Assembly (NCBI RefSeq): GCF_015689335.1
Contig: NZ_CP065053.1
Span: 3,472,001-3,536,000 of the forward strand
DNA: 64,000 nt
Reading direction: 5' to 3'
DNA from: Massilia antarctica
GTDB lineage: Bacteria; Pseudomonadota; Gammaproteobacteria; Burkholderiales; Burkholderiaceae_D
Notes under the pieces: model-generated
What the model saw: the letters and a program-made list of their open reading frames with translations, nothing else
What the model was told of the DNA's origin: nothing
Databases searched by the model: none
Translations under genes and position numbers: made by a program
In this document: positions 1 through 64,000 of the stretch, piece by piece
Layout: each line of letters begins with the position of its first letter
How positions within the stretch are numbered: position 1 is the first letter of the stretch

Positions 1-2
1 CC

Positions 3-263
3 AATCGCAGATTTCCGGAAGATGCGACCTACGATCCGAACAGGGTACTCGATGCCATCATTGAACGCTTGCAGCTCAAGAACGACGCGGCCCTGTCGCG
101 CGCGCTTGAAGTGGCGCCGCCCGTGATCAGCAAAATCCGCCACCGCACCTTGCCGATTGGCGCGACGATTTTGCTGCGTATGCATGAAATCAGCGATTTC
201 AGCATCCGCGAATTGCGCGCGATGATGGGCGTGCCGGCAGTAAGCATCCACATCAACGCCTGA
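3..263 (+). CDS. Small helix-rich regulator-like protein, 5' end outside window
   Basis: The frame is open from the first bases of the window to a TGA at 261-263, so the start lies upstream. The visible 86 residues are helix-rich, with an ALSRALEVAPPVISKIRHR stretch that resembles a lambda-repressor/Cro-type helix-turn-helix, followed by a conserved-looking tail (SIRELRAMMGV). Small proteins of this kind, annotated as hypothetical or XRE-like, are common in Oxalobacteraceae, as I recall. DNA binding is inference. An in-frame TTG at 69 could give a shorter product, but the upstream codons read as normal protein, so I prefer a 5'-partial gene. Confidence 0.6.
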   Translation, partial: NRRFPEDATYDPNRVLDAIIERLQLKNDAALSRALEVAPPVISKIRHRTLPIGATILLRMHEISDFSIRELRAMMGVPAVSIHINA

Positions 264-277
264 GGCGGACAAAAGAA

Positions 278-299
278 CAGGGGCACTTGCGTGCCCCTG
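278..299. terminator. Hairpin downstream of the partial regulator gene
   Basis: CAGGGGCAC (278-286) and GTGCCCCTG (291-299) form a perfect 9-bp stem with a TTGC loop, 14 bases after the stop codon. The T-rich side lies on the minus-strand exit, so it could also end minus-strand transcription from the repeat gene at 464-1405. It has no strong U-tract on the plus strand. Confidence 0.5.
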
Positions 300-463
300 G
301 AAATTGCAATCTGCTCGGCGCTGGCGCTGGCGGTTCGGGGCGCGAGGTCCTTGTCCGGGCGCCCCGAACCGCCTCCTTGTCGCTCCCCGTTGCCGTTCGC
401 CGTGCTTACCCGATAAACGGCCGTGAGCGCGTTCCCACCCGCCTTGCCGGTTCCAGCCAATGT

Positions 464-1405
464 TCAGGCTGGCTGCAGATCACCATGCGAGATGGATTGG
501 ATCAGTGCCGCGGTCGCCGCGCTCACCAGCATGGGCTCGGCGGTCGCGGGCGGCTCGGCTCTGGCGGACGATGCCGCGCTGGCGCCCAATGGTGTCGTCT
601 TGACGCACCAGGCCGACCGTAATGCAGCCGGTGCCGCCTTGGCGCACCATGCGGACGCAGGCGCAGGTATAGCCGGAGCCGCCTTGGCGCACCAGGCCGA
701 CGCGGGCGCAGCCGGAGCGGCCTTGGCGCACCAGGCGGATGCAGGCGCAGCCGGAGCGGCCTTGGCGCACCAGGCCGATGCAGGCGCAGCCGGCGCCGCC
801 TTGGCGCACCAGGCGGATGCAAGCGCAGCCGGCGCCGCCTTGGCGCACCAGGCGGATGCAAGCGCAGCCGGCGCCGCCTTGGCGCACCAGGCGGATGCAA
901 GCGCAGCCGGCGCCGCCTTGGCGCACCAGGCGGATGCAAGCGCAGCCGGAGCGGCCTTCGCGCACCAGGCCGACGCAAGCGCAGCCGGAGCGGCCTTCGC
1001 GCACCAGGCCGAGGCGCGTTGGCCATACGATTCGTCGAACACCTGTTCATACAGATCGCGCATGCGGTCGGCGCACGCTTGCAGCACTTGGGCATCGTCG
1101 TGCGCGCCGCTCATGCCCACATACGGGTAGTGGTGGAGGAAGTAGCCAAACGCTTGCTCGCAGTCTTTCGCATACTTCATCGTGTCCAGGATATGGTAGT
1201 GCCAGAAAATGTCGACCTCGACGAGTGGCGAAATATCTTCCTCGGGGAACGCTTTCATCAGGCACAGGAAGCGGCGGTATTCGACTTCAACCGCCTCGGC
1301 TTTTTCCAGGGACCAGCCCTCGCCGGATTCCACGTGCATGAGCTTCATTTTGATCGGTTCCAGATCGAGTTCGGAGATTGCTTTGATTGCGTCGTTGGTC
1401 ATCAT
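464..1405 (-). CDS. GRDP-like domain protein with eleven Cys-containing tandem repeats
   Basis: Residues 1-125 carry the histidine/aspartate-rich signature of glycine-rich domain-containing proteins (GRDP, PF07173-like): VDIFWHYHILDTMKYAKDC at about 64-82, then HHYPYVGM. From residue 131 on there are eleven SAWC units, mostly in the 13-residue frame ASAWCAKAAPAAL, with one cysteine each (135, 148, 161, 174, 187, 200, 213, 226, 239, 254, 267). A degenerate Ala/Ser-rich tail follows. The start is the first of two adjacent ATGs, with AGAGG 8 bases upstream. Only the N-terminal domain has a recognisable family. The C-terminus looks like a multi-copy core peptide or a metal- or thiol-binding array, which is inference. 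No modification enzyme or transporter is adjacent. Confidence 0.8.
   Translation of the reverse strand: MMTNDAIKAISELDLEPIKMKLMHVESGEGWSLEKAEAVEVEYRRFLCLMKAFPEEDISPLVEVDIFWHYHILDTMKYAKDCEQAFGYFLHHYPYVGMSGAHDDAQVLQACADRMRDLYEQVFDESYGQRASAWCAKAAPAALASAWCAKAAPAALASAWCAKAAPAALASAWCAKAAPAALASAWCAKAAPAALASAWCAKAAPAAPASAWCAKAAPAAPASAWCAKAAPAAPASAWCAKAAPAIPAPASAWCAKAAPAALRSAWCVKTTPLGASAASSARAEPPATAEPMLVSAATAALIQSISHGDLQPA
605..1015 (-). repeat. 39-bp coding tandem repeat, eleven SAWC units
   Basis: The unit is 39 bp. On the plus strand copies start with TTGGCGCACCAGGC at 684, 723, 762, 801, 840, 879 and 918, and with TTCGCGCACCAGGC at 957 and 996. The copies at 801, 840 and 879 are identical, which indicates recent expansion or homogenisation. 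Two units at the gene's 3' side are irregular (15 and 14 residues). Because 39 is divisible by three, several alternative frames also stay open. There are no spacers, so this is not a CRISPR array. Confidence 0.95.
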
Positions 1406-1693
1406 GATTAAGCCTCTTTTTTAGAGTGTGATTGATTTATGGACTACATCCCTGGTTTTACCTGCGGGTACTACGGCTGCTGCAAAACTATGACTGTTTC
1501 CTTATTTCTCACGGTTAATCAATTTCCCTATTACATTGATTCCCGTTACTGTTTAAGGATGTTGCGCCGGCCCACATTCAGCTTGTTGACTTGGATCAAT
1601 CATTATTTCAGGCAACTCCTAATGCACTGAGGATGCGCCGACTGTGCCGCAGGTCATTCGGCAGGGTTCTGTTTAGGACAATGCCAGGGGGCC

Positions 1694-3544
1694 TCAGACA
1701 AGTGCCGCATGCGACTCGTTTTTGCCGTGCGGGTTGTCGGACGGGCCGCCACGCGAAGCTTCGTTATGCAGGGGCACGCTGACGCACACGGTGGTGCCGT
1801 TGCCGGCGGGGCTGGAAATGGAAAACGAGCCGCCCAGGATGCTGATCCGTTCTTCGATGCCGACCAGGCCGAAGGAACCGACTTTGCCCTGTTCGCCGGC
1901 CTGCAGGCCGATGCCGTTATCGCTGACCGTCATCGACAGGCGATTGCCGTTGAGCTTGAGCTCGACCCTGACCCTGGTGGCCTGCGCATGGCGCACGATG
2001 TTGCTCAGCGATTCCTGCAAGATGCGGAAAAACGCCGTGGCGGCGTGGTCGCTGAGGGCGACTTCCTTCGGCTCGTCGATCAGTTCGCAGGCGATGCCGG
2101 TGCGGCGCTTGAATTCGGCAATCTGCCACTCGACCGCGGCCGACAAGCCCAGGTCCAGCACGTTCGGACGCAAGTCGTTGATGATCTGGCGCACGCTCTT
2201 GATGGTGGCGTCGATCTGCTGCAAGGTCGAGCGCGCGCGCGCGTGCAGGCGCGGGTGGCGCTCGCGCGTGCGCGAACTGAGCATGTCCGCCTCGATGCGC
2301 AGCGCCAGCAGGTTTTGCCCGAGATCGTCATGGATTTCGCGCGCGATGCGCTTGCGTTCGCCTTCCTTGATCTGGTCGGCGTGGGCCGCCAGGCGGCGCA
2401 GGTTCTGGTGCGACAGTTGCAGCTTGGCCTGGCTGTCGCGCAGTTCGCGCGTCATGCCCTTGGCCATCTTGATGGCGCGCCGGCGCGACGAGGTCAGGGT
2501 GTGGAACAGCGCGTACAGCAGCATCGAGCTGATCGAGCCGGCCATCAAGGCCAGCCATGGCGCGAATTCCTCGAAGGCGGTGTACATGTCGCTCGCCTCG
2601 ACCTTGAAGGTCGCATCCCATGGACGGCCGTTGAAGTCGATCGGCAGGGTGCTGCTGAAGCGGCTCGGCGGCGCCAGGAAGGGCAGCAGCGGGTTGTCAT
2701 CGGCCGGATGGCTGTCGAACAGGACCCGCCCGCGCCGCATGTCGACCCCGATCGCGTTATCGACCAGGGTCATGCGCACGTTCTTGATGGGAATCTCATC
2801 GATCACGCCCTGCACCAGCTTTTGTACGCTGAACGCGATCCCGACCGTGCCGATGTAGGCTGCGCGGCGCTCCTCGAGCGTATCGGTGGGGGCATGCGGC
2901 TTGTACACCGGCAGCCGCATCGCCAGGCCGGTGCGATTCGGTCCCGAAATAAACGAGACCGGCATGCCAGAGGGGATCAGCTTGCCGGTATCGCGCATGC
3001 TGGCCAGGGTGTCGTGCACCAGGGGATTGGCGAGCAGATCGTAGCCGAGCGTGGCGGCCCACGGTTGTTCCGGCTCGGTAAAGGCGACCACGGTGTAGAG
3101 CGGACGGCGCCCGGGCGGCTTGATCGAAAACTCTTGCGGGGACAGGCCGTCGGCGCTGCGCTCGTCGTGCATGCGCTGCAGGAAGGCCTCGCGCTCGCTG
3201 TCGCGCACCAGTTGGGCGTAATTGATGTTTTCGATGGCGGGGAAGTTTTGGGTGACGTGCAAGCCCTTGACGTAGCCATGGAACTGGCGGCGCGTGAGCG
3301 GCTCGCTGATCTGGAACAGGCTGACGGTGCCGCGCAGCACGTGGGTGTACGACTTAATGCGGGCGCTGATGGTATTGCGGGCGTTTTGCGCGAGGCCGGC
3401 GAAGCGGGTGCGCGAGTCCGCTTCAATAGAATTGGCGGTCGCAAAGTAAAGCACCATGCCGACCGCCAGCGAGAAGGGCAGGCCAACCCACAGGGCAGGA
3501 CGTGCCGTAGAGAATGTTTTTATAGTTGTCTTCAAAGTAAGCAT
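1694..3544 (-). CDS. CHASE-domain sensor histidine kinase (HisKA_3 type)
   Basis: This is an inner-membrane two-component sensor of the NarL/HPK7 class. From the chosen start the order is TM1 at about 17-36, a periplasmic CHASE-like domain at about 70-270, TM2 at about 327-348, a dimerisation segment with phospho-acceptor His405 in REIHDDLGQN, and a HATPase domain with NGIGL and a GLVGIEERI G2-type box. The longest frame starts at 3736 but would run through the glnS terminator, so I start at the ATG at 3544. GAGAGGA lies about 12 bases upstream; ATGs at 3556 and 3586 are alternatives. No response regulator is adjacent. The ligand is unknown. Confidence 0.85.
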   Translation of the reverse strand: MLTLKTTIKTFSTARPALWVGLPFSLAVGMVLYFATANSIEADSRTRFAGLAQNARNTISARIKSYTHVLRGTVSLFQISEPLTRRQFHGYVKGLHVTQNFPAIENINYAQLVRDSEREAFLQRMHDERSADGLSPQEFSIKPPGRRPLYTVVAFTEPEQPWAATLGYDLLANPLVHDTLASMRDTGKLIPSGMPVSFISGPNRTGLAMRLPVYKPHAPTDTLEERRAAYIGTVGIAFSVQKLVQGVIDEIPIKNVRMTLVDNAIGVDMRRGRVLFDSHPADDNPLLPFLAPPSRFSSTLPIDFNGRPWDATFKVEASDMYTAFEEFAPWLALMAGSISSMLLYALFHTLTSSRRRAIKMAKGMTRELRDSQAKLQLSHQNLRRLAAHADQIKEGERKRIAREIHDDLGQNLLALRIEADMLSSRTRERHPRLHARARSTLQQIDATIKSVRQIINDLRPNVLDLGLSAAVEWQIAEFKRRTGIACELIDEPKEVALSDHAATAFFRILQESLSNIVRHAQATRVRVELKLNGNRLSMTVSDNGIGLQAGEQGKVGSFGLVGIEERISILGGSFSISSPAGNGTTVCVSVPLHNEASRGGPSDNPHGKNESHAALV

Positions 3545-3667
3545 TGCGCGTTGCATTCCTCTCGGTAGCCGCAAATGGCGATGCATTGTTTGCTCTACAT
3601 TAACCGGAAGTAAGTTGTCAGAATACCTAGTGACCCTGATAGGTAGGGGGATGGGAAAATTCTGAAT

Positions 3668-3697
3668 ATAGGAAAAACCCCGCCGCAGCGGTGACCG
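3668..3697 (-). terminator. Rho-independent terminator of glnS
   Basis: Read on the minus strand, a CCCCG...CGGGG stem with an inner CCG/CGG pairing is followed by TTTTT, about 45 bases after the glnS stop. It lies upstream of the histidine kinase and argues against a kinase start at 3736. Confidence 0.75.
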
Positions 3698-3739
3698 GGG
3701 CAGGATTCGAGGCACAAAAATGTCGCATTTCGGCAACGT

Positions 3740-5497
<1,758 letters not shown>

Positions 5498-5514
5498 GGA
5501 GAGATGCTTTGCGA

Positions 5515-5542
5515 ATGATAAGGTTGTGTCATTTTAACGCAA
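5515..5542 (-). promoter_or_regulatory. Candidate sigma-70 promoter of glnS
   Basis: On the minus strand TTGCGT (5542-5537) and TATCAT (5520-5515) are separated by 16 bases and sit just upstream of the glnS ATG. The match is by eye only. Confidence 0.4.
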
Positions 5543-5707
5543 TGTGTGTGGTCAGATTGCGGCAATGTGCGCGTGCACAATACCGCAAGGTGGTTTGTCC
5601 GTGTTGTCCGCGCTTGCCCGGCGCCAGGCCGCGCACCGCCCATCCGCCCGGCCGACGCCGTTCTATAGGATAATCTCGCTTTATAGTTTCGGCAGCAGGA
5701 GTTTCTC

Positions 5708-5998
5708 GTGGACAATTTATACACCACCCTCGGCGTGGCGCCGAATGCGAGCGACGACGAGATCAAGAAGGTGTACCGCTCCTTGGCGATGCGTTTCCAT
5801 CCGGACCGCAACGACGCCCCCGGCGCGGAAGTGCGTTTCAAGAGCATCACCAAGGCTTACGAAATCCTGTCCGACCCGGCCAAGCGCGAGGAATACAACC
5901 AGAGCGTCAACCACCGCATCATCATCGATGCGGAAGAAGAGGCATTTGCCTTGTGGCGTTCGCTGTTCAGCCTGAACGGCGTGGCCTTGCCGGCGTAA
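5708..5998 (+). CDS. Short J-domain protein (DnaJ-like)
   Basis: This 96-residue protein is almost only a J domain: [20 protein letters not shown], the HPD motif in MRFHPDRND, and [15 protein letters not shown]. It should stimulate an Hsp70 (DnaK) ATPase through HPD, but it lacks the G/F-rich, zinc-finger and substrate-binding domains of DnaJ, so it is probably a specialised co-chaperone. It starts at a GTG with AGGAG 6 bases upstream; no in-frame ATG fits. It is followed at 75 bases by three unknown genes on the same strand, and may recruit DnaK to their products (inference). Confidence 0.9.
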
Positions 5999-6073
5999 GC
6001 GCCGCTCCCCTATCCGCGCCCACATCCGCGCGCAGCACATCAGCAGTCATACGCACCACAACAGGATCAGAAA

Positions 6074-6577
6074 ATGAGAAAAGTACATCCCGAATTTGCC
6101 TACCAGTCGCGCGAGCTTGGCGGCCAGATCGACGGCATTTTGGGCGACCCGCCGAACCGCAAGAACTACGACATGATGCTCAGTGCGCTCGTGAGCGAAT
6201 ACGCCGGCGGCGGCGGCATCGAAGACGTCAACATGATGAGCTTCGCGCTGGTCGATCACATCACCTTCAGCAATCCCAAGGGCTTGCTGGTGGAAGCGGG
6301 AGAGTATGAGGGCGGCAGCCCGGAAAAGGTATTCGCCATGGCCGCCTGCGAAGGCGATGCCGAAGCCATGTACAGCGCCATGACCGGCAACCATCCGGAA
6401 CTGGCGCGCCAGGCCATCATCACCGCATTCCTGTTCAAGCACCCGCGCCTGTGGGACGAAGACGACGAATCGCTCGAACAGCTTTCGCGCGACGATGACG
6501 GCGACGACCGCTACGACGACGAAGACGACGGCGTCACCGACGACTTCGCCCAGATGTTCGACAAGGAAGGAGATTGA
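6074..6577 (+). CDS. Uncharacterised acidic protein, J-domain operon gene 2
   Basis: This 167-residue soluble protein has no signal peptide or membrane segment. The N-terminal two thirds look globular and helical (MRKVHPEFAYQSRELGGQID, MMLSALVSEYAGGGG), and the last about 40 residues are very acidic (DDDGDDRYDDEDD). I do not recognise a family. It ends 2 bases before the start of the next gene, which is preceded by AAGGAGA inside this gene's 3' end, so translation is probably coupled. Its place after a J-domain gene suggests a chaperone client or partner, as inference only. Confidence 0.75.
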   Translation: MRKVHPEFAYQSRELGGQIDGILGDPPNRKNYDMMLSALVSEYAGGGGIEDVNMMSFALVDHITFSNPKGLLVEAGEYEGGSPEKVFAMAACEGDAEAMYSAMTGNHPELARQAIITAFLFKHPRLWDEDDESLEQLSRDDDGDDRYDDEDDGVTDDFAQMFDKEGD

Positions 6578-6579
6578 GC

Positions 6580-7359
6580 ATGAGCGAACAAAGCAATCTG
6601 CCCGCATTATCGAAACAGATCAGCGAACTGGTGCTGGCCGGTTCGCTGTCGCATGCCGAGCAAGCGTTTTCCGAGGCGGTCGAGCAGCATGGCGACCTGG
6701 CCGTGGTCGAGGTGCTCGCGACCTTGGCGCCCCAGGTCACGGCCCTGCATTTGTCCGGTTTCGACGGCGGCAAAACCTCGCTGGCCACCTTGCTGGTGCC
6801 GCCCAAGGCCTGGGCCGACAGCCTGGCGTTTTTCGCCGCGACCTGGTCGGACGACATGATCGAAGACGACCCTGAACGGGTCGCCGAAACCCTGTTCGCG
6901 CACGTGCACGGCATCGTGTTTTCGGCCGACGATCCGGAGCGGCGCGCCGAACTGCTGGCAGAAGCCTCGGCCACCGACCACGGCGCGACCGTGTTCGCGA
7001 TCCTGTTCTCGATGGCGCCCAAGGAAATGCTGGAACTGGCCGGTGAAGTGCTGGCCAAGGGCCCTTACATCACCAGCCAGACCTCGTCCGACAGCGACGT
7101 GGCGCCGTTGGCGATCGAACTGGCCAAGGCCAGCGAAGATGGCTGGGACCGTGCCTTGTTCGAGCTGTTCCCGGACTTCCGCCACAGCGGCGATATCGCC
7201 GACACCGAGTACAACGACGACCCGGACGAAGAGCAGAAATTCCTGCAGCGTTCGACCAAGGAATTGCTGTACCGCTTGCGCAAGCAGGTGCCCTCGTCGC
7301 GCAGCAATGTGCCCAAGCGCGGCGCGCGCAAGAGCATCGGCACGGGAATCTTCTCGTGA
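6580..7359 (+). CDS. Uncharacterised protein, J-domain operon gene 3
   Basis: This 259-residue predicted cytosolic protein is rich in helices, with an acidic middle and a basic C-terminus (RKQVPSSRSNVPKRGARKS). I use the ATG at 6580, which has AAGGAGA 7-8 bases upstream, rather than the TTG at 6574. I see no known motif. The stop codon overlaps the start of the next gene (TGATG), so genes 2-4 behave as one translational unit. I would not assign a function. Confidence 0.75.
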   Translation: MSEQSNLPALSKQISELVLAGSLSHAEQAFSEAVEQHGDLAVVEVLATLAPQVTALHLSGFDGGKTSLATLLVPPKAWADSLAFFAATWSDDMIEDDPERVAETLFAHVHGIVFSADDPERRAELLAEASATDHGATVFAILFSMAPKEMLELAGEVLAKGPYITSQTSSDSDVAPLAIELAKASEDGWDRALFELFPDFRHSGDIADTEYNDDPDEEQKFLQRSTKELLYRLRKQVPSSRSNVPKRGARKSIGTGIFS

Positions 7360-8249
7360 TGGAGGGGGCGCAAAACACGCTGCCCGCCATCGTCGTCGAA
7401 CGCCTGCCGCGGCTGGTGCGGGCGATCCGCTGCCTGTCGGCGCGCGAGATCGGCGACGAGTCGGTGATCCTGGCCGATGAACTGGCCGGCATCACCGCCA
7501 TGGTGGCCGAGAAATTCACCAACGACCGCACCGCCGAAGGCATCCAGAAGGCCTTGCTGCTGACGGTGGGCTGCGTGTCGCTGGGGCTCGAGCATGAGCT
7601 GATGCACGAAGGCGACGAAGCGGCGCTCGACTTCCTGATCGAGCACGGGGCCGAGCATGCATTCCAGGCGGGCTTTCGCATGGTGCGCGACCTGGCCGCC
7701 CTGCCGGAAGATTCGCTGGTGGGCGAGTACGACCAGGACCCGGTGTACGCGCAGCGGCGCATGAAGGATTTGTTCGTCGACATCTGCAGCGCCGACCCGC
7801 ACCAGAACTGGTCCGGGTACGAGAAGTTCGAAGTGCAGTACAAGCAGCGCAAGGCGGTGCAAGCGATCGTGCGCGCGGCCGGCTGGCTGCGGCGCCACCA
7901 TTACGCGGGACCGATCAACGACGCCGATCTGAACGCGGAAGGGGTGATTGCGGTAGCGATCATTTTCGCGATCGAAGGCGGCGGGCGGATCGTGGCGCGC
8001 ACGGGGCAGGCCGATTTCGAGCGGCTGGTGAAATCGGTACGCAAGAACAAGCCCGATTACGAGGAGGGCTGGGCGGCGCTGATGAAGCAGGTGCCGGCGC
8101 AGCACCAGCCGGTGATCGCGGAGCGGATTGCGTCGTATCGCACCAACTGCACCGTGATCCAGAAAATCCGCACGCGCACGGCGATGAAGACCTTGTTTGC
8201 CGAGTTCGAGAATTACGCGGGGTCGGAGCTCGATGCGGATTATGGCTAA
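7359..8249 (+). CDS. Uncharacterised protein, J-domain operon gene 4
   Basis: This 296-residue protein is probably cytosolic and all-helical (QKALLLTVGCVSLGLEHEL, RIVARTGQADFERLVKSVRK). The ATG at 7359 overlaps the preceding TGA; a GTG at 7356 is the alternative. No catalytic motif is evident. The TAA stop at 8247-8249 is the first three bases of a four-copy 23-bp repeat, so the 3' end of the gene lies inside repetitive DNA. Function unknown. Confidence 0.75.
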   Translation: MEGAQNTLPAIVVERLPRLVRAIRCLSAREIGDESVILADELAGITAMVAEKFTNDRTAEGIQKALLLTVGCVSLGLEHELMHEGDEAALDFLIEHGAEHAFQAGFRMVRDLAALPEDSLVGEYDQDPVYAQRRMKDLFVDICSADPHQNWSGYEKFEVQYKQRKAVQAIVRAAGWLRRHHYAGPINDADLNAEGVIAVAIIFAIEGGGRIVARTGQADFERLVKSVRKNKPDYEEGWAALMKQVPAQHQPVIAERIASYRTNCTVIQKIRTRTAMKTLFAEFENYAGSELDADYG

Positions 8250-8338
8250 GGCTCGATCCCGGGAATAGCTGACGCCCGATCCCGGGAATAGCTAAGGCCC
8301 GAGCCCGGGAATAGGTAAGGCTCGAGCCCGGGATAACT
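8247..8338. repeat. Four tandem 23-bp units carrying CCCGGG
   Basis: Units start at 8247, 8270, 8293 and 8316, follow the pattern TAAGGCTCGATCCCGGGAAT plus AGC, and differ at a few positions. Each holds a CCCGGG palindrome. The first unit includes the stop codon of the upstream gene. Confidence 0.85.
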
Positions 8339-8357
8339 AGTACCGTTAGCTTGTAGA

Positions 8358-8572
8358 CCGTCGTTCCCGCGCAGGCGGGAACCCAAGTCCGTTGCTCACC
8401 TCACGACTACGCTGAGAACTTGGGGTTCCCGCCTCTCTAGGAACTAGTCTTTGCCGCTAATTTGAGCAGCTTTGCGACTACAAACCTCGAAACCGTCGCT
8501 CCCGCGCAGGCGGGAGCCCATAGCACCGTCGATATACGAATGTGCTATGGATTCCCGCGCGGGAATGACGGA
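8358..8572. repeat. Two REP-like inverted-repeat elements in tandem
   Basis: The first copy (about 8358-8440) has the CGTCGTTCCCGCGCAGGCGG arm, but its second arm breaks off after GGTTCCCGCC. The second (about 8491-8572) is a diverged copy with its own internal inverted repeat (CATAGCAC...GTGCTATG). The rest of the 8250-8711 gap holds a related AAGTCGGTTCTGGCAATGCC segment (8663-8682) and no gene that I can support. Confidence 0.8.
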
Positions 8573-8711
8573 GCTTAGGTTAGCGCCATTTGGAAGCGCC
8601 CTCGCACTTTGCACAGTTCCAAGAGATTTGAGGAGTTCCATAGAAACTGGGACCTGCGCGGGAAGTCGGTTCTGGCAATGCCAGAGACGACGGCGCTAGC
8701 GGAACGACGGT

Positions 8712-9602
8712 TCAAAGCGCCGCCTCTGTCGCCAACGCCAAAAACGCCTGCACCAGCGGCGCGTGCTCGCCCTTTCGCTGCGCCAGCAGCAAGGTCGTCG
8801 TCGCCGCCGCATCGAGCAAGGGCCGGTAACACACCCCATCCATCCTGATCCTCTCGAACGACCCAGGCAGCACCGACACCCCGCACCCCGCCGCCACCAG
8901 CCCGATAATGGTCGACGCTTCCCCCGCCGTCTGTTCCACCCTCGGCACGAACCCCGCATCCCGGCACAGCCTGAAGATCTGCGGATAAATCCCGGTCCCC
9001 GCGCTGTGCGGATACATTACGAACGGCAGCCCGGCCATCTCGCGGATCGCGATCGCCTTCTTGCGCGCCAGGGCCAGGCCGGTCGGCAGCACCGCCACCA
9101 GCGGGTCTTCGCGCAGCGCGGTCAAGCCGATATTCTCGGGCAGTCCGTCCTCGGGCGGGCGCACGAATCCCAGATCGAGTTCGCGCCGGGCCAGCGCATC
9201 GAGCTGCGGCACGGTGGCCATCTCGTGCAAGGTCAAGGTCACCGCCGGATACTGCTGACGGTAGCGATTGATCACATGCGCAAACAAAGGCGTGAGCGGG
9301 GTCGAGAACGTGAACCCGACGCGCAGTTCGCCCGCCTCGCCGCGCTCGGCCCGGCGCGCGGTGGCCGCGGCCTGCTCGGCCAAGGCGACGATGCGGCGCG
9401 CATCGTCAAGGAACAGGCGGCCGGCTTCGGTCAGCCTGACCCAGCGCTTGGTGCGCTCGAACAGCTGCGCGCCGACGTCCGCTTCCAGCATCTGGATGGC
9501 GTGGCTGAGTGGCGGCTGGCCGATGTGCAGGCGCTCGGCCGCGCGCGTGAAATGCAGTTCCTCGGCCACGGCGATGAAGTAGCGGAGCTGGCGAAGTTCC
9601 AT
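8712..9602 (-). CDS. LysR-family regulator, YnfL-like
   Basis: This 296-residue LysR regulator has an N-terminal winged HTH (RQLRYFIAVAEELHFTRAAERL, residues 4-25) and a C-terminal substrate-binding domain (from about residue 90). It resembles E. coli YnfL in the EELHFTRAAERLHIGQPPLS region and the GVSVLPGSF segment. It is divergent from an MFS exporter, as ynfL is from ynfM, so the likely target is the shared 105-bp intergenic region. The effector is unknown. Confidence 0.9.
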   Translation of the reverse strand: MELRQLRYFIAVAEELHFTRAAERLHIGQPPLSHAIQMLEADVGAQLFERTKRWVRLTEAGRLFLDDARRIVALAEQAAATARRAERGEAGELRVGFTFSTPLTPLFAHVINRYRQQYPAVTLTLHEMATVPQLDALARRELDLGFVRPPEDGLPENIGLTALREDPLVAVLPTGLALARKKAIAIREMAGLPFVMYPHSAGTGIYPQIFRLCRDAGFVPRVEQTAGEASTIIGLVAAGCGVSVLPGSFERIRMDGVCYRPLLDAAATTTLLLAQRKGEHAPLVQAFLALATEAAL

Positions 9603-9707
9603 GGTTGTAATCGATTTAATGTATGAGAAACGACTTAAATATATATTGGACAGTATAAAAGCGCAAACCTAAGATGACAGCAGTTTATTCAACTTGGGTT
9701 GCCCATC
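9603..9707. promoter_or_regulatory. Divergent control region between LysR and MFS genes
   Basis: This AT-rich 105-bp spacer contains repeated CGATTTAAT/CGACTTAAAT boxes (about 9612-9640) and a TTGGACA...TATAAA-like stretch. It is where a LysR operator would be expected. No exact site is assigned. Confidence 0.4.
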
Positions 9708-10922
9708 ATGTCTTCCAGTGCCGTTGCCGCCGCTTCGTCCGCCTTCAAACGCATCAACCGCGCCATGCTGTGCGGCGGCTTTTCCGCCTTCGCGCTGTTG
9801 TATTCGGTGCAGCCGCTGATGCCTCTGCTGGCGCACCAGTTTGCGCTCACACCCGCCCAGAGCAGCTGGTCGCTGTCGATTGCCACGTTGGCGCTGGCGG
9901 TGTCGCTGGTGATCAGCGGCGCGCTGTCGGACCGCATCGGCCGCAAAAAGCTGATGACGTTCGCGCTGGTGGGCGCCGCCGGTTTCACGGTGCTCACCGC
10001 CGTTGCCCAGAACTTCGCCCAGTTGCTGGTGCTGCGCGCCTTGCTCGGGTTTTCGCTGGGAGGCATGCCGGCCGTCGCCATGGCTTACCTGAGCGAAGAA
10101 ATCGAGGGGCCGTCGCTCGGCCTGTCGATGGGCCTCTACATCAGCGGCACTGCGCTCGGTGGCATGGCGGGGAGGGTGATCGCCTCCGTGGCGAGCGACC
10201 ATTATTCATGGCGCCTGGCGCTGGGCTTGATGGGCGCCGCCGGCCTGTATGCCGCGTGGGAGTTCGCGCGCAGCCTGCCGGAGTCCACCAATTTCAGGGG
10301 CGGCAAACCCGGGCTGCGCGGTTTGCTCGACGGCGCCCGCACCCACTTGCGCGACGATGGCATGCCGTGGCTGTTCGCACTTGGCTTCCTGGTGATGGGC
10401 GTGTTCGTGAGCCTGTATAACTACATCGGCTACCGCATGCTGGCCGCGCCGTTCAACCTGAGCCAGAGCGCGGTCGGCGCGCTGTCGGTGTTGTATTTGA
10501 TCGGGATGTTCAGCTCCGTATGGGCGGGCCGGTTGGCCGATCGCATCGGGCGCCGTAACGTGTTGTGGATGGTGATGACGATCATGCTGGCCGGGCTGGT
10601 GCTCACCCTGTCGAATCATCTGGTGCTGATTTTGGCGGGTATGAGCTTGTTCACGTTCGGTTTTTTCGGCACGCACTCGGTGACCAGCAGCTGGGTGGGA
10701 CGGCGGGCCAGGGCGCCGCAAGCGCTGGCGTCGGCCATGTACCTGTTCTTTTACTATATCGGGTCGAGCGTGATTGGATCGGTGTCCGGCTTGGTGTGGA
10801 GCGCGGCCGGGTGGAACGGGGTGGTGGGCCTGCTGGCGCTGGCGCTCGGCTTGGCGCTGGCGATTGCGCTGCGCTTGCGCGGGCTGGCGCCGATTGAGGC
10901 GCTCAGTTTGAAAGCCGGGTAA
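9708..10922 (+). CDS. ynfM: MFS transporter, YnfM/arabinose-exporter-like
   Basis: This 404-residue inner-membrane protein has about 12 hydrophobic segments. The MFS signature GALSDRIGRKKLM lies between TM2 and TM3, and a second copy (GRLADRIGRRNVL) between TM8 and TM9. It resembles E. coli YnfM in sequence and in having a divergent LysR gene. I start at the ATG at 9708; a TTG 9 bases upstream is the alternative, and the Shine-Dalgarno is weak for both. Substrate unknown; drug or metabolite efflux is the usual role of this branch. Confidence 0.85.
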   Translation: MSSSAVAAASSAFKRINRAMLCGGFSAFALLYSVQPLMPLLAHQFALTPAQSSWSLSIATLALAVSLVISGALSDRIGRKKLMTFALVGAAGFTVLTAVAQNFAQLLVLRALLGFSLGGMPAVAMAYLSEEIEGPSLGLSMGLYISGTALGGMAGRVIASVASDHYSWRLALGLMGAAGLYAAWEFARSLPESTNFRGGKPGLRGLLDGARTHLRDDGMPWLFALGFLVMGVFVSLYNYIGYRMLAAPFNLSQSAVGALSVLYLIGMFSSVWAGRLADRIGRRNVLWMVMTIMLAGLVLTLSNHLVLILAGMSLFTFGFFGTHSVTSSWVGRRARAPQALASAMYLFFYYIGSSVIGSVSGLVWSAAGWNGVVGLLALALGLALAIALRLRGLAPIEALSLKAG

Positions 10923-11062
10923 GCGTGTCGTTCCCTGTGCGGGATCGCCGGTTGGGGGGATTTTTGTGGTACCTCACACTTGATCCGACGAGGGGCATAT
11001 GGTGAGCGACAGCTTCCGCCCCCAAAGCCGACAATCATTTTCGTCGGCCGCAGAGGCTTAGC

Positions 11063-11533
11063 TTAGTCGCGCCATAGCGCCACACAATTCTCGATCTCCT
11101 CGGCGCAGCATTCCGACTCAATCTTTTCCGCCCAAGTCGTTTGAATATGGGCGAATACCGCGAACACAGCCGCCTTCTGCGAATCTGTGCAGAAATTCAG
11201 AAAACGATTGGCGGTACCATCTCGCGTAAGGTGAAGCGCCAGCTGAAACGCATACCAATCGTGAGGACGAGAATCGGCTAACGCGAATCTAGCCAACGCC
11301 GGGAAAAAGTACGCAAGTCCTTGCGGAAAACACTCAACAAGCGGATCGTATCCAATGTGTCCAACATCTTCGATCGTCAACGTCTTCGTTGTGCGCGAAT
11401 GCAGAAGCCGATCGTGATCCATGCACTCCGGATCACCATCAGCTACAGTGAAATGTTCTGGACGGGCGACATCACCAAAAGCGTCATCCACAACTCTCAA
11501 GATGCCATCGTCAGAAGTCATGCTGGCTTTCAT
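11063..11533 (-). CDS. DUF6714-like protein
   Basis: This 156-residue cytosolic protein has a DDAFGDVARPEHFT N-terminal motif, a C-x-D-H segment and FPQGLAYFFPALARFAL, which resembles the DUF6714 family as I remember it. Base composition is visibly lower in GC than the neighbours, and the gene stands alone between an MFS gene and a CoA-transferase, so it may be acquired. The ATG at 11533 is chosen; 11521 is equally possible and neither has a clear Shine-Dalgarno. Some proteins of this kind sit in toxin-immunity contexts, but nothing here proves that. Confidence 0.65.
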   Translation of the reverse strand: MKASMTSDDGILRVVDDAFGDVARPEHFTVADGDPECMDHDRLLHSRTTKTLTIEDVGHIGYDPLVECFPQGLAYFFPALARFALADSRPHDWYAFQLALHLTRDGTANRFLNFCTDSQKAAVFAVFAHIQTTWAEKIESECCAEEIENCVALWRD

Positions 11534-11665
11534 TTGATGCGAAATGGCGTATGGAATATAGGCGTCGCGGCCATTTGTCTGACCGCTTCTGGTCGATAGG
11601 GGCCGACGATAGCTCCAACTCATCTGACTGCGGTTGTCAGGTCAAGTTTGAACTATCGCAGGTAA

Positions 11666-12910
11666 TTAAATCGCGCCTTTGGCCCTCAGCGCCGCAATCT
11701 CTTCATCGCTCCGTCCCAGCAGATCGCGCAGCACTTCATCTGTATGCTGCCCCAGCATCGGCGGCGGCAAATCGGCCTGCGCCGGCGTGAGCGACATCTT
11801 CATCGGGCTGCGCACCAGCTTCACCTTGCCCGCCGCCGGATGATCCATCTCGATCGCCACGCCGCGCGCCTTCACCTGCGCGTTCTCGAACACTTCACCG
11901 ATATCGTTGATCGGCCCGCACGGCACGCCGACTGCTTCGAGCTGCGCAATCCACTCGTCGCGCGTGCGCGTCTTCACCATCTCCGCCAGCAGCGGCACCA
12001 GCACATCGCGGTGCTGCACGCGCAGCGGATTGGTGGTGAAGCGCGGGTCCGCCCCGAGGTCCGGCCGTCCGCCCGCTTCCACGAACTTTTGATACTGCCC
12101 ATCGTTCCCCGTCGCGACGATGATATGCCCGTCCGCGCACGCAAACGTCTGATACGGCACGATGTTGGCGTGCGCATTGCCCCAGCGTTTGGGCGCCTTG
12201 CCGCTGTTGAGGTAATTGCTGCCCACATTGGCCAGCATGGCCACCTGCGTGTCGAGCAGCGCCATGTCGATGTACTGGCCCTGGCCCGTGCGGTCGCGGT
12301 GCGTGAGCGCGGCCAGCACCGCCACGGTGGCGTACATGCCGGTCATCAGATCGGTCAGCGCCACGCCAGCCTTTTGCGGGCCGCCCCCGGGCAAGTCGTC
12401 GCGCTCACCCGTTACCGACATCAGCCCACCCATGCCCTGGATCAGGAAGTCGTAGCCGGCGCGGTGCGCATACGGCCCGTCCTGGCCAAACCCGGTCACC
12501 GAGCAGTACACCAGGTCCGGCTTGATCTCTTTCAGGCTGTCGTAATCGAGGCCATAGCGTTTCAGCTGGCCGACCTTGTAATTTTCCAGCACCACGTCGG
12601 CCTCGCGCGCGAGATCGCGAATGATCGCCTGGCCCTCTGGAGTGGCAATATCGACCGTGACGGAACGCTTGCCGCGGTTCGCGGTCAGGAAGTAGGCCGC
12701 CTCGCTGGTGTTGTTGCCGTCGGCGTCGCGCGCGTACGGCGGACCCCAGGCGCGCGTGTCGTCACCCACGCCGGGTCGTTCGATCTTGATTACATCGGCG
12801 CCGAGATCGGCCAGGTTCTGGGAGCACCAGGGACCGGCCAGCACGCGCGAGAGGTCAAGTACGCGGATGTGGCCGAGCGCCTTGGGCATGCCGGAAAATG
12901 CTTGAGTCAT
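11666..12910 (-). CDS. CaiB/BaiF family (class III) CoA-transferase
   Basis: This 414-residue enzyme moves CoA between acyl-CoA and a carboxylic acid acceptor. Seen here: the N-terminal LDLSRVLAGPWCSQNLADLG, ADVIKIERPG, and VALTDLMTGMYA, which holds the catalytic Asp of the family. The length matches formyl-CoA/succinyl-CoA:glutarate transferases. The ATG at 12910 has AAGGCAG upstream; an ATG at 12955 would add residues that look unrelated to the family. It is divergent from garD, but a functional link is not established. The substrate pair cannot be read from sequence. Confidence 0.9.
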   Translation of the reverse strand: MTQAFSGMPKALGHIRVLDLSRVLAGPWCSQNLADLGADVIKIERPGVGDDTRAWGPPYARDADGNNTSEAAYFLTANRGKRSVTVDIATPEGQAIIRDLAREADVVLENYKVGQLKRYGLDYDSLKEIKPDLVYCSVTGFGQDGPYAHRAGYDFLIQGMGGLMSVTGERDDLPGGGPQKAGVALTDLMTGMYATVAVLAALTHRDRTGQGQYIDMALLDTQVAMLANVGSNYLNSGKAPKRWGNAHANIVPYQTFACADGHIIVATGNDGQYQKFVEAGGRPDLGADPRFTTNPLRVQHRDVLVPLLAEMVKTRTRDEWIAQLEAVGVPCGPINDIGEVFENAQVKARGVAIEMDHPAAGKVKLVRSPMKMSLTPAQADLPPPMLGQHTDEVLRDLLGRSDEEIAALRAKGAI

Positions 12911-13020
12911 TGTGTCTGCCTTGTTGCAAATCAGGCAGCAATTATATCGGCTCAAGCCCCTCTGCGGCCAAGCGTGGAACGCGGCCGGACCGCCCTGGCC
13001 GGTTTTAGCGGAAAAGTTAA

Positions 13021-13035
13021 ATTGGTCAGACCAAT
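13021..13035. promoter_or_regulatory. Perfect GntR/FadR-type palindromic operator
   Basis: ATTGGTCAGACCAAT is a perfect 15-bp palindrome with the GT-N3-AC core of FadR-subfamily GntR regulators, the group that controls hexuronate and aldarate genes. It lies 117 bp upstream of garD and 110 bp upstream of the divergent CoA-transferase. A looser half-like site (TTGGACTAG) follows at 13044. No FadR-type regulator gene is in the window. Confidence 0.65.
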
Positions 13036-13151
13036 AACTTGAATTGGACTAGCCGATTTTAAAGTTTGCTGGCATACTTAGCAAATCCGACCGCAAGGGC
13101 GCCCGCATTTCCTGGGCGCGCATGCGGGTGCGGGCAGACAAGGCTATCAAA

Positions 13152-14702
13152 ATGACGATTCCGGAAAAAACACCGCTCCATATCCGCATGCACGCGGGCG
13201 ACAATGTCGCCATCGTGGTCAACGACGGCGGCTTGCCGGCGGGGACGGTGTTTCCCGATGGGCTGGTGCTAGTCGACACCGTGCCGCAGGGTCATAAAGT
13301 AGCCCTGGCCGATTTTGCCGAAGGCGATGCGGTGATCCGCTACAACGTGACCATCGGTTTCGCCGCGCGCGCACTGCCCAGGGGCAGCTGGATTTCCGAA
13401 GCGGTGCTGCGCATGCCGGCCGCGCGCGAGCTCGAAGGGCTGCCGATCGCCACCCGCGCCGCGCCCGTCATGGCGCCGCTGGAGGGCTATACCTTCCAGG
13501 GCTTCAAGAACGCAGATGGTTCGGTCGGCACGCGCAATATCCTGGCCATCACCACCACCGTGCAATGCGTTTCCGGCGTGGTCGAACATGCGGTCAAGCG
13601 CATCAAGAGCGAACTGCTGCCGCGCTACCCGAACGTGGACGACGTGGTCGGCCTCGAACATAGCTACGGCTGCGGCGTGGCGATCGATGCGCCGGGCGCC
13701 GAGATCCCGATCCGCACCTTGCGCAACATCACCCAGAACCCGAACTTCGGCGGCCAGGCGATGGTGGTCAGCCTGGGCTGCGAAAAGCTGCAGCCGGCGC
13801 GCCTGTTCCCGAAAGGCTCGATCCCGATCCTGAGCGGCGCCGAACCCGCGCAGGTGTGCCTGCAGGACGAGGGCCACGTCGGCTTTCAGTCGATGATCGA
13901 TTCGATCATGCGCACCGCCGATGTGCAACTGCAGGCACTGAATGCGCGCCAGCGCGAAACCTGCCCCGCGTCCGACCTGGTGGTAGGCGTGCAGTGCGGC
14001 GGCAGCGATGCGTTTTCCGGCGTGACGGCCAATCCGGCGGTGGGCTACGCGACCGATCTGCTGGTGCGCGCCGGCGCCACCGTGATGTTTTCGGAAGTGA
14101 CGGAAGTGCGCGACGGGATCGACCAACTGACGTCGCGCGCCGCCAACGCGGACGTGGCCCAAGCGATGATCCGCGAAATGGCCTGGTACGACGCTTACCT
14201 GACGCGCGGCGGCGTCGACCGCAGCGCCAACACCACGCCGGGTAACAAAAAGGGCGGGCTGTCGAACATCGTCGAAAAGGCGATGGGATCGATCGTCAAG
14301 TCGGGATCGTCCGCGATCACCGGCGTGCTCTCGCCCGGCGAGAAACTCAAACAGAAGGGGCTGATCTACGCAGCCACCCCCGCCAGTGACTTCATCTGCG
14401 GTACATTGCAGCTGGCGGCGGGGATGAATATCCACGTGTTCACCACGGGCCGCGGCACGCCATACGGCCTGGCCGAATGCCCGGTGATCAAGGTCGCCAC
14501 GCGCAACGACCTGGCGCGCCGCTGGCACGACCTGATGGACGTGAACGCGGGCCGCATCGCCAGTGGCGAAGCGAGCATCGAAGACGTCGGCTGGGAGCTG
14601 TTCAAGCTGATGCTCGATGTCGCCAGCGGCAGCAAGACCTGGGCCGAACACTGGAAGCTGCACAATGCCCTGACCCTTTTCAATCCTGCACCGGTGACCT
14701 GA
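13152..14702 (+). CDS. garD: Galactarate dehydratase
   Basis: This 516-residue protein corresponds along its length to E. coli GarD, which dehydrates galactarate (mucate) to 5-keto-4-deoxy-D-glucarate. Seen: an N-terminal SAF-like part ([12 protein letters not shown]), [63 protein letters not shown] and the C-terminal TLFNPAPVT. The Cys/His motifs suit the metal site of the UxaA/GarD family. The ATG at 13152 has AAGG about 8 bases upstream; the longer 13122 start has weaker support. It is first in an operon with uronate dehydrogenase and an aldose epimerase. Confidence 0.96.
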
Positions 14703-14704
14703 TT

Positions 14705-15511
14705 ATGAGCAAACCATTCAAACGTATTTTGCTGACCGGCGCAGCCGGCGGCCTCGGACGCTTGCTGCGCGAGCGCGTCAAACCATGGGCTGACATCGTG
14801 CGCCTGTCCGACCTGGCCGATGTCGGCCCGGCCGGCGAAGGCGAGGAAGTGGTCCAGTGCGACCTGGCCGACAAGGCCGCCGTGATGGCGCTGATGGACG
14901 GCGTGGACGCGGTACTGCACTTCGGCGGCATTTCGACCGAAGCGCCGTTCGATTCGATCATGCAAGCCAATATTCTGGGCATGGCCAATCTGTACGAAGC
15001 GATTCACAAGTGCGGCGTCAAGCGCGTGGTGTTCGCCAGCTCGAACCACACGATGGGCTTCTACAAGACCACCGACCTGGTCGACGCCGACATGCCAACG
15101 CGGCCTGATGGCATGTATGGCGTCAGCAAGGTGTTCGGTGAATCGCTGTCGCGCTACTACTACGACCGCTTCGGCATCGAAACTGTGTGCCTGCGCATCG
15201 GTTCGTGCTTTCCGGAGCCGCTCAACCCGCGCATGATGATTACGTATCTGAGCGCCGACGACTTGGTCGAAGCGCTGCGCTGCTCGCTGTTTGCCGCGCG
15301 CGTGGGCCACACCATCGCCTTCGGCGTGTCGGACAACAAGGCCAAATGGTGGGACGACCGCAAATCGCGTCACCTCGGTTTTGTGGCCAAAGACAGCTCG
15401 ACCCGGTTCGAACACATGTTCCCGGAAAACGGCAACTACGCGCCGGCAGACGACATCACCATCACCTTCCAGGGTGGCAGTTTTCTTTTGACGGGACCTC
15501 AATATAACTAG
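14705..15511 (+). CDS. udh: NAD-dependent uronate dehydrogenase
   Basis: This 268-residue SDR protein is predicted to oxidise D-galacturonate and D-glucuronate to aldarolactones with NAD. Seen: the nucleotide motif TGAAGGLG near the N-terminus, the catalytic YGVSK Tyr-x-x-x-Lys, and SSNHTMGFY, which is typical of Udh. The length fits characterised Udh enzymes (about 265-275). It starts 2 bases after the garD stop, so the two are co-translated. This supports an oxidative uronate pathway feeding garD. Confidence 0.9.
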   Translation: MSKPFKRILLTGAAGGLGRLLRERVKPWADIVRLSDLADVGPAGEGEEVVQCDLADKAAVMALMDGVDAVLHFGGISTEAPFDSIMQANILGMANLYEAIHKCGVKRVVFASSNHTMGFYKTTDLVDADMPTRPDGMYGVSKVFGESLSRYYYDRFGIETVCLRIGSCFPEPLNPRMMITYLSADDLVEALRCSLFAARVGHTIAFGVSDNKAKWWDDRKSRHLGFVAKDSSTRFEHMFPENGNYAPADDITITFQGGSFLLTGPQYN

Positions 15512-15527
15512 CCTGTCGTCGCTGGTT

Positions 15528-16400
15528 TTGCGTAACGCGCAGCTCTCCGCCGAAATCCTTCCGGGTTTCGGCGGCGCTTTGTCGCGTCTGGACTGGATCG
15601 GCGGTGCGGCGCCGGTCCCGGTGCTGCGCCCGTACGCCGGCGGCGATGCGGCGCCGCGTCCTAATCAATTGGCGTGCTTTCCGCTGGTGCCGTGGTCGAA
15701 CCGGATGGCCGGGGGCTTTCCGTATGGCGGTGAGCGCTACGACATCGCCCCGAACCGTGACGGTGATCCGTTTCCGATTCATGGCGAGGGTTGGCAGCGG
15801 CCATGGACAGTGGCGTTTCAGTCGGCCAGCCAGGTGCTGCTGATGCTGGAGCGGCGCGACGGCATGCCTTTCTCGTACCGCGCTTCGCTCGACTATGCCT
15901 TGCGTGGCAATGCGCTGGTGGTGACGCTGGAGGTGACCAATACCGGTCCGCTGGCGCTGCCGTTCGGTCTGGGATTGCATCCGTGGATGCCGCGCAGTCC
16001 GGGTACGACTTTGCAGGCGGCGGCGCGCAAGGTGTGGATGGCGGGCGCGGACAAACTGCCCTCGCATGCGGAAGCGATTCCGGAGATGTGGTCGTTCGAG
16101 CGTGAGCGCGCGCTGCCTGATGGCTTGATCGACAATGTGTTCGAAGGCTGGGATGGGAAGGCGCGCATTCGCTGGCCCGAGAGCGGCTTGAACCTGGCCA
16201 TCGCTGCGGATAGCGGGTACTACATCGTGTATGCACCGGCTGGCGGGGATTTTTTCTGCTTCGAGCCGGTGGATCACTTGATCAACGCGCACAATATGGC
16301 GGGAGGGCCGGCCAGGCACGGCTTGACGATACTGGCGCCCGGGCAGAGGCTGCGGCGTGTGTTCAGTTTTGCGGTCACCGGGTCCGTCATTCCCACTTAA
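15528..16400 (+). CDS. Aldose 1-epimerase family protein
   Basis: This 290-residue galactose-mutarotase-like protein has a WSNRMAGG substrate-loop motif, an IHGEGW His motif, GLHPWMPR, and a late EPVDHLINAHN. It converts anomers of a sugar. In this operon it could supply the anomer that uronate dehydrogenase prefers, or act on the aldarolactone, both inference. The start is uncertain: TTG at 15528 is used, no ATG is available, and CTG or other rare starts just after the udh stop would fit the spacing better. The 3' end is followed at once by a REP-like element. Confidence 0.8.
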   Translation: MRNAQLSAEILPGFGGALSRLDWIGGAAPVPVLRPYAGGDAAPRPNQLACFPLVPWSNRMAGGFPYGGERYDIAPNRDGDPFPIHGEGWQRPWTVAFQSASQVLLMLERRDGMPFSYRASLDYALRGNALVVTLEVTNTGPLALPFGLGLHPWMPRSPGTTLQAAARKVWMAGADKLPSHAEAIPEMWSFERERALPDGLIDNVFEGWDGKARIRWPESGLNLAIAADSGYYIVYAPAGGDFFCFEPVDHLINAHNMAGGPARHGLTILAPGQRLRRVFSFAVTGSVIPT

Positions 16401-16414
16401 ATTTTGCCACCCCC

Positions 16415-16518
16415 ACCGTCGTCCCCGCGCCAAGGCGGCACTCGGCGGGGACCTAAGTTCCTTCGTCAGCCTATGGCTACGGCGCGAACTTGGATCCCCG
16501 CCTGCGCGGGGACGACGG
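16415..16518. repeat. REP-like inverted-repeat element overlapping the speD 3' end
   Basis: The arms CGTCGTCCCCGCG...CGGGGACCTAAGTTC and GAACTTGG...CCGCCTGCGCGGGGACGACG face each other across a short spacer. The element sits between convergent genes and supplies the last codons and stop of the AdoMet decarboxylase frame. Confidence 0.85.
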
Positions 16519-16882
16519 TGGTGGCCACACCTCGCTCAATGGTCTGCACCACGCGCGACGCCGGCTTGAGCGCCTGCTCAATCACCTGCAACGCCAGCTG
16601 CGGCTGCGCATCCCCGCACATGAAAATATCCGCCGCGGCGAAGCCGTACTCCGGCCACGTGTGAATCGAGATATGGGATTCGGCCAGCAGCACCACGCCG
16701 GTCACTCCCAGCGTGTCGCCGAAGCTGTGAAAATGGCTGTGCAAGATGCGCGCCCCCGCCGCTGCGGCCCCGGAGCGCAGCAGGGCGTCGATGTCCGCGG
16801 TCGCGGTCAGCAGGGCCGGATCGATGCCATGAAAATCAGCCAGCAGATGAATGCCGGCCGGGCGATGCACGGGAGCGTTCAC
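16466..16882 (-). CDS. speD: S-adenosylmethionine decarboxylase proenzyme, SpeH type
   Basis: This pyruvoyl enzyme makes decarboxylated AdoMet, the aminopropyl donor for polyamines. Autoprocessing residues are visible: AESHISIHTWPEYG with Glu68-Ser69 as cleavage site, His74, and Cys89 in MCGD. The size (138 aa) fits the short bacterial SpeH class. It starts at a GTG overlapping the stop of the small upstream gene (GTGA). The last about 20 residues (TTVVPAQAGIQ and beyond) are encoded by the intergenic REP-like element, so the original stop appears to be lost. It pairs with the aminopropyltransferase at 20068. Confidence 0.92.
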   Translation of the reverse strand: MNAPVHRPAGIHLLADFHGIDPALLTATADIDALLRSGAAAAGARILHSHFHSFGDTLGVTGVVLLAESHISIHTWPEYGFAAADIFMCGDAQPQLALQVIEQALKPASRVVQTIERGVATTVVPAQAGIQVRAVAIG

Positions 16883-17052
16883 TTGTGCCCACCGCCGGAA
16901 CCGCCGCCGTAGCTGCCGCTGCCGGAGCTCCAGCTGCTGCCAGCGCGCGAACCGCTCCCGCTGTTGCCCGACGAGTCGAACATGCTGACCCAGCTGATGA
17001 TGGTGGTGAGCGCCGTCACGGCAATCGCGTACATCAGATATTTTTCGTTCAT
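16879..17052 (-). CDS. 57-aa single-span membrane peptide, Ser/Gly-rich tail
   Basis: The frame starts MNEKYLMYAIAVTALTTI, giving one membrane span (about residues 5-24), then a Ser/Gly-rich tail ending SYGGGSGGGHK. Its ATG overlaps the stop of the DUF4178 gene (ATGA) and its TGA overlaps the GTG of speD, so the three genes are translationally coupled, which is the best evidence that it is real. I know no family for it. In context it may be an accessory subunit of the SPFH/DUF350/DUF4178 membrane assembly (inference). Confidence 0.8.
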   Translation of the reverse strand: MNEKYLMYAIAVTALTTIISWVSMFDSSGNSGSGSRAGSSWSSGSGSYGGGSGGGHK

Positions 17053-18521
17053 TTATCGTCCTTGCCAGCCGCATTGGTAAACGCGGCTGGAATGCAAATG
17101 GCCAGCAAGGCCAGGATCAGGTACATCGCGGTCGTGCCGAAGTTAACCAGCAGCGGAATCAGATTCAATCCGAGCAGCCACCAGAAAAATTTCCCCATGG
17201 TGCCGGAGAGCGCCGAGGGCGACGGGGGCGACGCACCCTGGACCGCGTGGGCTTTGTTGGCCGCATTGCCGAACCACGCCATCACCTGGTCCTGGGCGAG
17301 CGGCGTGGAGCGCGACCACGTCATCTCTTCGCCGGTGATCTCGGCCGCCAGACTGGTCTTGCCGTATTTGAATTCCAGCACGCGGGTGCGGTCGCCGGCC
17401 GCCACCCGCCAGTTGAAGGCGCCAGCGGCGGCAACCACCGTGGCCACATAGTCGTCGATGTTTTTGTAGCCTACCTTGTCGGCGCGGGCCGCTTCGGGGT
17501 CGACAGGGTCCCAGGCCGGCCAATCGCTCATGACATCGGCGCGATACCAGCCGTCGCCGGTTTCGATCAGCCAGAAAAAATTGATGCGGGTGCTGTACAC
17601 CAGGTATTCGGTCCAGCTTGGCCCGCCGCCCGGTGAGCGGATCATGGCGCCGATCACGGTGCACTCGCTGCCGTTGATATTGGCCTTGCTGCCGATTTTG
17701 ATGGTGGTGCGCATGCGCTCGACCTTCTCGCCCGCGGCCAGCACGCTCGCTTTCGGTCCGGCTGCGTCCAGCTGCGCGGCGCAGGCCGGGCATACCAGGT
17801 TGGTCGCCACGCCCGGCAGGTAGGTGATCATGCTGCCGCACGAAGGGCAGTCGAGCGTATCGACCTTGCCGCGATATTTGCCGGCGCTGGCGCGGATCTG
17901 TTCATCGTCGCGCAGCAGCTGGCAGCGCATGTCGGCCAGGGTGACCGCCACCCCGGTGTAGACCACCGGCGTTTCGCCATCGGTGTAGTCGAGCGTGAGG
18001 AACAGCGGGCCGCTGCGGAAGTCGGCCACGCGGATGCGCCAGCCGGTGCCGACCCGGAACGGCAATTCGCCCTGGCCGGCGATGCATTCGCAGCTGCGCT
18101 TTTCCGACGCCAGGTAGCGCTGCTGGTCGATGCTATAGACGCTGGCCACGCGGATCGCATCGAAGGCGGGCAGGGCGCCGGCGACTTTGCGCTCGGCGGT
18201 GAGGGTGAACAGGCCGGACGAGTCGCCCAGCCAGGCGTTGCTGCCGTCGTCGTACAGCACGTACCATTCGTTCCACATGCCTTCGGCGTAGCGCAGCTGG
18301 ATGCGCCCGACCACCGTGAAATTGCGTCCGCCGACGGTGCCGCTGGTGCCGATCTGGATCGGCGAATAGTCTTCCAGCACCGACGACATGGTGCCCAGGT
18401 TCTTGACCGATTCGGCATCCTTGAGCAGGGTGGCGCGACAAAATTCGCACACCGCCATGACGGCGGCGTGCGATTTGAATTGGACTTCGGCGCCGCAGCT
18501 TGGGCAGGAAACGATTTGCAT
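17049..18521 (-). CDS. DUF4178 protein with two zinc ribbons and C-terminal membrane anchor
   Basis: This 490-residue protein begins with a zinc ribbon (CPSCG at 6-10, CEFC at 26-29), then a DUF4178 module (VGGRNFTVVGRIQLRYAEG). A second ribbon follows (CPSCG near 227, CPAC), then a second DUF4178 module (INGSECTVIGAMIRS), and two hydrophobic segments near the C-terminus. DUF4178 proteins are usually found next to SPFH, DUF350 and polyamine genes, as here. The role is unknown; cytosolic domains tethered to the membrane are expected. It lies 10 bases downstream of the SPFH gene. Confidence 0.9.
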   Translation of the reverse strand: MQIVSCPSCGAEVQFKSHAAVMAVCEFCRATLLKDAESVKNLGTMSSVLEDYSPIQIGTSGTVGGRNFTVVGRIQLRYAEGMWNEWYVLYDDGSNAWLGDSSGLFTLTAERKVAGALPAFDAIRVASVYSIDQQRYLASEKRSCECIAGQGELPFRVGTGWRIRVADFRSGPLFLTLDYTDGETPVVYTGVAVTLADMRCQLLRDDEQIRASAGKYRGKVDTLDCPSCGSMITYLPGVATNLVCPACAAQLDAAGPKASVLAAGEKVERMRTTIKIGSKANINGSECTVIGAMIRSPGGGPSWTEYLVYSTRINFFWLIETGDGWYRADVMSDWPAWDPVDPEAARADKVGYKNIDDYVATVVAAAGAFNWRVAAGDRTRVLEFKYGKTSLAAEITGEEMTWSRSTPLAQDQVMAWFGNAANKAHAVQGASPPSPSALSGTMGKFFWWLLGLNLIPLLVNFGTTAMYLILALLAICIPAAFTNAAGKDDK

Positions 18522-18531
18522 GGACAGCGGC

Positions 18532-19578
18532 TTAGCCGATCAGTTTTCTGAGCAGCTCCGTCTTGGTGCTGTTGTAGTCGTCTTCCGAGATCAGGCCCTT
18601 GTCGAGCAATCCCTTGAGTTTGAGCAGGCGCTCCTCGATCGGGTCGACCTCCGGCACCGGCGGCTGCAAGGGCGCGGTCGGCGCCGGCGGCACCTGTGGG
18701 ATCATCGAGCCGCTCATGCCCTGCGCCATGGCGTGGCCCAGCATCGCGCCAGCCCCCAGGCCCGCGCCGATGCCGGCCAGGCCGCCTTCGTTCTGGGCCG
18801 CCAGCGGGATGCTGCTGGCCACCTGGAACTGGGTGAAGCCGCTCATCTTCTCGCCCGACAGGCCGCCCTTCATGCCGGCCGAAATGCGTTCGTCGAGCGC
18901 GGCCTGCAGTTCTTCCGGCAGGCTGACGCTGGCGACGTTGAATTCGTCGAGCCCCACGCCGTAGCGCGCGAAGGCGGCGTACAGGTCGCCCTTGACCTGT
19001 TGCGCCATCAGCGCCTGGTTGGCTGCCATGTCGAGGAAGGCGATCTTGGCGCTGCCGAGCGAGGTGGCCATGGTGGCCAGGAGGATGCCGCGCAGCTGGT
19101 CTTCGACGTCGTCGCGCGTGTAAACGTCGCGCGTGCCGCTGATTTCTGTGAAAAAGGTGCGCGCATCGGCGACGCGGTAGGAATACATGCCGAAGGCGCG
19201 CACCCGGATCATGTCGAAGTCGGCGTCGCGGATCGTGATCGGCTGCGGGGTGCCCCATTTGCGGCCGGTCTGCACGCGCGTGCTGAAGAAGTACACATCC
19301 GACTTGAACGGCGAGTCGAACAGCTTGTCCCAGTTTTTCAGGTTGGTCAGCAGCGGCAGGGTGTTGGTGGTCAGCTTGTGGGTGCCGGGGCCGAAGACGT
19401 CGGCGATCTTGCCTTCGTTGACGAACAGCGCCACTTGCGACTCGCGCACATTGAGGATGGCGCCGTTCTGGATTTCGAAGTCCTGCATCGGAAAGCGCCA
19501 CGCCAGCACGCCGTCGTTCTCTTCGTTCCATTGCAGGACGTCGATAAACTGCTTCTTGATGAATGAACCAAGGGACAT
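18532..19578 (-). CDS. SPFH/band-7 domain protein with C-terminal SHOCT-like motif
   Basis: This 348-residue protein belongs to the YdjI/virion-core-like SPFH branch. The N-terminus (MSLGSFIKKQFIDVLQW) has no clear TM helix. The SPFH domain covers about 30-250 (ALFVNEGKIADVFGPGTH, RVRAFGMYSYRV), followed by a Gly/Ala/Met-rich linker and a helical SHOCT-like end (LLDKGLISEDDYNSTKTELL). The ATG at 19578 has GGAG 7 bases upstream. SPFH proteins form membrane-associated oligomers. The neighbours point to a membrane platform linked to polyamine metabolism. Confidence 0.92.
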   Translation of the reverse strand: MSLGSFIKKQFIDVLQWNEENDGVLAWRFPMQDFEIQNGAILNVRESQVALFVNEGKIADVFGPGTHKLTTNTLPLLTNLKNWDKLFDSPFKSDVYFFSTRVQTGRKWGTPQPITIRDADFDMIRVRAFGMYSYRVADARTFFTEISGTRDVYTRDDVEDQLRGILLATMATSLGSAKIAFLDMAANQALMAQQVKGDLYAAFARYGVGLDEFNVASVSLPEELQAALDERISAGMKGGLSGEKMSGFTQFQVASSIPLAAQNEGGLAGIGAGLGAGAMLGHAMAQGMSGSMIPQVPPAPTAPLQPPVPEVDPIEERLLKLKGLLDKGLISEDDYNSTKTELLRKLIG

Positions 19579-19615
19579 GTCGGTCTCCGGTAGAAATGCG
19601 TTAAATGAGGGCGGG

Positions 19616-20002
19616 TCAGGACAGGGCGCCGGCGTTGACCAGGCCAATCGACAGCGAGATCGCGCCGAGCAGGACGCCGAAGGCCGAGTTGTCGGCCTCG
19701 ATCTGCTCTTTCGACATCTTCAGCAGGCGCGTGGCGACGTAATACACCAGTATCTGGATCAGCATCGCGCCGGCCGCCCACTCAAGGAATTGGTAGTAGT
19801 CGCGCGTATGCAGCAGCGCCGAGGCGATCGCCAGCGAAAAACCGATCAGTGCACCGGCCAGCGACAGCGCGGCCGCGTGATTTCCTCCGCGGATCAGCGC
19901 CACTTCATTAAATGGCGTCAGGCGCGTATAGATGACAAAAAACGCCATGACCAGCGCAACCGCTGTTGCAAGGTGGAGCAGATAGTTTAGGATGGCGGGC
20001 AC
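19616..20002 (-). CDS. DUF350 (YjfL/UPF0719) membrane protein
   Basis: This protein of about 128 residues has four hydrophobic segments (LLHLATAVALVMAFFVIY, AALSLAGALIGFSLAIA, LEWAAGAMLIQILVYYVA, AFGVLLGAISLSIGLVNA), typical of DUF350. I start at the GTG at 20002, which has GGGGAA upstream; an ATG at 20041 is possible but lies in the divergent promoter. It is the first gene of the minus-strand operon with SPFH, DUF4178, the micropeptide and speD. Biochemical function is not known. Confidence 0.88.
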   Translation of the reverse strand: MPAILNYLLHLATAVALVMAFFVIYTRLTPFNEVALIRGGNHAAALSLAGALIGFSLAIASALLHTRDYYQFLEWAAGAMLIQILVYYVATRLLKMSKEQIEADNSAFGVLLGAISLSIGLVNAGALS

Positions 20003-20067
20003 GAGGTTTCCCCATGAAAGATGGTCAGAATGGCAGTGCACGATGATCTTAGAGCAAAAAAGACGAC
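20003..20067. promoter_or_regulatory. 65-bp divergent promoter region of the polyamine locus
   Basis: This short spacer separates the minus-strand DUF350 operon from the plus-strand aminopropyltransferase operon. Both halves must be transcribed from within it or from inside the flanking 5' ends, so they are probably co-regulated. I see no convincing -35/-10 pair. Confidence 0.5.
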
Positions 20068-21579
20068 ATGACCAAACGAATTTTGATACTTTCCGTGTTC
20101 GTGGTGGCCTCTTGCGGGCTGGCCTACGAACTTATCGCAGGCGCCTTGTCCAGCTATTTGCTGGGCGATTCGATTCTCCAGTTCTCCACCATTATCGGCT
20201 GCTACCTGTTCGCCATGGGCGTGGGCGCCCATTTTTCCAAGTACATCGCCGAAGAGGACGTACTGGCGCGCTTCATCGACATCGAGCTGGCCGTGGGCCT
20301 GATCGGCGGCATATCGGCGGCGCTGCTGTTCATGACGTTTTCGTGGATGTCGGCGCCGTTTCGCACCTTGTTGTATGTACTGGTGTTCATGGTCGGCGCG
20401 CTGGTGGGCATGGAAGTGCCGCTGGTGATGCGCGCGCTGAACGCGCGCGACACCGCCTTCAATGACCTGGTCAGCCGCGTACTGACCTTCGATTATCTGG
20501 GCGCGCTGGCCGTGTCGCTGCTGTTTCCGCTGGTGCTGGCGCCTTACGTGGGGCTGGTGCGCACGGGCTTTCTGTTCGGGATGCTCAATGTCGGCGTGGG
20601 CTTCTGGACCCTGTACGTATTTCGCGCCGAACTGGCCGACGTCGGCGGACGGGTGCTGCGCGCCTGCTCGGTGATGTTCCTGCTGGTGATGGGCTTCGCC
20701 CTGTCGGACCGCATGGTGCAGTGGGGCGAGCATGGCCTGTTCGGCGACAACATCGTGTACTCCACCAGTACGCCGTACCAGCGCCTGGTGATCACGCGCT
20801 GGAAGGATGACATGCGCCTGTACATCAACGGCAACCTGCAGTTCTCCTCGCGCGACGAGTACCGCTATCACGAAGCGCTGGTCCATCCGGCGCTGCAAGC
20901 CTTGCCGTGGGCGCGCAAGGTGCTGGTACTGGGCGGCGGCGACGGCCTGGCGCTGCGCGAAATCCTGCGCTACCCGAACATCAGGGAGGTGACCCTGGTC
21001 GACCTGGACCCGGCCATGACGCGGGCATTCACCACCCGTCCGGAGCTGGTCAAGCTCAATGGCGGCTCGTTCTCCGACCCGCGCGTGAAAGTCGTCAACG
21101 CCGACGCCGCCATCTGGCTGCAGAATTCGGCCGACATGTTCGACGCGGCCATCATCGACTTTCCCGATCCATCGAGCTTCGCGCTCGGCAAATTGTATTC
21201 GGTGCCGTTCTACGGCATGGTGAAAAAGCACGTGGCGGCCAAGGGGCTGGTGGTGGTGCAGGCGACGTCGCCGTTTTTTGCGCCGCACGCCTACTGGACC
21301 ATCGACGCGACATTGCGTGACGTCGGCATGCGCACCTGGCCGTACCACGCTTACGTACCGTCATTCGGCGAGTGGGGCTTCGTCATGGCCTCGCCCGAGC
21401 AGGAGTATGTGCCGCCCACCAGCTACCGGCTGCCGATGCGCTACCTGACCGAAGCGACCACGCGCGAGATGTTCGCCTTTCCGCCCGATATGCAGCGATT
21501 GGAAATGGCGCCGAACCGGCTCAATACCCAGTCGCTGGTGCACGAGTTCGAGCAGGACTGGCGCAAGGTGATCCGCTGA
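20068..21579 (+). CDS. Membrane-fused polyamine aminopropyltransferase (spermidine synthase-like)
   Basis: This is a two-part protein of 503 residues. Residues 1-215 hold about seven TM helices (SCGLAYELIAGALSSYLLGD, GVGAHFSKYI), and residues 225-485 a SpeE-type methyltransferase fold. Seen: the YQRLVI strand, LYINGNLQFSSRDEYRYHE, the AdoMet-binding GGGDG at 289-293, VDLDPAMT, and the DFPDPSS loop in place of the usual D(S/D)xDP. It should transfer an aminopropyl group from decarboxylated AdoMet (made by the locus's SpeD) to an amine at the membrane. The acceptor is unknown. It overlaps the next gene by one base. Confidence 0.93.
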   Translation: MTKRILILSVFVVASCGLAYELIAGALSSYLLGDSILQFSTIIGCYLFAMGVGAHFSKYIAEEDVLARFIDIELAVGLIGGISAALLFMTFSWMSAPFRTLLYVLVFMVGALVGMEVPLVMRALNARDTAFNDLVSRVLTFDYLGALAVSLLFPLVLAPYVGLVRTGFLFGMLNVGVGFWTLYVFRAELADVGGRVLRACSVMFLLVMGFALSDRMVQWGEHGLFGDNIVYSTSTPYQRLVITRWKDDMRLYINGNLQFSSRDEYRYHEALVHPALQALPWARKVLVLGGGDGLALREILRYPNIREVTLVDLDPAMTRAFTTRPELVKLNGGSFSDPRVKVVNADAAIWLQNSADMFDAAIIDFPDPSSFALGKLYSVPFYGMVKKHVAAKGLVVVQATSPFFAPHAYWTIDATLRDVGMRTWPYHAYVPSFGEWGFVMASPEQEYVPPTSYRLPMRYLTEATTREMFAFPPDMQRLEMAPNRLNTQSLVHEFEQDWRKVIR

Positions 21580-23186
21580 TGGACCGGCGCTCATTCCTGG
21601 CACTGGCCGGCGGCGTGGGGGCGGCGGTGGCAAGCGCGCAGGGCTTCCGGCGCTGGCTCGACATCACGCCCACCGTGCATTACCCGGGCCGCGCCGAAGG
21701 CCACTTCTTGCGCGAGCGCGGCAAGCTGCCGGCGCCGGACGAAGTCATCGAGACCGATATCGTCATCCTCGGCTCCGGCATCGCCGGCCTGACGGCAGCG
21801 TGGAAGCTGAAGCGCGAAGGGCAGCGCAAGGTGCTCATGATCGACGGCCCGCAGCCGTTCGGGAACGCCGCCGGCGGCCATTTCGGCGAGCTGGCCTATC
21901 CGACCGGCGGCCACTATCTGCCGCTGCCGTCGCCCGAATCGGTGCATGTGCGCGAGATCCTGTTCGACCTTGGCATCATCGAGAGCGACCCGTATGGCGA
22001 AAAACCGTATTACGACGAGCGCTATGTGCTGCACGGCCCGGAAGAGCGCCTGCTGTTCAACGGCCGCTGGCAGGAAGGCTTTCTTCCGACCGAGGGGGTG
22101 GCACCGGAGGAGCTGGCCGAGCACCAGCGCTTTTTCGCCGAGGTCGAGCGCCTGCGCACCTTGCGCGGGGCCGACGGCAAGCGCGTGTTCGTGTTCCCCA
22201 CCGTGGCATCGTCGCTCGACCCGGAGTTCGATTCGCTCGACCGCATCACGCTCAAGGATTGGCTGGACCAGCAGGGCTACCGCTCGCCGACCCTGCACTG
22301 GTACCTGAACTACTGCTGCCGCGACGACTACGGCACCCGCTACGATAAGGTGTCGGCGTGGGCCGGGCTGCATTATTACTGCAGCCGCTGGGGTAAAGCG
22401 GCCAATGCCGGCAATGGCGCCTGGCTGACCTGGCCGGGCGGGATGCAGGTGGTGGCCGACAAACTGGCCGCCGCGTCTCGTGTGCGGCGCCGGGCCGGTA
22501 CCGCGGTGTCGCTCAAGCGCGCCGGGGCCGGCGTGGAAGCGCTGTGCTTCACCCTCGAGGGCGGCGTGGCGCGCACTGTCCTGGTGCGGGCGCGCAAGGC
22601 GATCTGCGCGATGCCGCTGTACGTGGCCGCGCGCGTGGTCGAGGACATCGGCGCGTACGGTTTCGATGCGCAGCGCCACACGCCATCGTACGCGCCGTGG
22701 ATGGTGGCCAATTTCCTCATGAAGGACTTCCCGCGCGAGCTGCCGGAGGTGCCGCTGGCATGGGACAACGTGGTGTACCAGGAGCCGGGGCTGGGCTATG
22801 TGGTGTCGACCCACCAGGATATCCGCGTGGCGCCGCCCGCCAAGACCGTGTTTTCCGCCTACGTGGCGCTGTCGGACCGCACGCCCGAGGCGGCGCGCAA
22901 GTGGATGATGACGGCCCGCGCCGATGAACTGGTGGCGCTGGCCAGTGCCGACCTGAAAAGCGCCTACGGCTGGAAGTTCGCGGCCTGCGTGGAGCGGGTC
23001 GACATCACCCTGCGCGGCCACGCGATGGCGGCGCCGCTGCCGGGCTTTCGCGGCAATGCAGGCCTGAAGGCCTTGCGCGAAGCCGATGGGCCGATCGTGT
23101 TCGCGCATGCCGATCTGTCGGGCTTTTCGGTGTTCGAGGAAGCCGCGTGGTGGGGCGTGCAGGCCGCGCTCAAGGTGCTCAGGTAA
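21579..23186 (+). CDS. Tat-exported FAD-dependent amine oxidase-like protein
   Basis: This 535-residue flavoprotein starts at an ATG overlapping the previous stop (TGATG). The N-terminus MDRRSFLALAGG matches a twin-arginine signal (RRxFL). A GSGIAG dinucleotide-binding motif lies at 65-70, and the C-terminal GPIVFAHADLSGFSVFEEA resembles the FAD-closing segment of amine oxidases. It probably oxidises a polyamine or related product outside the cytoplasm, judged from the co-operonic aminopropyltransferase. The substrate is inferred. Its stop is one base from the convergent gene's stop. Confidence 0.88.
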   Translation: MDRRSFLALAGGVGAAVASAQGFRRWLDITPTVHYPGRAEGHFLRERGKLPAPDEVIETDIVILGSGIAGLTAAWKLKREGQRKVLMIDGPQPFGNAAGGHFGELAYPTGGHYLPLPSPESVHVREILFDLGIIESDPYGEKPYYDERYVLHGPEERLLFNGRWQEGFLPTEGVAPEELAEHQRFFAEVERLRTLRGADGKRVFVFPTVASSLDPEFDSLDRITLKDWLDQQGYRSPTLHWYLNYCCRDDYGTRYDKVSAWAGLHYYCSRWGKAANAGNGAWLTWPGGMQVVADKLAAASRVRRRAGTAVSLKRAGAGVEALCFTLEGGVARTVLVRARKAICAMPLYVAARVVEDIGAYGFDAQRHTPSYAPWMVANFLMKDFPRELPEVPLAWDNVVYQEPGLGYVVSTHQDIRVAPPAKTVFSAYVALSDRTPEAARKWMMTARADELVALASADLKSAYGWKFAACVERVDITLRGHAMAAPLPGFRGNAGLKALREADGPIVFAHADLSGFSVFEEAAWWGVQAALKVLR

Positions 23187-23187
23187 T

Positions 23188-23928
23188 TTACCGGTAGGTG
23201 GCGACGATGCGCTGCCAGGCCGGATCGTCCTTGAGCTTCTTGAGCACGGGCGCGATTTTTTCGAAGGCGGCGGCGTGGCTGTGGGGCACCAGCATGCGCC
23301 GCTCGGTGGGCGGGCTGGCCAGGATGGCCAGGTGCAGCCTGGACGACATGCCCTGCGCGCGGATGAAGTAGCGCGCCATCGATTCGGCCACGATCACGCA
23401 ATCGAGGCGCCCGAGCAGCAGCTTTTCCAGGTTTTTCTCGTCGCTCGGGCCTTCGCTGCGCAGCATGCGCGAGCTGGCCAGCCAGCTGTCGATGCCGGGG
23501 TAGCTGTAGCCGAGGGTGACGCCGACCGAGGCGCCCACCAGGCCGGCCGGTGCGTCCGGGCTGACCGGTTTGGCCGCCAGCGACACAAGCGCGTAGCGGT
23601 CGGTGGAGAAGGGCGCCGACCACAGGTACTTTTTCTGTTCCACGTCATCGAACCATTCGGGCATCATGCCGATGACGATGCCGTTGATGCTGCCGTCTTC
23701 GAGCTTGACCTGCAGGCGCTTGCGCGGCATGAACTGTAGCTTGAACGTGAGGCCGCCGGGCTTGAGGCGGTTCAGGTAGCCGATCAGGTCCGGATAGATG
23801 CCGCGCCCGTCGCCCAGCATCAGCGGCGCGAAACTGGCGCTGGTATAGACGGTGACCACTTCGGCCGCTGCCGATGTTGCGAGCAGCAGCGCGCACAGGA
23901 TCGACAGGCGCAGGACCAGTTTTTTCAT
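23188..23928 (-). CDS. Periplasmic solute-binding protein (SBP_bac_3-like)
   Basis: This 246-residue protein has a signal peptide (MKKLVLRLSILCALLLATSA, cleavage near AAA-E) and a type II periplasmic binding fold (TVYTSASFAPLMLGDGRGIY, MPRKRLQVKLEDGSINGIVI). No permease or ATPase is adjacent, so it may be a stand-alone binder or sensor rather than an ABC subunit. The ATG at 23928 is chosen because it begins a good signal peptide. It is convergent with the amine oxidase; a polyamine-related ligand would be speculative. Confidence 0.82.
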   Translation of the reverse strand: MKKLVLRLSILCALLLATSAAAEVVTVYTSASFAPLMLGDGRGIYPDLIGYLNRLKPGGLTFKLQFMPRKRLQVKLEDGSINGIVIGMMPEWFDDVEQKKYLWSAPFSTDRYALVSLAAKPVSPDAPAGLVGASVGVTLGYSYPGIDSWLASSRMLRSEGPSDEKNLEKLLLGRLDCVIVAESMARYFIRAQGMSSRLHLAILASPPTERRMLVPHSHAAAFEKIAPVLKKLKDDPAWQRIVATYR

Positions 23929-23950
23929 GGGACGATTATCGCATCCCGTT

Positions 23951-25708
23951 TCATTGACGGGTGTGGATTTCGGCCTCCAGGGTTGCCAGGAACAGATCGC
24001 GTTCGCCATCGACGATGCGGTCGACCCGTTCCTCGTCCATCCCGAGCGCTTCGAGCACGAAGGCGGACAGCTGCAGGCTCGCTTCCAGGGTTTCGGGCAC
24101 CACGATGGTGGCGCCGGCCCGTTTCAGGGCGCGCGCATGCTGTTCGTCGCGCGAGCGCACCAGCAGCGGCACGTCGGGAAATTCGCGCCGGATGCCGCGC
24201 ACGGCGTGCAGGGCCGAGGCGGGATGGTCCATCGTCAGCACGATCGCCGGGGCTTCGCCCGCGTTCACGTGGCGCAGCAGCTCGGCGCGCGCGGCATTGC
24301 CGAAGTAGACCGGCAAGCCTTCGCCGTGCATTTTGGTGGCCAGGCGCGCATCGTTCTCGAAGGCGATGTAGCCGATGCCTTCGGCCGTGAGCAGCTTGGC
24401 CAGTTGCTGGCCCACCCTCCCGAAGCCGGCGATGATGATGTGGCCGCGCGCGGCGGCCAGCGCGGCGTGGCCTGGTGTGGCGGCCTGTTCGTCGTCGCGC
24501 GGCTCCCAGCGCGTGCCGATCTCGCGTCCCAGGCGCGCCAGCAGGGGCGTGACGAACAGGGACAGGCCCACGGCCAGCATGACGCGCGCGCCCAGGTCGG
24601 CGTCGACCAGTTTGCTGGCGGTGGCGTAGCCGATCACGATGAAGGCGAACTCGCCGCCCTGGCCGAGCAGCAGGCCGCCTTCGAGCGCGCGCCCCCAGCC
24701 CAGGCCGCCGATGCGGAACAGCACGGCGATGACGGCGGCCTTGATCGCGATCAGGCCGAACACGGCGCCGGCCAGCCACAGCGGAGCGTCGATGATCTGG
24801 CGCGCATCCATGCCCATGCCGACCGTCATGAAGAATAGCCCCATCAGCAAGCCCTTGAAGGGTTCGACCATGAGTTCGACCTCGTGCTTGAATTCGGTTT
24901 CGGCCAGCAGCAGGCCGGCGATCAGGGCACCGAGCGCCATCGACAGGCCCGCCGCCGCGCTCAGGCCGGCAATGCCCAGGGTGGTGAGCAGCACCAGCGC
25001 CATGAACACGTCGGGCTGGCGGTGGCGGGTGAAAATGCGGAACAGCGGGTGGACCAGGCGTCCGCCCACCAGGTAAATCAGGGCAATGGCGGCCGCGGCC
25101 TTGACCATGGTGATGGCCACCAGCGAGACGATGCCGTCGCTTTCGCCCTTGGCCATGACGCCGATCAGGATCAGGAGGGGAACCACCGCCAGATCCTGCA
25201 GCATCAGGATCGAGAAGCCGGCCTGGCCGAGCGGGGTGTTGGTGCTGTGTTGTTCGTTCATCAACTGCATGACCACGGCGGTGGACGAGAGCGAGAGCAC
25301 CATGCCGAGGATGACGGCGCTTTCCGTGCGGTAGCCCAGCAGGTGGATGACGGCACCGAGCAGGGCGGCGCTGATGCAGACCTGGGCCGTGCCGGCGCCG
25401 AACACCCAGCGCCGCAGTCCCCACAGGCGGGCGGCGGACAGTTCCAGGCCGATCATGAACATCAGGAACATGACGCCCAGTTCGGCCAGGGCCACCACGC
25501 CTTCGGCGCGCGGGAAAGTGAGGTAGGCCAGCCAGGGGTGGGTGTCGGCGAACAGGCCCAGGCCGAACGGGCCGAGCAGGGCGCCGACGGCCAGGAAACC
25601 GAGCACCTGGTTGATGCGCAGGCGTTGCAAGGTTGGAATCAGGATGCCCGCGAGCGAGAGGAACAGGAGGATTTCCCTCAGGAAGGGGAAGGCGTGTTGC
25701 TCTTGCAC
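23951..25708 (-). CDS. CPA2 monovalent cation:proton antiporter, KefB/YbaL type
   Basis: This 585-residue inner-membrane protein has a 12-13 TM Na_H_Exchanger domain (residues about 5-385), with LGVMFLMFMIGLEL and LSLSSTAVVMQ. A cytosolic RCK_N/TrkA-N domain starts near 415 (HIIIAGFGRVGQQLAKLL). The C-terminal tail is short. The likely role is K+/H+ or glutathione-adduct-gated K+ efflux. No KefF/KefG ancillary oxidoreductase is beside it. It lies 22 bases upstream of the solute-binding gene on the same strand and may share its transcript. Confidence 0.92.
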   Translation of the reverse strand: MQEQHAFPFLREILLFLSLAGILIPTLQRLRINQVLGFLAVGALLGPFGLGLFADTHPWLAYLTFPRAEGVVALAELGVMFLMFMIGLELSAARLWGLRRWVFGAGTAQVCISAALLGAVIHLLGYRTESAVILGMVLSLSSTAVVMQLMNEQHSTNTPLGQAGFSILMLQDLAVVPLLILIGVMAKGESDGIVSLVAITMVKAAAAIALIYLVGGRLVHPLFRIFTRHRQPDVFMALVLLTTLGIAGLSAAAGLSMALGALIAGLLLAETEFKHEVELMVEPFKGLLMGLFFMTVGMGMDARQIIDAPLWLAGAVFGLIAIKAAVIAVLFRIGGLGWGRALEGGLLLGQGGEFAFIVIGYATASKLVDADLGARVMLAVGLSLFVTPLLARLGREIGTRWEPRDDEQAATPGHAALAAARGHIIIAGFGRVGQQLAKLLTAEGIGYIAFENDARLATKMHGEGLPVYFGNAARAELLRHVNAGEAPAIVLTMDHPASALHAVRGIRREFPDVPLLVRSRDEQHARALKRAGATIVVPETLEASLQLSAFVLEALGMDEERVDRIVDGERDLFLATLEAEIHTRQ

Positions 25709-25819
25709 GGGTGGAGGCCTGTCGGGTAGTTGATCGCTCTTGTCATTCTATAACAGCGGGCAGGGGCGGCGGGTGCGGTGGTGCTGCCTGAGCGCTGTGT
25801 TTGATGGGGATGGCTGAGC

Positions 25820-25856
25820 GTCGAACTTGGGCACCCGCCTGCGCGGGTGCGACGGG
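25820..25856. repeat. Single-arm REP-like element
   Basis: GTCGAACTTGGGCACCCGCC followed by TGCGCGGGTGCGACGGG matches one arm of the dispersed element, with compensating changes that keep the hairpin. It sits upstream of the Tae4-like gene. The 25709-25958 gap shows nothing else that I can support. Confidence 0.7.
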
Positions 25857-25958
25857 AGTGCGTGCGGGTGCGACGGGGATGAAGCTTGCGGCGGCGCAAA
25901 TGGTGGGCCATTTCCGCAAGGCAATATGACTGACCTGCCGCCTCATCGGAGTTCCAGC

Positions 25959-26441
25959 ATGAAGCCCTCGTTTTTTACCGTGCGTAACAACTACCCGGCC
26001 CGCGCGAGCGTCGACCGCGCCGCCCTGTACAAGGCGATCGGCTGGGATGCGCTGATCGAGGTGTCCGCTTACCATAATACCTGCGCCACCCGGATCAGCC
26101 TGGCGCTGGTGCGTGCCGGCATGCACATCCCGGGCCGGCTGGCCATCCTCAAGGGTGAACACAAGGGCAGCCTGATCGAACCCGGCCACGCCCGCCTGTC
26201 AATCCTGCTGCAACGCCGCAATCTGCTGGGCTTGCCGGAGGTGTATCGCGGTGGCCAGGCGCGCGAAGCCATCGGCGCGCGCAGCGGCATCGTCTCGTTC
26301 TGGCGCATCGACGGCGATGGCGGGGCGGACCAAGGGCACATCGATATCGTCTTCCCCGACCCGTGCAACCCCGCGGTGCTCAGTTGCGGCACCGAATGCT
26401 ACTGGCAAGCCGCGGAGGTGTGGTTCTGGCCGCTCGCCTGA
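25959..26441 (+). CDS. Tae4-family type VI secretion amidase effector
   Basis: This 160-residue putative peptidoglycan amidase cuts peptide cross-links in target cells when delivered by a T6SS. The catalytic pair is visible: Cys42 in NTCATRISLAL and His127 in GHIDIVFPD. The end has the family's paired cysteines (SCGTECYW) and EVWFWPL. The ATG at 25959 has CGGAG upstream. No Tai4-type immunity gene (small, with signal peptide) and no T6SS gene lies nearby, which is unusual. It may be a stand-alone housekeeping hydrolase or rely on distant immunity. Confidence 0.85.
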   Translation: MKPSFFTVRNNYPARASVDRAALYKAIGWDALIEVSAYHNTCATRISLALVRAGMHIPGRLAILKGEHKGSLIEPGHARLSILLQRRNLLGLPEVYRGGQAREAIGARSGIVSFWRIDGDGGADQGHIDIVFPDPCNPAVLSCGTECYWQAAEVWFWPLA

Positions 26442-26491
26442 GGCAGTCCGCTTGTCGGCAGTCCGCTTGAAGGTGGTCCACGTCAAGCTTG

Positions 26492-28777
26492 TCAACTGGC
26501 ATGCTGGCGCCTCCCCGCCTTCGCTTGCTGGCGTGTGTCGGTGCAGTGGATCGCCTTTTCCAGTTCGACGCTCTCGCCGCGCATCTGCAAAAAACGGCCG
26601 ATCGCGCTGTCCAGCCCCGGTAGCAGGATGCCGCGCTCGGTGTGCAGCGCGCTGTAGGCCGGGCGCGCGGCGATGTAGCGGCAAGCGGCGCTGGACTGCG
26701 CTTCGAGCCGGCTAGTGTCCACCCCGGCCTGGCGGGCCGCCATGCTGGCCAGGTCGACCCAGGTGAGCGCATGGCCGTTGGTCAGGTGCCATATCCCGCG
26801 TTCCTTGTCGATGAGCAGATCAAGGCAGGCGTGGACCAGGTCGGGCACGTAGGTCGGCGTGACCGTGATGTCGGCGGCGGCGGCGAACGGGGCGCCGCTT
26901 TCGAGGCTGGACAAGGCCTGGGTCAGGAAGTTGTAGCTGTCCCAGGGGCCGAAAAAGGAACTGGTGCGCACCACCAGCGCCGCCGGATGCAGGTCGAGCA
27001 CGGTGCGCTCGGCGGCGGCCTTGCTTTTGCCATAAACATTGATCGGCGCGACGGTGTCGCTTTCCACATACGGACACTGCTGGCGTCCGTCGAACACCAG
27101 GTCGCTGGAAAAGGTGGTCAGGTGCACGTGGTGGCGGGCGCAGGCGGCCGCCAGGACCGCCGGGCCGGCGACGTTGTCGCGAAAGCAGCGCGCCACATCG
27201 TTTTCGGCCTCATCGACCCGCACGTAGCCGCTGGCGTTGATGACGGCCCAGGGATGGTAGCGCTGCATGGCTTGTTCCACGGAGACCGGGTCGGCAATGT
27301 CCATCTCCTGGCGGCTGAGCAGGCGGTAGGCCAGGTTGCGGCGCGCGCAGATGCGGGCGAAGGCGCGCCCCAAGGTGCCGGTGGCGCCGGTGATCAGGAT
27401 CGGCGCGCAGGCCGTGCCGACCAGGCCGTGGCCGTCCGCCGTAATGGAGGTGGGCGCTTCGGGCGTGGCCACGGGCGGGCACAGGCAGCGCCCGGCGCGC
27501 CGCCACCAGCCCTGGCCGCGCAGCACGGGGTGCGAGGGCGCCTGGCCGCTGCCCAGTTCGCGCATCATGGCCGCCAGCGCGGTGGGGCGCGGGAGCGGCG
27601 AGCGCACGTCGAACGGCCCCGGCTCGTAGTAGCCGCGCCATTGCGTGAGCAGGCTGTTCCAGTCGAATGAGCCGAGCAGCGCCCACACGGTGACCGCGCG
27701 CAAGTCGATGCCGTTGCGCCGGGCTTGCTGTCCCGCTTCCCACACTTCGAGCAGCCAGCGCAACTGGTCTTCGCGGTTGGCGTCGATGTGCGCTTCGGTG
27801 ACCGCCAGCGGGATGCGGTAGCGGTCCCAGACCTCTTGCAGCAGCGGGCCGATGCCGGGTGTGGGCGTGGCCAGGACGCGCGCCGTTTCGATATCGGCGC
27901 AGGGCAGGCCGTCGGCGTGGCCGCGGAAGTGCGCCGGGTAGCGCTCGGGCCGGTGGTCGAGCCAGCGTTCGCTGGTCACGTAATAGTTGACGCCGATGAG
28001 GTCGGGCGGACAGGGATTGTCACGGAACCAGAGCAACTCCGCCGGCTGGGCCCCGTGATCCGTCAGGTAGCCCCACAAGGGGTGCGCCTGGCCGACCTTG
28101 CCGCAGAGTAAGTCCCAGGCCAGCCAGCGCCGTTCGTTGTAGAAGGCGGCGCAGCGGGCCATGTCTTGTGTGCTGTAGGTTTTGCCCAGGTCGTCGGTCT
28201 GTACCAGGCGCGCGCGTGGATTGATCCGCCGGATCGCGCGCATGGCCAGCACGGTGGCGCGGCACTGGATCAGCAGCGCCCGCAGGAAGCTGCGGTCATC
28301 GCGCCCATGCGGATACCACAGGCCGTACAAGCCGCTGAAGCGCGCGGTGGTCAAGGGCTCGTTGACGGGAGTGTAGGCGTCGATCCAAGGGTAGCGCGCG
28401 GCCACGGCGCCGGCATACTCCGCCAGCCGGGTCGCGAAGGCCGGATCGGTCAGGCAGGTGTCGCGCGGGCCGCTGCCGTGGTGGACCAGCCCGGCAATGA
28501 CGCCGATGCCGGCATCGCGCAAGGCACCAAGGCGCGCATCGGCCCAGGACCAGTCGGCGCCGGCCAGGCCGCTTGGCGCCATCCGCTCCCACAGCAGCGG
28601 GTAGCGGATGGCGCTGATTCCCAGTGAACGGAAGCGCGCCACGTCGTCGGCGCGGCCGTGATGGCCATTTTTTTCCATCTGGCTGAAGTAGTCGTCTCCC
28701 ACCCGATTGACCGTACATTCGAGCCCGCCCCAGAGGGCAAGCGGCTGGTGTGCTGCGTCGCTGTCGATTGATGGCAT
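26492..28777 (-). CDS. Fusion of GH1-like glycosidase and RmlD-like sugar reductase
   Basis: This is a 761-residue two-domain protein. Residues 10-405 resemble family 1 glycosyl hydrolases: acid/base Glu140 in YTPVNEPLTT and candidate nucleophile Glu328 in LAVTEAHID. After a linker, residues 458-740 are an SDR of the dTDP-4-dehydrorhamnose reductase type with GATGTLG at 464-470, TFSSDLVFDG and a YGKSK catalytic segment. It has no signal peptide. The combination suggests sugar-nucleotide or polysaccharide metabolism, but the substrate is unknown. The frame is continuous, so this is a real fusion unless there is an assembly error. Confidence 0.9.
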   Translation of the reverse strand: MPSIDSDAAHQPLALWGGLECTVNRVGDDYFSQMEKNGHHGRADDVARFRSLGISAIRYPLLWERMAPSGLAGADWSWADARLGALRDAGIGVIAGLVHHGSGPRDTCLTDPAFATRLAEYAGAVAARYPWIDAYTPVNEPLTTARFSGLYGLWYPHGRDDRSFLRALLIQCRATVLAMRAIRRINPRARLVQTDDLGKTYSTQDMARCAAFYNERRWLAWDLLCGKVGQAHPLWGYLTDHGAQPAELLWFRDNPCPPDLIGVNYYVTSERWLDHRPERYPAHFRGHADGLPCADIETARVLATPTPGIGPLLQEVWDRYRIPLAVTEAHIDANREDQLRWLLEVWEAGQQARRNGIDLRAVTVWALLGSFDWNSLLTQWRGYYEPGPFDVRSPLPRPTALAAMMRELGSGQAPSHPVLRGQGWWRRAGRCLCPPVATPEAPTSITADGHGLVGTACAPILITGATGTLGRAFARICARRNLAYRLLSRQEMDIADPVSVEQAMQRYHPWAVINASGYVRVDEAENDVARCFRDNVAGPAVLAAACARHHVHLTTFSSDLVFDGRQQCPYVESDTVAPINVYGKSKAAAERTVLDLHPAALVVRTSSFFGPWDSYNFLTQALSSLESGAPFAAAADITVTPTYVPDLVHACLDLLIDKERGIWHLTNGHALTWVDLASMAARQAGVDTSRLEAQSSAACRYIAARPAYSALHTERGILLPGLDSAIGRFLQMRGESVELEKAIHCTDTRQQAKAGRRQHAS

Positions 28778-29005
28778 AAGATTATTTATAACATTTAAAC
28801 AATTTTATAAATTAGATACCGCGCAGCGCGGAAAAGTTCAGTTTGTTGTGTGACGTTTGCATATCGATGGCAAAAAACAACGAAAAATTGCTGGCAAACA
28901 GGAAATTTTTGTTTACTGTGTACAAAGATGATATGGATCAATGATATGATCCGCTATCAATTGCGTAACAATACTTTCATTTTAGTAATCATTTTTAGGA
29001 TTTAC

Positions 29006-29653
29006 ATGAAATCAACAGTACTCCTGGGCGGTTTGTTCGCCGCCGCCATGTTCGCCAGCGGCGCAGCGCGCGCCGAGCTCGTGGTCAACGGCAGCTTTGA
29101 AGTCAACAAGACCGCCAGTTCATGGCAGAATTTCAATGCCATTACCGGCTGGAAGTCCAGCAACGGCATTTTTGAAATCCAAAAGGGCGCCAAGCAAGGC
29201 GGCGCCGCCGGTTTCAATCCGTACGCTGCCAATGGCCGCCAGTACCTGGAACTGAACAGCACCGGCCTGAGCACGGTATGGCAGATGATCGACACCTCGG
29301 TCGCCGGCACCTACTCGGTCTCGTTCGCTTACTCGGGCCGTCCGGACACCGCCGGCCACGCCAACAGCGCGATGAATGTGTACTGGGGCGACACCAAGCT
29401 GAACGATTCGCTGCTGATGGGCGGCACCAGCGGCCAGTGGAACCTGTTCAGCATCACCGACCTGGTCGCCACCAGCCCGCTGACCAAGCTGCGTTTTGAA
29501 TCGGTCGGCCCGACCTCGTCGCCAACCTACGGTTCCTACCTCGACGCCGTGTCGGTCGACGTGACCCCGGTTCCTGAGCCGGAAACCTACGCCCTGTTCC
29601 TGATGGGCCTGGCAATCCTCGGCGCTACCGTTCGCCGCAACAAGAAAGCCTGA
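29006..29653 (+). CDS. PEP-CTERM sorted exoprotein
   Basis: This 215-residue secreted protein has a signal peptide (MKSTVLLGGLFAAAMFASGA, then ARA), a beta-rich domain starting ELVVNGSFE (a DUF642/carbohydrate-binding-like opening), and a C-terminal sorting tail. The tail is PVPEPETYALFLMGL followed by RRNKK, the PEP-CTERM signal recognised by exosortase. The ATG at 29006 has AGGA 5 bases upstream. The 228-bp region upstream is AT-rich and probably carries promoters for this gene and the divergent fusion gene. No exosortase gene is in the window. Confidence 0.93.
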   Translation: MKSTVLLGGLFAAAMFASGAARAELVVNGSFEVNKTASSWQNFNAITGWKSSNGIFEIQKGAKQGGAAGFNPYAANGRQYLELNSTGLSTVWQMIDTSVAGTYSVSFAYSGRPDTAGHANSAMNVYWGDTKLNDSLLMGGTSGQWNLFSITDLVATSPLTKLRFESVGPTSSPTYGSYLDAVSVDVTPVPEPETYALFLMGLAILGATVRRNKKA

Positions 29654-29692
29654 GTTTCCCCGCCACGCCGGTCCTGAACCGGCGTCGCATCC

Positions 29693-29749
29693 CGGGGCCA
29701 AACATTGCCCAACCGAGGTCTGACCCCGGTTGAGCAATGTTTGGCCCCG
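29693..29749. terminator. Long near-perfect inverted repeat after the PEP-CTERM gene
   Basis: Arms 29693-29715 and 29727-29749 (23 nt, starting CGGGGCCAAACATTG) pair with one mismatch around an 11-nt loop containing TCTGACC, followed by TTTGTCG. An 8-bp hairpin (29665-29685) precedes it. It may terminate transcription between the PEP-CTERM gene and ycaO, or be a mobile-type repeat. Confidence 0.6.
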
Positions 29750-29842
29750 TTTGTCGTCGCTTGTCGTTTTTGTTGCTGTATGATGCGTACCCAATTCCTC
29801 CCCCCGCCGTCCGCAGTGCCCCCCACCTAGCAGAGAATTCGC

Positions 29843-31549
29843 ATGAACACCTTCATTCCAGGCAAAGACGCCGCCCTCGAATCGACCATCGACACCATGC
29901 AGGCCAAGCTGGCCGCGCGTGGCTTTATTCTGAACGAGTCGTCGTTGCTGCATGAGGTCGACGGCATCTGGTCGACCCATATGAAGGATAACGATTGTCC
30001 GATGCTGTTTTCCAACGGTAAGGGCGCGACCGAGCTGGCCGCGCGCGCCAGCGCCTACGGCGAATTTTTCGAGCGCCTCGGCACGCATTATTTCTGGACC
30101 CACTTTCACCTCGGCGAAACGCGCGCCAACCGGCCTTTCGTGCATTATCAGCAGGAACGCTGGTTCAAGCCGGGCCCGGACGGCGCCTGGCCAAGCGAGA
30201 TGCTCAATCCGGAATTGCACGCTTTCTATAACCCGGACAGCGAGATCGATGCCGAGGTGCTGGTCGACTTGAATTCGGGTAACGTGGAACGCGGCATTTG
30301 CGCGCTGCCGTACAAGCGCCTGCGCGACGATAGCGAAACCTTTATCCCGGTCAATATCATCGGCAATCTGTATGTCAGCAATGGCATGGCGGCGGGCAAT
30401 ACGATGATGGAGGCGCGCAGCCAGGCTTTGTCGGAAATTTTCGAGCGCCAGATCAAGTACCGCATCATCAGCGAAGGCCTGTGCCTGCCGGAAGTGCCGG
30501 ACGAGGTCATTGCGCGCTTTCCGAACATCAAGGCCGGCATCGATGGCTTGCGCCGCGCCGGTTTCGGCATCCTGGTCAAGGATGCTTCGCTCGGCGGCAA
30601 GTATCCGGTGATGAATGTAACCCTGGTGCATCCGAAAGACCAGGGCGTGTTCTCCAGCTACGGCGCGCACCCGCGCTTTGAAATCGCGCTGGAACGGGCG
30701 ATGACCGAACTGCTGCAGGGCCGCGCCCTCGATTCGCTGGAAGGCTTCCCTGAGCCGGGCTTCGACATGAGCGAGATCAACGCCGTGGCCAACCTGGAAA
30801 TCCATTTTGTCGATTCGAGCGGCGTGATCAGCTGGAATTTCATGGGCGATATCCCGGATTTCCCCTTCGCCGACTGGAATTTCAGCACCACCACGGAAGA
30901 AGACTACCACTGGCTGGTTGCATGCCTGCATGGCGAAGGCAAGGATATCTACGTGGCCGATTTCAGCGAGCAGGGCGCGTACAGCTGCCGCATCCTGGTG
31001 CCGGGTTTCTCGGAAATCTATCCGGTGGAAGACCTGGAATGGGAAAACAATAGCATCGGTAACCTGATCCGCCCGCAACTGGTGCGCCTGGATGCGCTCA
31101 GCGAGGAAGAGTGCGCGGCCTTGCTGGAAGACTTGCGGACCATGAACGTCAACGATGAGCGTCCGCTGTGGGAAATCCTGGGTCTGGCGATTCCGCTCGG
31201 CACGCCGTGGAAGCAGCTGCGCATCGGCGAACTGAAAACCCTGCTGGCGCTGGCTGTTGGCGACGAAGACGGCATCCTCGAAGGCTGCGACTGGATTCAT
31301 CACTTCAAGGACCTGGCGCCGGACCGCCGCCTGGTGTATCGCTGCATCGAAAGCATGCTCAACGTGGAAGATGTGGAAAACTATCGCCGCTCGATGGCCT
31401 TGCTGTACGGCGAAGAGACGGTGCGCCAGGCCGAGGCCTTGCTCGACCGCAGCGAGCGCTTCTTCGGGCTGGAAACGCTCGGCACCGACATGCAGGGCAG
31501 CGCCATGCACCAGACCTTGCTGGCCGCCTACGACAAGCTGTTCGCGTAA
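29843..31549 (+). CDS. ycaO: YcaO-domain protein, E. coli YcaO orthologue
   Basis: This 568-residue protein aligns along its length with E. coli YcaO as I remember it: FIPGKDAALE, FSNGKGATELAARASAYGEF, FERLGTHYF, IIGNLYVSNGMAAGNT, YGAHPRFEIALERAMTELLQ and GELKTLLALA. It carries the YcaO ATP-binding Glu/Gln motifs and a C-terminal TPR-like part. In E. coli the protein is linked to RimO-dependent beta-methylthiolation of ribosomal protein S12. It is not a RiPP cyclodehydratase by context, since no E1-like partner or precursor is adjacent. A strong terminator follows. Confidence 0.95.
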   Translation: MNTFIPGKDAALESTIDTMQAKLAARGFILNESSLLHEVDGIWSTHMKDNDCPMLFSNGKGATELAARASAYGEFFERLGTHYFWTHFHLGETRANRPFVHYQQERWFKPGPDGAWPSEMLNPELHAFYNPDSEIDAEVLVDLNSGNVERGICALPYKRLRDDSETFIPVNIIGNLYVSNGMAAGNTMMEARSQALSEIFERQIKYRIISEGLCLPEVPDEVIARFPNIKAGIDGLRRAGFGILVKDASLGGKYPVMNVTLVHPKDQGVFSSYGAHPRFEIALERAMTELLQGRALDSLEGFPEPGFDMSEINAVANLEIHFVDSSGVISWNFMGDIPDFPFADWNFSTTTEEDYHWLVACLHGEGKDIYVADFSEQGAYSCRILVPGFSEIYPVEDLEWENNSIGNLIRPQLVRLDALSEEECAALLEDLRTMNVNDERPLWEILGLAIPLGTPWKQLRIGELKTLLALAVGDEDGILEGCDWIHHFKDLAPDRRLVYRCIESMLNVEDVENYRRSMALLYGEETVRQAEALLDRSERFFGLETLGTDMQGSAMHQTLLAAYDKLFA

Positions 31550-31564
31550 GCGTCCGGCGCGAAT

Positions 31565-31605
31565 AAAAAACGCCGCCGGCTTGAGTGCCCGGCGGCGTTT
31601 TTTTT
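31565..31605. terminator. Bidirectional rho-independent terminator
   Basis: The stem ACGCCGCCGG/CCGGCGGCGT has A6 on the left and T8 on the right, so it serves both ycaO (+) and the convergent DUF3597 gene (-). Confidence 0.92.
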
Positions 31606-31645
31606 CGTCCCGTGTGCGGCGCGACCGCAGTCGCGCCAGCGCGGA

Positions 31646-32062
31646 TCAGTCCTTCAGGTCGGCCGGCACCTTGCCGCCATTGGCCGCCAGCTTGTTCATG
31701 ACCTGGCGGTGCAGCCAGATATTCATCGACGCCGAATCGCTGGTGTCGCCGGTGTAGTCGAGCTCGCTCGCCAGTTCCTTGCGCGATTGCAGGCTGCTGT
31801 CCAGGTTCAGCAGCTTGAGCAGGTCGACGATCGAGGTGCGCCAGTTCAGGGTCTGGCTCTGCGGCATGCCGCTGAGGATGGCTTCGACGTCAACCTGTTC
31901 CATCGGCGCGCTTGGCGGCGGGGCCGAGGCCTGGGTTGGCGCGGCTGGCGCTACGCCGGCCGATTGCATCGATGCCGGCGGTGCGGCCTGGGTCGCGCCT
32001 GGCTGCACGGCTGGGTGCGACGAGGGGAAGATTTTGTGGAAAATATTGCTGAGAATGCCCAT
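31646..32062 (-). CDS. DUF3597 protein
   Basis: This 138-residue protein has a short N-terminal helix (MGILSNIFHKIF), an Ala/Pro-rich linker (about 15-52), and the DUF3597 domain (VDVEAILSGM, LNWRTSIVDLLKLLNLDSSL, RKELASELDYTGD, SASMNIWLHRQVM, KVPADL). The fold resembles peptidoglycan-binding helices and the family is widespread in Burkholderiales, with no proven role. It is followed downstream by the shared terminator. Confidence 0.92.
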   Translation of the reverse strand: MGILSNIFHKIFPSSHPAVQPGATQAAPPASMQSAGVAPAAPTQASAPPPSAPMEQVDVEAILSGMPQSQTLNWRTSIVDLLKLLNLDSSLQSRKELASELDYTGDTSDSASMNIWLHRQVMNKLAANGGKVPADLKD

Positions 32063-32102
32063 GTGTAACCTCTTTTTGGTGAAGAACTGTATCTGAAATT
32101 GC

Positions 32103-32621
32103 CTAGTGTCTCATGCCTTCAGCCACGCGGCCGAGCACGATGGCCAGTGCGGCCCCGCCGATGGTCTTGACCAGGGTCGGATGCTCGGCGTAAAAATCGC
32201 CCATGCGGTCGACGATGCTCGGATTGTTGCGTTCGGCGTGTTCCGCGATTTGCTGGACTTGCGCCGGCGTGAGCTGGGCCGCCTGGTCTGGCGTAATCGC
32301 GGCCGGAGTGTCGCCGCCGCGGAACAGGTTGCCGAGGGCGCCGCCCGCGATCGAGCTGAGCAGGCCGGGGCCGACGTTGCTGATCAGCTGGTTGAGCATG
32401 CCGGCGCGCTGGTTGGCGTCGCTATGGCTGAACAGTTGGCCGACCATTTGCGGGAATGGCGGGGTCTGGTCGGACCGCAACGCTTCCGACACGCCCTGGG
32501 CCATCGTGCCACGCGGCGCGTTCTGCGCCACCTGGTCGAAGTCGTCGAGTGCGCGCGCGCCATTGTTGTTGGCCGCGCCGCCCAGGTATTGCTGTAGTAG
32601 ATTGCCTAAATCGAAAGCCAT
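32103..32621 (-). CDS. Uncharacterised protein, Gly/Asn/Gln-rich, C-terminal hydrophobic segment
   Basis: This 172-residue protein starts MAFDLGNLLQQYLGGAANNN. The middle contains MLNQLISNVGPGLLSSIAGG and PAAITPDQAAQLTPAQVQQI (repeated helix caps), and the end has one hydrophobic stretch (TIGGAALAIVLGRVAEG). It resembles conserved hypothetical proteins of Oxalobacteraceae, function unknown. It lies 41 bases upstream of the DUF3597 gene on the same strand, so the two may form a unit. Confidence 0.75.
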   Translation of the reverse strand: MAFDLGNLLQQYLGGAANNNGARALDDFDQVAQNAPRGTMAQGVSEALRSDQTPPFPQMVGQLFSHSDANQRAGMLNQLISNVGPGLLSSIAGGALGNLFRGGDTPAAITPDQAAQLTPAQVQQIAEHAERNNPSIVDRMGDFYAEHPTLVKTIGGAALAIVLGRVAEGMRH

Positions 32622-32834
32622 ACGCCCTCCACGTGGATTGGAAAAGCCCCGCTGCGCTGGTTTGCCCGAGGCCGATGCCGGAGCTTAGGCTGCGGCGGGC
32701 TTGCCATCTGTACGCCAGCGCACCATGGTGTCGTTAAAGCTGATAATAAAGCAATTTTCCTCGATTCAGCGGAAATGATTGCGCGGCGCTCCGGCGCGCT
32801 CTAAGCTGGCGGCTTTTTACTGACGGCCACCCTG

Positions 32835-33185
32835 ATGCCTTACCTGTCGATCCTGATGTTTGCCGCCGTGTTCACGGGCGCCGTGCTGGCCTGGCATATT
32901 CCGCTGTGGGTGGGTGTGCTGTACGTGGTGGCAAGCTGCGCCTGCTTTGCTCTGTACGCGATGGATAAGGCGGCCGCGCGCGCCGGCAGCTACCGCACCC
33001 CCGAACGCAGCTTGCTGCTGCTCGGCCTTGCCTGCGGCTGGCCGGGCGCCGTGCTGGCGCAGCAGTGGCTGCGGCACAAATCGTCAAAGCGGCCGTTTCA
33101 AGTCGCGTTCTGGAGCACGGTGCTGTGCAATGTCGCTGTCTTTGTTTACCTCGCTTCGCCGCTGTCCTTGATTCGCATGCCATAA
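32835..33185 (+). CDS. DUF1294 membrane protein
   Basis: This 116-residue protein has three or four TM segments. The DUF1294 signature is visible: FALYAMDKAAAR, YRTPERSLLLLGLACGWPGA, and the LRHKSSKRPFQVAFW loop. Other family members carry an N-terminal cold-shock domain, which is absent here. Function unknown. It is a single gene; the 213-bp upstream gap (32622-32834) shows nothing else. Confidence 0.88.
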   Translation: MPYLSILMFAAVFTGAVLAWHIPLWVGVLYVVASCACFALYAMDKAAARAGSYRTPERSLLLLGLACGWPGAVLAQQWLRHKSSKRPFQVAFWSTVLCNVAVFVYLASPLSLIRMP

Positions 33186-33232
33186 AGGCGCCGTGCGCAG
33201 CCGCAGCGTAGAGCGATCCGCCCGGCGCGGCC

Positions 33233-33895
33233 TTAAAACGGGATGACTCGCGCCGCCAGACGCTGCGCGCCGTGCTGCTCGACATGGCGAATCCGGTCTT
33301 GGGCGGCCTGCGGCTGCTCGTCCGGCGTGCCGTTGCCGAATGGCGGAGCAGGGTAGTATTCGATGCCGAGCTGGATGGTGCGGGCCAGTGTCTCGCCGCC
33401 CAGCAGGGAGGCGAGGAACAGGCCGGCATCGATACTGGCCGACACCCCCGCGCCGGTGATCAGCTTGCCATCGCGCTGGTAGCGTTCGGTGCCGACCAGG
33501 GCGCCGTAAGCGGCGACGTGCGCGCGCGCGAACCAGTTGGTCGTGACTTTCTTGCCCTTGAGCAGACCGGCGGCGCCCAGGATTTCGGCGCCGTTGCAGA
33601 TGCTGACCGTCCACGCCGTGGTCGGATGGAGGCGCCGCACGCAGGCCATCAGCGCGGCGTTGCCGAGTGCGCCGGCGACGCCGGGGCCGCCCGGCACGTA
33701 CAGGATATCGGTCGTATCCAGCTGGTCGAAGGTCCGGTAGGCGGCCATGCCGAGACGGCCGGTATCGCTGGCGACCAGCCCGATCCGATCAGAAACGAAC
33801 TCGACCTCCATGCCAGGAACATTCGCCAGCACTTCATAGCCGCCCACGATATCCAGCGCGGTAAAGCCATCGAACAATACAATCGTCAATCGCAT
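33233..33895 (-). CDS. DJ-1/PfpI family protein
   Basis: This 220-residue class I glutamine-amidotransferase-like protein has a nucleophile elbow at SICNGAEILGAAGLL (Cys) and YVPGGPG near the oxyanion region. It is close to isonitrile hydratase/ThiJ-like proteins. The ATG at 33895 has a strong AAGGAGA. It is divergent from a GlxA-type regulator that carries the same fold, so this gene is a probable target. Substrate unknown. Confidence 0.9.
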   Translation of the reverse strand: MRLTIVLFDGFTALDIVGGYEVLANVPGMEVEFVSDRIGLVASDTGRLGMAAYRTFDQLDTTDILYVPGGPGVAGALGNAALMACVRRLHPTTAWTVSICNGAEILGAAGLLKGKKVTTNWFARAHVAAYGALVGTERYQRDGKLITGAGVSASIDAGLFLASLLGGETLARTIQLGIEYYPAPPFGNGTPDEQPQAAQDRIRHVEQHGAQRLAARVIPF

Positions 33896-33986
33896 GATTT
33901 TCTCCTTGAAGTGATGGGCCATTGTCGGCGTGCGCACCGGCATGGAGAAGAGGCGATATTGCCCTTTTTAATGGCATACTCGCCAT

Positions 33987-35000
33987 ATGAAGACGAAACG
34001 CATCGCCATCCTGGCGTACTCCGGCTGCATGGGAATGGAAGTGTTTGGCCTGTGCGATACCTTGCTGTTGGCAAATCGGATCGCTGCGGCGGTCGACGGC
34101 GCCGGGCCGCCCTTGTTCGACGTCATCGTCACCAGTCTCGGCGGGGGCAATGTGACGGCCGCCGGCGGCATTCCGATCGGCACGCGCAAACCGGTCGCGC
34201 GGCCCGATTTGCTGGTGGTGCCGGGCATGGAACTGTCCGGCCGAGATGCCTGCACCGCGCCGATGAGCGCGTTCGCCCCCGAGATCGCTTATCTGGCCAA
34301 GGCGTTCGCCCGGGGCACGCCGGTGGCCGCCGTGTGCGTCGGCGCCTTCCTGCTGGGCGATGCCGGCGTGCTGGACGGGCGCCGTGCCACCACCTCGTGG
34401 CTGTTCGCGCCCGACCTCGCGCGCCGTTTTCCGGCGGCCATGGTCGAGCCGGCGGCCATGCTGGTCGAGGATGGCGGCGTGACCACCACCGGCTCGTTCA
34501 GCGCCACTTTCGATCTGGCGATGCATCTGGTGAGGCAGAGTGCGAGCGCCAGGGTGCTGCGGGCTGTCGCGCGCATGGGTTTGCTGGACGATCGACGCAC
34601 CAGTCAGGCGCCCTTCGTTGATACGCGCATGCTGTCCCAGGCAGCCGACACGTTCGCCGCCAAGGTGCACGCTTGGCTGGGTCAGCGGCTGGCCGAGCCG
34701 TACAACCTCAAGCAGGTGGCGGCGGCTTTTCATGTCAGCGACCGCACCTTGCTCAGGAGGGTGAAGCAAGAGACGGGGCAAACGCCACTGGCCTATTTGC
34801 AGCAGGCGCGCATCGGCAAGGCCAAGGTGCTGCTGGAATCGACCTCGCTGAGCGTGGCGCAGGTGACGGAACGGGTGGGTTACACGGATGTCGCGACCTT
34901 TGGCGCCCTGTTCAAGCGCAATGTAGGGCAGTCGCCAGCCGAGTATAGACGCAGGTTCAGAACGATTGGACAGGTAGGTATGGACAAGCGGCCTGCCTGA
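33987..35000 (+). CDS. GlxA-family transcriptional regulator (DJ-1 fold + AraC HTH)
   Basis: This 337-residue protein has an N-terminal DJ-1/PfpI domain (residues 1-195; AVCVGAFLLGDAGVLDGR elbow) and a C-terminal AraC HTH (YNLKQVAAAFHVSDRTLLRR, SVAQVTERVGYTDVATFGAL, FKRNVGQSPAEYRRRF). The domain architecture is that of GlxA/ArgR/GbdR regulators. The 91-bp divergent spacer with the DJ-1 gene is the likely operator region. The ligand is unknown. Confidence 0.93.
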   Translation: MKTKRIAILAYSGCMGMEVFGLCDTLLLANRIAAAVDGAGPPLFDVIVTSLGGGNVTAAGGIPIGTRKPVARPDLLVVPGMELSGRDACTAPMSAFAPEIAYLAKAFARGTPVAAVCVGAFLLGDAGVLDGRRATTSWLFAPDLARRFPAAMVEPAAMLVEDGGVTTTGSFSATFDLAMHLVRQSASARVLRAVARMGLLDDRRTSQAPFVDTRMLSQAADTFAAKVHAWLGQRLAEPYNLKQVAAAFHVSDRTLLRRVKQETGQTPLAYLQQARIGKAKVLLESTSLSVAQVTERVGYTDVATFGALFKRNVGQSPAEYRRRFRTIGQVGMDKRPA

Positions 35001-35113
35001 TTGAATCGTTGGATCAGGCGATGAGCAAGCTAAAGGCTTATCGGTCGATACTTGTGATGCGACGCAAATGGAAACGAGACTTAATTGAACTGCTGACGTC
35101 TTTCAAGTGGCGT

Positions 35114-36043
35114 TCAATTTGTCGTTATATGTTCTGCCTTCGACGAATGTCTATGTGCAGATTCGTTGCCTCCGCGTACCTCGGTTTTTCGCTGCCGCTC
35201 ATCCGCTTGCTGTAGAGACGGCATGGCGGGAAGTGACGCGTGTTTGATTGCATCCTTTGAAATAAAGATAATCCACCCGAACGCAACCAAAGCTATACCG
35301 AGCATGGCGAGTTCGGGTATCCAATGATACCATTCGCTCAGTTCGTCTACGCCTCGAATGCGATGAAAGTCGAAATAGTACTGATTTATGAAGGCGAGAA
35401 GATTGAACGTAGCATGCGCGACCATGCAGGTCCGTAGCGAGCCGGTGGTTGCATAAAGGTACGAGAGTGCAAGGGAAAACAAAAACGTGCCGATGTAGAT
35501 AGTTTTTGAGAAATGAAGTGCCGTAAAGATGGCTGCAGTTAAAACTGAACTCAGGAAAAAAGACTTGTTTTTGTAGATTGAGCGAAATACCAAGCCACGG
35601 AAAAACAGTTCTTCAAATATTGCAGGAAAAATCGCGCTGCAAATAATGAATGTAAAAACGTGGACTGAAAAGAAGGGATGAGAGGTGTATGCTTCAGGAT
35701 GATACTTGCCTAAACTATAGGCTGCTTCGAGGTCGTAATACGTTACGATTTTCGTGAAAACGGCACTTTCACCGAGGGTGAACATAAGTACTAGGATTCC
35801 AATGAGCACCGACAGCGCGACCTGTCGTTTCGTTATTGTGCTGCCCATAATCAAAGTAAACATTTTGCGGTTGATTTGAAATTGATGAGCGCTCGCTGCT
35901 GCCATTACGATGAACATGATCGACGCGCACAGATGGTCGGCATAGTACGCAGCGTTGGGCCAATATGCTGTTATGGACATAAATAGAACGGCTCGCAAGA
36001 CCATGCTGACAATTAATATTAGAAGTAAGATTTTTGGCGCCAT
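35114..36043 (-). CDS. CPBP intramembrane metalloprotease (Abi/Rce1-like)
   Basis: This 309-residue polytopic protein has the conserved motifs FEELFFRG (Glu144-Glu145, Arg149), TALHFS (His177) and HATFN (His210, Asn214). Such proteins process prenylated proteins or peptides and often accompany bacteriocin genes as processing or self-immunity factors. GC is clearly lower than the flanks. It lies downstream of a double-glycine leader peptide gene on the same strand, with a hairpin between them. The start is uncertain (no good Shine-Dalgarno). A charged 40-residue C-terminal tail is unusual. Confidence 0.88.
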   Translation of the reverse strand: MAPKILLLILIVSMVLRAVLFMSITAYWPNAAYYADHLCASIMFIVMAAASAHQFQINRKMFTLIMGSTITKRQVALSVLIGILVLMFTLGESAVFTKIVTYYDLEAAYSLGKYHPEAYTSHPFFSVHVFTFIICSAIFPAIFEELFFRGLVFRSIYKNKSFFLSSVLTAAIFTALHFSKTIYIGTFLFSLALSYLYATTGSLRTCMVAHATFNLLAFINQYYFDFHRIRGVDELSEWYHWIPELAMLGIALVAFGWIIFISKDAIKHASLPAMPSLQQADERQRKTEVRGGNESAHRHSSKAEHITTN

Positions 36044-36113
36044 TTTTTATTACTGCATCTCGTAATATTATATTATATTTATTTGATCGGTAATTGGCGC
36101 GTGTCAGATGTGG

Positions 36114-36147
36114 AAATATCGCGTCAGTGTTATTTGACGCGATATTT
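36114..36147 (-). terminator. Perfect 13-bp hairpin between GG-peptide and CPBP genes
   Basis: AAATATCGCGTCA (36114-36126) and TGACGCGATATTT (36135-36147) pair perfectly around GTGTTATT. On the minus strand it comes 29 bases after the peptide's stop and before the CPBP gene, so it could partly terminate and make peptide mRNA more abundant than protease mRNA. Confidence 0.75.
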
Positions 36148-36175
36148 TCAGGAATTCAGACGTTGAAGAAGATGG

Positions 36176-36349
36176 TCAGTGCAGCATGTCGTACAGACCG
36201 ATACCGATTTTCGAGCCCAGTTCGCCGAGCCCGTTAGCAATATCGTTAGTGCGGTTTCCCCAATCCGACTGCGCATTTGGGATAAGGTCGTACTTGCGGC
36301 CCCCGCCGCCCGACACCATCTCGATTTCTTCAGGGTTTAAGTCCTGCAT
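36176..36349 (-). CDS. 57-aa double-glycine leader peptide (bacteriocin-like precursor)
   Basis: The start is MQDLNPEEIEMVSGG, a classic double-glycine leader (conserved Leu, Glu-Ile/Val-Glu, Met-Val-Ser-Gly-Gly). Cleavage after Gly14-Gly15 would release a core of about 42 residues with RKYDLIPNAQ and a Gly-rich amphipathic end (NGLGELGSKIGIGLYDMLH). The ATG has a perfect AAGGAG 7 bases upstream. It lies upstream of a CPBP protease on the same strand. The C39-type ABC exporter expected to cut it is not in the window. Bacteriocin or signalling-peptide activity is inference. Confidence 0.8.
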   Translation of the reverse strand: MQDLNPEEIEMVSGGGGRKYDLIPNAQSDWGNRTNDIANGLGELGSKIGIGLYDMLH

Positions 36350-36596
36350 AGTGCTTCTCCTTGTGGTAGCCGTTATTGGCCGAGGTAACTTTATAATGGG
36401 AGGGGAATTTTCGCGCTGAGTTTTCTCAAGTACTTTTGGGAAATGCGTAAAATTACATTTGCTCGTGATGTCGCGCGTGCGCTTTTCAGGATCTCTGGCG
36501 CTTCGAGTAGATGTATCGCCTCGACCGGACGCAACGATTCCGGCTCCGCGAAAAGCCAGTCCATTTTCGACCTTGGAACATGATAAGCTCGCGCCT

Positions 36597-37361
36597 ATGT
36601 GGAACTACCCTACCTCTCTAGCCCACCGCGGCGGCGGCAAGCTCGCGCCCGAAAACACCATCGCCGGCTTGCGCTGCGGGCTGGCGCACGGCTTTCGCGC
36701 GGTCGAATTCGATGTCATGCTGGCGCGCGACAGTGTGCCGGTCGTCATGCATGATCCCTATCTCGGGCGCACCGTCGCCGGTTCCGGCAATGTGTACAAT
36801 TACGACGCCGCCGAACTGGTCACCATGGACGCCGGCAACTGGTTCAGCGCCGAGTGCCGGGGCGAAACGGTGCCCCTGTTCACCCAGTTCGTTCAGTTCT
36901 GCAAGGACCATGGCATCTGGATGAATATCGAGATCAAGCCCGCTCCCGGATTCGAAGAGGAAACGGGCAGGGTGGTCGGCAGCCTCACGCGCGCCTTGTT
37001 CGGGATTGAAATCGCCCAGGACAACCCGCGCCAGGTGCCGCTGCTGTCATCCTTCAGCCCCGTGGCGCTGGCCGCTGCCCGGCTGGCGGCGCCCGACCTG
37101 CCGCGCGCCCTGCTGCTCGACCGCATGGACGAGGGCTGGCAAACCCAGGCCCGCGAACTGGACGTGGTGGCGATCCATACCAACCACAAACACCTCGACG
37201 AGGCGCTGGCGCATCAAATCAAGGACGCCGGCTACGGGCTGTTTTGCTACACCGTCAATGATCCTGCGCGCGCCCGCGAAATCCTGGGCTGGGGCGTGGA
37301 CGCTTTCTGCACCGACCGCATCGACCTGATCGGGCCGGATTTCGCTCAAGCCGCCATCTAA
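36597..37361 (+). CDS. ugpQ: Glycerophosphodiester phosphodiesterase (GDPD)
   Basis: This 254-residue cytosolic enzyme hydrolyses glycerophosphodiesters to glycerol-3-phosphate and an alcohol. Seen: AHRGGGKLAPENT (catalytic His-Arg, metal Glu), EFDVMLARD, VVMHDPYLGRT (second catalytic His), and NIEIKP (metal Glu). The length is close to E. coli UgpQ. I start at the ATG at 36597, which gives the normal N-terminus; the open frame extends upstream without a convincing start. The 247-bp gap before it holds the minus-strand peptide's promoter region. Confidence 0.9.
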   Translation: MWNYPTSLAHRGGGKLAPENTIAGLRCGLAHGFRAVEFDVMLARDSVPVVMHDPYLGRTVAGSGNVYNYDAAELVTMDAGNWFSAECRGETVPLFTQFVQFCKDHGIWMNIEIKPAPGFEEETGRVVGSLTRALFGIEIAQDNPRQVPLLSSFSPVALAAARLAAPDLPRALLLDRMDEGWQTQARELDVVAIHTNHKHLDEALAHQIKDAGYGLFCYTVNDPARAREILGWGVDAFCTDRIDLIGPDFAQAAI

Positions 37362-37417
37362 GCCGCGTCGCGAACCTTGCGTGGAAAGCCGCTCGTGTTT
37401 ACCGCAAGCGCATACGC

Positions 37418-37423
37418 TATAAT
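37418..37423 (+). promoter_or_regulatory. Consensus -10 box upstream of alaS
   Basis: TATAAT lies 41 bases upstream of the alaS ATG. The -35 region is weak (GTGTTT with a 17-base spacer). Confidence 0.5.
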
Positions 37424-37463
37424 CGTTTTTTTATAGCATGCTGCCCTCTCACGCCCATACGAC

Positions 37464-40070
37464 ATGAAATCATCCGAAATCCGCGACAAATTCCTGAAGT
37501 TCTTCGAATCCAAAGGCCATACGATTGTCCGTTCGAGCTCACTCGTACCGGGCAACGATCCGACCCTGATGCTGACCAACAGCGGCATGGTGCAGTTCAA
37601 GGATGTGTTTACCGGCACCGACAGCCGTCCGTACACGCGCGCCACTTCCGTGCAGCGCTGCGTGCGCGCCGGCGGCAAGCACAATGACCTGGAAAACGTC
37701 GGCTACACCGCGCGTCACCACACCTTCTTCGAAATGCTGGGCAATTTCAGCTTCGGCGACTATTTCAAGCGCGACGCCATCAACTACGCCTGGGAGCTGC
37801 TGACCAAGGTGTACGGCCTGCCAGCCGAAAAGCTGACCGTCACCGTCTACATGGAAGATGACGAAGCCTACGACATCTGGGCCAACGAAGTGGGCGTGCC
37901 GAAAGAGCGCATCATCCGCATCGGCGACAACAAGGGCGCGCGCTACGCCTCGGACAACTTCTGGCAGATGGCCGACACCGGCCCATGCGGCCCGTGCACC
38001 GAGATCTTCTACGACCACGGCGCCGACATTCCGGGCGGCCCGCCTGGCTCGCCCGACGAAGACGGCGACCGCTTCATCGAAATCTGGAACCTGGTGTTCA
38101 TGCAGTTCAACCGCGACGAAGCGGGTGTCATGCACAAGCTGCCCAAGCCATGTGTCGACACCGGCATGGGCATGGAGCGCCTCGCCGCCGTGCTGCAGCA
38201 CGTGCACTCGAACTACGAGATCGACCTGTTCCAGGCCTTGATCAAGGCAGCCGCGCGCGAAACCGGCACCACCGACCTCGAAAACAAATCGCTGCGCGTG
38301 ATCGCCGACCATATCCGCGCGTCGGCTTTCATGATCGTCGACGGCGTCATTCCGGGCAGCGAAGGGCGTGCCTACGTCCTGCGCCGCATCATCCGCCGCG
38401 CGCTGCGCCACGGCCACAAGCTGGGCCAGACCAAGCCGTTCTTTTTCAAGCTGGTGGAAGACCTGAACATCGAGATGGGCGCGGCCTATCCGGAACTGGC
38501 CGCGGTCAAGAAGCGTGTCGCCGACATGATCGAAGGCGAAGAAATCAATTTTGGCAGGACGCTTGAAAATGGCATGAAAGTGCTGGAAGTGCAGTTGGCC
38601 AAGAACCCTGGCAAGCTCGATGGCGCCACCGCTTTCCTGTTGTACGGCACCTATGGCTTCCCGCTCGATTTGACCGCCGACATTTGCCGCGAGCGCGGTA
38701 TCGATTTCGATGAAGCCGGCTTCCACGAAGCCATGAAGCGCGACAAGGAAATCGACGGCGGCGCCGGCGGCGCCAAGCAGAAAAACGTCGAATACACGGG
38801 CGAGAAAAACAAATTCGTCGGCTACGACAGCCTGGCGCACGCCAGCCGCGTGGTGGCCCTGTACGCCGACGGCAGCGCGGTACAGGAACTGCCGGCCGGC
38901 CAGAGCGGCATCGTGGTGCTCGATACCACGCCGTTCTACGCCGAATCGGGCGGCCAGGTGGGCGATCAGGGCATGCTCACGTCCGATGGCGCTACATTCG
39001 CCGTGGCCGACACGCTCAAGGTGCAGGCCGACGTGTTCGGCCACCACGGCGTGCTGAGCTCCGGCGTGCTCAAGGTGGGCGACACGGTCAATGCCAACGT
39101 CGACGAAGCCAAGCGCGCGCGCACCATCCGCAATCACTCCGCAACGCACCTGATGCACAAGGCGCTGCGCGAAGTGCTGGGCGACCATGTGGCGCAAAAA
39201 GGTTCGGTGGTCGATCCCGACCGCACCCGTTTCGACTTCTCGCACAACGCGCCGCTGACGGCCGACCAGATCGCCCAGGTCGAAGTGATCGTCAACCGCG
39301 AGATCCTGGAAAACCATGCGACGGCCGCGCATAACATGACGTTCGACGACGCCGTCAAGCATGGCGCCATGGCGCTGTTCGGCGAGAAGTACGGCGACGA
39401 AGTGCGCGTGCTCGATATCGGTTCGTCCAAAGAGCTGTGCGGTGGCGTCCACGTTGGCCGCACCGGCGACATCGGCCTTTTCAAGATCATCGGCGAAGGC
39501 GGTGTCGCAGCGGGCATCCGCCGCGTCGAAGCCGTCACCGGCGAAGGCGCGCTGGCGCTGGTGCAGTCGCTCAACCGCCGCGTGCAGGAAGCGGCTGGCG
39601 CGTTGAAAACCACGCCGGACGAACTGACCAACCGCATCGCGCAGGTGCAGGATCATGTCAAGTCGCTGGAAAAGGAATTGGCCGCGCTGAAGTCGAAACT
39701 GGCGGCAGGGCAGGGCGATGAACTGGTGACCCAGGCCGTCGACGTGAATGGCATCAAGGTCGTTGCAGCGGTCCTGGAAGGCGCCGATTCGGCGCGTCTG
39801 GGCGAAACCATGGATAAGCTCAAGGACAAGCTGAAAACGGCCGCCATCGTGCTCGCCAGCGTGGCTGACGGCAAGGTGAACCTGATCGCCGGCGTGACGG
39901 CGGACGCCACGTCCAAGGTCAAGGCGGGCGAGCTGGTCAACTTCGTGGCCCAGCAAGTCGGCGGCAAGGGTGGCGGACGTCCGGACATGGCGCGTGCCGG
40001 CGGTACCGATCCGAGCGGCCTGGATGCGGCGCTGGCTGGTGTGACGGCGTGGGTGGCCGAGCGTACGTAA
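37464..40070 (+). CDS. alaS: Alanyl-tRNA synthetase
   Basis: This 868-residue class II synthetase is full length. The catalytic core ([31 protein letters not shown]), the tRNA-recognition helices, the editing domain with the [11 protein letters not shown] zinc site and the [12 protein letters not shown] motif, and the C-Ala oligomerisation domain ending in [12 protein letters not shown] are all seen. It charges tRNA-Ala with alanine and clears Ser/Gly mischarges. A REP-like element begins 7 bases after the stop. Confidence 0.98.
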
Positions 40071-40076
40071 TGGCCA

Positions 40077-40166
40077 CGTCGTCCCGGCGTAGGCGGGGAC
40101 CCAAGTTGCTCGCTTAGCCTGTGACTACAGCACGAACTTGGGTCCCCGCCTGCGCGGGGACGACGA
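40077..40166. repeat. REP-like inverted-repeat element after alaS
   Basis: CGTCGTCCCGGCGTAGGCGG...CCCAAGTTG and CGAACTTGGG...CGCCTGCGCGGGGACGACG face each other across about 30 bases. The remaining gap to tusA (40167-40375) is AT-richer and probably holds the tusA promoter; no gene is seen. Confidence 0.88.
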
Positions 40167-40375
40167 CATCGAACCATACGTCGCAGTACGGTGAAAACCG
40201 ACCCGCCGCATCACTTCAGACATTTCTTACATCTAGCTTACAATTTCAGTTGCAGTTCCGTTATTGTCGTTGTGACCATGCAACAAGCAATTTATATATT
40301 GGTGCGGTGCGTCAAATTTGCGGATTTGGAGTATATTTGTTGGGTGAGTAATCCAATCCACCCTAAGAGCAAGCG

Positions 40376-40633
40376 ATGAGCGACACAACTTTCGACAGCG
40401 AAATCATGGAATACCAGAAGGAACTCGACGCGCGGGGACTCAATTGCCCATTGCCGATCCTCAAGGCCAAGAAGGCGCTTGCGGAAATGGAAAGCGGGGA
40501 AGTGCTGCGCATCGTCGCCACCGACACCGGCTCCGTGCGCGACTTCCAGGCGTTTGCCAAGCAGACCGGCAATGCCCTCGTTTCCCACACCCAAAACGGC
40601 CGCGAATTCATCTTTTTGATGCGCCGCAAATAA
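40376..40633 (+). CDS. tusA: TusA-family sulfurtransferase
   Basis: This 85-residue cytosolic persulfide carrier has ELDARGLNCPLPILKAKKAL, with the sulfur-carrying Cys of the CPxP motif, then SGEVLRIVATDTGSVRDF and a final FIFLMRRK. It passes sulfur in tRNA 2-thiouridine or other thiolation routes. The N-terminal extension before the fold is short. A GGGGCA/TGCCCC hairpin (40643-40667) follows the gene. Confidence 0.92.
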   Translation: MSDTTFDSEIMEYQKELDARGLNCPLPILKAKKALAEMESGEVLRIVATDTGSVRDFQAFAKQTGNALVSHTQNGREFIFLMRRK

Positions 40634-40741
40634 TATCCCGGACGGGGCAGCGCACCGGCATGCCCCGCAGAATCGACTCGAACACTTTCCCGACTTCATG
40701 ACAAGGCCCGATGATTAGGTGTTTTCCTCTAGCTAAAAATC

Positions 40742-40789
40742 GCACGATCGTGCTTTAATTTAGCGTGAAAACGGTTTTTCTCTTATAAT
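40742..40789 (+). promoter_or_regulatory. Palindrome and -10 box upstream of etfBA
   Basis: GCACGATCGTGC (40742-40753) is a perfect 12-bp palindrome, and TATAAT at 40784-40789 is a consensus -10 box, 50 bases before etfB. The palindrome resembles a TetR-type operator of fatty-acid degradation regulators in betaproteobacteria, but the regulator is not identified. Confidence 0.5.
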
Positions 40790-40839
40790 CTAGGCCACTT
40801 TAGTCAAGTCACCTTATTCATTCTTCCAAAGGCACCCCT

Positions 40840-41589
40840 ATGAAAGTCCTGGTTCCCGTCAAACGCGTGGTCGACTACAACGTCAAAGTGCGTGTGAAAT
40901 CCGACGGCAGCGGCGTCGATATCGCCAATGTCAAAATGTCGATGAATCCTTTCGACGAGATCGCGCTGGAAGAAGCGATGCGCCTGAAGGAAGCCGGCAA
41001 GGTCACCGAAGTGGTGGCCGTGTCCTGCGGCGTGACCCAGTGCCAGGAAACCCTGCGCACCGGCATGGCCATCGGCGCCGATCGCGGCATCCTGGTCGAA
41101 ACCACCGCCGACCTCGAACCGCTGGCCGTGGCCAAGCTGCTCAAGGCGCTGGCCGACAAGGAGCAACCGCAGCTGATCATCCTGGGCAAGCAAGCCATCG
41201 ATGACGACTCGAACCAGACCGGCCAGATGCTCGCCGCCCTGCTGGGCTGGCCGCAAGCCACGTTCGCCTCGAAAGTCGTGCTGGAAGACGGCAAAGTCAC
41301 CGTCACCCGCGAAGTCGACGGCGGCCTGGAAACCCTGGCGCTCACCTTGCCGGCGATCATCACGACCGACCTGCGCCTGAACGAGCCGCGCTACGTGACC
41401 CTGCCGAATATCATGAAGGCCAAGAAAAAGCCGCTGGACGTGGTCAAGCCGGAAGAGCTGGGCGTCGACGTTGCGCCGCGCCTGAAGACCTTGAAGGTCG
41501 TCGAGCCAGCCAAGCGTTCGGCCGGCATCAAGGTGCCGGATGCGGCCACCCTGGTCGCCAAGCTGCGCACCGAAGCCAAAGTTATCTGA
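40840..41589 (+). CDS. etfB: Electron transfer flavoprotein beta subunit
   Basis: This 249-residue protein ([26 protein letters not shown]-like core, [33 protein letters not shown] signature region) binds AMP and, with EtfA, accepts electrons from acyl-CoA dehydrogenases and passes them to ETF:quinone oxidoreductase. The ATG has AAAGG about 8 bases upstream. It forms an operon with etfA 40 bases downstream, and an acyl-CoA dehydrogenase follows. Confidence 0.97.
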
Positions 41590-41629
41590 TCGCGGCCTGG
41601 CCGTCTCACCTAAAAATACAGGAAAAATC

Positions 41630-42562
41630 ATGGTCGCATTAGTTATTGCTGAACACGACAACGCCTCCCTCAAGGGAAGCACCCACCACACCGTCACCGC
41701 TGCGATCGCCTGCGGCGGCGAAGTGCACATCCTCGTTGCTGGCAGCAACTGCGGCGGCGCCGCCGCGCAAGCAGCCGCCATCGCCGGCGTGACCAAGGTC
41801 CTCGTGGCCGACGCGCCTCACCACGCCGACGGCCTGGCCGAAAACGTGGCCGAGCAGGTCCTGGGCCTGGCGGCGTCGTACTCGCACATCCTCGCTCCGG
41901 CAACCGCCTACGGCAAAAACATCCTGCCGCGCGTGGCCGCCAAGCTGGACGTGGCGCAGATCTCCGAGATCACCAAGGTCGATTCGCCGGACACCTTCGA
42001 GCGTCCCATCTACGCCGGTAACGCGATCGCCACCGTGCAGTCGTCGGACAAGATCAAGGTCATCACCGTGCGCACCACCGGTTTCGATTCGGCTGCGGCC
42101 GAAGGCGGCTCGGCTGCCACCGAAGCCATCGCCGCGGTTGCCGATTCGGGCAAGTCGACTTTCGTCGGCCGCGAACTGGCCAAGTCGGATCGTCCTGAAC
42201 TGACCGCCGCAAAAATCATCGTTTCCGGTGGCCGCGGCATGGGCTCGGGCGACAACTTCAAGATCCTCGAACCGCTGGCCGACAAGCTCAATGCCGCCAT
42301 GGGCGCATCGCGCGCCGCGGTCGACGCCGGCTTCGTGCCGAACGACTGGCAAGTTGGCCAGACCGGCAAGATCGTCGCACCGTCGCTGTACATCGCGGTC
42401 GGCATTTCCGGCGCCATCCAGCATTTGGCCGGCATGAAGGACTCGAAGACCATCGTTGCGATCAACAAGGATCCGGAAGCGCCGATCTTCTCGGTGGCCG
42501 ACTACGGCATCGTTGGCGACCTGTTCGAGGTAGTGCCTGACCTGGTCAAGCAACTCGGCTAA
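41630..42562 (+). CDS. etfA: Electron transfer flavoprotein alpha subunit
   Basis: This 310-residue partner of EtfB has the N-terminal ETF domain ([20 protein letters not shown]) and the C-terminal FAD domain with [13 protein letters not shown], then [19 protein letters not shown] and [20 protein letters not shown]. The ATG has AGGAAAA upstream. Just after the stop, three 12-bp CGCGTCGGCTAC-type units (42565-42600) and a hairpin follow. Confidence 0.97.
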
Positions 42563-42624
42563 GCCGCGTCGGCTACCGCGCCGGCTACCGCGTCGGCTAC
42601 CGTACAGCATCTGCAGCAAACACC

Positions 42625-42661
42625 TGTAGGGTGGGCACGGGAACCCTGTGCCCACCCTACA
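42625..42661. terminator. Perfect 14-bp hairpin after etfA
   Basis: TGTAGGGTGGGCAC (42625-42638) pairs with GTGCCCACCCTACA (42648-42661). It has no U-tract. It may limit read-through from etfBA into the acyl-CoA dehydrogenase gene or be a separate dispersed repeat. Confidence 0.55.
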
Positions 42662-42694
42662 CGTCCATTGGAAGCGCAATTTTAGGAGATCAAG

Positions 42695-44485
42695 GTGACT
42701 TACAAAGCCCCGCTGAAAGACATGCTGTTCGTGATGAACGAACTGGCCGGACTGTCCACCGTCAACACGCTGCCCGGTTGCGAAGACGCCACCGCCGACA
42801 CGGTCGAAGCAGTCCTCGAAGAAAACGCGAAATTCTGCGCCAACGTCGTCGCGCCATTGAACCACTCCAGCGACAAGGAGCCGAGCTTCTGGCACGACGG
42901 CCAGGTAACCACCTCCAAGGGCTTCAAGGATGCCTTCAAGGGCTTCGCGCAAGCCGGCTGGCAGGGTGTGCAGCACCCGACCGATTTCGGCGGCCAGGGC
43001 TTGCCCAAGCTGGTTGCCACGCCGTGCATCGAAATGCTCAACGCGTCGAGCATCTCGTTCGCGCTGGTGGCCTTGCTGTCGGACGGCGCGATCGAAGCGC
43101 TGCTGACGGCCGGCTCGGACGAACAGAAGGCGACCTATCTGGAGCCGCTGGTATCGGGCAAATGGACCGGCACCATGAACCTGACCGAGCCCCAGGCCGG
43201 GTCGGACCTGGCCGCCGTGCGCACGCGCGCCGTGCCGCAGGGCGACGGCACCTACAAGGTCTTCGGCACCAAGATCTTCATCACCTACGGCGAGCACGAC
43301 CTGACCGAAAACATCGTCCACCTGGTCCTGGCGCGCACCCCAAGCGCGCCGCCGGGCGTAAAGGGCATTTCGCTGTTCATCGTGCCCAAGTTCCTGGTCA
43401 ACGCCGACGGCTCGCTGGGCGCGCGCAATGACGCGCACTGCGTCTCGATCGAGCATAAACTCGGCATCAAGGCCAGTCCCACCGCCGTGCTGCAATTCGG
43501 CGACAACGGTGGCGCGATCGGCACCCTGGTCGGCGAAGAAAACCGCGGCCTCGAATACATGTTCATCATGATGAACGCGGCGCGCTTCGGCGTGGGCTTG
43601 CAGGGCATCGGCCTGGCCGAGCGGTCGTACCAGCAGGCCGTGGCCTTCGCCAAGGACCGCGTGCAGTCGCGCGACCTGGCCGGTTCCGCCGGCCCGGTAT
43701 CGATCATCCATCACCCTGATGTGCGGCGCATGCTCATGTCGATGCGTTCGCAGGTCGAGGCGGCGCGCGCGCTGGCGTATGTGGGCGCGGGCATCAGCGA
43801 CGTCGCCCATCACCACGACGACGCGGCCGTGCGCGCGTCCAACCTGGCGGTGTATGAATATCTGGTGCCGATCATCAAAGGCTGGTCGACCGAGATGTCG
43901 CAGGACGTCACGCGTGATGGCGTGCAGGTGCACGGCGGGATGGGCTTTATCGAGGAAACCGGCGCGGCGCAGCACTACCGCGATGCCAAGATCCTGACCA
44001 TCTACGAAGGCACGACCGCGATCCAGGCGAACGACCTGGTGGGCCGCAAGACGGTGCGCGACGGCGGCGCCGTGGCCAAGTCGATCATCGGCCAGGTGCG
44101 CGAGACCGAGGCGCTGCTGGCGGCCCAGGGCGGCGCGGACTTCAAGGCGATCCATCGCGCATTGAGCGAAGGCAGCGTGGCGCTGGAAGCGGTGGTGGAG
44201 TATGTCGCCGCCAACATGAAGACCGACATCAAGGGCGTGTTCTCGGGCAGTGTGCTGTACCTGAAACTGGCCGGCATCGTGCTTGGTGGCTGGGTGATGG
44301 CACGCGCGGCGCTGGTGGCGCAGGCGAAGATCGATGGCGGCGATGGCGATGCGGGCTTCTACAAGGCCAAGATCGCGACGGCGCGCTTCTTTGCGGACCA
44401 TATCCTGACGCAGGCGTCGGGATTGCGTACGGCGATTGTGGAAGGTAGTGCAGGGGTGCTGGCGTTGACGGAAGATCAGTTCTAA
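42695..44485 (+). CDS. Acyl-CoA dehydrogenase with extended C-terminal domain (DmdC-like)
   Basis: This 596-residue FAD enzyme oxidises an acyl-CoA to the enoyl-CoA and should donate electrons to EtfAB. Seen: MNLTEPQAGSDLAAV, the middle beta domain, the C-terminal helical domain with GGMGFIEET and IYEGTTAIQANDLVGRK (catalytic region), and an extra about 110-residue helical tail typical of the approximately 600-aa DmdC/long-chain group. The GTG at 42695 has AGGAGA 5 bases upstream. The substrate chain is unknown. Confidence 0.93.
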   Translation: MTYKAPLKDMLFVMNELAGLSTVNTLPGCEDATADTVEAVLEENAKFCANVVAPLNHSSDKEPSFWHDGQVTTSKGFKDAFKGFAQAGWQGVQHPTDFGGQGLPKLVATPCIEMLNASSISFALVALLSDGAIEALLTAGSDEQKATYLEPLVSGKWTGTMNLTEPQAGSDLAAVRTRAVPQGDGTYKVFGTKIFITYGEHDLTENIVHLVLARTPSAPPGVKGISLFIVPKFLVNADGSLGARNDAHCVSIEHKLGIKASPTAVLQFGDNGGAIGTLVGEENRGLEYMFIMMNAARFGVGLQGIGLAERSYQQAVAFAKDRVQSRDLAGSAGPVSIIHHPDVRRMLMSMRSQVEAARALAYVGAGISDVAHHHDDAAVRASNLAVYEYLVPIIKGWSTEMSQDVTRDGVQVHGGMGFIEETGAAQHYRDAKILTIYEGTTAIQANDLVGRKTVRDGGAVAKSIIGQVRETEALLAAQGGADFKAIHRALSEGSVALEAVVEYVAANMKTDIKGVFSGSVLYLKLAGIVLGGWVMARAALVAQAKIDGGDGDAGFYKAKIATARFFADHILTQASGLRTAIVEGSAGVLALTEDQF

Positions 44486-44534
44486 GCACGTCAAGCAAGT
44501 CGCTACCGTTCTATCCGTCCGTTACAGTTTGACC

Positions 44535-44622
44535 CGTCGTTCCCGCGCAGGCGGGAACCCAATTTTGTCGAGCCGCCTATGCTGCGGTACGAACTTGGGT
44601 TCCCGCCTGCGCGGGAACGACG
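44535..44622. repeat. REP-like inverted-repeat element after the acyl-CoA dehydrogenase gene
   Basis: This is the cleanest copy: CGTCGTTCCCGCGCAGGCGG and its inverse CCGCCTGCGCGGGAACGACG flank a short asymmetric centre. It is followed by a second related segment, GTCGGTTCCGGCAATGCCGG (44640-44659), that also occurs next to the copies near 8.66 kb. Confidence 0.9.
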
Positions 44623-44712
44623 AGGGTGGTGGCGGGAAGTCGGTTCCGGCAATGCCGGAGACGACGGGGTGGCGGCCCGGATGATGAGGGTAGTCGGGTA
44701 CCGACGGCGGTC

Positions 44713-45300
44713 TTACGACCGGCGAATCGAATTGCCCGAATTGCGCACGCGATCCCCGCGCTGCAGGCCCGGCTGACTGTTAAACTTGAACGAGCGGCGC
44801 TGGCCGTTGTCGTACTGGACATCGACCGTCCACACGGTATGCGCATTCGCGTGTTCCTGAATTTTCGTCCCCGCATACGCACCACCGACCGCACCGGCCA
44901 CCGTAGCCAGCGCGCGGCCCGAACCGCGGCCGACCTGATTGCCCAGCAAGCCGCCCACGGCGCCGCCGCCAATCACGCCCAGCGCGTTCGCATTGCCCTT
45001 CTGGCGCGTGCTGCGCACCGCCGTCACCTTGCCGCAGTCGCGGCATGCGGCCGCGCGCGGCTCGTTACGATCGTCGTAACGCTCGCCGCCACCGGCCGCC
45101 GCCAGCGCGCGCTTATTTTCCGACTTGGCCGCGCGCAGGCATTTCATGCGCTGCCCATCATTACGCTCGTCGTTGCAGATTTCCCGGTCCTGCGCATATT
45201 GCGCATCGGCGGCGCGCACCTGCGCGGACGAGGCGTGGACCGTGCCCATCGCGCTGCTCAGCGCCAGTACCAGCGCCAGTGTCAAATTGCGTTTCATCAT
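44713..45300 (-). CDS. Glycine-zipper 2TM outer-envelope protein
   Basis: This 195-residue exported protein has a signal peptide (MMKRNLTLALVLALSSAMGT, cleavage near HA-S), a charged Cys-containing region (EICNDERNDGQRMKC, ACRDCGK), then a glycine-zipper pair (ALGVIGGGAVGGLLGNQVG, VAGAVGGAYAGTKIQE), as in 17-kDa surface antigen/SlyB-like proteins. The C-terminus has VQYDNGQRRSF. It is probably periplasmic or outer-membrane associated. Two adjacent ATGs precede the signal peptide; the first is used. Confidence 0.88.
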   Translation of the reverse strand: MMKRNLTLALVLALSSAMGTVHASSAQVRAADAQYAQDREICNDERNDGQRMKCLRAAKSENKRALAAAGGGERYDDRNEPRAAACRDCGKVTAVRSTRQKGNANALGVIGGGAVGGLLGNQVGRGSGRALATVAGAVGGAYAGTKIQEHANAHTVWTVDVQYDNGQRRSFKFNSQPGLQRGDRVRNSGNSIRRS

Positions 45301-45472
45301 AGTCTTCTCCTGATCGATTTATCGTGCCCGGCAACGAGCCGCATACCGTATTGTAGATCACTTGCGAGACAGCAATTATTCGCGGCAAGGTGTGCTTCGT
45401 TTGCCGCCATCTGTTTATAATCCCCCGCATGGTCTTTACATCCCACGTTTGCCCTATTCCACAGGATTTATC

Positions 45473-47476
45473 TTGAACATTCAACAATACGCAGTGCGCC
45501 TTCCGGCCGCGCTCGCCATCGCCACCCTGTTTACCGCCTGCGGCGGCGGGGGCGGCGATCCGACCCGGGTGCCGGGCCGGGTAGACACCACGCCCACACC
45601 GACGCCAACGCCCACCGATACCAAGCCGGACGGCTGTAAAGCCTACATCGCCGCCGATAAAACCGTCGCCGCCGACAAGGCCGCCGGTGCCAGCGTGCTC
45701 TCGTGCGGCGCGCCGCTGGCCGATGTCAGCTGGACCCAGGTGAGCGGCCCCGCGGTCACCCTGCAGGCGGCGCGCACGCCGACCGTCTCGTTCGAGCCGC
45801 ACCAGAAAGGCGTAATCGTCCTGCGCGCCGACGTCACCCTGGCCGACGGTTCGCGCCAGTCCCTGAGCACCGACGTCACCGTGGGCGAGGCGCCAACGGG
45901 CAGCTTCATCACCTTGCGCGCCGACCACGCCGTGCGTCCCGGCACCGAAACCTCGATACGCGCCTGGCCGACCCTGATTGGCAGCGACAAGGTCGTCAGC
46001 ATCGTCTGGACCCAGGTCAGCGGCCCGACCGTGACGATGGATACCAAGGATTCGCAACTGCTGATGTTCAAGGCGCCACAGGTGAGCGCCGACGTGGCGC
46101 TGCGTTTCCGCGCCACCATGACCCTGAACACCGGCGCGACGGACAGCGACGACGTGCTGGTCAGCCTCGACCCACAGGCCGTTCCCGGCCAGGGTGCGCT
46201 GTTCGACATCACCGCGCGCGTGCATCCGTACCGCCAGGCCGGTGCCTACGCCGGCGTGCTGGCGCGCTGCACCTATGATGTGGGGGTACGCTACTCCGGT
46301 TCCGCGAACACCTTGTGCCCCGCGCAGGTGCTGCCGCCGCTGCAGACCGAAGCGGGCATCGGCGTGGTGCCGAGCGTGGCCCAGATCATGGGCCGGGTGC
46401 TCGTCTCGCACGATTTCCTGGGGGCCAATTTCGAACAGTTCCTGCTGACCCAGGATGCCAACAGCGACTTCCGCCGCCTGCTGGCGAGCGTGTCCTCCAT
46501 CGTCATCGGTTCGCACGTGCGGCCGAGTTTCTACAGCGCCGGCACCGGTGCGATTTATCTCGACGCCAACAACTTGTGGCTGACGGCCGAGCAGCGCGAC
46601 GTCGTCACCGAGGTGCCCGACTACCGCTCGGCGTTCGATGACAACCTGAACTTCATTCCGCTGGGCCGCTCGGTCAAGAACAACGCCTACGCGCGCCGCA
46701 GCTATCCGTCCAAGACGCGCGTCACGCGCACCACCGACGAGCTGCTGTTCGACCTGGGCCGCCTGATGTACCACGAGCTGGCGCACGCCAACGACTTCCT
46801 GCCGTCGGTCGAGCGCGCCATGGATCCGCAACGCTCGATCTGGGAAAATATCGGCGACCGGGTCGGCAAGCGCAGCTTGCCGTCGGACGCGCTGGCCGCG
46901 CAGTTCCCGCTGCAGTCGAGCGAGATGCTGGGCATGGGGCAGGTTCTGTACCAGGGCAAAACCGCCACGGACGTGCAAAAGGCGTACACGGCGGCCGACA
47001 TCGGGCGCTTCTTCGCTTCCGACCGTGCATCGGACGATTATGCCTACTCGATTTTCGAGGATGACAATTCGCGCGAAGACCTGGCGATGCTGTTCGAGGA
47101 ATTCATGATGAGCTACCGCCACGACGTGCGCTACGACGTGGGCTATGCCAACCAGACTACCGGCAGCGACCTGATCGTCGGCTGGGGCGAGCGTGGCCGC
47201 ATTGCCGAGCCGGCCATCAAGCCGCGCATCAAGCTGGTGTTGCAGCGCATCGCCCCGTGGATCGACGTGACCGCCGTCGACCGCTTGCCGGCGCCGCTGA
47301 TGATGAAGGCTGGCGAGACCTGGGATGCCAACCTGGTGCTCAATCCACCGGGCGGCTTCGCCAAGCAGTCGGCCCTGCGCATCGAATCGGCCGAGCAGCG
47401 TGCCGCGCGCCTGCGTGGCGACATCAAGCAGCGCGAGCGGCACGGCAAGATGACGCCGGACGTAGGTCAGCCGTAA
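45473..47476 (+). CDS. Large lipoprotein with Ig-like repeats and HELAH metalloprotease motif
   Basis: This 667-residue protein starts at a TTG with AGGA upstream. The lipobox LFTAC (Cys23) follows a short signal peptide, then a Gly and Pro/Thr linker. Two or three Ig/PKD-like modules follow (VSWTQVSGPAVTL, SIVWTQVSGPTVTM repeats), then a C-terminal domain with MYHELAHAND (His434-Glu-x-x-His438), a zinc-peptidase motif. It should be anchored in the outer membrane or periplasm. I do not know the peptidase family. It ends inside the convergent TM2 gene. Confidence 0.85.
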   Translation: MNIQQYAVRLPAALAIATLFTACGGGGGDPTRVPGRVDTTPTPTPTPTDTKPDGCKAYIAADKTVAADKAAGASVLSCGAPLADVSWTQVSGPAVTLQAARTPTVSFEPHQKGVIVLRADVTLADGSRQSLSTDVTVGEAPTGSFITLRADHAVRPGTETSIRAWPTLIGSDKVVSIVWTQVSGPTVTMDTKDSQLLMFKAPQVSADVALRFRATMTLNTGATDSDDVLVSLDPQAVPGQGALFDITARVHPYRQAGAYAGVLARCTYDVGVRYSGSANTLCPAQVLPPLQTEAGIGVVPSVAQIMGRVLVSHDFLGANFEQFLLTQDANSDFRRLLASVSSIVIGSHVRPSFYSAGTGAIYLDANNLWLTAEQRDVVTEVPDYRSAFDDNLNFIPLGRSVKNNAYARRSYPSKTRVTRTTDELLFDLGRLMYHELAHANDFLPSVERAMDPQRSIWENIGDRVGKRSLPSDALAAQFPLQSSEMLGMGQVLYQGKTATDVQKAYTAADIGRFFASDRASDDYAYSIFEDDNSREDLAMLFEEFMMSYRHDVRYDVGYANQTTGSDLIVGWGERGRIAEPAIKPRIKLVLQRIAPWIDVTAVDRLPAPLMMKAGETWDANLVLNPPGGFAKQSALRIESAEQRAARLRGDIKQRERHGKMTPDVGQP

Positions 47477-47883
47477 GCGCCGCCCGTGTAAAGCAGGTCG
47501 AACAGGCGGGCGATGGTGGCAATGCCCATCGTCGCCGCCACCAACATTGTGCAAACCAACAACAGTGCCAGCACCCAGATCGATTCCGTGGTGCGGCCCG
47601 AGCCGGGATTGAAGGCCGTATCGAATTTGTCGTCGGGGGTCAGGCCGATCACCAGCGCTTCGATGCAGCCGACGATGGCGGACACCACCAGCGGCAGGAT
47701 CTTGAAAAACCAGTCGGCCTGGGGCGCCAGTCCATACACCAGCCCGGCAATAGGCAGGCTGGCAAGGTGCAGCAAGCCCAGCTTGTCGAGGCTGCCGCGC
47801 AGGTAAAAGCGGTGGGCGCCGAGGGCGCCGAGGAGCAGGGCCAGGAAGCTGGCGAAGGTCTTGTTTTTGTGCGATGTGGACAT
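47467..47883 (-). CDS. TM2-domain membrane protein
   Basis: This 138-residue protein has the TM2 signature (FLALLLGALGAHRFYLRGSL, GLLHLASLPIAGLVYG) and then two more hydrophobic segments. Function is unknown. The start at 47883 is chosen because the longer frame adds unlikely basic residues. It overlaps the convergent lipoprotein gene by 10 bases, with no terminator between. Confidence 0.85.
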   Translation of the reverse strand: MSTSHKNKTFASFLALLLGALGAHRFYLRGSLDKLGLLHLASLPIAGLVYGLAPQADWFFKILPLVVSAIVGCIEALVIGLTPDDKFDTAFNPGSGRTTESIWVLALLLVCTMLVAATMGIATIARLFDLLYTGGAYG

Positions 47884-48062
47884 GAATGGGGGCCTGAAAC
47901 GGGCACGGAAAGCGGGAAAGCAGGCAGTATCGGTCAATTCTGACCGGAAAGCACGGCGTTTCCTGAGACAGACATCGACGATGCAGTTGGCGGTCCGGGC
48001 CAAAATCGGCGATAATCTTTGCTTCGCCCCGAAGTGCGCGCCCTGTTGTCATTAACGCTTGC

Positions 48063-48092
48063 TGCTGCGCGGCATTGCGCGCTATAATTGTC
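48063..48092 (+). promoter_or_regulatory. Sigma-70 promoter of the rpsP operon
   Basis: TTGCTG (48063-48068) and TATAAT (48087-48092) are separated by 18 bases, 37 bases upstream of rpsP. Confidence 0.6.
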
Positions 48093-48128
48093 GGCTTTTT
48101 CCGCCCAGCACAACTTTTTGGAATTATT

Positions 48129-48392
48129 ATGGTCGTTATTCGTTTAGCTCGTGGAGGCGCCAAGAAGCGCCCGTTCTTCAACATCGTTGCAACGGACTCG
48201 CGCAATCGCCGCGACGGCCGCTTCATCGAGCGCATCGGTTTCTACAACCCGATGGCAGCTGGTGGCGAAGTCGGCCTGCGTATCACCGCAGACCGTCTGG
48301 CTTACTGGCAAGGCGTTGGCGCACAATTGTCGCCAACCGTTGCACGTCTGGTGAACAGCCAGCCTGCAGTCGCAGCGCCAGCAGCAGCCTAA
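48129..48392 (+). CDS. rpsP: 30S ribosomal protein S16
   Basis: This 87-residue protein ([52 protein letters not shown]) is a 16S rRNA-binding assembly protein. The Ala-rich C-terminal end is typical of the family. It is first in the conserved rpsP-rimM-trmD-rplS operon, 12 bases before rimM. Confidence 0.98.
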
Positions 48393-48404
48393 GCAGGTCC
48401 GGGT

Positions 48405-48959
48405 TTGAGCGGTTCAGCAGCATCCGGGGTGCAAATCCCTGACGATCTGACGCAAGTCGGATATGTGTCCGGCGCCTTTGGCGTCACCGGTTCGATACGG
48501 GTCACCCCGTTTTCCACCGACGCGGATGGGTTGCTGAGCGTGAAAACCTGGTGGCTGGATAAACCCAGCCTGCAATCCGTCTCCGTACGGACTGCGAAAA
48601 TACACGGCGGCGACGTCGTGGCCCAGTTGGCAGGTACGCTCGGGCGGGATGCCGCGGAGGCGCTCAAGGGCGCCGCTGTTTCCATCCCGCGCAGCCAATT
48701 CCCGCAACTGCCGGCCGATGAATTTTATTGGTCCGATCTGATCGGGCTCAATGTAGTGAACCTGCAAGGCGAAGCCTTGGGGCTGGTGTCCGACATGATG
48801 CACAACGGCGCGCAATCGATTTTGCGCATCACGCCGGTGCCGGATGCCGCAAATGATGACAAGGCGCCCGAGCGCCTGATTCCGTTTGTGGACCAGTTCG
48901 TCAAAACAGTTGACCAGACAAGCAAGACCATCACGGTGGACTGGGGTCTGGATTATTAA
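48405..48959 (+). CDS. rimM: Ribosome maturation factor RimM
   Basis: This 184-residue protein ([21 protein letters not shown]-domain; [18 protein letters not shown]-barrel domain; [13 protein letters not shown]) binds S19 in 30S head maturation. It starts at TTG 48405, with AGG upstream and no ATG available. Operon position confirms identity. Confidence 0.97.
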
Positions 48960-48982
48960 GGCTCAAGCAAGGCGAGAACGCG

Positions 48983-49729
48983 ATGCAATTTGATGTCGTG
49001 ACCTTGTTTCCCGAGATGTTTGCCGCACTGACGCAGTCGGGTGTCACCCGCCGCGCCTTCGAGCAGAAACGCTGGGGCTTGTCGACCTGGAATCCGCGCG
49101 ATTTCACGACCGATAACCACCGTACCGTCGACGACCGCCCGTATGGCGGCGGACCGGGGATGGTGATGCTGGCCAAGCCGCTCGAAGCTGCCATCGGCGC
49201 CGCCAAGCAGCGCCAGGTCATGCTCGACTTGCCGGTGCCGCGCGTGGTCTTCATGTCGCCGCAGGGCAGGGCGCTGACCCACGAGCGGGTGATGGACCTG
49301 AAGGATGAAGCGGGCTTGATCGTGCTGTGCGGACGCTACGAAGCGGTCGACCAGCGCTTGCTGGAGCGCTGCGTCGACGAGGAAATCAGCCTCGGCGACT
49401 TCGTGCTGTCGGGCGGCGAATTGCCGGCGATGGCGCTGATGGATGCGGTGGTGCGGCAATTGCCTGGTGTACTGAACGACGACGCTTCGGCGCTCGAAGA
49501 CAGTTTCGTCAACGGCTTGCTCGACTCGCCCCATTACACCCGTCCCGATACGTATGAAGGCGTGCCGGTGCCGCCGGTCCTGATGGGCGGCAACCATGCC
49601 GAGATTGTCAAGTGGCGGCGCGAGCGCATGCTCGACGCCACCGCGAAGAAACGGCCCGATCTGCTGGTCAAGGCGCGCAACGCCGGACTGCTGAGCAAGG
49701 CCGATGAAAAGTTTCTTGCAGGTTTGTAA
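48983..49729 (+). CDS. trmD: tRNA (guanine-N1)-methyltransferase TrmD
   Basis: This 248-residue SPOUT enzyme makes m1G37 in tRNAs to prevent frameshifting. Seen: [54 protein letters not shown] (knot) and the C-terminal [17 protein letters not shown]. Full length, third gene of the rpsP operon. Confidence 0.98.
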
Positions 49730-49845
49730 ATCTGCTATTGCAGTACCAAGCAGTGCCACTGTACGGGCAATCTCGCCCGCATCAGTAACCCCATCCTCTA
49801 CTGGGCGAATGCAGCGCCAGCAAGATGGTTATCGGAGTCCTAAAA

Positions 49846-50232
49846 ATGAATTTGATTCAGCAACTTGAGCAAGAAGAAATTGCCCGTCTGGGCAAGACTA
49901 TTCCTGATTTCGCACCTGGCGATACCGTTATCGTCAACGTCAACGTGGTCGAAGGCACCCGCAAGCGCGCCCAGGCATACGAAGGCGTCGTGATCTCCCG
50001 TCGTAACCGTGGCCTGAACTCGAACTTCATCGTTCGCAAGATCTCGTCCGGCGAAGGCGTCGAGCGTACGTTCCAGCTGTATTCCCCGCTGATCGCATCG
50101 ATCGAAGTCAAGCGTCGTGGTGATGTTCGCCGCGCCAAGCTGTACTACCTGCGTGAGCGTTCGGGTAAATCGGCACGTATCAAAGAAAAACTGCCAAACC
50201 GTCGCGCTGCAACTCCAGCCGCTGCCAAGTAA
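49846..50232 (+). CDS. rplS: 50S ribosomal protein L19
   Basis: This 128-residue protein ([59 protein letters not shown]) sits at the 30S-50S interface. The ATG at 49846 has CGGAG upstream. It is last of the operon, followed 17 bases later by a strong terminator. Confidence 0.98.
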
Positions 50233-50248
50233 TCGGCATCTGCGTTGC

Positions 50249-50282
50249 AAAAAAGGCATCCCTACCCGGATGCCTTTTTTTG
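50249..50282 (+). terminator. Rho-independent terminator of the rpsP-rplS operon
   Basis: GGCATCC/GGATGCC stem with a CTACCC loop, flanked by A6 and T7, ending the operon just before the Nudix gene. Confidence 0.93.
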
Positions 50283-50300
50283 TTTTAAAGGACAATACCC

Positions 50301-50966
50301 TTGCCCAAGATTATTTTTGATCCAGAAAAATTGCCCGTTGAAGCCCTCGGCGGCGAAGCGGCGCTCGATCCCGAGCGCCTCACGCCTGCGTGGCTGCGCC
50401 AGCGTTTTGCCAGTCCCGCCGACTGGCAGCCGGAGCCGCCGGGCGAATCCTGGGCCGAACGCACGGTGATGACGCCGGCCTCGGTGCTGCTGCCGCTGGT
50501 GCAGCGCGAGGGCGGCCTGACCATGCTGCTGACCGTGCGCACGGCGCACCTGTCGGCGCACGCGGGGCAGATCAGTTTTCCGGGCGGGCGCGCCGAGAGC
50601 TATGACGCCTCGGCCATCGACACGGCGCTGCGCGAGAGCGAGGAAGAAATCGGCCTGCAGCGCCGCCACGTGGACGTGATCGGCACCTTGCCCGATTACA
50701 TTACCGGCACCGGCTACCGGGTCACGCCGGTGGTGGGCCTGATCGCGCCGCCGTTCGAGCTGGCCGCCGACACCAATGAAGTGGCCGAAATCTTTGAAGT
50801 GCCGCTGCAATTCCTGATGGACGGCATGAACCACCAGCGCCTCTCGCTGGAACTGCCCGAGGGAGCGGGGCAGCGCAGCTTCTACGCCATGCCGTATGAT
50901 CGCTTCTTCATCTGGGGGGCCACCGCCGGCATGCTGCGCAATCTGTTTCACTTCCTGCGGGCCTGA
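50301..50966 (+). CDS. Nudix CoA pyrophosphatase
   Basis: This 221-residue hydrolase has the Nudix box GGRAESYDASAIDTALRESE-EEIGL, preceded by LTVRTAHLSAHAGQISFPGG, which is typical of the YeaB/NudL CoA diphosphatases (UPF0035 motif LLTxR...HxGQxxFPGG). It cleaves CoA to 3',5'-ADP and 4'-phosphopantetheine. It starts at TTG 50301 with AAGGA 7 bases upstream. The upstream terminator separates it from rplS. Confidence 0.93.
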   Translation: MPKIIFDPEKLPVEALGGEAALDPERLTPAWLRQRFASPADWQPEPPGESWAERTVMTPASVLLPLVQREGGLTMLLTVRTAHLSAHAGQISFPGGRAESYDASAIDTALRESEEEIGLQRRHVDVIGTLPDYITGTGYRVTPVVGLIAPPFELAADTNEVAEIFEVPLQFLMDGMNHQRLSLELPEGAGQRSFYAMPYDRFFIWGATAGMLRNLFHFLRA

Positions 50967-51090
50967 ACCGGGGCAGGGCGGGTCCGGCTGGAGCGCCAAT
51001 ATGTTTGATTGAATCGGTGCTCTGCGCTATCGTAGCGGGCATTGATGAATTGCTCTGCTGCTTCATTTCAAAAAGTACAAAGGACCTTCG

Positions 51091-52065
51091 ATGACATTTC
51101 TCTCCATTCTCTGCGCGCTGCTGATCGAACAGCTCAAGCCGCTGCGGGCAGACAATCTGATTTATGCGGAGATCAAGCATTTTGCGATGCGCATGGAGGG
51201 GTGGTTCAACGCGGGCGACGCCAGCAACGGCCGCATGGGCTGGGTGCTGGTCATCCTGCTGCTGGTGGGCCCGACGGCCCTGATTTCCTTTCTGCTGTAC
51301 CACTACCAGCTGGTATTCATCGCCTTTGCATGGAATGTGCTGATTGTCTATCTGACCTTGGGCTTCCGTCATTACAGCCACTATTTCAGTTCGATCCAGG
51401 TGGCCCTGAGCGCGGGCGACGAGGCCGGCGCGCGCGCGCTGCTGTCGGAGTGGGTGCGCATCGACACGGTCGGCATGGAAGCGTCGGAAGTGGCCCGCAT
51501 CGCCGTGGAAAAATCGCTGGTGACCACCCACCGCAATGTGTTCGGCGTGTTTTTCTGGTTTTTGATCGTGGGGCCGGCCGGCGCGGTGATGTACCGCGTG
51601 TCGGAATACCTGGCGCGGGCGTGGAACGAGCCCGATCACATGCGTAACGAAGCCTTCGGCCAGTTCGCCGCGCGCGCGTTTTACTGGATCGACTGGCTGC
51701 CGGTGCGCTTGACGGCGGTGGCGTTCGCGGTGGTGGGCAACTTTGAAGATGCCATTTACGCGTGGCGCAATTTCGCCCATCGCTGGAACGACGAGGCGCG
51801 CGGGATCATCCTGTCGGCCGGGGGCGGAGCCATGGGCGTGCGTTTGGGCACGCCTAACGAGAATGCGTCCAAGGTGTTGCCGCCGGATGCGGCCACGGTC
51901 GACAGCACGTATAGCGAAGTGGAAGTGATGCCGGGCGAAGAGCCGAACGCGCGCGCGCTGCAAAGCACGGTGGGATTGGTATGGCGGGCGTTGCTTTTAT
52001 GGATGCTGCTGCTGTTGCTGTTGTCGGGGGCGGTTGGTTTGGCTAATATTGGGCAGGCGGCGTAA
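51091..52065 (+). CDS. CobD/CbiB-family membrane protein
   Basis: This 324-residue polytopic protein (MTFLSILCALLIEQLKPLRA, GPTALISFLLYHYQLVFIAF, FGVFFWFLIVGPAGAVMYRV, C-terminal LLLWMLLLLLLSGAVGL) has the GVFFWFLIxGPAGA signature shared by CbiB/CobD and AmpE-like proteins. No cobalamin genes are nearby, so adenosylcobinamide synthesis is not implied; an AmpE-like regulatory role is as likely. The ATG has AAAGGA upstream. Confidence 0.85.
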   Translation: MTFLSILCALLIEQLKPLRADNLIYAEIKHFAMRMEGWFNAGDASNGRMGWVLVILLLVGPTALISFLLYHYQLVFIAFAWNVLIVYLTLGFRHYSHYFSSIQVALSAGDEAGARALLSEWVRIDTVGMEASEVARIAVEKSLVTTHRNVFGVFFWFLIVGPAGAVMYRVSEYLARAWNEPDHMRNEAFGQFAARAFYWIDWLPVRLTAVAFAVVGNFEDAIYAWRNFAHRWNDEARGIILSAGGGAMGVRLGTPNENASKVLPPDAATVDSTYSEVEVMPGEEPNARALQSTVGLVWRALLLWMLLLLLLSGAVGLANIGQAA

Positions 52066-52116
52066 ACGACCACCCCATTCGGCACGTCGTGCCACCGTCG
52101 TTCCGGCCACTACTCT

Positions 52117-52267
52117 CGTCGTTCCCGCGCAGGCGGGAACCCAAGTTTGTCGAGCCGTCACTAGCTTCGGCACGAAATTGGGTTCCCGCCTGCGCGGGAA
52201 CGACGGTGGCGGCCGAAACGACGGCGGTGGCCGGAACGACGGCGGTGGCCGGAACGACGGTAGTGGC
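52117..52267. repeat. REP-like element fused to an 18-bp tandem repeat
   Basis: A complete inverted-repeat copy (52117-52205) is followed by about three and a half 18-bp units (GGCGGTGGCCGGAACGACG-type, 52204-52267) that seem to have grown from the element's outer end. The rest of the 52066-52417 gap is low-complexity, with a probable promoter for the DUF3579 gene. Confidence 0.8.
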
Positions 52268-52417
52268 AGACCGCTCGCCTCTAACCACATCGCATCATTC
52301 TGCAAGTTCAACTCTTCTATAAGATATAATACTCATGTTCCACCGCAGCACCTGATTCACTGGCCCGGCGCTTGCGCCTTCGTCTCCACGCATCTTCTTG
52401 TTCCCACGACCCGCCCT

Positions 52418-52762
52418 ATGGCCGAGTTATCCGAAAGCAAGAAAAAACTCGCCGACGAGTTTTTCATTCTTGGCACTACCAGCGATGGCAGGCAGTTCCG
52501 TCCCAGCGACTGGGCTGAGCGGCTGTGCGGCGTCATGTCCTGTTTCCGTCCCGAAGGCTCGGGCGGACGCAACGCGCACCTGCAGTTCTCGCCCTATGTG
52601 CGCCCGACCATGCTCGACGGGGTCAAGGCCGTGGTGGTCAACAACGACCTCCAGAAACTCGAACCGCTGGCCTACCATTTCGTCCTCAATTTCGCCAAGG
52701 ATAACGATTTGCAAATCGTTAACGCCTGCTTCCTGCCCCTGCCCGGCGACCCTAAAATTTAA
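52418..52762 (+). CDS. DUF3579 protein
   Basis: This 114-residue protein (FFILGTTSDGRQFRPSDWAE, RLCGVMSCFRPEGSG, YVRPTMLDGVKAVVVNNDL, NFAKDNDLQIVNACF) matches the DUF3579 family that is restricted to betaproteobacteria and relatives. Function is unknown. The ATG at 52418 is chosen; the frame extends upstream into repeat DNA. Confidence 0.9.
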   Translation: MAELSESKKKLADEFFILGTTSDGRQFRPSDWAERLCGVMSCFRPEGSGGRNAHLQFSPYVRPTMLDGVKAVVVNNDLQKLEPLAYHFVLNFAKDNDLQIVNACFLPLPGDPKI

Positions 52763-52888
52763 TGTAGCGTTACCGCCGCTTTGAGCGGGATCAAACCGAC
52801 ATCAGAAAGCCCGCGTAAGTTTAAGCCTGTCGCGTGCAATCCTGCGCGCGCGCATATCGAACAGCGCTGAGCCGCTCAGGAGGAAACA

Positions 52889-53338
52889 ATGCGCATAGGC
52901 GAAATCTGTACTGTCCAAACAATCTACTGCAAGGCCGACGAATCCGTCCAGGCTGCCGCCTTGCTGATGCGAAAGCATCACGTTGGCGACCTCGTCGTCG
53001 TCGAACAAGCGGAAAGCGAACGCATTCCGGTCGGCATCATCACCGACCGCGATATCGTGGTCTCCGTCATCGCGCTCGGACTCGACCCGTCCAGTCTGCT
53101 GGTCGGCGACATCATGAGCGCCGACCTGTTGACCGCGCCGGAAGACGACGACCTCTACGAAACGATCGAACGCATGCGTTCTCGCGGCATCCGGCGCGTG
53201 CCGGTGGTCAATAACGCGGGCGGCCTGGCCGGCATCGTCAGCGTCGACGACCTGCTCGAATTCCTGGCCGAGGAAATGGGCGAACTCTCACGCATCAGCT
53301 CGCATCAGCAATCGCACGAGAAACGCGCGCGCCAGTAG
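52889..53338 (+). CDS. CBS-domain protein
   Basis: This 149-residue protein has two CBS motifs in tandem (CKADESVQAAALLMRKHHVG-DLVVVE and EDDDLYETIERMRSRGIRR-VPVVNN) that probably bind an adenosyl ligand. The start has a strong AGGAGG. It is a single-domain regulator with no catalytic partner domain. The C-terminus is charged (QQSHEKRARQ). Confidence 0.9.
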   Translation: MRIGEICTVQTIYCKADESVQAAALLMRKHHVGDLVVVEQAESERIPVGIITDRDIVVSVIALGLDPSSLLVGDIMSADLLTAPEDDDLYETIERMRSRGIRRVPVVNNAGGLAGIVSVDDLLEFLAEEMGELSRISSHQQSHEKRARQ

Positions 53339-53428
53339 CCCGCCGGGGCGATGCCGCGCTCTGGTATGATGGCCCGCGCCGGGGTCCGCGTGGGCACGGC
53401 AAACCGTGTCCACCTACCAGAAGACCTC

Positions 53429-56134
53429 ATGAATCAAATTCGCTGGATCTGCGCCGCCGCTTACCTTGTCACGGGCGCCGCGCTCGCCCTGCCGCTGCCC
53501 AAAGGCGTCGTGCAGGGACCTTCCGTCGAAGGCATTACCGAATACCGTTTGCCCAACGGCCTGAAGGTGCTGCTGTTTCCCGACTCGTCCAAGCCCACCG
53601 TCACCGTCAACGTCACCTACCTGGTCGGCTCGCGCCACGAGAACTATGGCGAGACCGGCATGGCCCACCTGCTCGAACACCTGATGTTCAAGGGTGCGCC
53701 CAACAACCGCAACATCGCGCAGCAATTCTCGCAGCGCGGCATGCAGTTCAACGGCACCACGGCGCTCGACCGCACCAACTACTACGAAGTGTTCCAGGCC
53801 GGCGACGACAACCTGCAATGGGCGCTGCAGATGGAAGCGGACCGCATGGTCCATTCCTACATCGCCAAGAAGGATCTCGACTCCGAAATGACGGTGGTGC
53901 GCAACGAGTACGAAAGCGGCGAGAATTCGCCCGGCGAAGTGCTGATGAAGCGCATGCAGAGCCTGGGCTACGACTGGCACAGCTACGGCCGTTCAACCAT
54001 CGGCAACCGCAGCGATATCGAGAACGTCAAAATCGAGAACCTGCAAGCGTTCTACCGCACCTGGTACCAGCCCGATAACGCGGTGCTGCTGGTGGCCGGC
54101 AAATTCGACCCGGCCCGCACCCTTGGCTGGATCGCGCAGCGTTTCGGCGCCATCCCCAAGCCGAAGCGCGCCTTGCCGCAGTTCTGGACGGTGGAGCCGA
54201 CCCAGGACGGCGAGCGCAGCTTCACCGTGCGCCGCCAGGGTGACGTGCAGCTCATCGCGGTCGGCTACAAGGTGCCGGCCGCCCTGCACGACGACAGCGA
54301 TGCCCTCAGCTTCGCCTCCGAAGTGCTGGGCGCGGCCACCACCGGGCGCCTGCACAAGCTGCTGGTCGAAAGCGGCAAGGCCAGCGACGTCTTCGCCTAC
54401 GCCGAAACCGGCTACGCGCCCGGCATGCTGTATTTCGGCGCCACGGTGAAAAAGGGCGATCCGATCGAACCGGTGCGCGACGCACTCACCGCCGCCGTCG
54501 AGGACTTCGCAAAAACGCCGCCGACCGAGGCCGAGATCGAGAGGGTGCGCCGCAACTACATGAACAGCATCGAGAAAAGCCTGAACGATCCGCAGCAGGT
54601 CGGCGTAGCCCTGTCCGAAGTGATCGCGCTCGGCGACTGGCGCCTGTTCTTTGTCGGGCGCGAACGCATCGCCACCCTCAGCGCGGCCGAAGTGGCGCAA
54701 GCGGCGGGGCGCTACCTGCGCCGCGACAACCGCGTGACCGGCCACTTCCTGCCGGACGACGCCCCGCGCCGCGCCGAGATCCCGCCGGCGCCGACCCTGG
54801 CCTCCGTGATGAAGGACTTCAAGCCCAAGGCCGCCAGCCAGAAGTCGGAAGACTTCGAGCCGAGCCAGGCCAACATCATGAAACGCAGCACCCTGGCCAG
54901 CGCGGGCGGCATCAAGCTTGCGCTGCTGCCCAAGAAGAACCGCGGCGAAGCCGTGTTCGTGGACCTGAACCTGCATTGGGGCGACGAGAAAAGCCTGTTC
55001 GGCAAAGGCATGCTGCCGGCGATGACGGGCGCCATGCTCACGCGCGGCACCACCAAATATACGCGCGAGCAGCTCTCGGACGCCTTCGACCAACTCAAGA
55101 TCAGCGGTGGCCTGATGGAGTTCGAAACCACCCGTTCCAACCTGGCCGAGGCGCTGCGCCTGATGGCGCACGTGCTCAAGGAGCCGACTTTTCCGGAAGC
55201 CGAATTCGAGCAGCTGCGCCAGCAAATGCTGGTCAGCCTGGAGTCGGGCCGCAGCGAGCCGCAATCGGTGGCCGGGCGCGTGCTGAGCGAGCATTTCGAC
55301 CATTATCCGAAGGGCGACATCCGCGCCAGCCGCACCCTCGACGAGCAGATCGCCGACGTCAAGGCGGTGCGCCTGGACGATGTGAAGGCTTACTACCGCG
55401 ACTTCTACGGCGCCTCGCACGGCGAACTGGCGATTGTCGGCGACTTCGACGCCGCGCCCGTGGCCCCGCTCATCGACGAGTTGTTCGGCAAGTGGCAGAG
55501 CCGCGCCAGTTATGCGCCGGTGCTGCGCACGCATGCGGCGATCGCGCCGATGAACAAGACCGTCAACCTGGCCGACAAGGAAAACGGCGTCGTCATGGCG
55601 CGCATGAACCTCGACCTGCAAGTCGACGATGCGGATTATCCGGCGCTGATGCTGGCCAATTATATTTTCGGCGAGGGCGGCCTGGAATCGCGCCTGATGA
55701 ACCGCATCCGCCAGAAGGATGGCCTGTCCTACGGCGGCGGCTCGCAACTGGGGGCAGGGGACCTTGACCGCGCCGGCAGCCTGACCATGAGCGCCATCGC
55801 CGCCCCGCAGAACCTGGCCCGGCTCGATGCCGCCATGCGCGAGGAACTCACGCGCGCCGTCATCAAGGGTTTTACCCCGGGTGAGCTGGCGGCGGCCAAA
55901 TCGGGCCTGTTGCAGCAGCGCGCGCAAAACCGCGCGGAAGACAACATCCTGGCCAGCGGCTGGACCTCGCTGCTGTACCTGGGCAAGACCTTCGAATGGA
56001 GCGAGCGCTTCGAGCAAAAACTGGCCGCTGTGTCGTTGGAGCAACTAAATGCCGCCTTCCGCAGGGCGATCGATCCGGCCAAGCTCAGCGTCGTCATAGC
56101 GGGAGATCAAGAGAAAGCCAAGCTCAAGCGGTAA
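53429..56134 (+). CDS. M16 family zinc peptidase (pitrilysin/insulinase type)
   Basis: This 901-residue exported protease has a signal peptide (NQIRWICAAAYLVTGAALA). The active N-terminal half has the inverted zinc motif HLLEH (HxxEH) in GMAHLLEHLMFKGAP, with a downstream Glu in NEYESGENSPGEVL. A second, inactive M16_C half follows (residues about 480-900). It should degrade peptides in the periplasm or at the membrane. The ATG at 53429 begins the signal peptide; the longer frame is not credible. Confidence 0.93.
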   Translation: MNQIRWICAAAYLVTGAALALPLPKGVVQGPSVEGITEYRLPNGLKVLLFPDSSKPTVTVNVTYLVGSRHENYGETGMAHLLEHLMFKGAPNNRNIAQQFSQRGMQFNGTTALDRTNYYEVFQAGDDNLQWALQMEADRMVHSYIAKKDLDSEMTVVRNEYESGENSPGEVLMKRMQSLGYDWHSYGRSTIGNRSDIENVKIENLQAFYRTWYQPDNAVLLVAGKFDPARTLGWIAQRFGAIPKPKRALPQFWTVEPTQDGERSFTVRRQGDVQLIAVGYKVPAALHDDSDALSFASEVLGAATTGRLHKLLVESGKASDVFAYAETGYAPGMLYFGATVKKGDPIEPVRDALTAAVEDFAKTPPTEAEIERVRRNYMNSIEKSLNDPQQVGVALSEVIALGDWRLFFVGRERIATLSAAEVAQAAGRYLRRDNRVTGHFLPDDAPRRAEIPPAPTLASVMKDFKPKAASQKSEDFEPSQANIMKRSTLASAGGIKLALLPKKNRGEAVFVDLNLHWGDEKSLFGKGMLPAMTGAMLTRGTTKYTREQLSDAFDQLKISGGLMEFETTRSNLAEALRLMAHVLKEPTFPEAEFEQLRQQMLVSLESGRSEPQSVAGRVLSEHFDHYPKGDIRASRTLDEQIADVKAVRLDDVKAYYRDFYGASHGELAIVGDFDAAPVAPLIDELFGKWQSRASYAPVLRTHAAIAPMNKTVNLADKENGVVMARMNLDLQVDDADYPALMLANYIFGEGGLESRLMNRIRQKDGLSYGGGSQLGAGDLDRAGSLTMSAIAAPQNLARLDAAMREELTRAVIKGFTPGELAAAKSGLLQQRAQNRAEDNILASGWTSLLYLGKTFEWSERFEQKLAAVSLEQLNAAFRRAIDPAKLSVVIAGDQEKAKLKR

Positions 56135-56233
56135 AAGTCGCCATACTTGCTGGCGGGATAGCAACGTTTACGGTATTCTGTTGCCTCGAGGAAGTATTTG
56201 CTTCCTCTGTAGAATATACGGAGATGTTGGATC

Positions 56234-57013
56234 ATGGCCAGGGAGAAGCAGAAGGAGTCGTCGTTCGAGGGCAAGGTTGTTCTCGTGACGGGCGCGGCGG
56301 GCGGCATCGGCCGCGCTGCCGCGGTGGCGTTCGGACGCGCCGGTGCGTGCGTGGTGGTGGCCGATACCTCGGTCGATGGCGGCCATGCGACGGCGGCGAT
56401 GATCGTCGAAAACGGCGGCAAGGCGCTGTTCGTGCAGTGTAATGTCACGCGCGCGACGGAAGTCGAAGCGCTGATCGACAAGACGGTGGCGTATTACGGG
56501 CGGCTCGATTGCGCGTTCAACAATGCCGGCATCGAGGAAGAGCACCTGCCGCTGGCGGACGCCGAGGAAGCGCTGTTCGACCGCATCATGAACGTCAACG
56601 TCAAGGGTACCTGGCTGTGCATGAAGTACGAGATCCGCCAGATGCTCAAGCAGGGCGGCGGCACGATCGTCAACACGGCATCGGTGGCCGGCTTGGTGGG
56701 CGCGCCGACGCAGCCGATTTACGCGGCCAGCAAGCACGCGGTGGTGGGCATGACCAAGACCGCGGCGGCCGAGTATGCGCGCGAAGGGATTCGTATTAAT
56801 AGTGTGTGTCCGGGCGTGGTCAATACGCCGATGATGGGCCGTGCGCTGGAACGCGAACCGCTGCGCGAGAAAAAGCTGCGCAATGTGCATCCGATGGGCC
56901 GGTTCGCCGAGCCGGCGGAGATTGCCCAGGCGGCCATGTGGCTGTGTTCCGAGCACAGTTCGTTCGTGACCGGGCACCAGTTGGCGGTCGATGGCGGGTT
57001 GACCGCGATTTAA
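56234..57013 (+). CDS. SDR-family NAD(P)-dependent oxidoreductase
   Basis: This 259-residue enzyme has TGAAGGIG (cofactor), NNAG, the catalytic Ser in TASVAGLVG, YAASK (Tyr-x-x-x-Lys) and a C-terminal LAVDGGLTA. It is a classical SDR of the glucose/3-oxoacyl reductase type; the substrate cannot be read. It is followed by a terminator. Confidence 0.92.
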   Translation: MAREKQKESSFEGKVVLVTGAAGGIGRAAAVAFGRAGACVVVADTSVDGGHATAAMIVENGGKALFVQCNVTRATEVEALIDKTVAYYGRLDCAFNNAGIEEEHLPLADAEEALFDRIMNVNVKGTWLCMKYEIRQMLKQGGGTIVNTASVAGLVGAPTQPIYAASKHAVVGMTKTAAAEYAREGIRINSVCPGVVNTPMMGRALEREPLREKKLRNVHPMGRFAEPAEIAQAAMWLCSEHSSFVTGHQLAVDGGLTAI

Positions 57014-57022
57014 GGAGTCACT

Positions 57023-57053
57023 GTCGTTTCTGCCGCTGGCAGAAACGACTTTC
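57023..57053 (+). terminator. Hairpin terminator after the SDR gene
   Basis: GTCGTTTCTGCC and GGCAGAAACGAC form a perfect 12-bp stem with a GCT loop, followed by TTTCC. Confidence 0.75.
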
Positions 57054-57074
57054 CTCGCCAAGGCGCTCGAACGA

Positions 57075-57160
57075 CGACTCCGCCGTACGCAACTCCGCCA
57101 CAAAATCCTCTATATCCCCAAGTTCGACCGGCAAATCTCCGCGGCGGTCTATTCTGCGGA
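57075..57160 (-). pseudogene. 3' fragment resembling the GntR gene's UTRA end
   Basis: Read on the minus strand, about 85 bases match the last codons of the intact GntR gene at 58336 (DFVAELRTA here, DFVAELSTA there; the shared DNA is ACTCCGCCAC-A/G-AAATC and flanks). The upstream coding part is absent. It looks like a decayed copy left on the far side of the orphan ORF. The rest of the 57014-57428 gap shows no supported gene. Confidence 0.45.
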
Positions 57161-57428
57161 ACACAGGCGTGCCCCACGCCATTCCATCCCCATCGTCTCG
57201 ACAGTGCGAGCTTGGCCTTGCAGGTGCGGCGCTAATTATTCCTAATTGTTTTTGATGGCGCGATGGTCGGGTGCTACGCTGAACGCAGCCTATCGAGGCG
57301 GCACGATCGACACCTGAGACATAAAGTCCACTGCGAACCTCGCCGTCAGCAAGCAATTGACCGCGCATTATCCGGTTTGGTGTTCTGCATGGCTATCGAT
57401 CGAATCGTCGTCACCCAAGGAGTTGCTT

Positions 57429-58253
57429 ATGTGTCCGCCGCCATCACCGACATCCGCGCCTGTCAGTAGCCCGCAGGCGCATTCTCTTCAGCATCGCGCC
57501 CATGCCGCCACGAGCAAGGCGCATCCAGTGCTTCGACGGGTAGCCAGCGCACCGGGGCGCCTCGCGGCAGGATGCAGCACCAGCAACGGATCGAGTTCCA
57601 CCGGGAGCGCGTCGAGCGCCTGCTCAGCAAGCAGCCGATCCGCATTTCTTCCCCCGTCGTCCACTGGTGCCACTGCTGCGCAGATCAAAGTACGGATCGA
57701 GGCATATGAGACGCTATTGAGTACCGACGTGATCCGCCGTGACCATGGCACTCGTGGCGGCAAAACCTGGTTCGAAGACCGCGCTAAAGATGAGCGCGGA
57801 CCTATGGCTACACATTTCTGTAACACATACAGTCCCGAAGAAGCTTTGATGCAAGAAAATTATCTGGCTCGAAACATTCACGGGAAGTCCTTTAATGCCA
57901 GCGATGTGTTCTTCTCGCAGTGGCGACAGGCTATGCAATCAGACGCCGGTGACATTCCGGACCGGCCACCATCTCGCATCGTACGCGACACGATAGATAA
58001 CCCTGAGTCCAAGGAGGCGCTCATTAAGATGTATGGCGAGGACGTGAATACTTACAATGAAATTGTGGGAAGTGAGAACTTCAACACGATTCTTCACGCA
58101 ACGCCCAACGGTAAAACGACCAGAGCCATTGTCGATGACTACAATCAGATTAACCGTGAGCGCAACAAGCCGCTCTTCAGGATCATCCGGCTGACGGTGC
58201 GCAAAACATCGGCACAAGGTGGCTGGAAACTGGAGTTTCATCTGGCCGAGTAG
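57429..58253 (+). CDS. Orphan protein with Ser/Pro-rich N-terminus, effector-like
   Basis: This 274-residue protein starts at an ATG with a perfect AAGGAG 7 bases upstream. Residues 1-90 are Ser/Ala/Pro-rich and low-complexity (MCPPPSPTSAPVSSPQAHSL), as in type III effectors. The C-terminal 180 residues are a folded, charged domain (VRIEAYETLLSTDVIRRDHG, MATHFCNTYSPEEALMQENY, DVFFSQWRQAM) that I do not recognise. The C-terminal DNA is lower in GC than the flanks. It sits between a GntR fragment and the intact GntR gene, as if inserted. Effector function is only an idea; no secretion genes are nearby. Confidence 0.7.
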   Translation: MCPPPSPTSAPVSSPQAHSLQHRAHAATSKAHPVLRRVASAPGRLAAGCSTSNGSSSTGSASSACSASSRSAFLPPSSTGATAAQIKVRIEAYETLLSTDVIRRDHGTRGGKTWFEDRAKDERGPMATHFCNTYSPEEALMQENYLARNIHGKSFNASDVFFSQWRQAMQSDAGDIPDRPPSRIVRDTIDNPESKEALIKMYGEDVNTYNEIVGSENFNTILHATPNGKTTRAIVDDYNQINRERNKPLFRIIRLTVRKTSAQGGWKLEFHLAE

Positions 58254-58335
58254 TTTTTAAGAGCGCGTTGCATCCCGCAGCCGCGATGGGGCTCGCACCG
58301 TCTTGCGAGCGCTCGCCTTCCTTGACCACGAGCGT

Positions 58336-59076
58336 CTACGCCGTACTCAACTCCGCCACGAAATCGTACATATCGCCCCTGAAGTAGGACCGGCAAAACT
58401 CCACCGCCCGTCCATCCCTCAGGAACGCCAGCCGTTCCACGCACAATCCCGCATCGCCTTCCTTCGATTGCAGCAGCTTGGCCTGCTCCGCATTGAGCAG
58501 CAGCGCCGATAAGCGTTGCAGCGCGCGCGTGGGCCGGTTGCCGGCCGCTTCCAGCGCCTCGTACATCGACACCCCCACCACGTCGAGCGATGGCAGGCAG
58601 GACGCCACGATGGTCGCGTACTCCAGGCACATCGGCAATTCGTCCGCATAGCGGATCCGGTTGAAGCGGTACACCGGCGCCCCGGGCGAGAGCCGCAGGC
58701 GCAAGGCTTCTTCCGGCGTCACCGTCCCTTCCGAGCGTTTCAGCCACACGCTACGCGGCGTGCGCCCGCGTGCCCGCATATCCTCCGAGAACGAGGTCAG
58801 CTTGGCGAAATTCTTCTCGATCCGCGTGTTGATGAAGTTGCCCGAGCCCGGCCGCTTGACCAGCAAGCCCTCGCTCACCAGGCCGTCGATGGCCTTGCGC
58901 ACCGTGATGCGCGAGATCGACAGGTCCAGCGCCAGTTGCCGTTCCGCCGGCAGGGCCTCGTCCGGGCCGAAGATGCGCTGGTCGATCGCTTCGCGCAGGG
59001 CGCGCTGCAATTGCTGGTACAGCGGCTGCGAGCTGGTCTGGGCCAAGGCTTGCATGATGTCGACAAGGGAAGTCAT
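58336..59076 (-). CDS. GntR-family regulator, HutC/UTRA type
   Basis: This 246-residue regulator has an N-terminal winged helix (YQQLQRALREAIDQRIFGPD, RQLALDLSISRITVRKAIDG) and a C-terminal UTRA ligand domain (SFSEDMRARGRTPRSVWL, RFNRIRYADELPMCLEYATI, GDMYDFVAELSTA). The longest frame starts upstream; the ATG at 59076 gives the normal start. It is divergent from a TonB-dependent receptor, a layout of the NagQ kind (amino-sugar uptake). The sugar ligand is inferred from that. Confidence 0.9.
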   Translation of the reverse strand: MTSLVDIMQALAQTSSQPLYQQLQRALREAIDQRIFGPDEALPAERQLALDLSISRITVRKAIDGLVSEGLLVKRPGSGNFINTRIEKNFAKLTSFSEDMRARGRTPRSVWLKRSEGTVTPEEALRLRLSPGAPVYRFNRIRYADELPMCLEYATIVASCLPSLDVVGVSMYEALEAAGNRPTRALQRLSALLLNAEQAKLLQSKEGDAGLCVERLAFLRDGRAVEFCRSYFRGDMYDFVAELSTA

Positions 59077-59309
59077 ACCAATCTGCTTTCGTTCGTGAGG
59101 GTGGGACCACTTTTCCTGTCGCCTGGCGCAAATTCGCCACATCATGCAGTTGTCGCATTTGCATATAACGATAATACCAAAAAAAGACCGCTGCCAGAGT
59201 CCTCCCTCTTGCAACTACGCAAAATTCGCCCCGAATGACCAGACCACTTGCCCAAAAACCCAGTCCACCCGTGTGTTATCGAAACAACATATGAAAAAAA
59301 TCACTTAAC

Positions 59310-59327
59310 TGGTAGTGTTCTGGTATT
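59310..59327 (+). promoter_or_regulatory. Direct TGGTA(G/T)T repeats upstream of the receptor gene
   Basis: TGGTAGT (59310-59316) and TGGTATT (59321-59327) are 11 bp apart, on the same face of the helix. Further TGGTAT-like boxes occur near 59164-59170 and at the GntR gene's start (59075-59081). They could be operators of the GntR protein. No other feature is seen in the 59077-59444 gap. Confidence 0.35.
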
Positions 59328-59444
59328 AAAGAGGAGTATATTGGCGTTAGATTGGTTTTAGACGTGGTGGTACCCGTAGCACATAAAAAGTCGTTGTTAA
59401 AAATGAACTGGCTTACTCACGGAGCCAACATCAAGGGGGAAGTA

Positions 59445-62237
59445 ATGAAGCGCAATCAGTCAGTAGTGAATAAGAACGCAGAGCGTCCTGTATCGACCAG
59501 CCTGACGCCGGTAGCGTCGGCCGCAGCTATTCTGGTGTTGAGCATCGCGATGTCGGCCCAGGCTCAGGCCCAGGGTCCCGCCAAGGCACCAAGCCTGGAC
59601 CCGGACGTCAAGGGTGAAGTGGTGGTGGTCACTGGTATCCGTGCGGCCATGCAGCAGTCGCTGAACCAGAAACGCAATTCCGACAGCCTGGTCGAAGTCA
59701 TTACTGCTGAAGACGTGGGCAAGATGCCCGACAAGAACGTCGCCGATTCCCTGCAGCGCCTGCCCGGCGTGAGCGTGGCCGCCGCCGGCGGTTCCGAAGG
59801 CAGCTTCGGCGAGAACGACCGGGTGGCCCTGCGCGGCACCCCGTTCGGCCTGACCCTGACCACCCTGAACAGCCACACCGTATCGAGCGGCGACTGGTTC
59901 GCCGACAACATCATCGGCGGCGGACGCAGCGTGAGCTTTTCCCTGTTCCCGTCCGAACTGATCGGCCGAGTGACGGTGCACAAGGGCGCGCAGGCCAACC
60001 TGCTCGAAGGCGGCGCTGTCGGTGTGGTGGACATCGAAACGCGCAAACCGCTGGACTTCAAGAAGGGCGTCAGTGCACAGATCAGCCTGGGCGCCGTGAA
60101 TTCGCAAAACTCCGGCAAGAACGATCCCCAGTTTAACGGCATGGTGAACTGGAAGAACGAAGCGGGCAACTTGGCCGTGCTGGTCCAGGGTTTCCATGAA
60201 AAGCGCACCCTGAGCCGCGTTGGCCAGGAAAACGGGATCTGGTACGATCCGGTCGAAGCCGGTTCGCCTGTCGACAAGGCCCTCCCTGGCGCAGCGAGCG
60301 CCATCCAGACCGATCCGGTCAAGGGCGCCAAGGCCAACTACCTGGGCGGCACCGCCTGGTTCGAGCAGGAACGCACCCGCAAGGGCGGCCTGATCGATAT
60401 CCAGTTCAAGCCGATCAGCGACGTCACGCTCGACCTGACCGCCTTCCGTTCGCATCTCGACGCACCGAACATCAACCACAACTTCATGCAATCCTTGGGC
60501 CGCTTCCTGGCGCCGAACTGGGCGACCAAGGATTTCCCGGCTGGTAACGTGAGCGGCACGGTCAACAACGGCGTGCTGACCCAGCTGACCGGCACCGTGC
60601 CGGCCAACTGCGCCACCTGTTCGAGCATGTCGAGCGCGGTGCAGGAAGAATTCAGCCGTCCCGTGGCCGAAAGCCAGTCGCAGTTCGTCAACCTGGACGG
60701 CAAATGGCGAGTCAGCGACAAGCTGACACTGTCCAGCAAGGTCGGCACCACCAAGGGTCTGGGCAATACCGTCAGCGGCGCGCTCGGCGTGTGGATGCCT
60801 TACACCGGCGGCAGCTACACCATCCATGGCGTCGACAAGGCAGTCACCTACGTGACCCCGGGCGCCGACAAGTTCTCGATCGGCGGCGGTCCTGACGGCG
60901 GCGGCAACATTCCGTACACCTACGGCTCGCACGTCACCGCGATCGACAAGGAAACCTACGGCCAGATCGACGGCACCTTGAAGCTTGATCTGGCCAGCGT
61001 GCAGTCGATCCAGTTCGGCGTGCGCGGCGCCGAGCACAAGCGCGACCTGACCGCCATCGGCATCAACGCCTTGCCTGGCTTGGCCGTGGTCGGCAACCTG
61101 CCGATGGGCGGGTTGACTTCCTTCCCGACCGAGTTCAACGACCTCGACGCCAACGGCGCCGGCTACTGGACGTTCTCGCGCGAGGCCGTCAACAGCTGGC
61201 TGAGCACCTACGCCAAGTACGAAGGCCACCTCAAGCAAAACGAATTCAAGATCAAGGAGCCGACCCGTTCGGCCTACGTGATGGCGAACTTCGGCGCCGA
61301 AGGCTTCTCGGGCAATGTCGGTGTGCGCGTGGTGCACACCAAGGAAGAAGTCGAGCGCAACGAGATCGCGCCGTCCGGCAACTTCGAGCCGCGCCTGTAC
61401 ACCAACACCTATCTCGACTTCCTGCCAAGCGCGAACTTCCGCATGGACCTGTCGAAGAACCTGGTGGCGCGGTTCTCGACCAGCCGCACGATGGCGCGTC
61501 CGGAGCTGGGCCAGATGGCCGGCACCGACCTGCGCGACGTGCAGGGCACCGGCAGCGCCGGCAACCCGAACCTGCGTCCGATCCGCGCGAATAACTTCGA
61601 CCTGGGCGTGGAATGGTATTTCGCCGAGAAGTCGCTGCTGGCGGCGGGCGCGTTCTATTCGGCGCTGGACGGTTATGTGACCTACGGTTCCGGCAGCGCG
61701 ACCTTCTACAACCAGTTGCAGAAGAAGAATACCGTGTACCAGATCGACACCCCGCTCAACACCACGGCGGAAGTGAAGGGCATGGAGTTTTCGTACCAGC
61801 AGGCGCTGCCGGCGGGTTTTGGCGTGAATGCCAATTACACCTACACCCTGGGCAAGGAAACCGGCAAGGCGCCGGGTTCGGTCTGCGGCAAGCTGACCTA
61901 TGCCGACTGCACCCTGATCGGTACCTCGAAGAACGCCTACAACGTCGGCGCGTTCTATGAGCAGGACAAGTTGAGCGCGCGTCTGACCTACAGCTGGCGC
62001 TCGGGCTTCTTGAATGGCACCAGCCGCAATTCGGCCTCGTACCAGGCGGCGGTCGGTTCGCTGTCGGCATCGCTGGCGTATCAGATCAATGAGAACTTCA
62101 GCGTCACCCTGGACGGCAAGGACTTGAACAATCCGATGGTGCGTTCGGTGATCCACACCGCCGGTGCGATGGATGTGCCGGGTTCGCTGTACAAGAATGG
62201 CCGCCAGATTTATCTGGCGCTGCACGGCAAATACTGA
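59445..62237 (+). CDS. TonB-dependent receptor (Xanthomonas/Caulobacter type)
   Basis: This 930-residue outer-membrane receptor has a signal peptide (ASAAAILVLSIAMSAQAQA), a plug domain (VVVTGIRAAMQQSLNQKRNS, EDVGKMPDKNVADSLQRLPG, RVALRGTPFG) and a beta-barrel ending in YLALHGKY, a standard aromatic C-terminus. It belongs to the group that often takes up oligosaccharides or amino sugars, which agrees with the UTRA regulator beside it. The ATG at 59445 has AAGGGGG upstream. A strong terminator follows. Confidence 0.93.
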   Translation: MKRNQSVVNKNAERPVSTSLTPVASAAAILVLSIAMSAQAQAQGPAKAPSLDPDVKGEVVVVTGIRAAMQQSLNQKRNSDSLVEVITAEDVGKMPDKNVADSLQRLPGVSVAAAGGSEGSFGENDRVALRGTPFGLTLTTLNSHTVSSGDWFADNIIGGGRSVSFSLFPSELIGRVTVHKGAQANLLEGGAVGVVDIETRKPLDFKKGVSAQISLGAVNSQNSGKNDPQFNGMVNWKNEAGNLAVLVQGFHEKRTLSRVGQENGIWYDPVEAGSPVDKALPGAASAIQTDPVKGAKANYLGGTAWFEQERTRKGGLIDIQFKPISDVTLDLTAFRSHLDAPNINHNFMQSLGRFLAPNWATKDFPAGNVSGTVNNGVLTQLTGTVPANCATCSSMSSAVQEEFSRPVAESQSQFVNLDGKWRVSDKLTLSSKVGTTKGLGNTVSGALGVWMPYTGGSYTIHGVDKAVTYVTPGADKFSIGGGPDGGGNIPYTYGSHVTAIDKETYGQIDGTLKLDLASVQSIQFGVRGAEHKRDLTAIGINALPGLAVVGNLPMGGLTSFPTEFNDLDANGAGYWTFSREAVNSWLSTYAKYEGHLKQNEFKIKEPTRSAYVMANFGAEGFSGNVGVRVVHTKEEVERNEIAPSGNFEPRLYTNTYLDFLPSANFRMDLSKNLVARFSTSRTMARPELGQMAGTDLRDVQGTGSAGNPNLRPIRANNFDLGVEWYFAEKSLLAAGAFYSALDGYVTYGSGSATFYNQLQKKNTVYQIDTPLNTTAEVKGMEFSYQQALPAGFGVNANYTYTLGKETGKAPGSVCGKLTYADCTLIGTSKNAYNVGAFYEQDKLSARLTYSWRSGFLNGTSRNSASYQAAVGSLSASLAYQINENFSVTLDGKDLNNPMVRSVIHTAGAMDVPGSLYKNGRQIYLALHGKY

Positions 62238-62266
62238 GGCTGAGATGGAGGGACTCCGGTCCCGCC

Positions 62267-62302
62267 CAAAAAAACGGGACGCTTGGGCGTCCCGTTTTTT
62301 TT
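62267..62302 (+). terminator. Rho-independent terminator of the TonB-dependent receptor
   Basis: ACGGGACGC/GCGTCCCGT stem with a TTGG loop, A7 before and T8 after. Confidence 0.95.
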
Positions 62303-62506
62303 GTATGAGAGGCCGTTGTGCTTAATTTTTACCGCGCTTCATCCGAGCATCTGACTTTCTTGATTCGTTCAGCGAAGGCACGACTTGCCAGTGTCAGCTT
62401 GTGGGAAAATATTTCAGCACACATCGCATGACGTAGAGAACGGTATAAACTAAGCAATCATTTCGAGCCACGATGCTTCTTCCACTATCTTGACAAGGAA
62501 TTGTTG

Positions 62507-64000
62507 ATGAAGAGCTTGATAAGGCAAACAGCGCAGCACGGCCATGCTGGCAACTCGGCCGCGGCCCTCCATGGCCGTGGAGGCGGCGGTTCGGTCAACA
62601 TCGTGGACAATCGTGCCGTCGCCGTAGCGCAGCGCCGCCTTCAAGCATGCATCGCCGACAGCTCCCGTATGCAGGAACAGCATGCGCAAATGGCACGCAT
62701 GGGCGCGCCAGTCGCACAGCGCAAGAGCGACGGCGGCTTGCCCGCGCAATTGCAGTCCGGAATAGAGCACCTGTCAGGCCAGCCGATGGATGATGTGCGC
62801 GTGCACTACAACTCGAATCGCCCCGCACAGTTGCATGCCCTGGCCTACGCGCAGGGCAGCGACATCCATCTCGCTACTGGCCAGGAACGGCATCTGCCGC
62901 ACGAGGCCTGGCATGTGGTCCAACAAAAACAGGGGCGGGTCAGGCCCAGCTTCCAACTGATGGGAGCGTCTGTCAATGACGACCTTAGCCTGGAACGGGA
63001 AGCGGATGTCATGGGAGCCATGGCCGCCTCCGTTGCGCTGCCGACTGTGCAGCGCCAACCGGGCGCTCTGGTGGGGCAGCAGGTCCGCATGGACGGCCAG
63101 CGCGCGCGGCTTGCGCCGATGCGCGGTAGCGCCCCGCACTCGGCGCCGCTGCAAATGATTACCGGGTGGGGCGTGCTTGGCGGCCTGGGAGCAGCGGCGG
63201 TCGGCTTGGGCCTCGGCGCCGGCGCGCTTGCCGCCACGGCCCTGGGCGTGGGCGCGGGTGCAGGCATGGCGGTGGCGGCAGGTGGCTTGGGACTGCTCGG
63301 CGCGGCCGTGGGCGGTGGTTTGCGCCGCGCGACTGCGAATACCGCGAGCGTGGCCCCGCAAACGACACCTGGACTGACGTTAGCTCAGCGCGGGGAACTG
63401 AACACACTACGCATACAACAAAACATTCAGCCGCTTGACGTGCACTGGGATGCCGCCCTCACGGACGAGGTTGCGGGACGCCGGCGCGAGCCCGACAGCT
63501 ATCAGCAATGGCAGCCCGGCGCACCTGGTCCCGAGGGAGAGATCAACGATGCCGGGGGCACACCGCTGGCGCCGGGGCGCTATATTTATGTCGTTACCGT
63601 GCAAAATGAATTCCGCTATTTGCCCATGAAGGCGATGGACAAGGATCACTTCGACCAATACCGTACTCATTCTCAATTGTCAGGCAAGCAAAAGGTTTTT
63701 GCCGCGGGCGCTTTCACTGTCGATGAAACCAGCCATGTCACCTCGGTCGATAATGAATCCGGCCACTACCAACCACCTCAAATTGGTCATGCTCAATATG
63801 CGGCCGAGCTGCTCAGGGCCATGGGTTTTAAGGGCGACATGGTTGCGCGTGCTCATGACAGCAGCGGCGACCCGAAAGGGATGGCCTATGCCAAGAGCCA
63901 GGTCAAAGCCAATTTGCGCGCGTTGAAAACCTGGGTGCCCGGCACCAAGAAAGCCGGTTGGGAATTCGGTTTCCCTGATATCGATGATCCAGCCATGAAG
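62507..64000 (+). CDS. eCIS-core (DUF4157) protein with C-terminal toxin-like domain, cut by window end
   Basis: The frame is open for 498 codons to the window edge. The ATG has AAGGA 6 bases upstream. Residues about 79-140 form the eCIS-core/DUF4157 domain (LSGQPMDDVRVHYNSNRPAQ, ALAYAQGSDIHLATGQ) with an HEAWH zinc-type motif (132-136) and VVQQ. A glycine/alanine-rich hydrophobic region (about 218-275) may insert in membranes. The C-terminal part (HSQLSGKQKVFAAGAFTVDE, NESGHYQPP) resembles C-terminal domains of polymorphic toxins that I cannot name. Cargo of an extracellular contractile injection system is likely, but no eCIS structural genes are in the window. Confidence 0.85.
   Translation, partial: MKSLIRQTAQHGHAGNSAAALHGRGGGGSVNIVDNRAVAVAQRRLQACIADSSRMQEQHAQMARMGAPVAQRKSDGGLPAQLQSGIEHLSGQPMDDVRVHYNSNRPAQLHALAYAQGSDIHLATGQERHLPHEAWHVVQQKQGRVRPSFQLMGASVNDDLSLEREADVMGAMAASVALPTVQRQPGALVGQQVRMDGQRARLAPMRGSAPHSAPLQMITGWGVLGGLGAAAVGLGLGAGALAATALGVGAGAGMAVAAGGLGLLGAAVGGGLRRATANTASVAPQTTPGLTLAQRGELNTLRIQQNIQPLDVHWDAALTDEVAGRRREPDSYQQWQPGAPGPEGEINDAGGTPLAPGRYIYVVTVQNEFRYLPMKAMDKDHFDQYRTHSQLSGKQKVFAAGAFTVDETSHVTSVDNESGHYQPPQIGHAQYAAELLRAMGFKGDMVARAHDSSGDPKGMAYAKSQVKANLRALKTWVPGTKKAGWEFGFPDIDDPAMK

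What the first reader, a model, noticed from the sequence alone, without database searches (positions are those of the whole stretch)
35114..36349. Double-glycine leader peptide beside a CPBP protease
A 57-aa gene encodes MQDLNPEEIEMVSGG with a perfect Shine-Dalgarno, then a 13-bp hairpin, then a CPBP intramembrane protease, all on the minus strand in a low-GC patch. GG-leader peptides are matured by C39 exporters, and CPBP proteins often accompany bacteriocins. The pair could be a compact bacteriocin/self-protection or signalling unit.
Basis: partly seen in the sequence, partly recalled or inferred. Interest (0 to 1): 0.75.

Follow-up and report, generated by a model that had tools for sequence, protein, structure and literature searches.

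The report
Satellite microcin-like peptide with protease partner
This soil-type bacterium carries a small secreted-peptide gene paired with a membrane protease, most likely a toxin and its antidote that borrow an exporter encoded elsewhere in the genome; a protease as the antidote would be unusual in Gram-negative bacteria.

Summary
Observation confirmed. Window 36349-36176(-) encodes a 57-aa peptide with a textbook double-glycine leader and Shine-Dalgarno; a 13-bp hairpin and an intact CPBP protease (36043-35114) follow. The peptide is under purifying selection and the pair recurs: of 10 peptide places found in 392 family genomes, 9 have a CPBP next door and the tenth ends at a contig edge. 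One pair, in another genus, was in neither search model.

At 6 of the 10 places a C39 ABC exporter and HlyD protein lie nearby, including a second locus of this genome 0.36 Mb away. There the exporter is 93-94% identical between species but the peptide only 40-66% and CPBP 44-55%, with higher synonymous divergence. In one species the same exporter carries a different GG peptide and another membrane protein instead of CPBP. Peptide and CPBP thus move together, with CPBP in the immunity slot.

Best reading: a satellite microcin-like bacteriocin plus CPBP immunity protein, exported in trans. Killing, immunity and trans export are inferred, not shown. The layout resembles class II microcins and Moraxella mcbABCI; CPBP immunity is known from lactic acid bacteria.

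The parts
36176..36349 (-). 57-aa double-glycine precursor; leader residues 1-15, predicted core 42 residues with C-terminal GSKIG (GxxxG) and YDMLH
   Evidence: homologues
36357..36362 (-). Shine-Dalgarno AAGGAG of the peptide gene
   Evidence: read directly
36111..36150 (.). intergenic hairpin, 13 perfect pairs, 8-nt loop
   Evidence: stems also seen between the genes of the other Massilia pairs folded
35114..36043 (-). CPBP (Rce1-like) intramembrane protease, 309 aa; EELFFR at 144, FTALH at 173, HATFN at 210
34959..36574 (.). approximate extent of the cassette-specific DNA: absent where the AraC-family gene directly adjoins GDPD in G007, G008 and G016

Best explanation
A two-gene satellite bacteriocin cassette. 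The 57-aa precursor is exported and cut after Gly-Gly by a C39 peptidase-ABC exporter with HlyD and a TolC-type channel encoded elsewhere, most likely the exporter at C1:3144957-3148473 of this genome. The released 42-residue core, with a C-terminal GxxxG helix, would act at the inner membrane of related competitors. The adjacent CPBP protease would protect the producer by cleaving or blocking the peptide in the membrane. Shown here: a real conserved peptide gene, a recurrent pair, an intact CPBP, exchange of peptide and CPBP together, exporters beside related pairs. Inferred: antibacterial action, the immunity role, export in trans.
For: Consensus GG leader, 0 of 60 shuffles; purifying selection. 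9 of 10 peptide places have a CPBP next door on the same strand, the tenth being 273 bp from a contig end; 8 of 10 CPBP rows have the peptide (read). G356, of another genus and in neither model, has both genes plus HlyD and C39-ABC. 6 of 10 peptide places have a C39 exporter within 5 kb. In the genus sample 4 of 92 PF02517 rows lie within 5 kb of a C39 row, and these 4 are the paired CPBPs; 0 of 27 other C39 loci examined show a CPBP motif within 6 kb. Cargo swap on a conserved exporter with dS of cargo well above dS of exporter and flank. Catalytic motifs in 9 of 9 CPBPs. Precedents: CPBP immunity PlnI, PlnL, SkkI (review passage); microcins sharing one exporter and exporter promiscuity (passages).
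Against: No activity, expression or immunity data. The core is slightly acidic (-1; related cores -1 to -5), whereas many class II bacteriocins are cationic (recalled). No exporter adjoins the window pair, and trans export is untested. A CPBP near a bacteriocin gene can serve signal production instead (SilX). The tree does not show that window-type and locus-A CPBPs are sisters. NG86 dS may be inflated by the low GC of the cargo. The peptide model is weak (mean pLDDT 66.3).
Confidence: 0.55

Rival explanations
1. Peptide signal with a maturation protease: the GG peptide is a pheromone, and CPBP finishes its processing or aids its release, as proposed for SilX, MroQ and SagE.
For: SilX of Streptococcus anginosus is needed for bacteriocin activity through the SilCR signal and gave no immunity (passages). 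Peptide and CPBP stay together.
Against: No kinase, regulator or receptor gene seen with the cassette; the AraC-family neighbour also stands at cassette-free sites. In G008 a different GG peptide uses the same exporter without a CPBP. Two CPBP rows of 10 lack the peptide (G010, G248), odd for a dedicated maturase, though the G010 gene has lost its usual start.
Confidence: 0.15
2. Bacteriocin, but CPBP is a second processing enzyme that trims the core during export rather than an immunity protein.
For: Conserved C-terminal YDxxH (12 of 16 rows) could be a recognition site; CPBP proteases of several exosortase-like systems cut C-terminal helices (family names; function recalled).
Against: C39 already removes the leader; no other candidate immunity gene lies beside the window pair; in the G008 swap the CPBP position is taken by an unrelated 161-aa membrane protein.
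Confidence: 0.12
3. Immunity-only or decaying remnant: the pair is kept mainly for protection against neighbours' peptides and its own peptide is no longer exported.
For: No adjacent exporter; G016 lost HlyD and C39 at locus A but kept peptide and CPBP; G010 kept a CPBP without the peptide at the window's site.
Against: The peptide gene is intact with SD and under purifying selection, leader included, in three genomes; this genome has two exporters.
Confidence: 0.1
4. Two-peptide bacteriocin split over two loci: the window peptide and the locus-A peptide act together.
For: Both carry the GxxxG/YDxxH tail; in the 17-genome genus sample each window-type pair without its own exporter lies in a genome with a locus-A exporter (G000, G002, G004).
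Against: G006 and G356 show one peptide each; G010 has the locus-A peptide but no window-type peptide; the co-occurrence is confounded by relatedness.
Confidence: 0.07

Closest known systems
mcbABCI bacteriocin locus of Moraxella catarrhalis (PMC2761928; abstract and section 7 read)
   Same: Secretion genes mcbA and mcbB, then a short GG bacteriocin gene, then an immunity gene, as in locus A of this genome
   Different: Immunity protein McbI is 74 aa and unrelated to CPBP as described; the window pair has no exporter beside it
Class II microcins (PMC9746304, PMC10233263; passages)
   Same: GG-leader peptide, C39 ABC exporter, membrane fusion protein, adjacent candidate immunity gene; one exporter can serve two microcins
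   Different: Known immunity proteins are 51-216 aa; here the candidate is a 309-aa protease, above the 250-aa limit of the cinful pipeline
Abi/CPBP immunity proteins PlnI, PlnL, SkkI of lactic acid bacteria (review passage PMC8538875; Kjos 2010 itself not held)
   Same: CPBP protease as immunity partner of GxxxG bacteriocins
   Different: Gram-positive hosts; direct sequence similarity to PlnI was not tested; here one peptide, not two
Pneumococcal blp region (PMC4860687; passages)
   Same: Variable bacteriocin and immunity cargo at a shared locus; CAAX proteases counted there as immunity genes
   Different: Quorum-controlled Gram-positive region; no regulator seen here
SilX of Streptococcus anginosus (PMC9298176; passages)
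   Same: CPBP protease encoded beside a bacteriocin cluster
   Different: Reported role is signal-peptide production, with no immunity effect

Membership tests
Double-glycine leader peptides | Short leader with hydrophobic -12, -7, -4 and Gly-Gly at -2/-1 | tested here: met
   L-12, I-7, V-4, GG; conserved in window-type relatives
Double-glycine leader peptides | Cleaved and exported by a C39 ABC exporter | not testable with these tools
   Two C39 exporters in the genome; cleavage needs an experiment
CPBP / Rce1-like intramembrane proteases (PF02517) | Pfam match above curated cut-off | tested here: met
   67.9 bits against 22.4
CPBP / Rce1-like intramembrane proteases (PF02517) | EExxxR, FxxxH and HxxxN motifs | tested here: met
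   Present in 9 of 9 paired or syntenic CPBPs
CPBP / Rce1-like intramembrane proteases (PF02517) | Rce1-like membrane fold | tested here: met
CPBP / Rce1-like intramembrane proteases (PF02517) | Proteolytic activity | not testable with these tools
   Needs biochemistry
Class II microcins | C39 ABC exporter and membrane fusion protein encoded with the peptide | tested here: inconclusive
   Absent beside the window pair; present beside 6 of 10 related pairs and elsewhere in this genome
Class II microcins | Adjacent immunity gene (known ones 51-216 aa) | tested here: inconclusive
   An adjacent membrane protein exists but is 309 aa and its role is unproven
Class II microcins | Antibacterial activity | not testable with these tools
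   Needs an assay
Class IIb two-peptide bacteriocins | GxxxG motif in a helical part | tested here: met
   GSKIG in the window peptide; GxxxG in the tail of 13 of 16 family rows; helix 29-56 in a weak model
Class IIb two-peptide bacteriocins | Two adjacent peptide genes | tested here: not met
   One GG ORF by pattern in the window and in each related locus scanned
Abi/CPBP bacteriocin immunity proteins | CPBP gene next to a GG bacteriocin-like gene | tested here: met
Abi/CPBP bacteriocin immunity proteins | Confers protection against the cognate peptide | not testable with these tools
   Needs expression in a sensitive strain
Quorum-sensing peptide modules | Linked sensor kinase, regulator or receptor | tested here: not met
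   None seen in the cassette; the AraC-family neighbour also occurs at cassette-free sites G007, G008, G016

The most novel reading that the evidence does not exclude
Gram-negative bacteria have a polymorphic microcin system whose cognate immunity factor is a glutamic intramembrane protease rather than a small blocking protein. Peptide-protease cassettes are swapped at a conserved exporter chassis, and detached satellite cassettes such as the window pair are served by that exporter in trans.
Probability: 0.4. Interest if true: 0.72.

Novelty: new variant of a known kind. Interest (0 to 1): 0.52.

Why it matters
It would carry protease-type bacteriocin immunity from lactic acid bacteria to Gram-negative microcins, and offers natural cognate and non-cognate pairs on one conserved exporter with which the disputed role of CPBP proteins (immunity, processing or signalling) could be tested. 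It also shows why such pairs are overlooked: the peptide matches no Pfam or NCBIfam family, the partner is longer than a published immunity size limit, and the exporter can lie elsewhere in the genome.

Tried and rejected
Chance ORF: rejected (0 of 60 shuffles for the strict pattern; conservation; dN far below dS).

Link to the YcaO gene at 29843-31549 as a TOMM system: rejected; it is the ribosomal S12 accessory YcaO (NF040716, 843.5 bits, cut-off 700).

Mobile-element origin: tblastn of the CPBP in the plasmid collection gave one remote Rubrobacter hit and of the peptide in the phage collection none; the reverse combinations were not run. PADLOC gave nothing for either protein.

Window-type and locus-A CPBPs as sister groups: not resolved. 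Shared promoter motif between loci: only short shared words, mostly within one locus type.

The peptide profile against solved structures gave only chance-level rows; the CPBP profile reached Rce1 4cad at E 0.0032.

Limits. Of 49 C39 rows in the genus, 5 adjoin the pairs; 27 other loci were scanned by pattern (26 fetched, plus L025) and the remaining rows, mostly weaker, were not read. That scan missed the long GG precursor at L025, so its empty lists are not proof of absence. Hairpin z-scores for six pairs with well-set boundaries run from -1.35 to -5.11; two locus-A pairs (G004, G010) were first folded with over-extended CPBP starts (z -0.21, -0.87) and refolded without z; G356 was not folded. 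In alignment A2 the L029 row starts one codon before its ATG. NG86 gave no dS for 11 of the 25 cargo pairs.

Literature: the searches listed no paper on a CPBP as Gram-negative microcin immunity or on these Massilia peptides; lists were capped and the library is open-access only. antiSMASH predicted an undescribed bacteriocin cluster in Massilia antibiotica (passage, PMC7988111).

Full report
What is there. The window is G000:C1:3472001-3536000 of a one-contig 7.43-Mb genome; names given to its closest protein relatives make it a Massilia. On the minus strand a 57-aa ORF (36349-36176) with SD AAGGAG begins MQDLNPEEIEMVSGG. It is followed by a hairpin of 13 perfect pairs and a 309-aa CPBP protease (36043-35114). 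The cassette is 45.6% GC in a 62.8% window. The listed ORF of the divergent GDPD gene (36459) is over-extended; the start shared with relatives is ATG 36597, leaving 247 bp between it and the peptide gene.

Is it real? The strict leader pattern with SD occurs once in the window and in 0 of 60 shuffles. The ORF is conserved in two further genomes in the corresponding neighbourhood, with changes concentrated at third positions. The protein database returned 16 members of the peptide family, the window's own included, and 18 CPBP relatives at E 1e-20 or better.

The pair. With a 16-row peptide model (A3) and a 5-row CPBP model (A4), 392 genomes of the family were searched. Peptides were found at 10 places in 7 genomes and CPBPs at 10 places in 7 genomes. 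Nine of the 10 peptides have a CPBP next door on the same strand; the tenth, G002:C222, lies 273 bp from its contig end. Eight of the 10 CPBP rows have the peptide; the two misses are G010 at the window's syntenic site and G248. Most of these sequences had helped to build the models; G356, in another genus, had not, and there the peptide (E 1.2e-9) and CPBP (E 2.7e-55) lie side by side next to HlyD and C39-ABC genes.

The exporter. Six of the 10 peptide places have a C39 exporter within 5 kb: locus A of G000, G002, G004 and G010, plus G006 and G356. The window-type pairs of G000, G002 and G004 show none, though the G002 and G004 contigs end 1.7 kb and 0.3 kb upstream of the peptide; nor does G016. 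The exporter genes of G002 and G006 read in more than one frame, so intact exporters are not shown there. In this genome the complete set lies at C1:3144957-3149877: HlyD, C39-ABC, a 67-aa GG peptide and a CPBP. Both C39 domains of this genome keep the QTE..ECG, HFVV and DPAVG stretches that hold the catalytic residues (assignment recalled). Genus-wide, 4 of 92 PF02517 rows lie within 5 kb of a C39 row, and all 4 are paired CPBPs.

Cargo swapping. Locus A occupies the same chromosomal setting in six genomes (G000, G002, G004, G008, G010, G016). Against G000, where present, C39-ABC is 93-94% identical and HlyD 81-95% by piece, but the peptide is 40-66% and CPBP 44-55%. For G000 against G004, dS is 1.90 in CPBP, 0.47 in C39-ABC and 0.18 in the flanking nucleotidase; for G000 against G010 it is 1.09 in the peptide, 2.17 in CPBP and 0.57 in C39-ABC. 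In G008 the same exporter carries a different, Gly/Ala-rich GG peptide and a 161-aa membrane protein, with no CPBP found; G000 has a 67%-identical copy of that 161-aa gene downstream of its CPBP. G016 has peptide and CPBP but no HlyD or C39 there. At the window's own site the cassette is absent, with the AraC-family gene directly next to GDPD, in G007, G008 and G016, and absent in a rearranged setting in G014. This is the pattern expected of toxin-immunity cassettes on a fixed export chassis, with CPBP in the immunity slot; the function is inferred from gene order and divergence.

The proteins. In alignment A3 the tail GxxxG is present in 13 of 16 rows (the three G006-type rows lack it) and YDxxH in 12 of 16 (also missing in G010's locus-A peptide); the G356 peptide, not in A3, has both. 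Locus-A cores add two or three cysteines. EExxxR, FxxxH and HxxxN are kept in 9 of 9 CPBPs. The CPBP model is confident and matches Rce1 and SpdC well above the next rows, although Foldseek alone gave only E 0.016. Window-type CPBPs with that of G006 form one clade (99/98), locus-A CPBPs another (99/99); their mutual relation is open.

Mechanism. Most likely: export and trimming by a C39 exporter in trans, membrane-directed action on relatives, and self-protection by CPBP cleaving or blocking the peptide. In print, class II microcins use this gene set with promiscuous or shared exporters and small immunity proteins (passages); mcbABCI has the same order; CPBP immunity is described for PlnI, PlnL and SkkI (passage), and CAAX proteases are counted as immunity genes in the blp region (passage). 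Against this, SilX shows a CPBP serving signal production (passages), the core is slightly acidic, and no assay exists, so bacteriocin action remains unproven.

Noticed in passing
L149:10690-11549 (G008): At the locus-A exporter of G008 the cargo is a 74-aa Gly/Ala-rich GG peptide plus a 161-aa membrane protein; a 67%-identical copy of the latter follows the CPBP of this genome's locus A (L024:12153-12638).
   Followed up: yes
L025:7070-7705: The second C39 exporter of this genome has its own long GG-leader precursor (about 211 aa, MQVLDKEVLRQLVGG..., Gly-rich) and a 187-aa membrane protein with relatives at four other C39 loci.
   Followed up: partly
L131, L132, L133, L134, L144: Near C39 exporters of G010, G016, G002, G008 and G015 lie a different set of GG peptides (MRNLTSTELQHVYGGG type) with Lys/Ser/Cys-rich cores.
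   Followed up: no
window 35003-35018 and 36525-36540: An imperfect 16-nt inverted repeat (81%) lies near the two ends of the cassette; it may be chance or a trace of insertion.
   Followed up: no
L027:210-1334 (G002): A transposase-like ORF lies just upstream of the G002 copy of the pair (identified by eye from the ORF only).
   Followed up: no
   Followed up: partly
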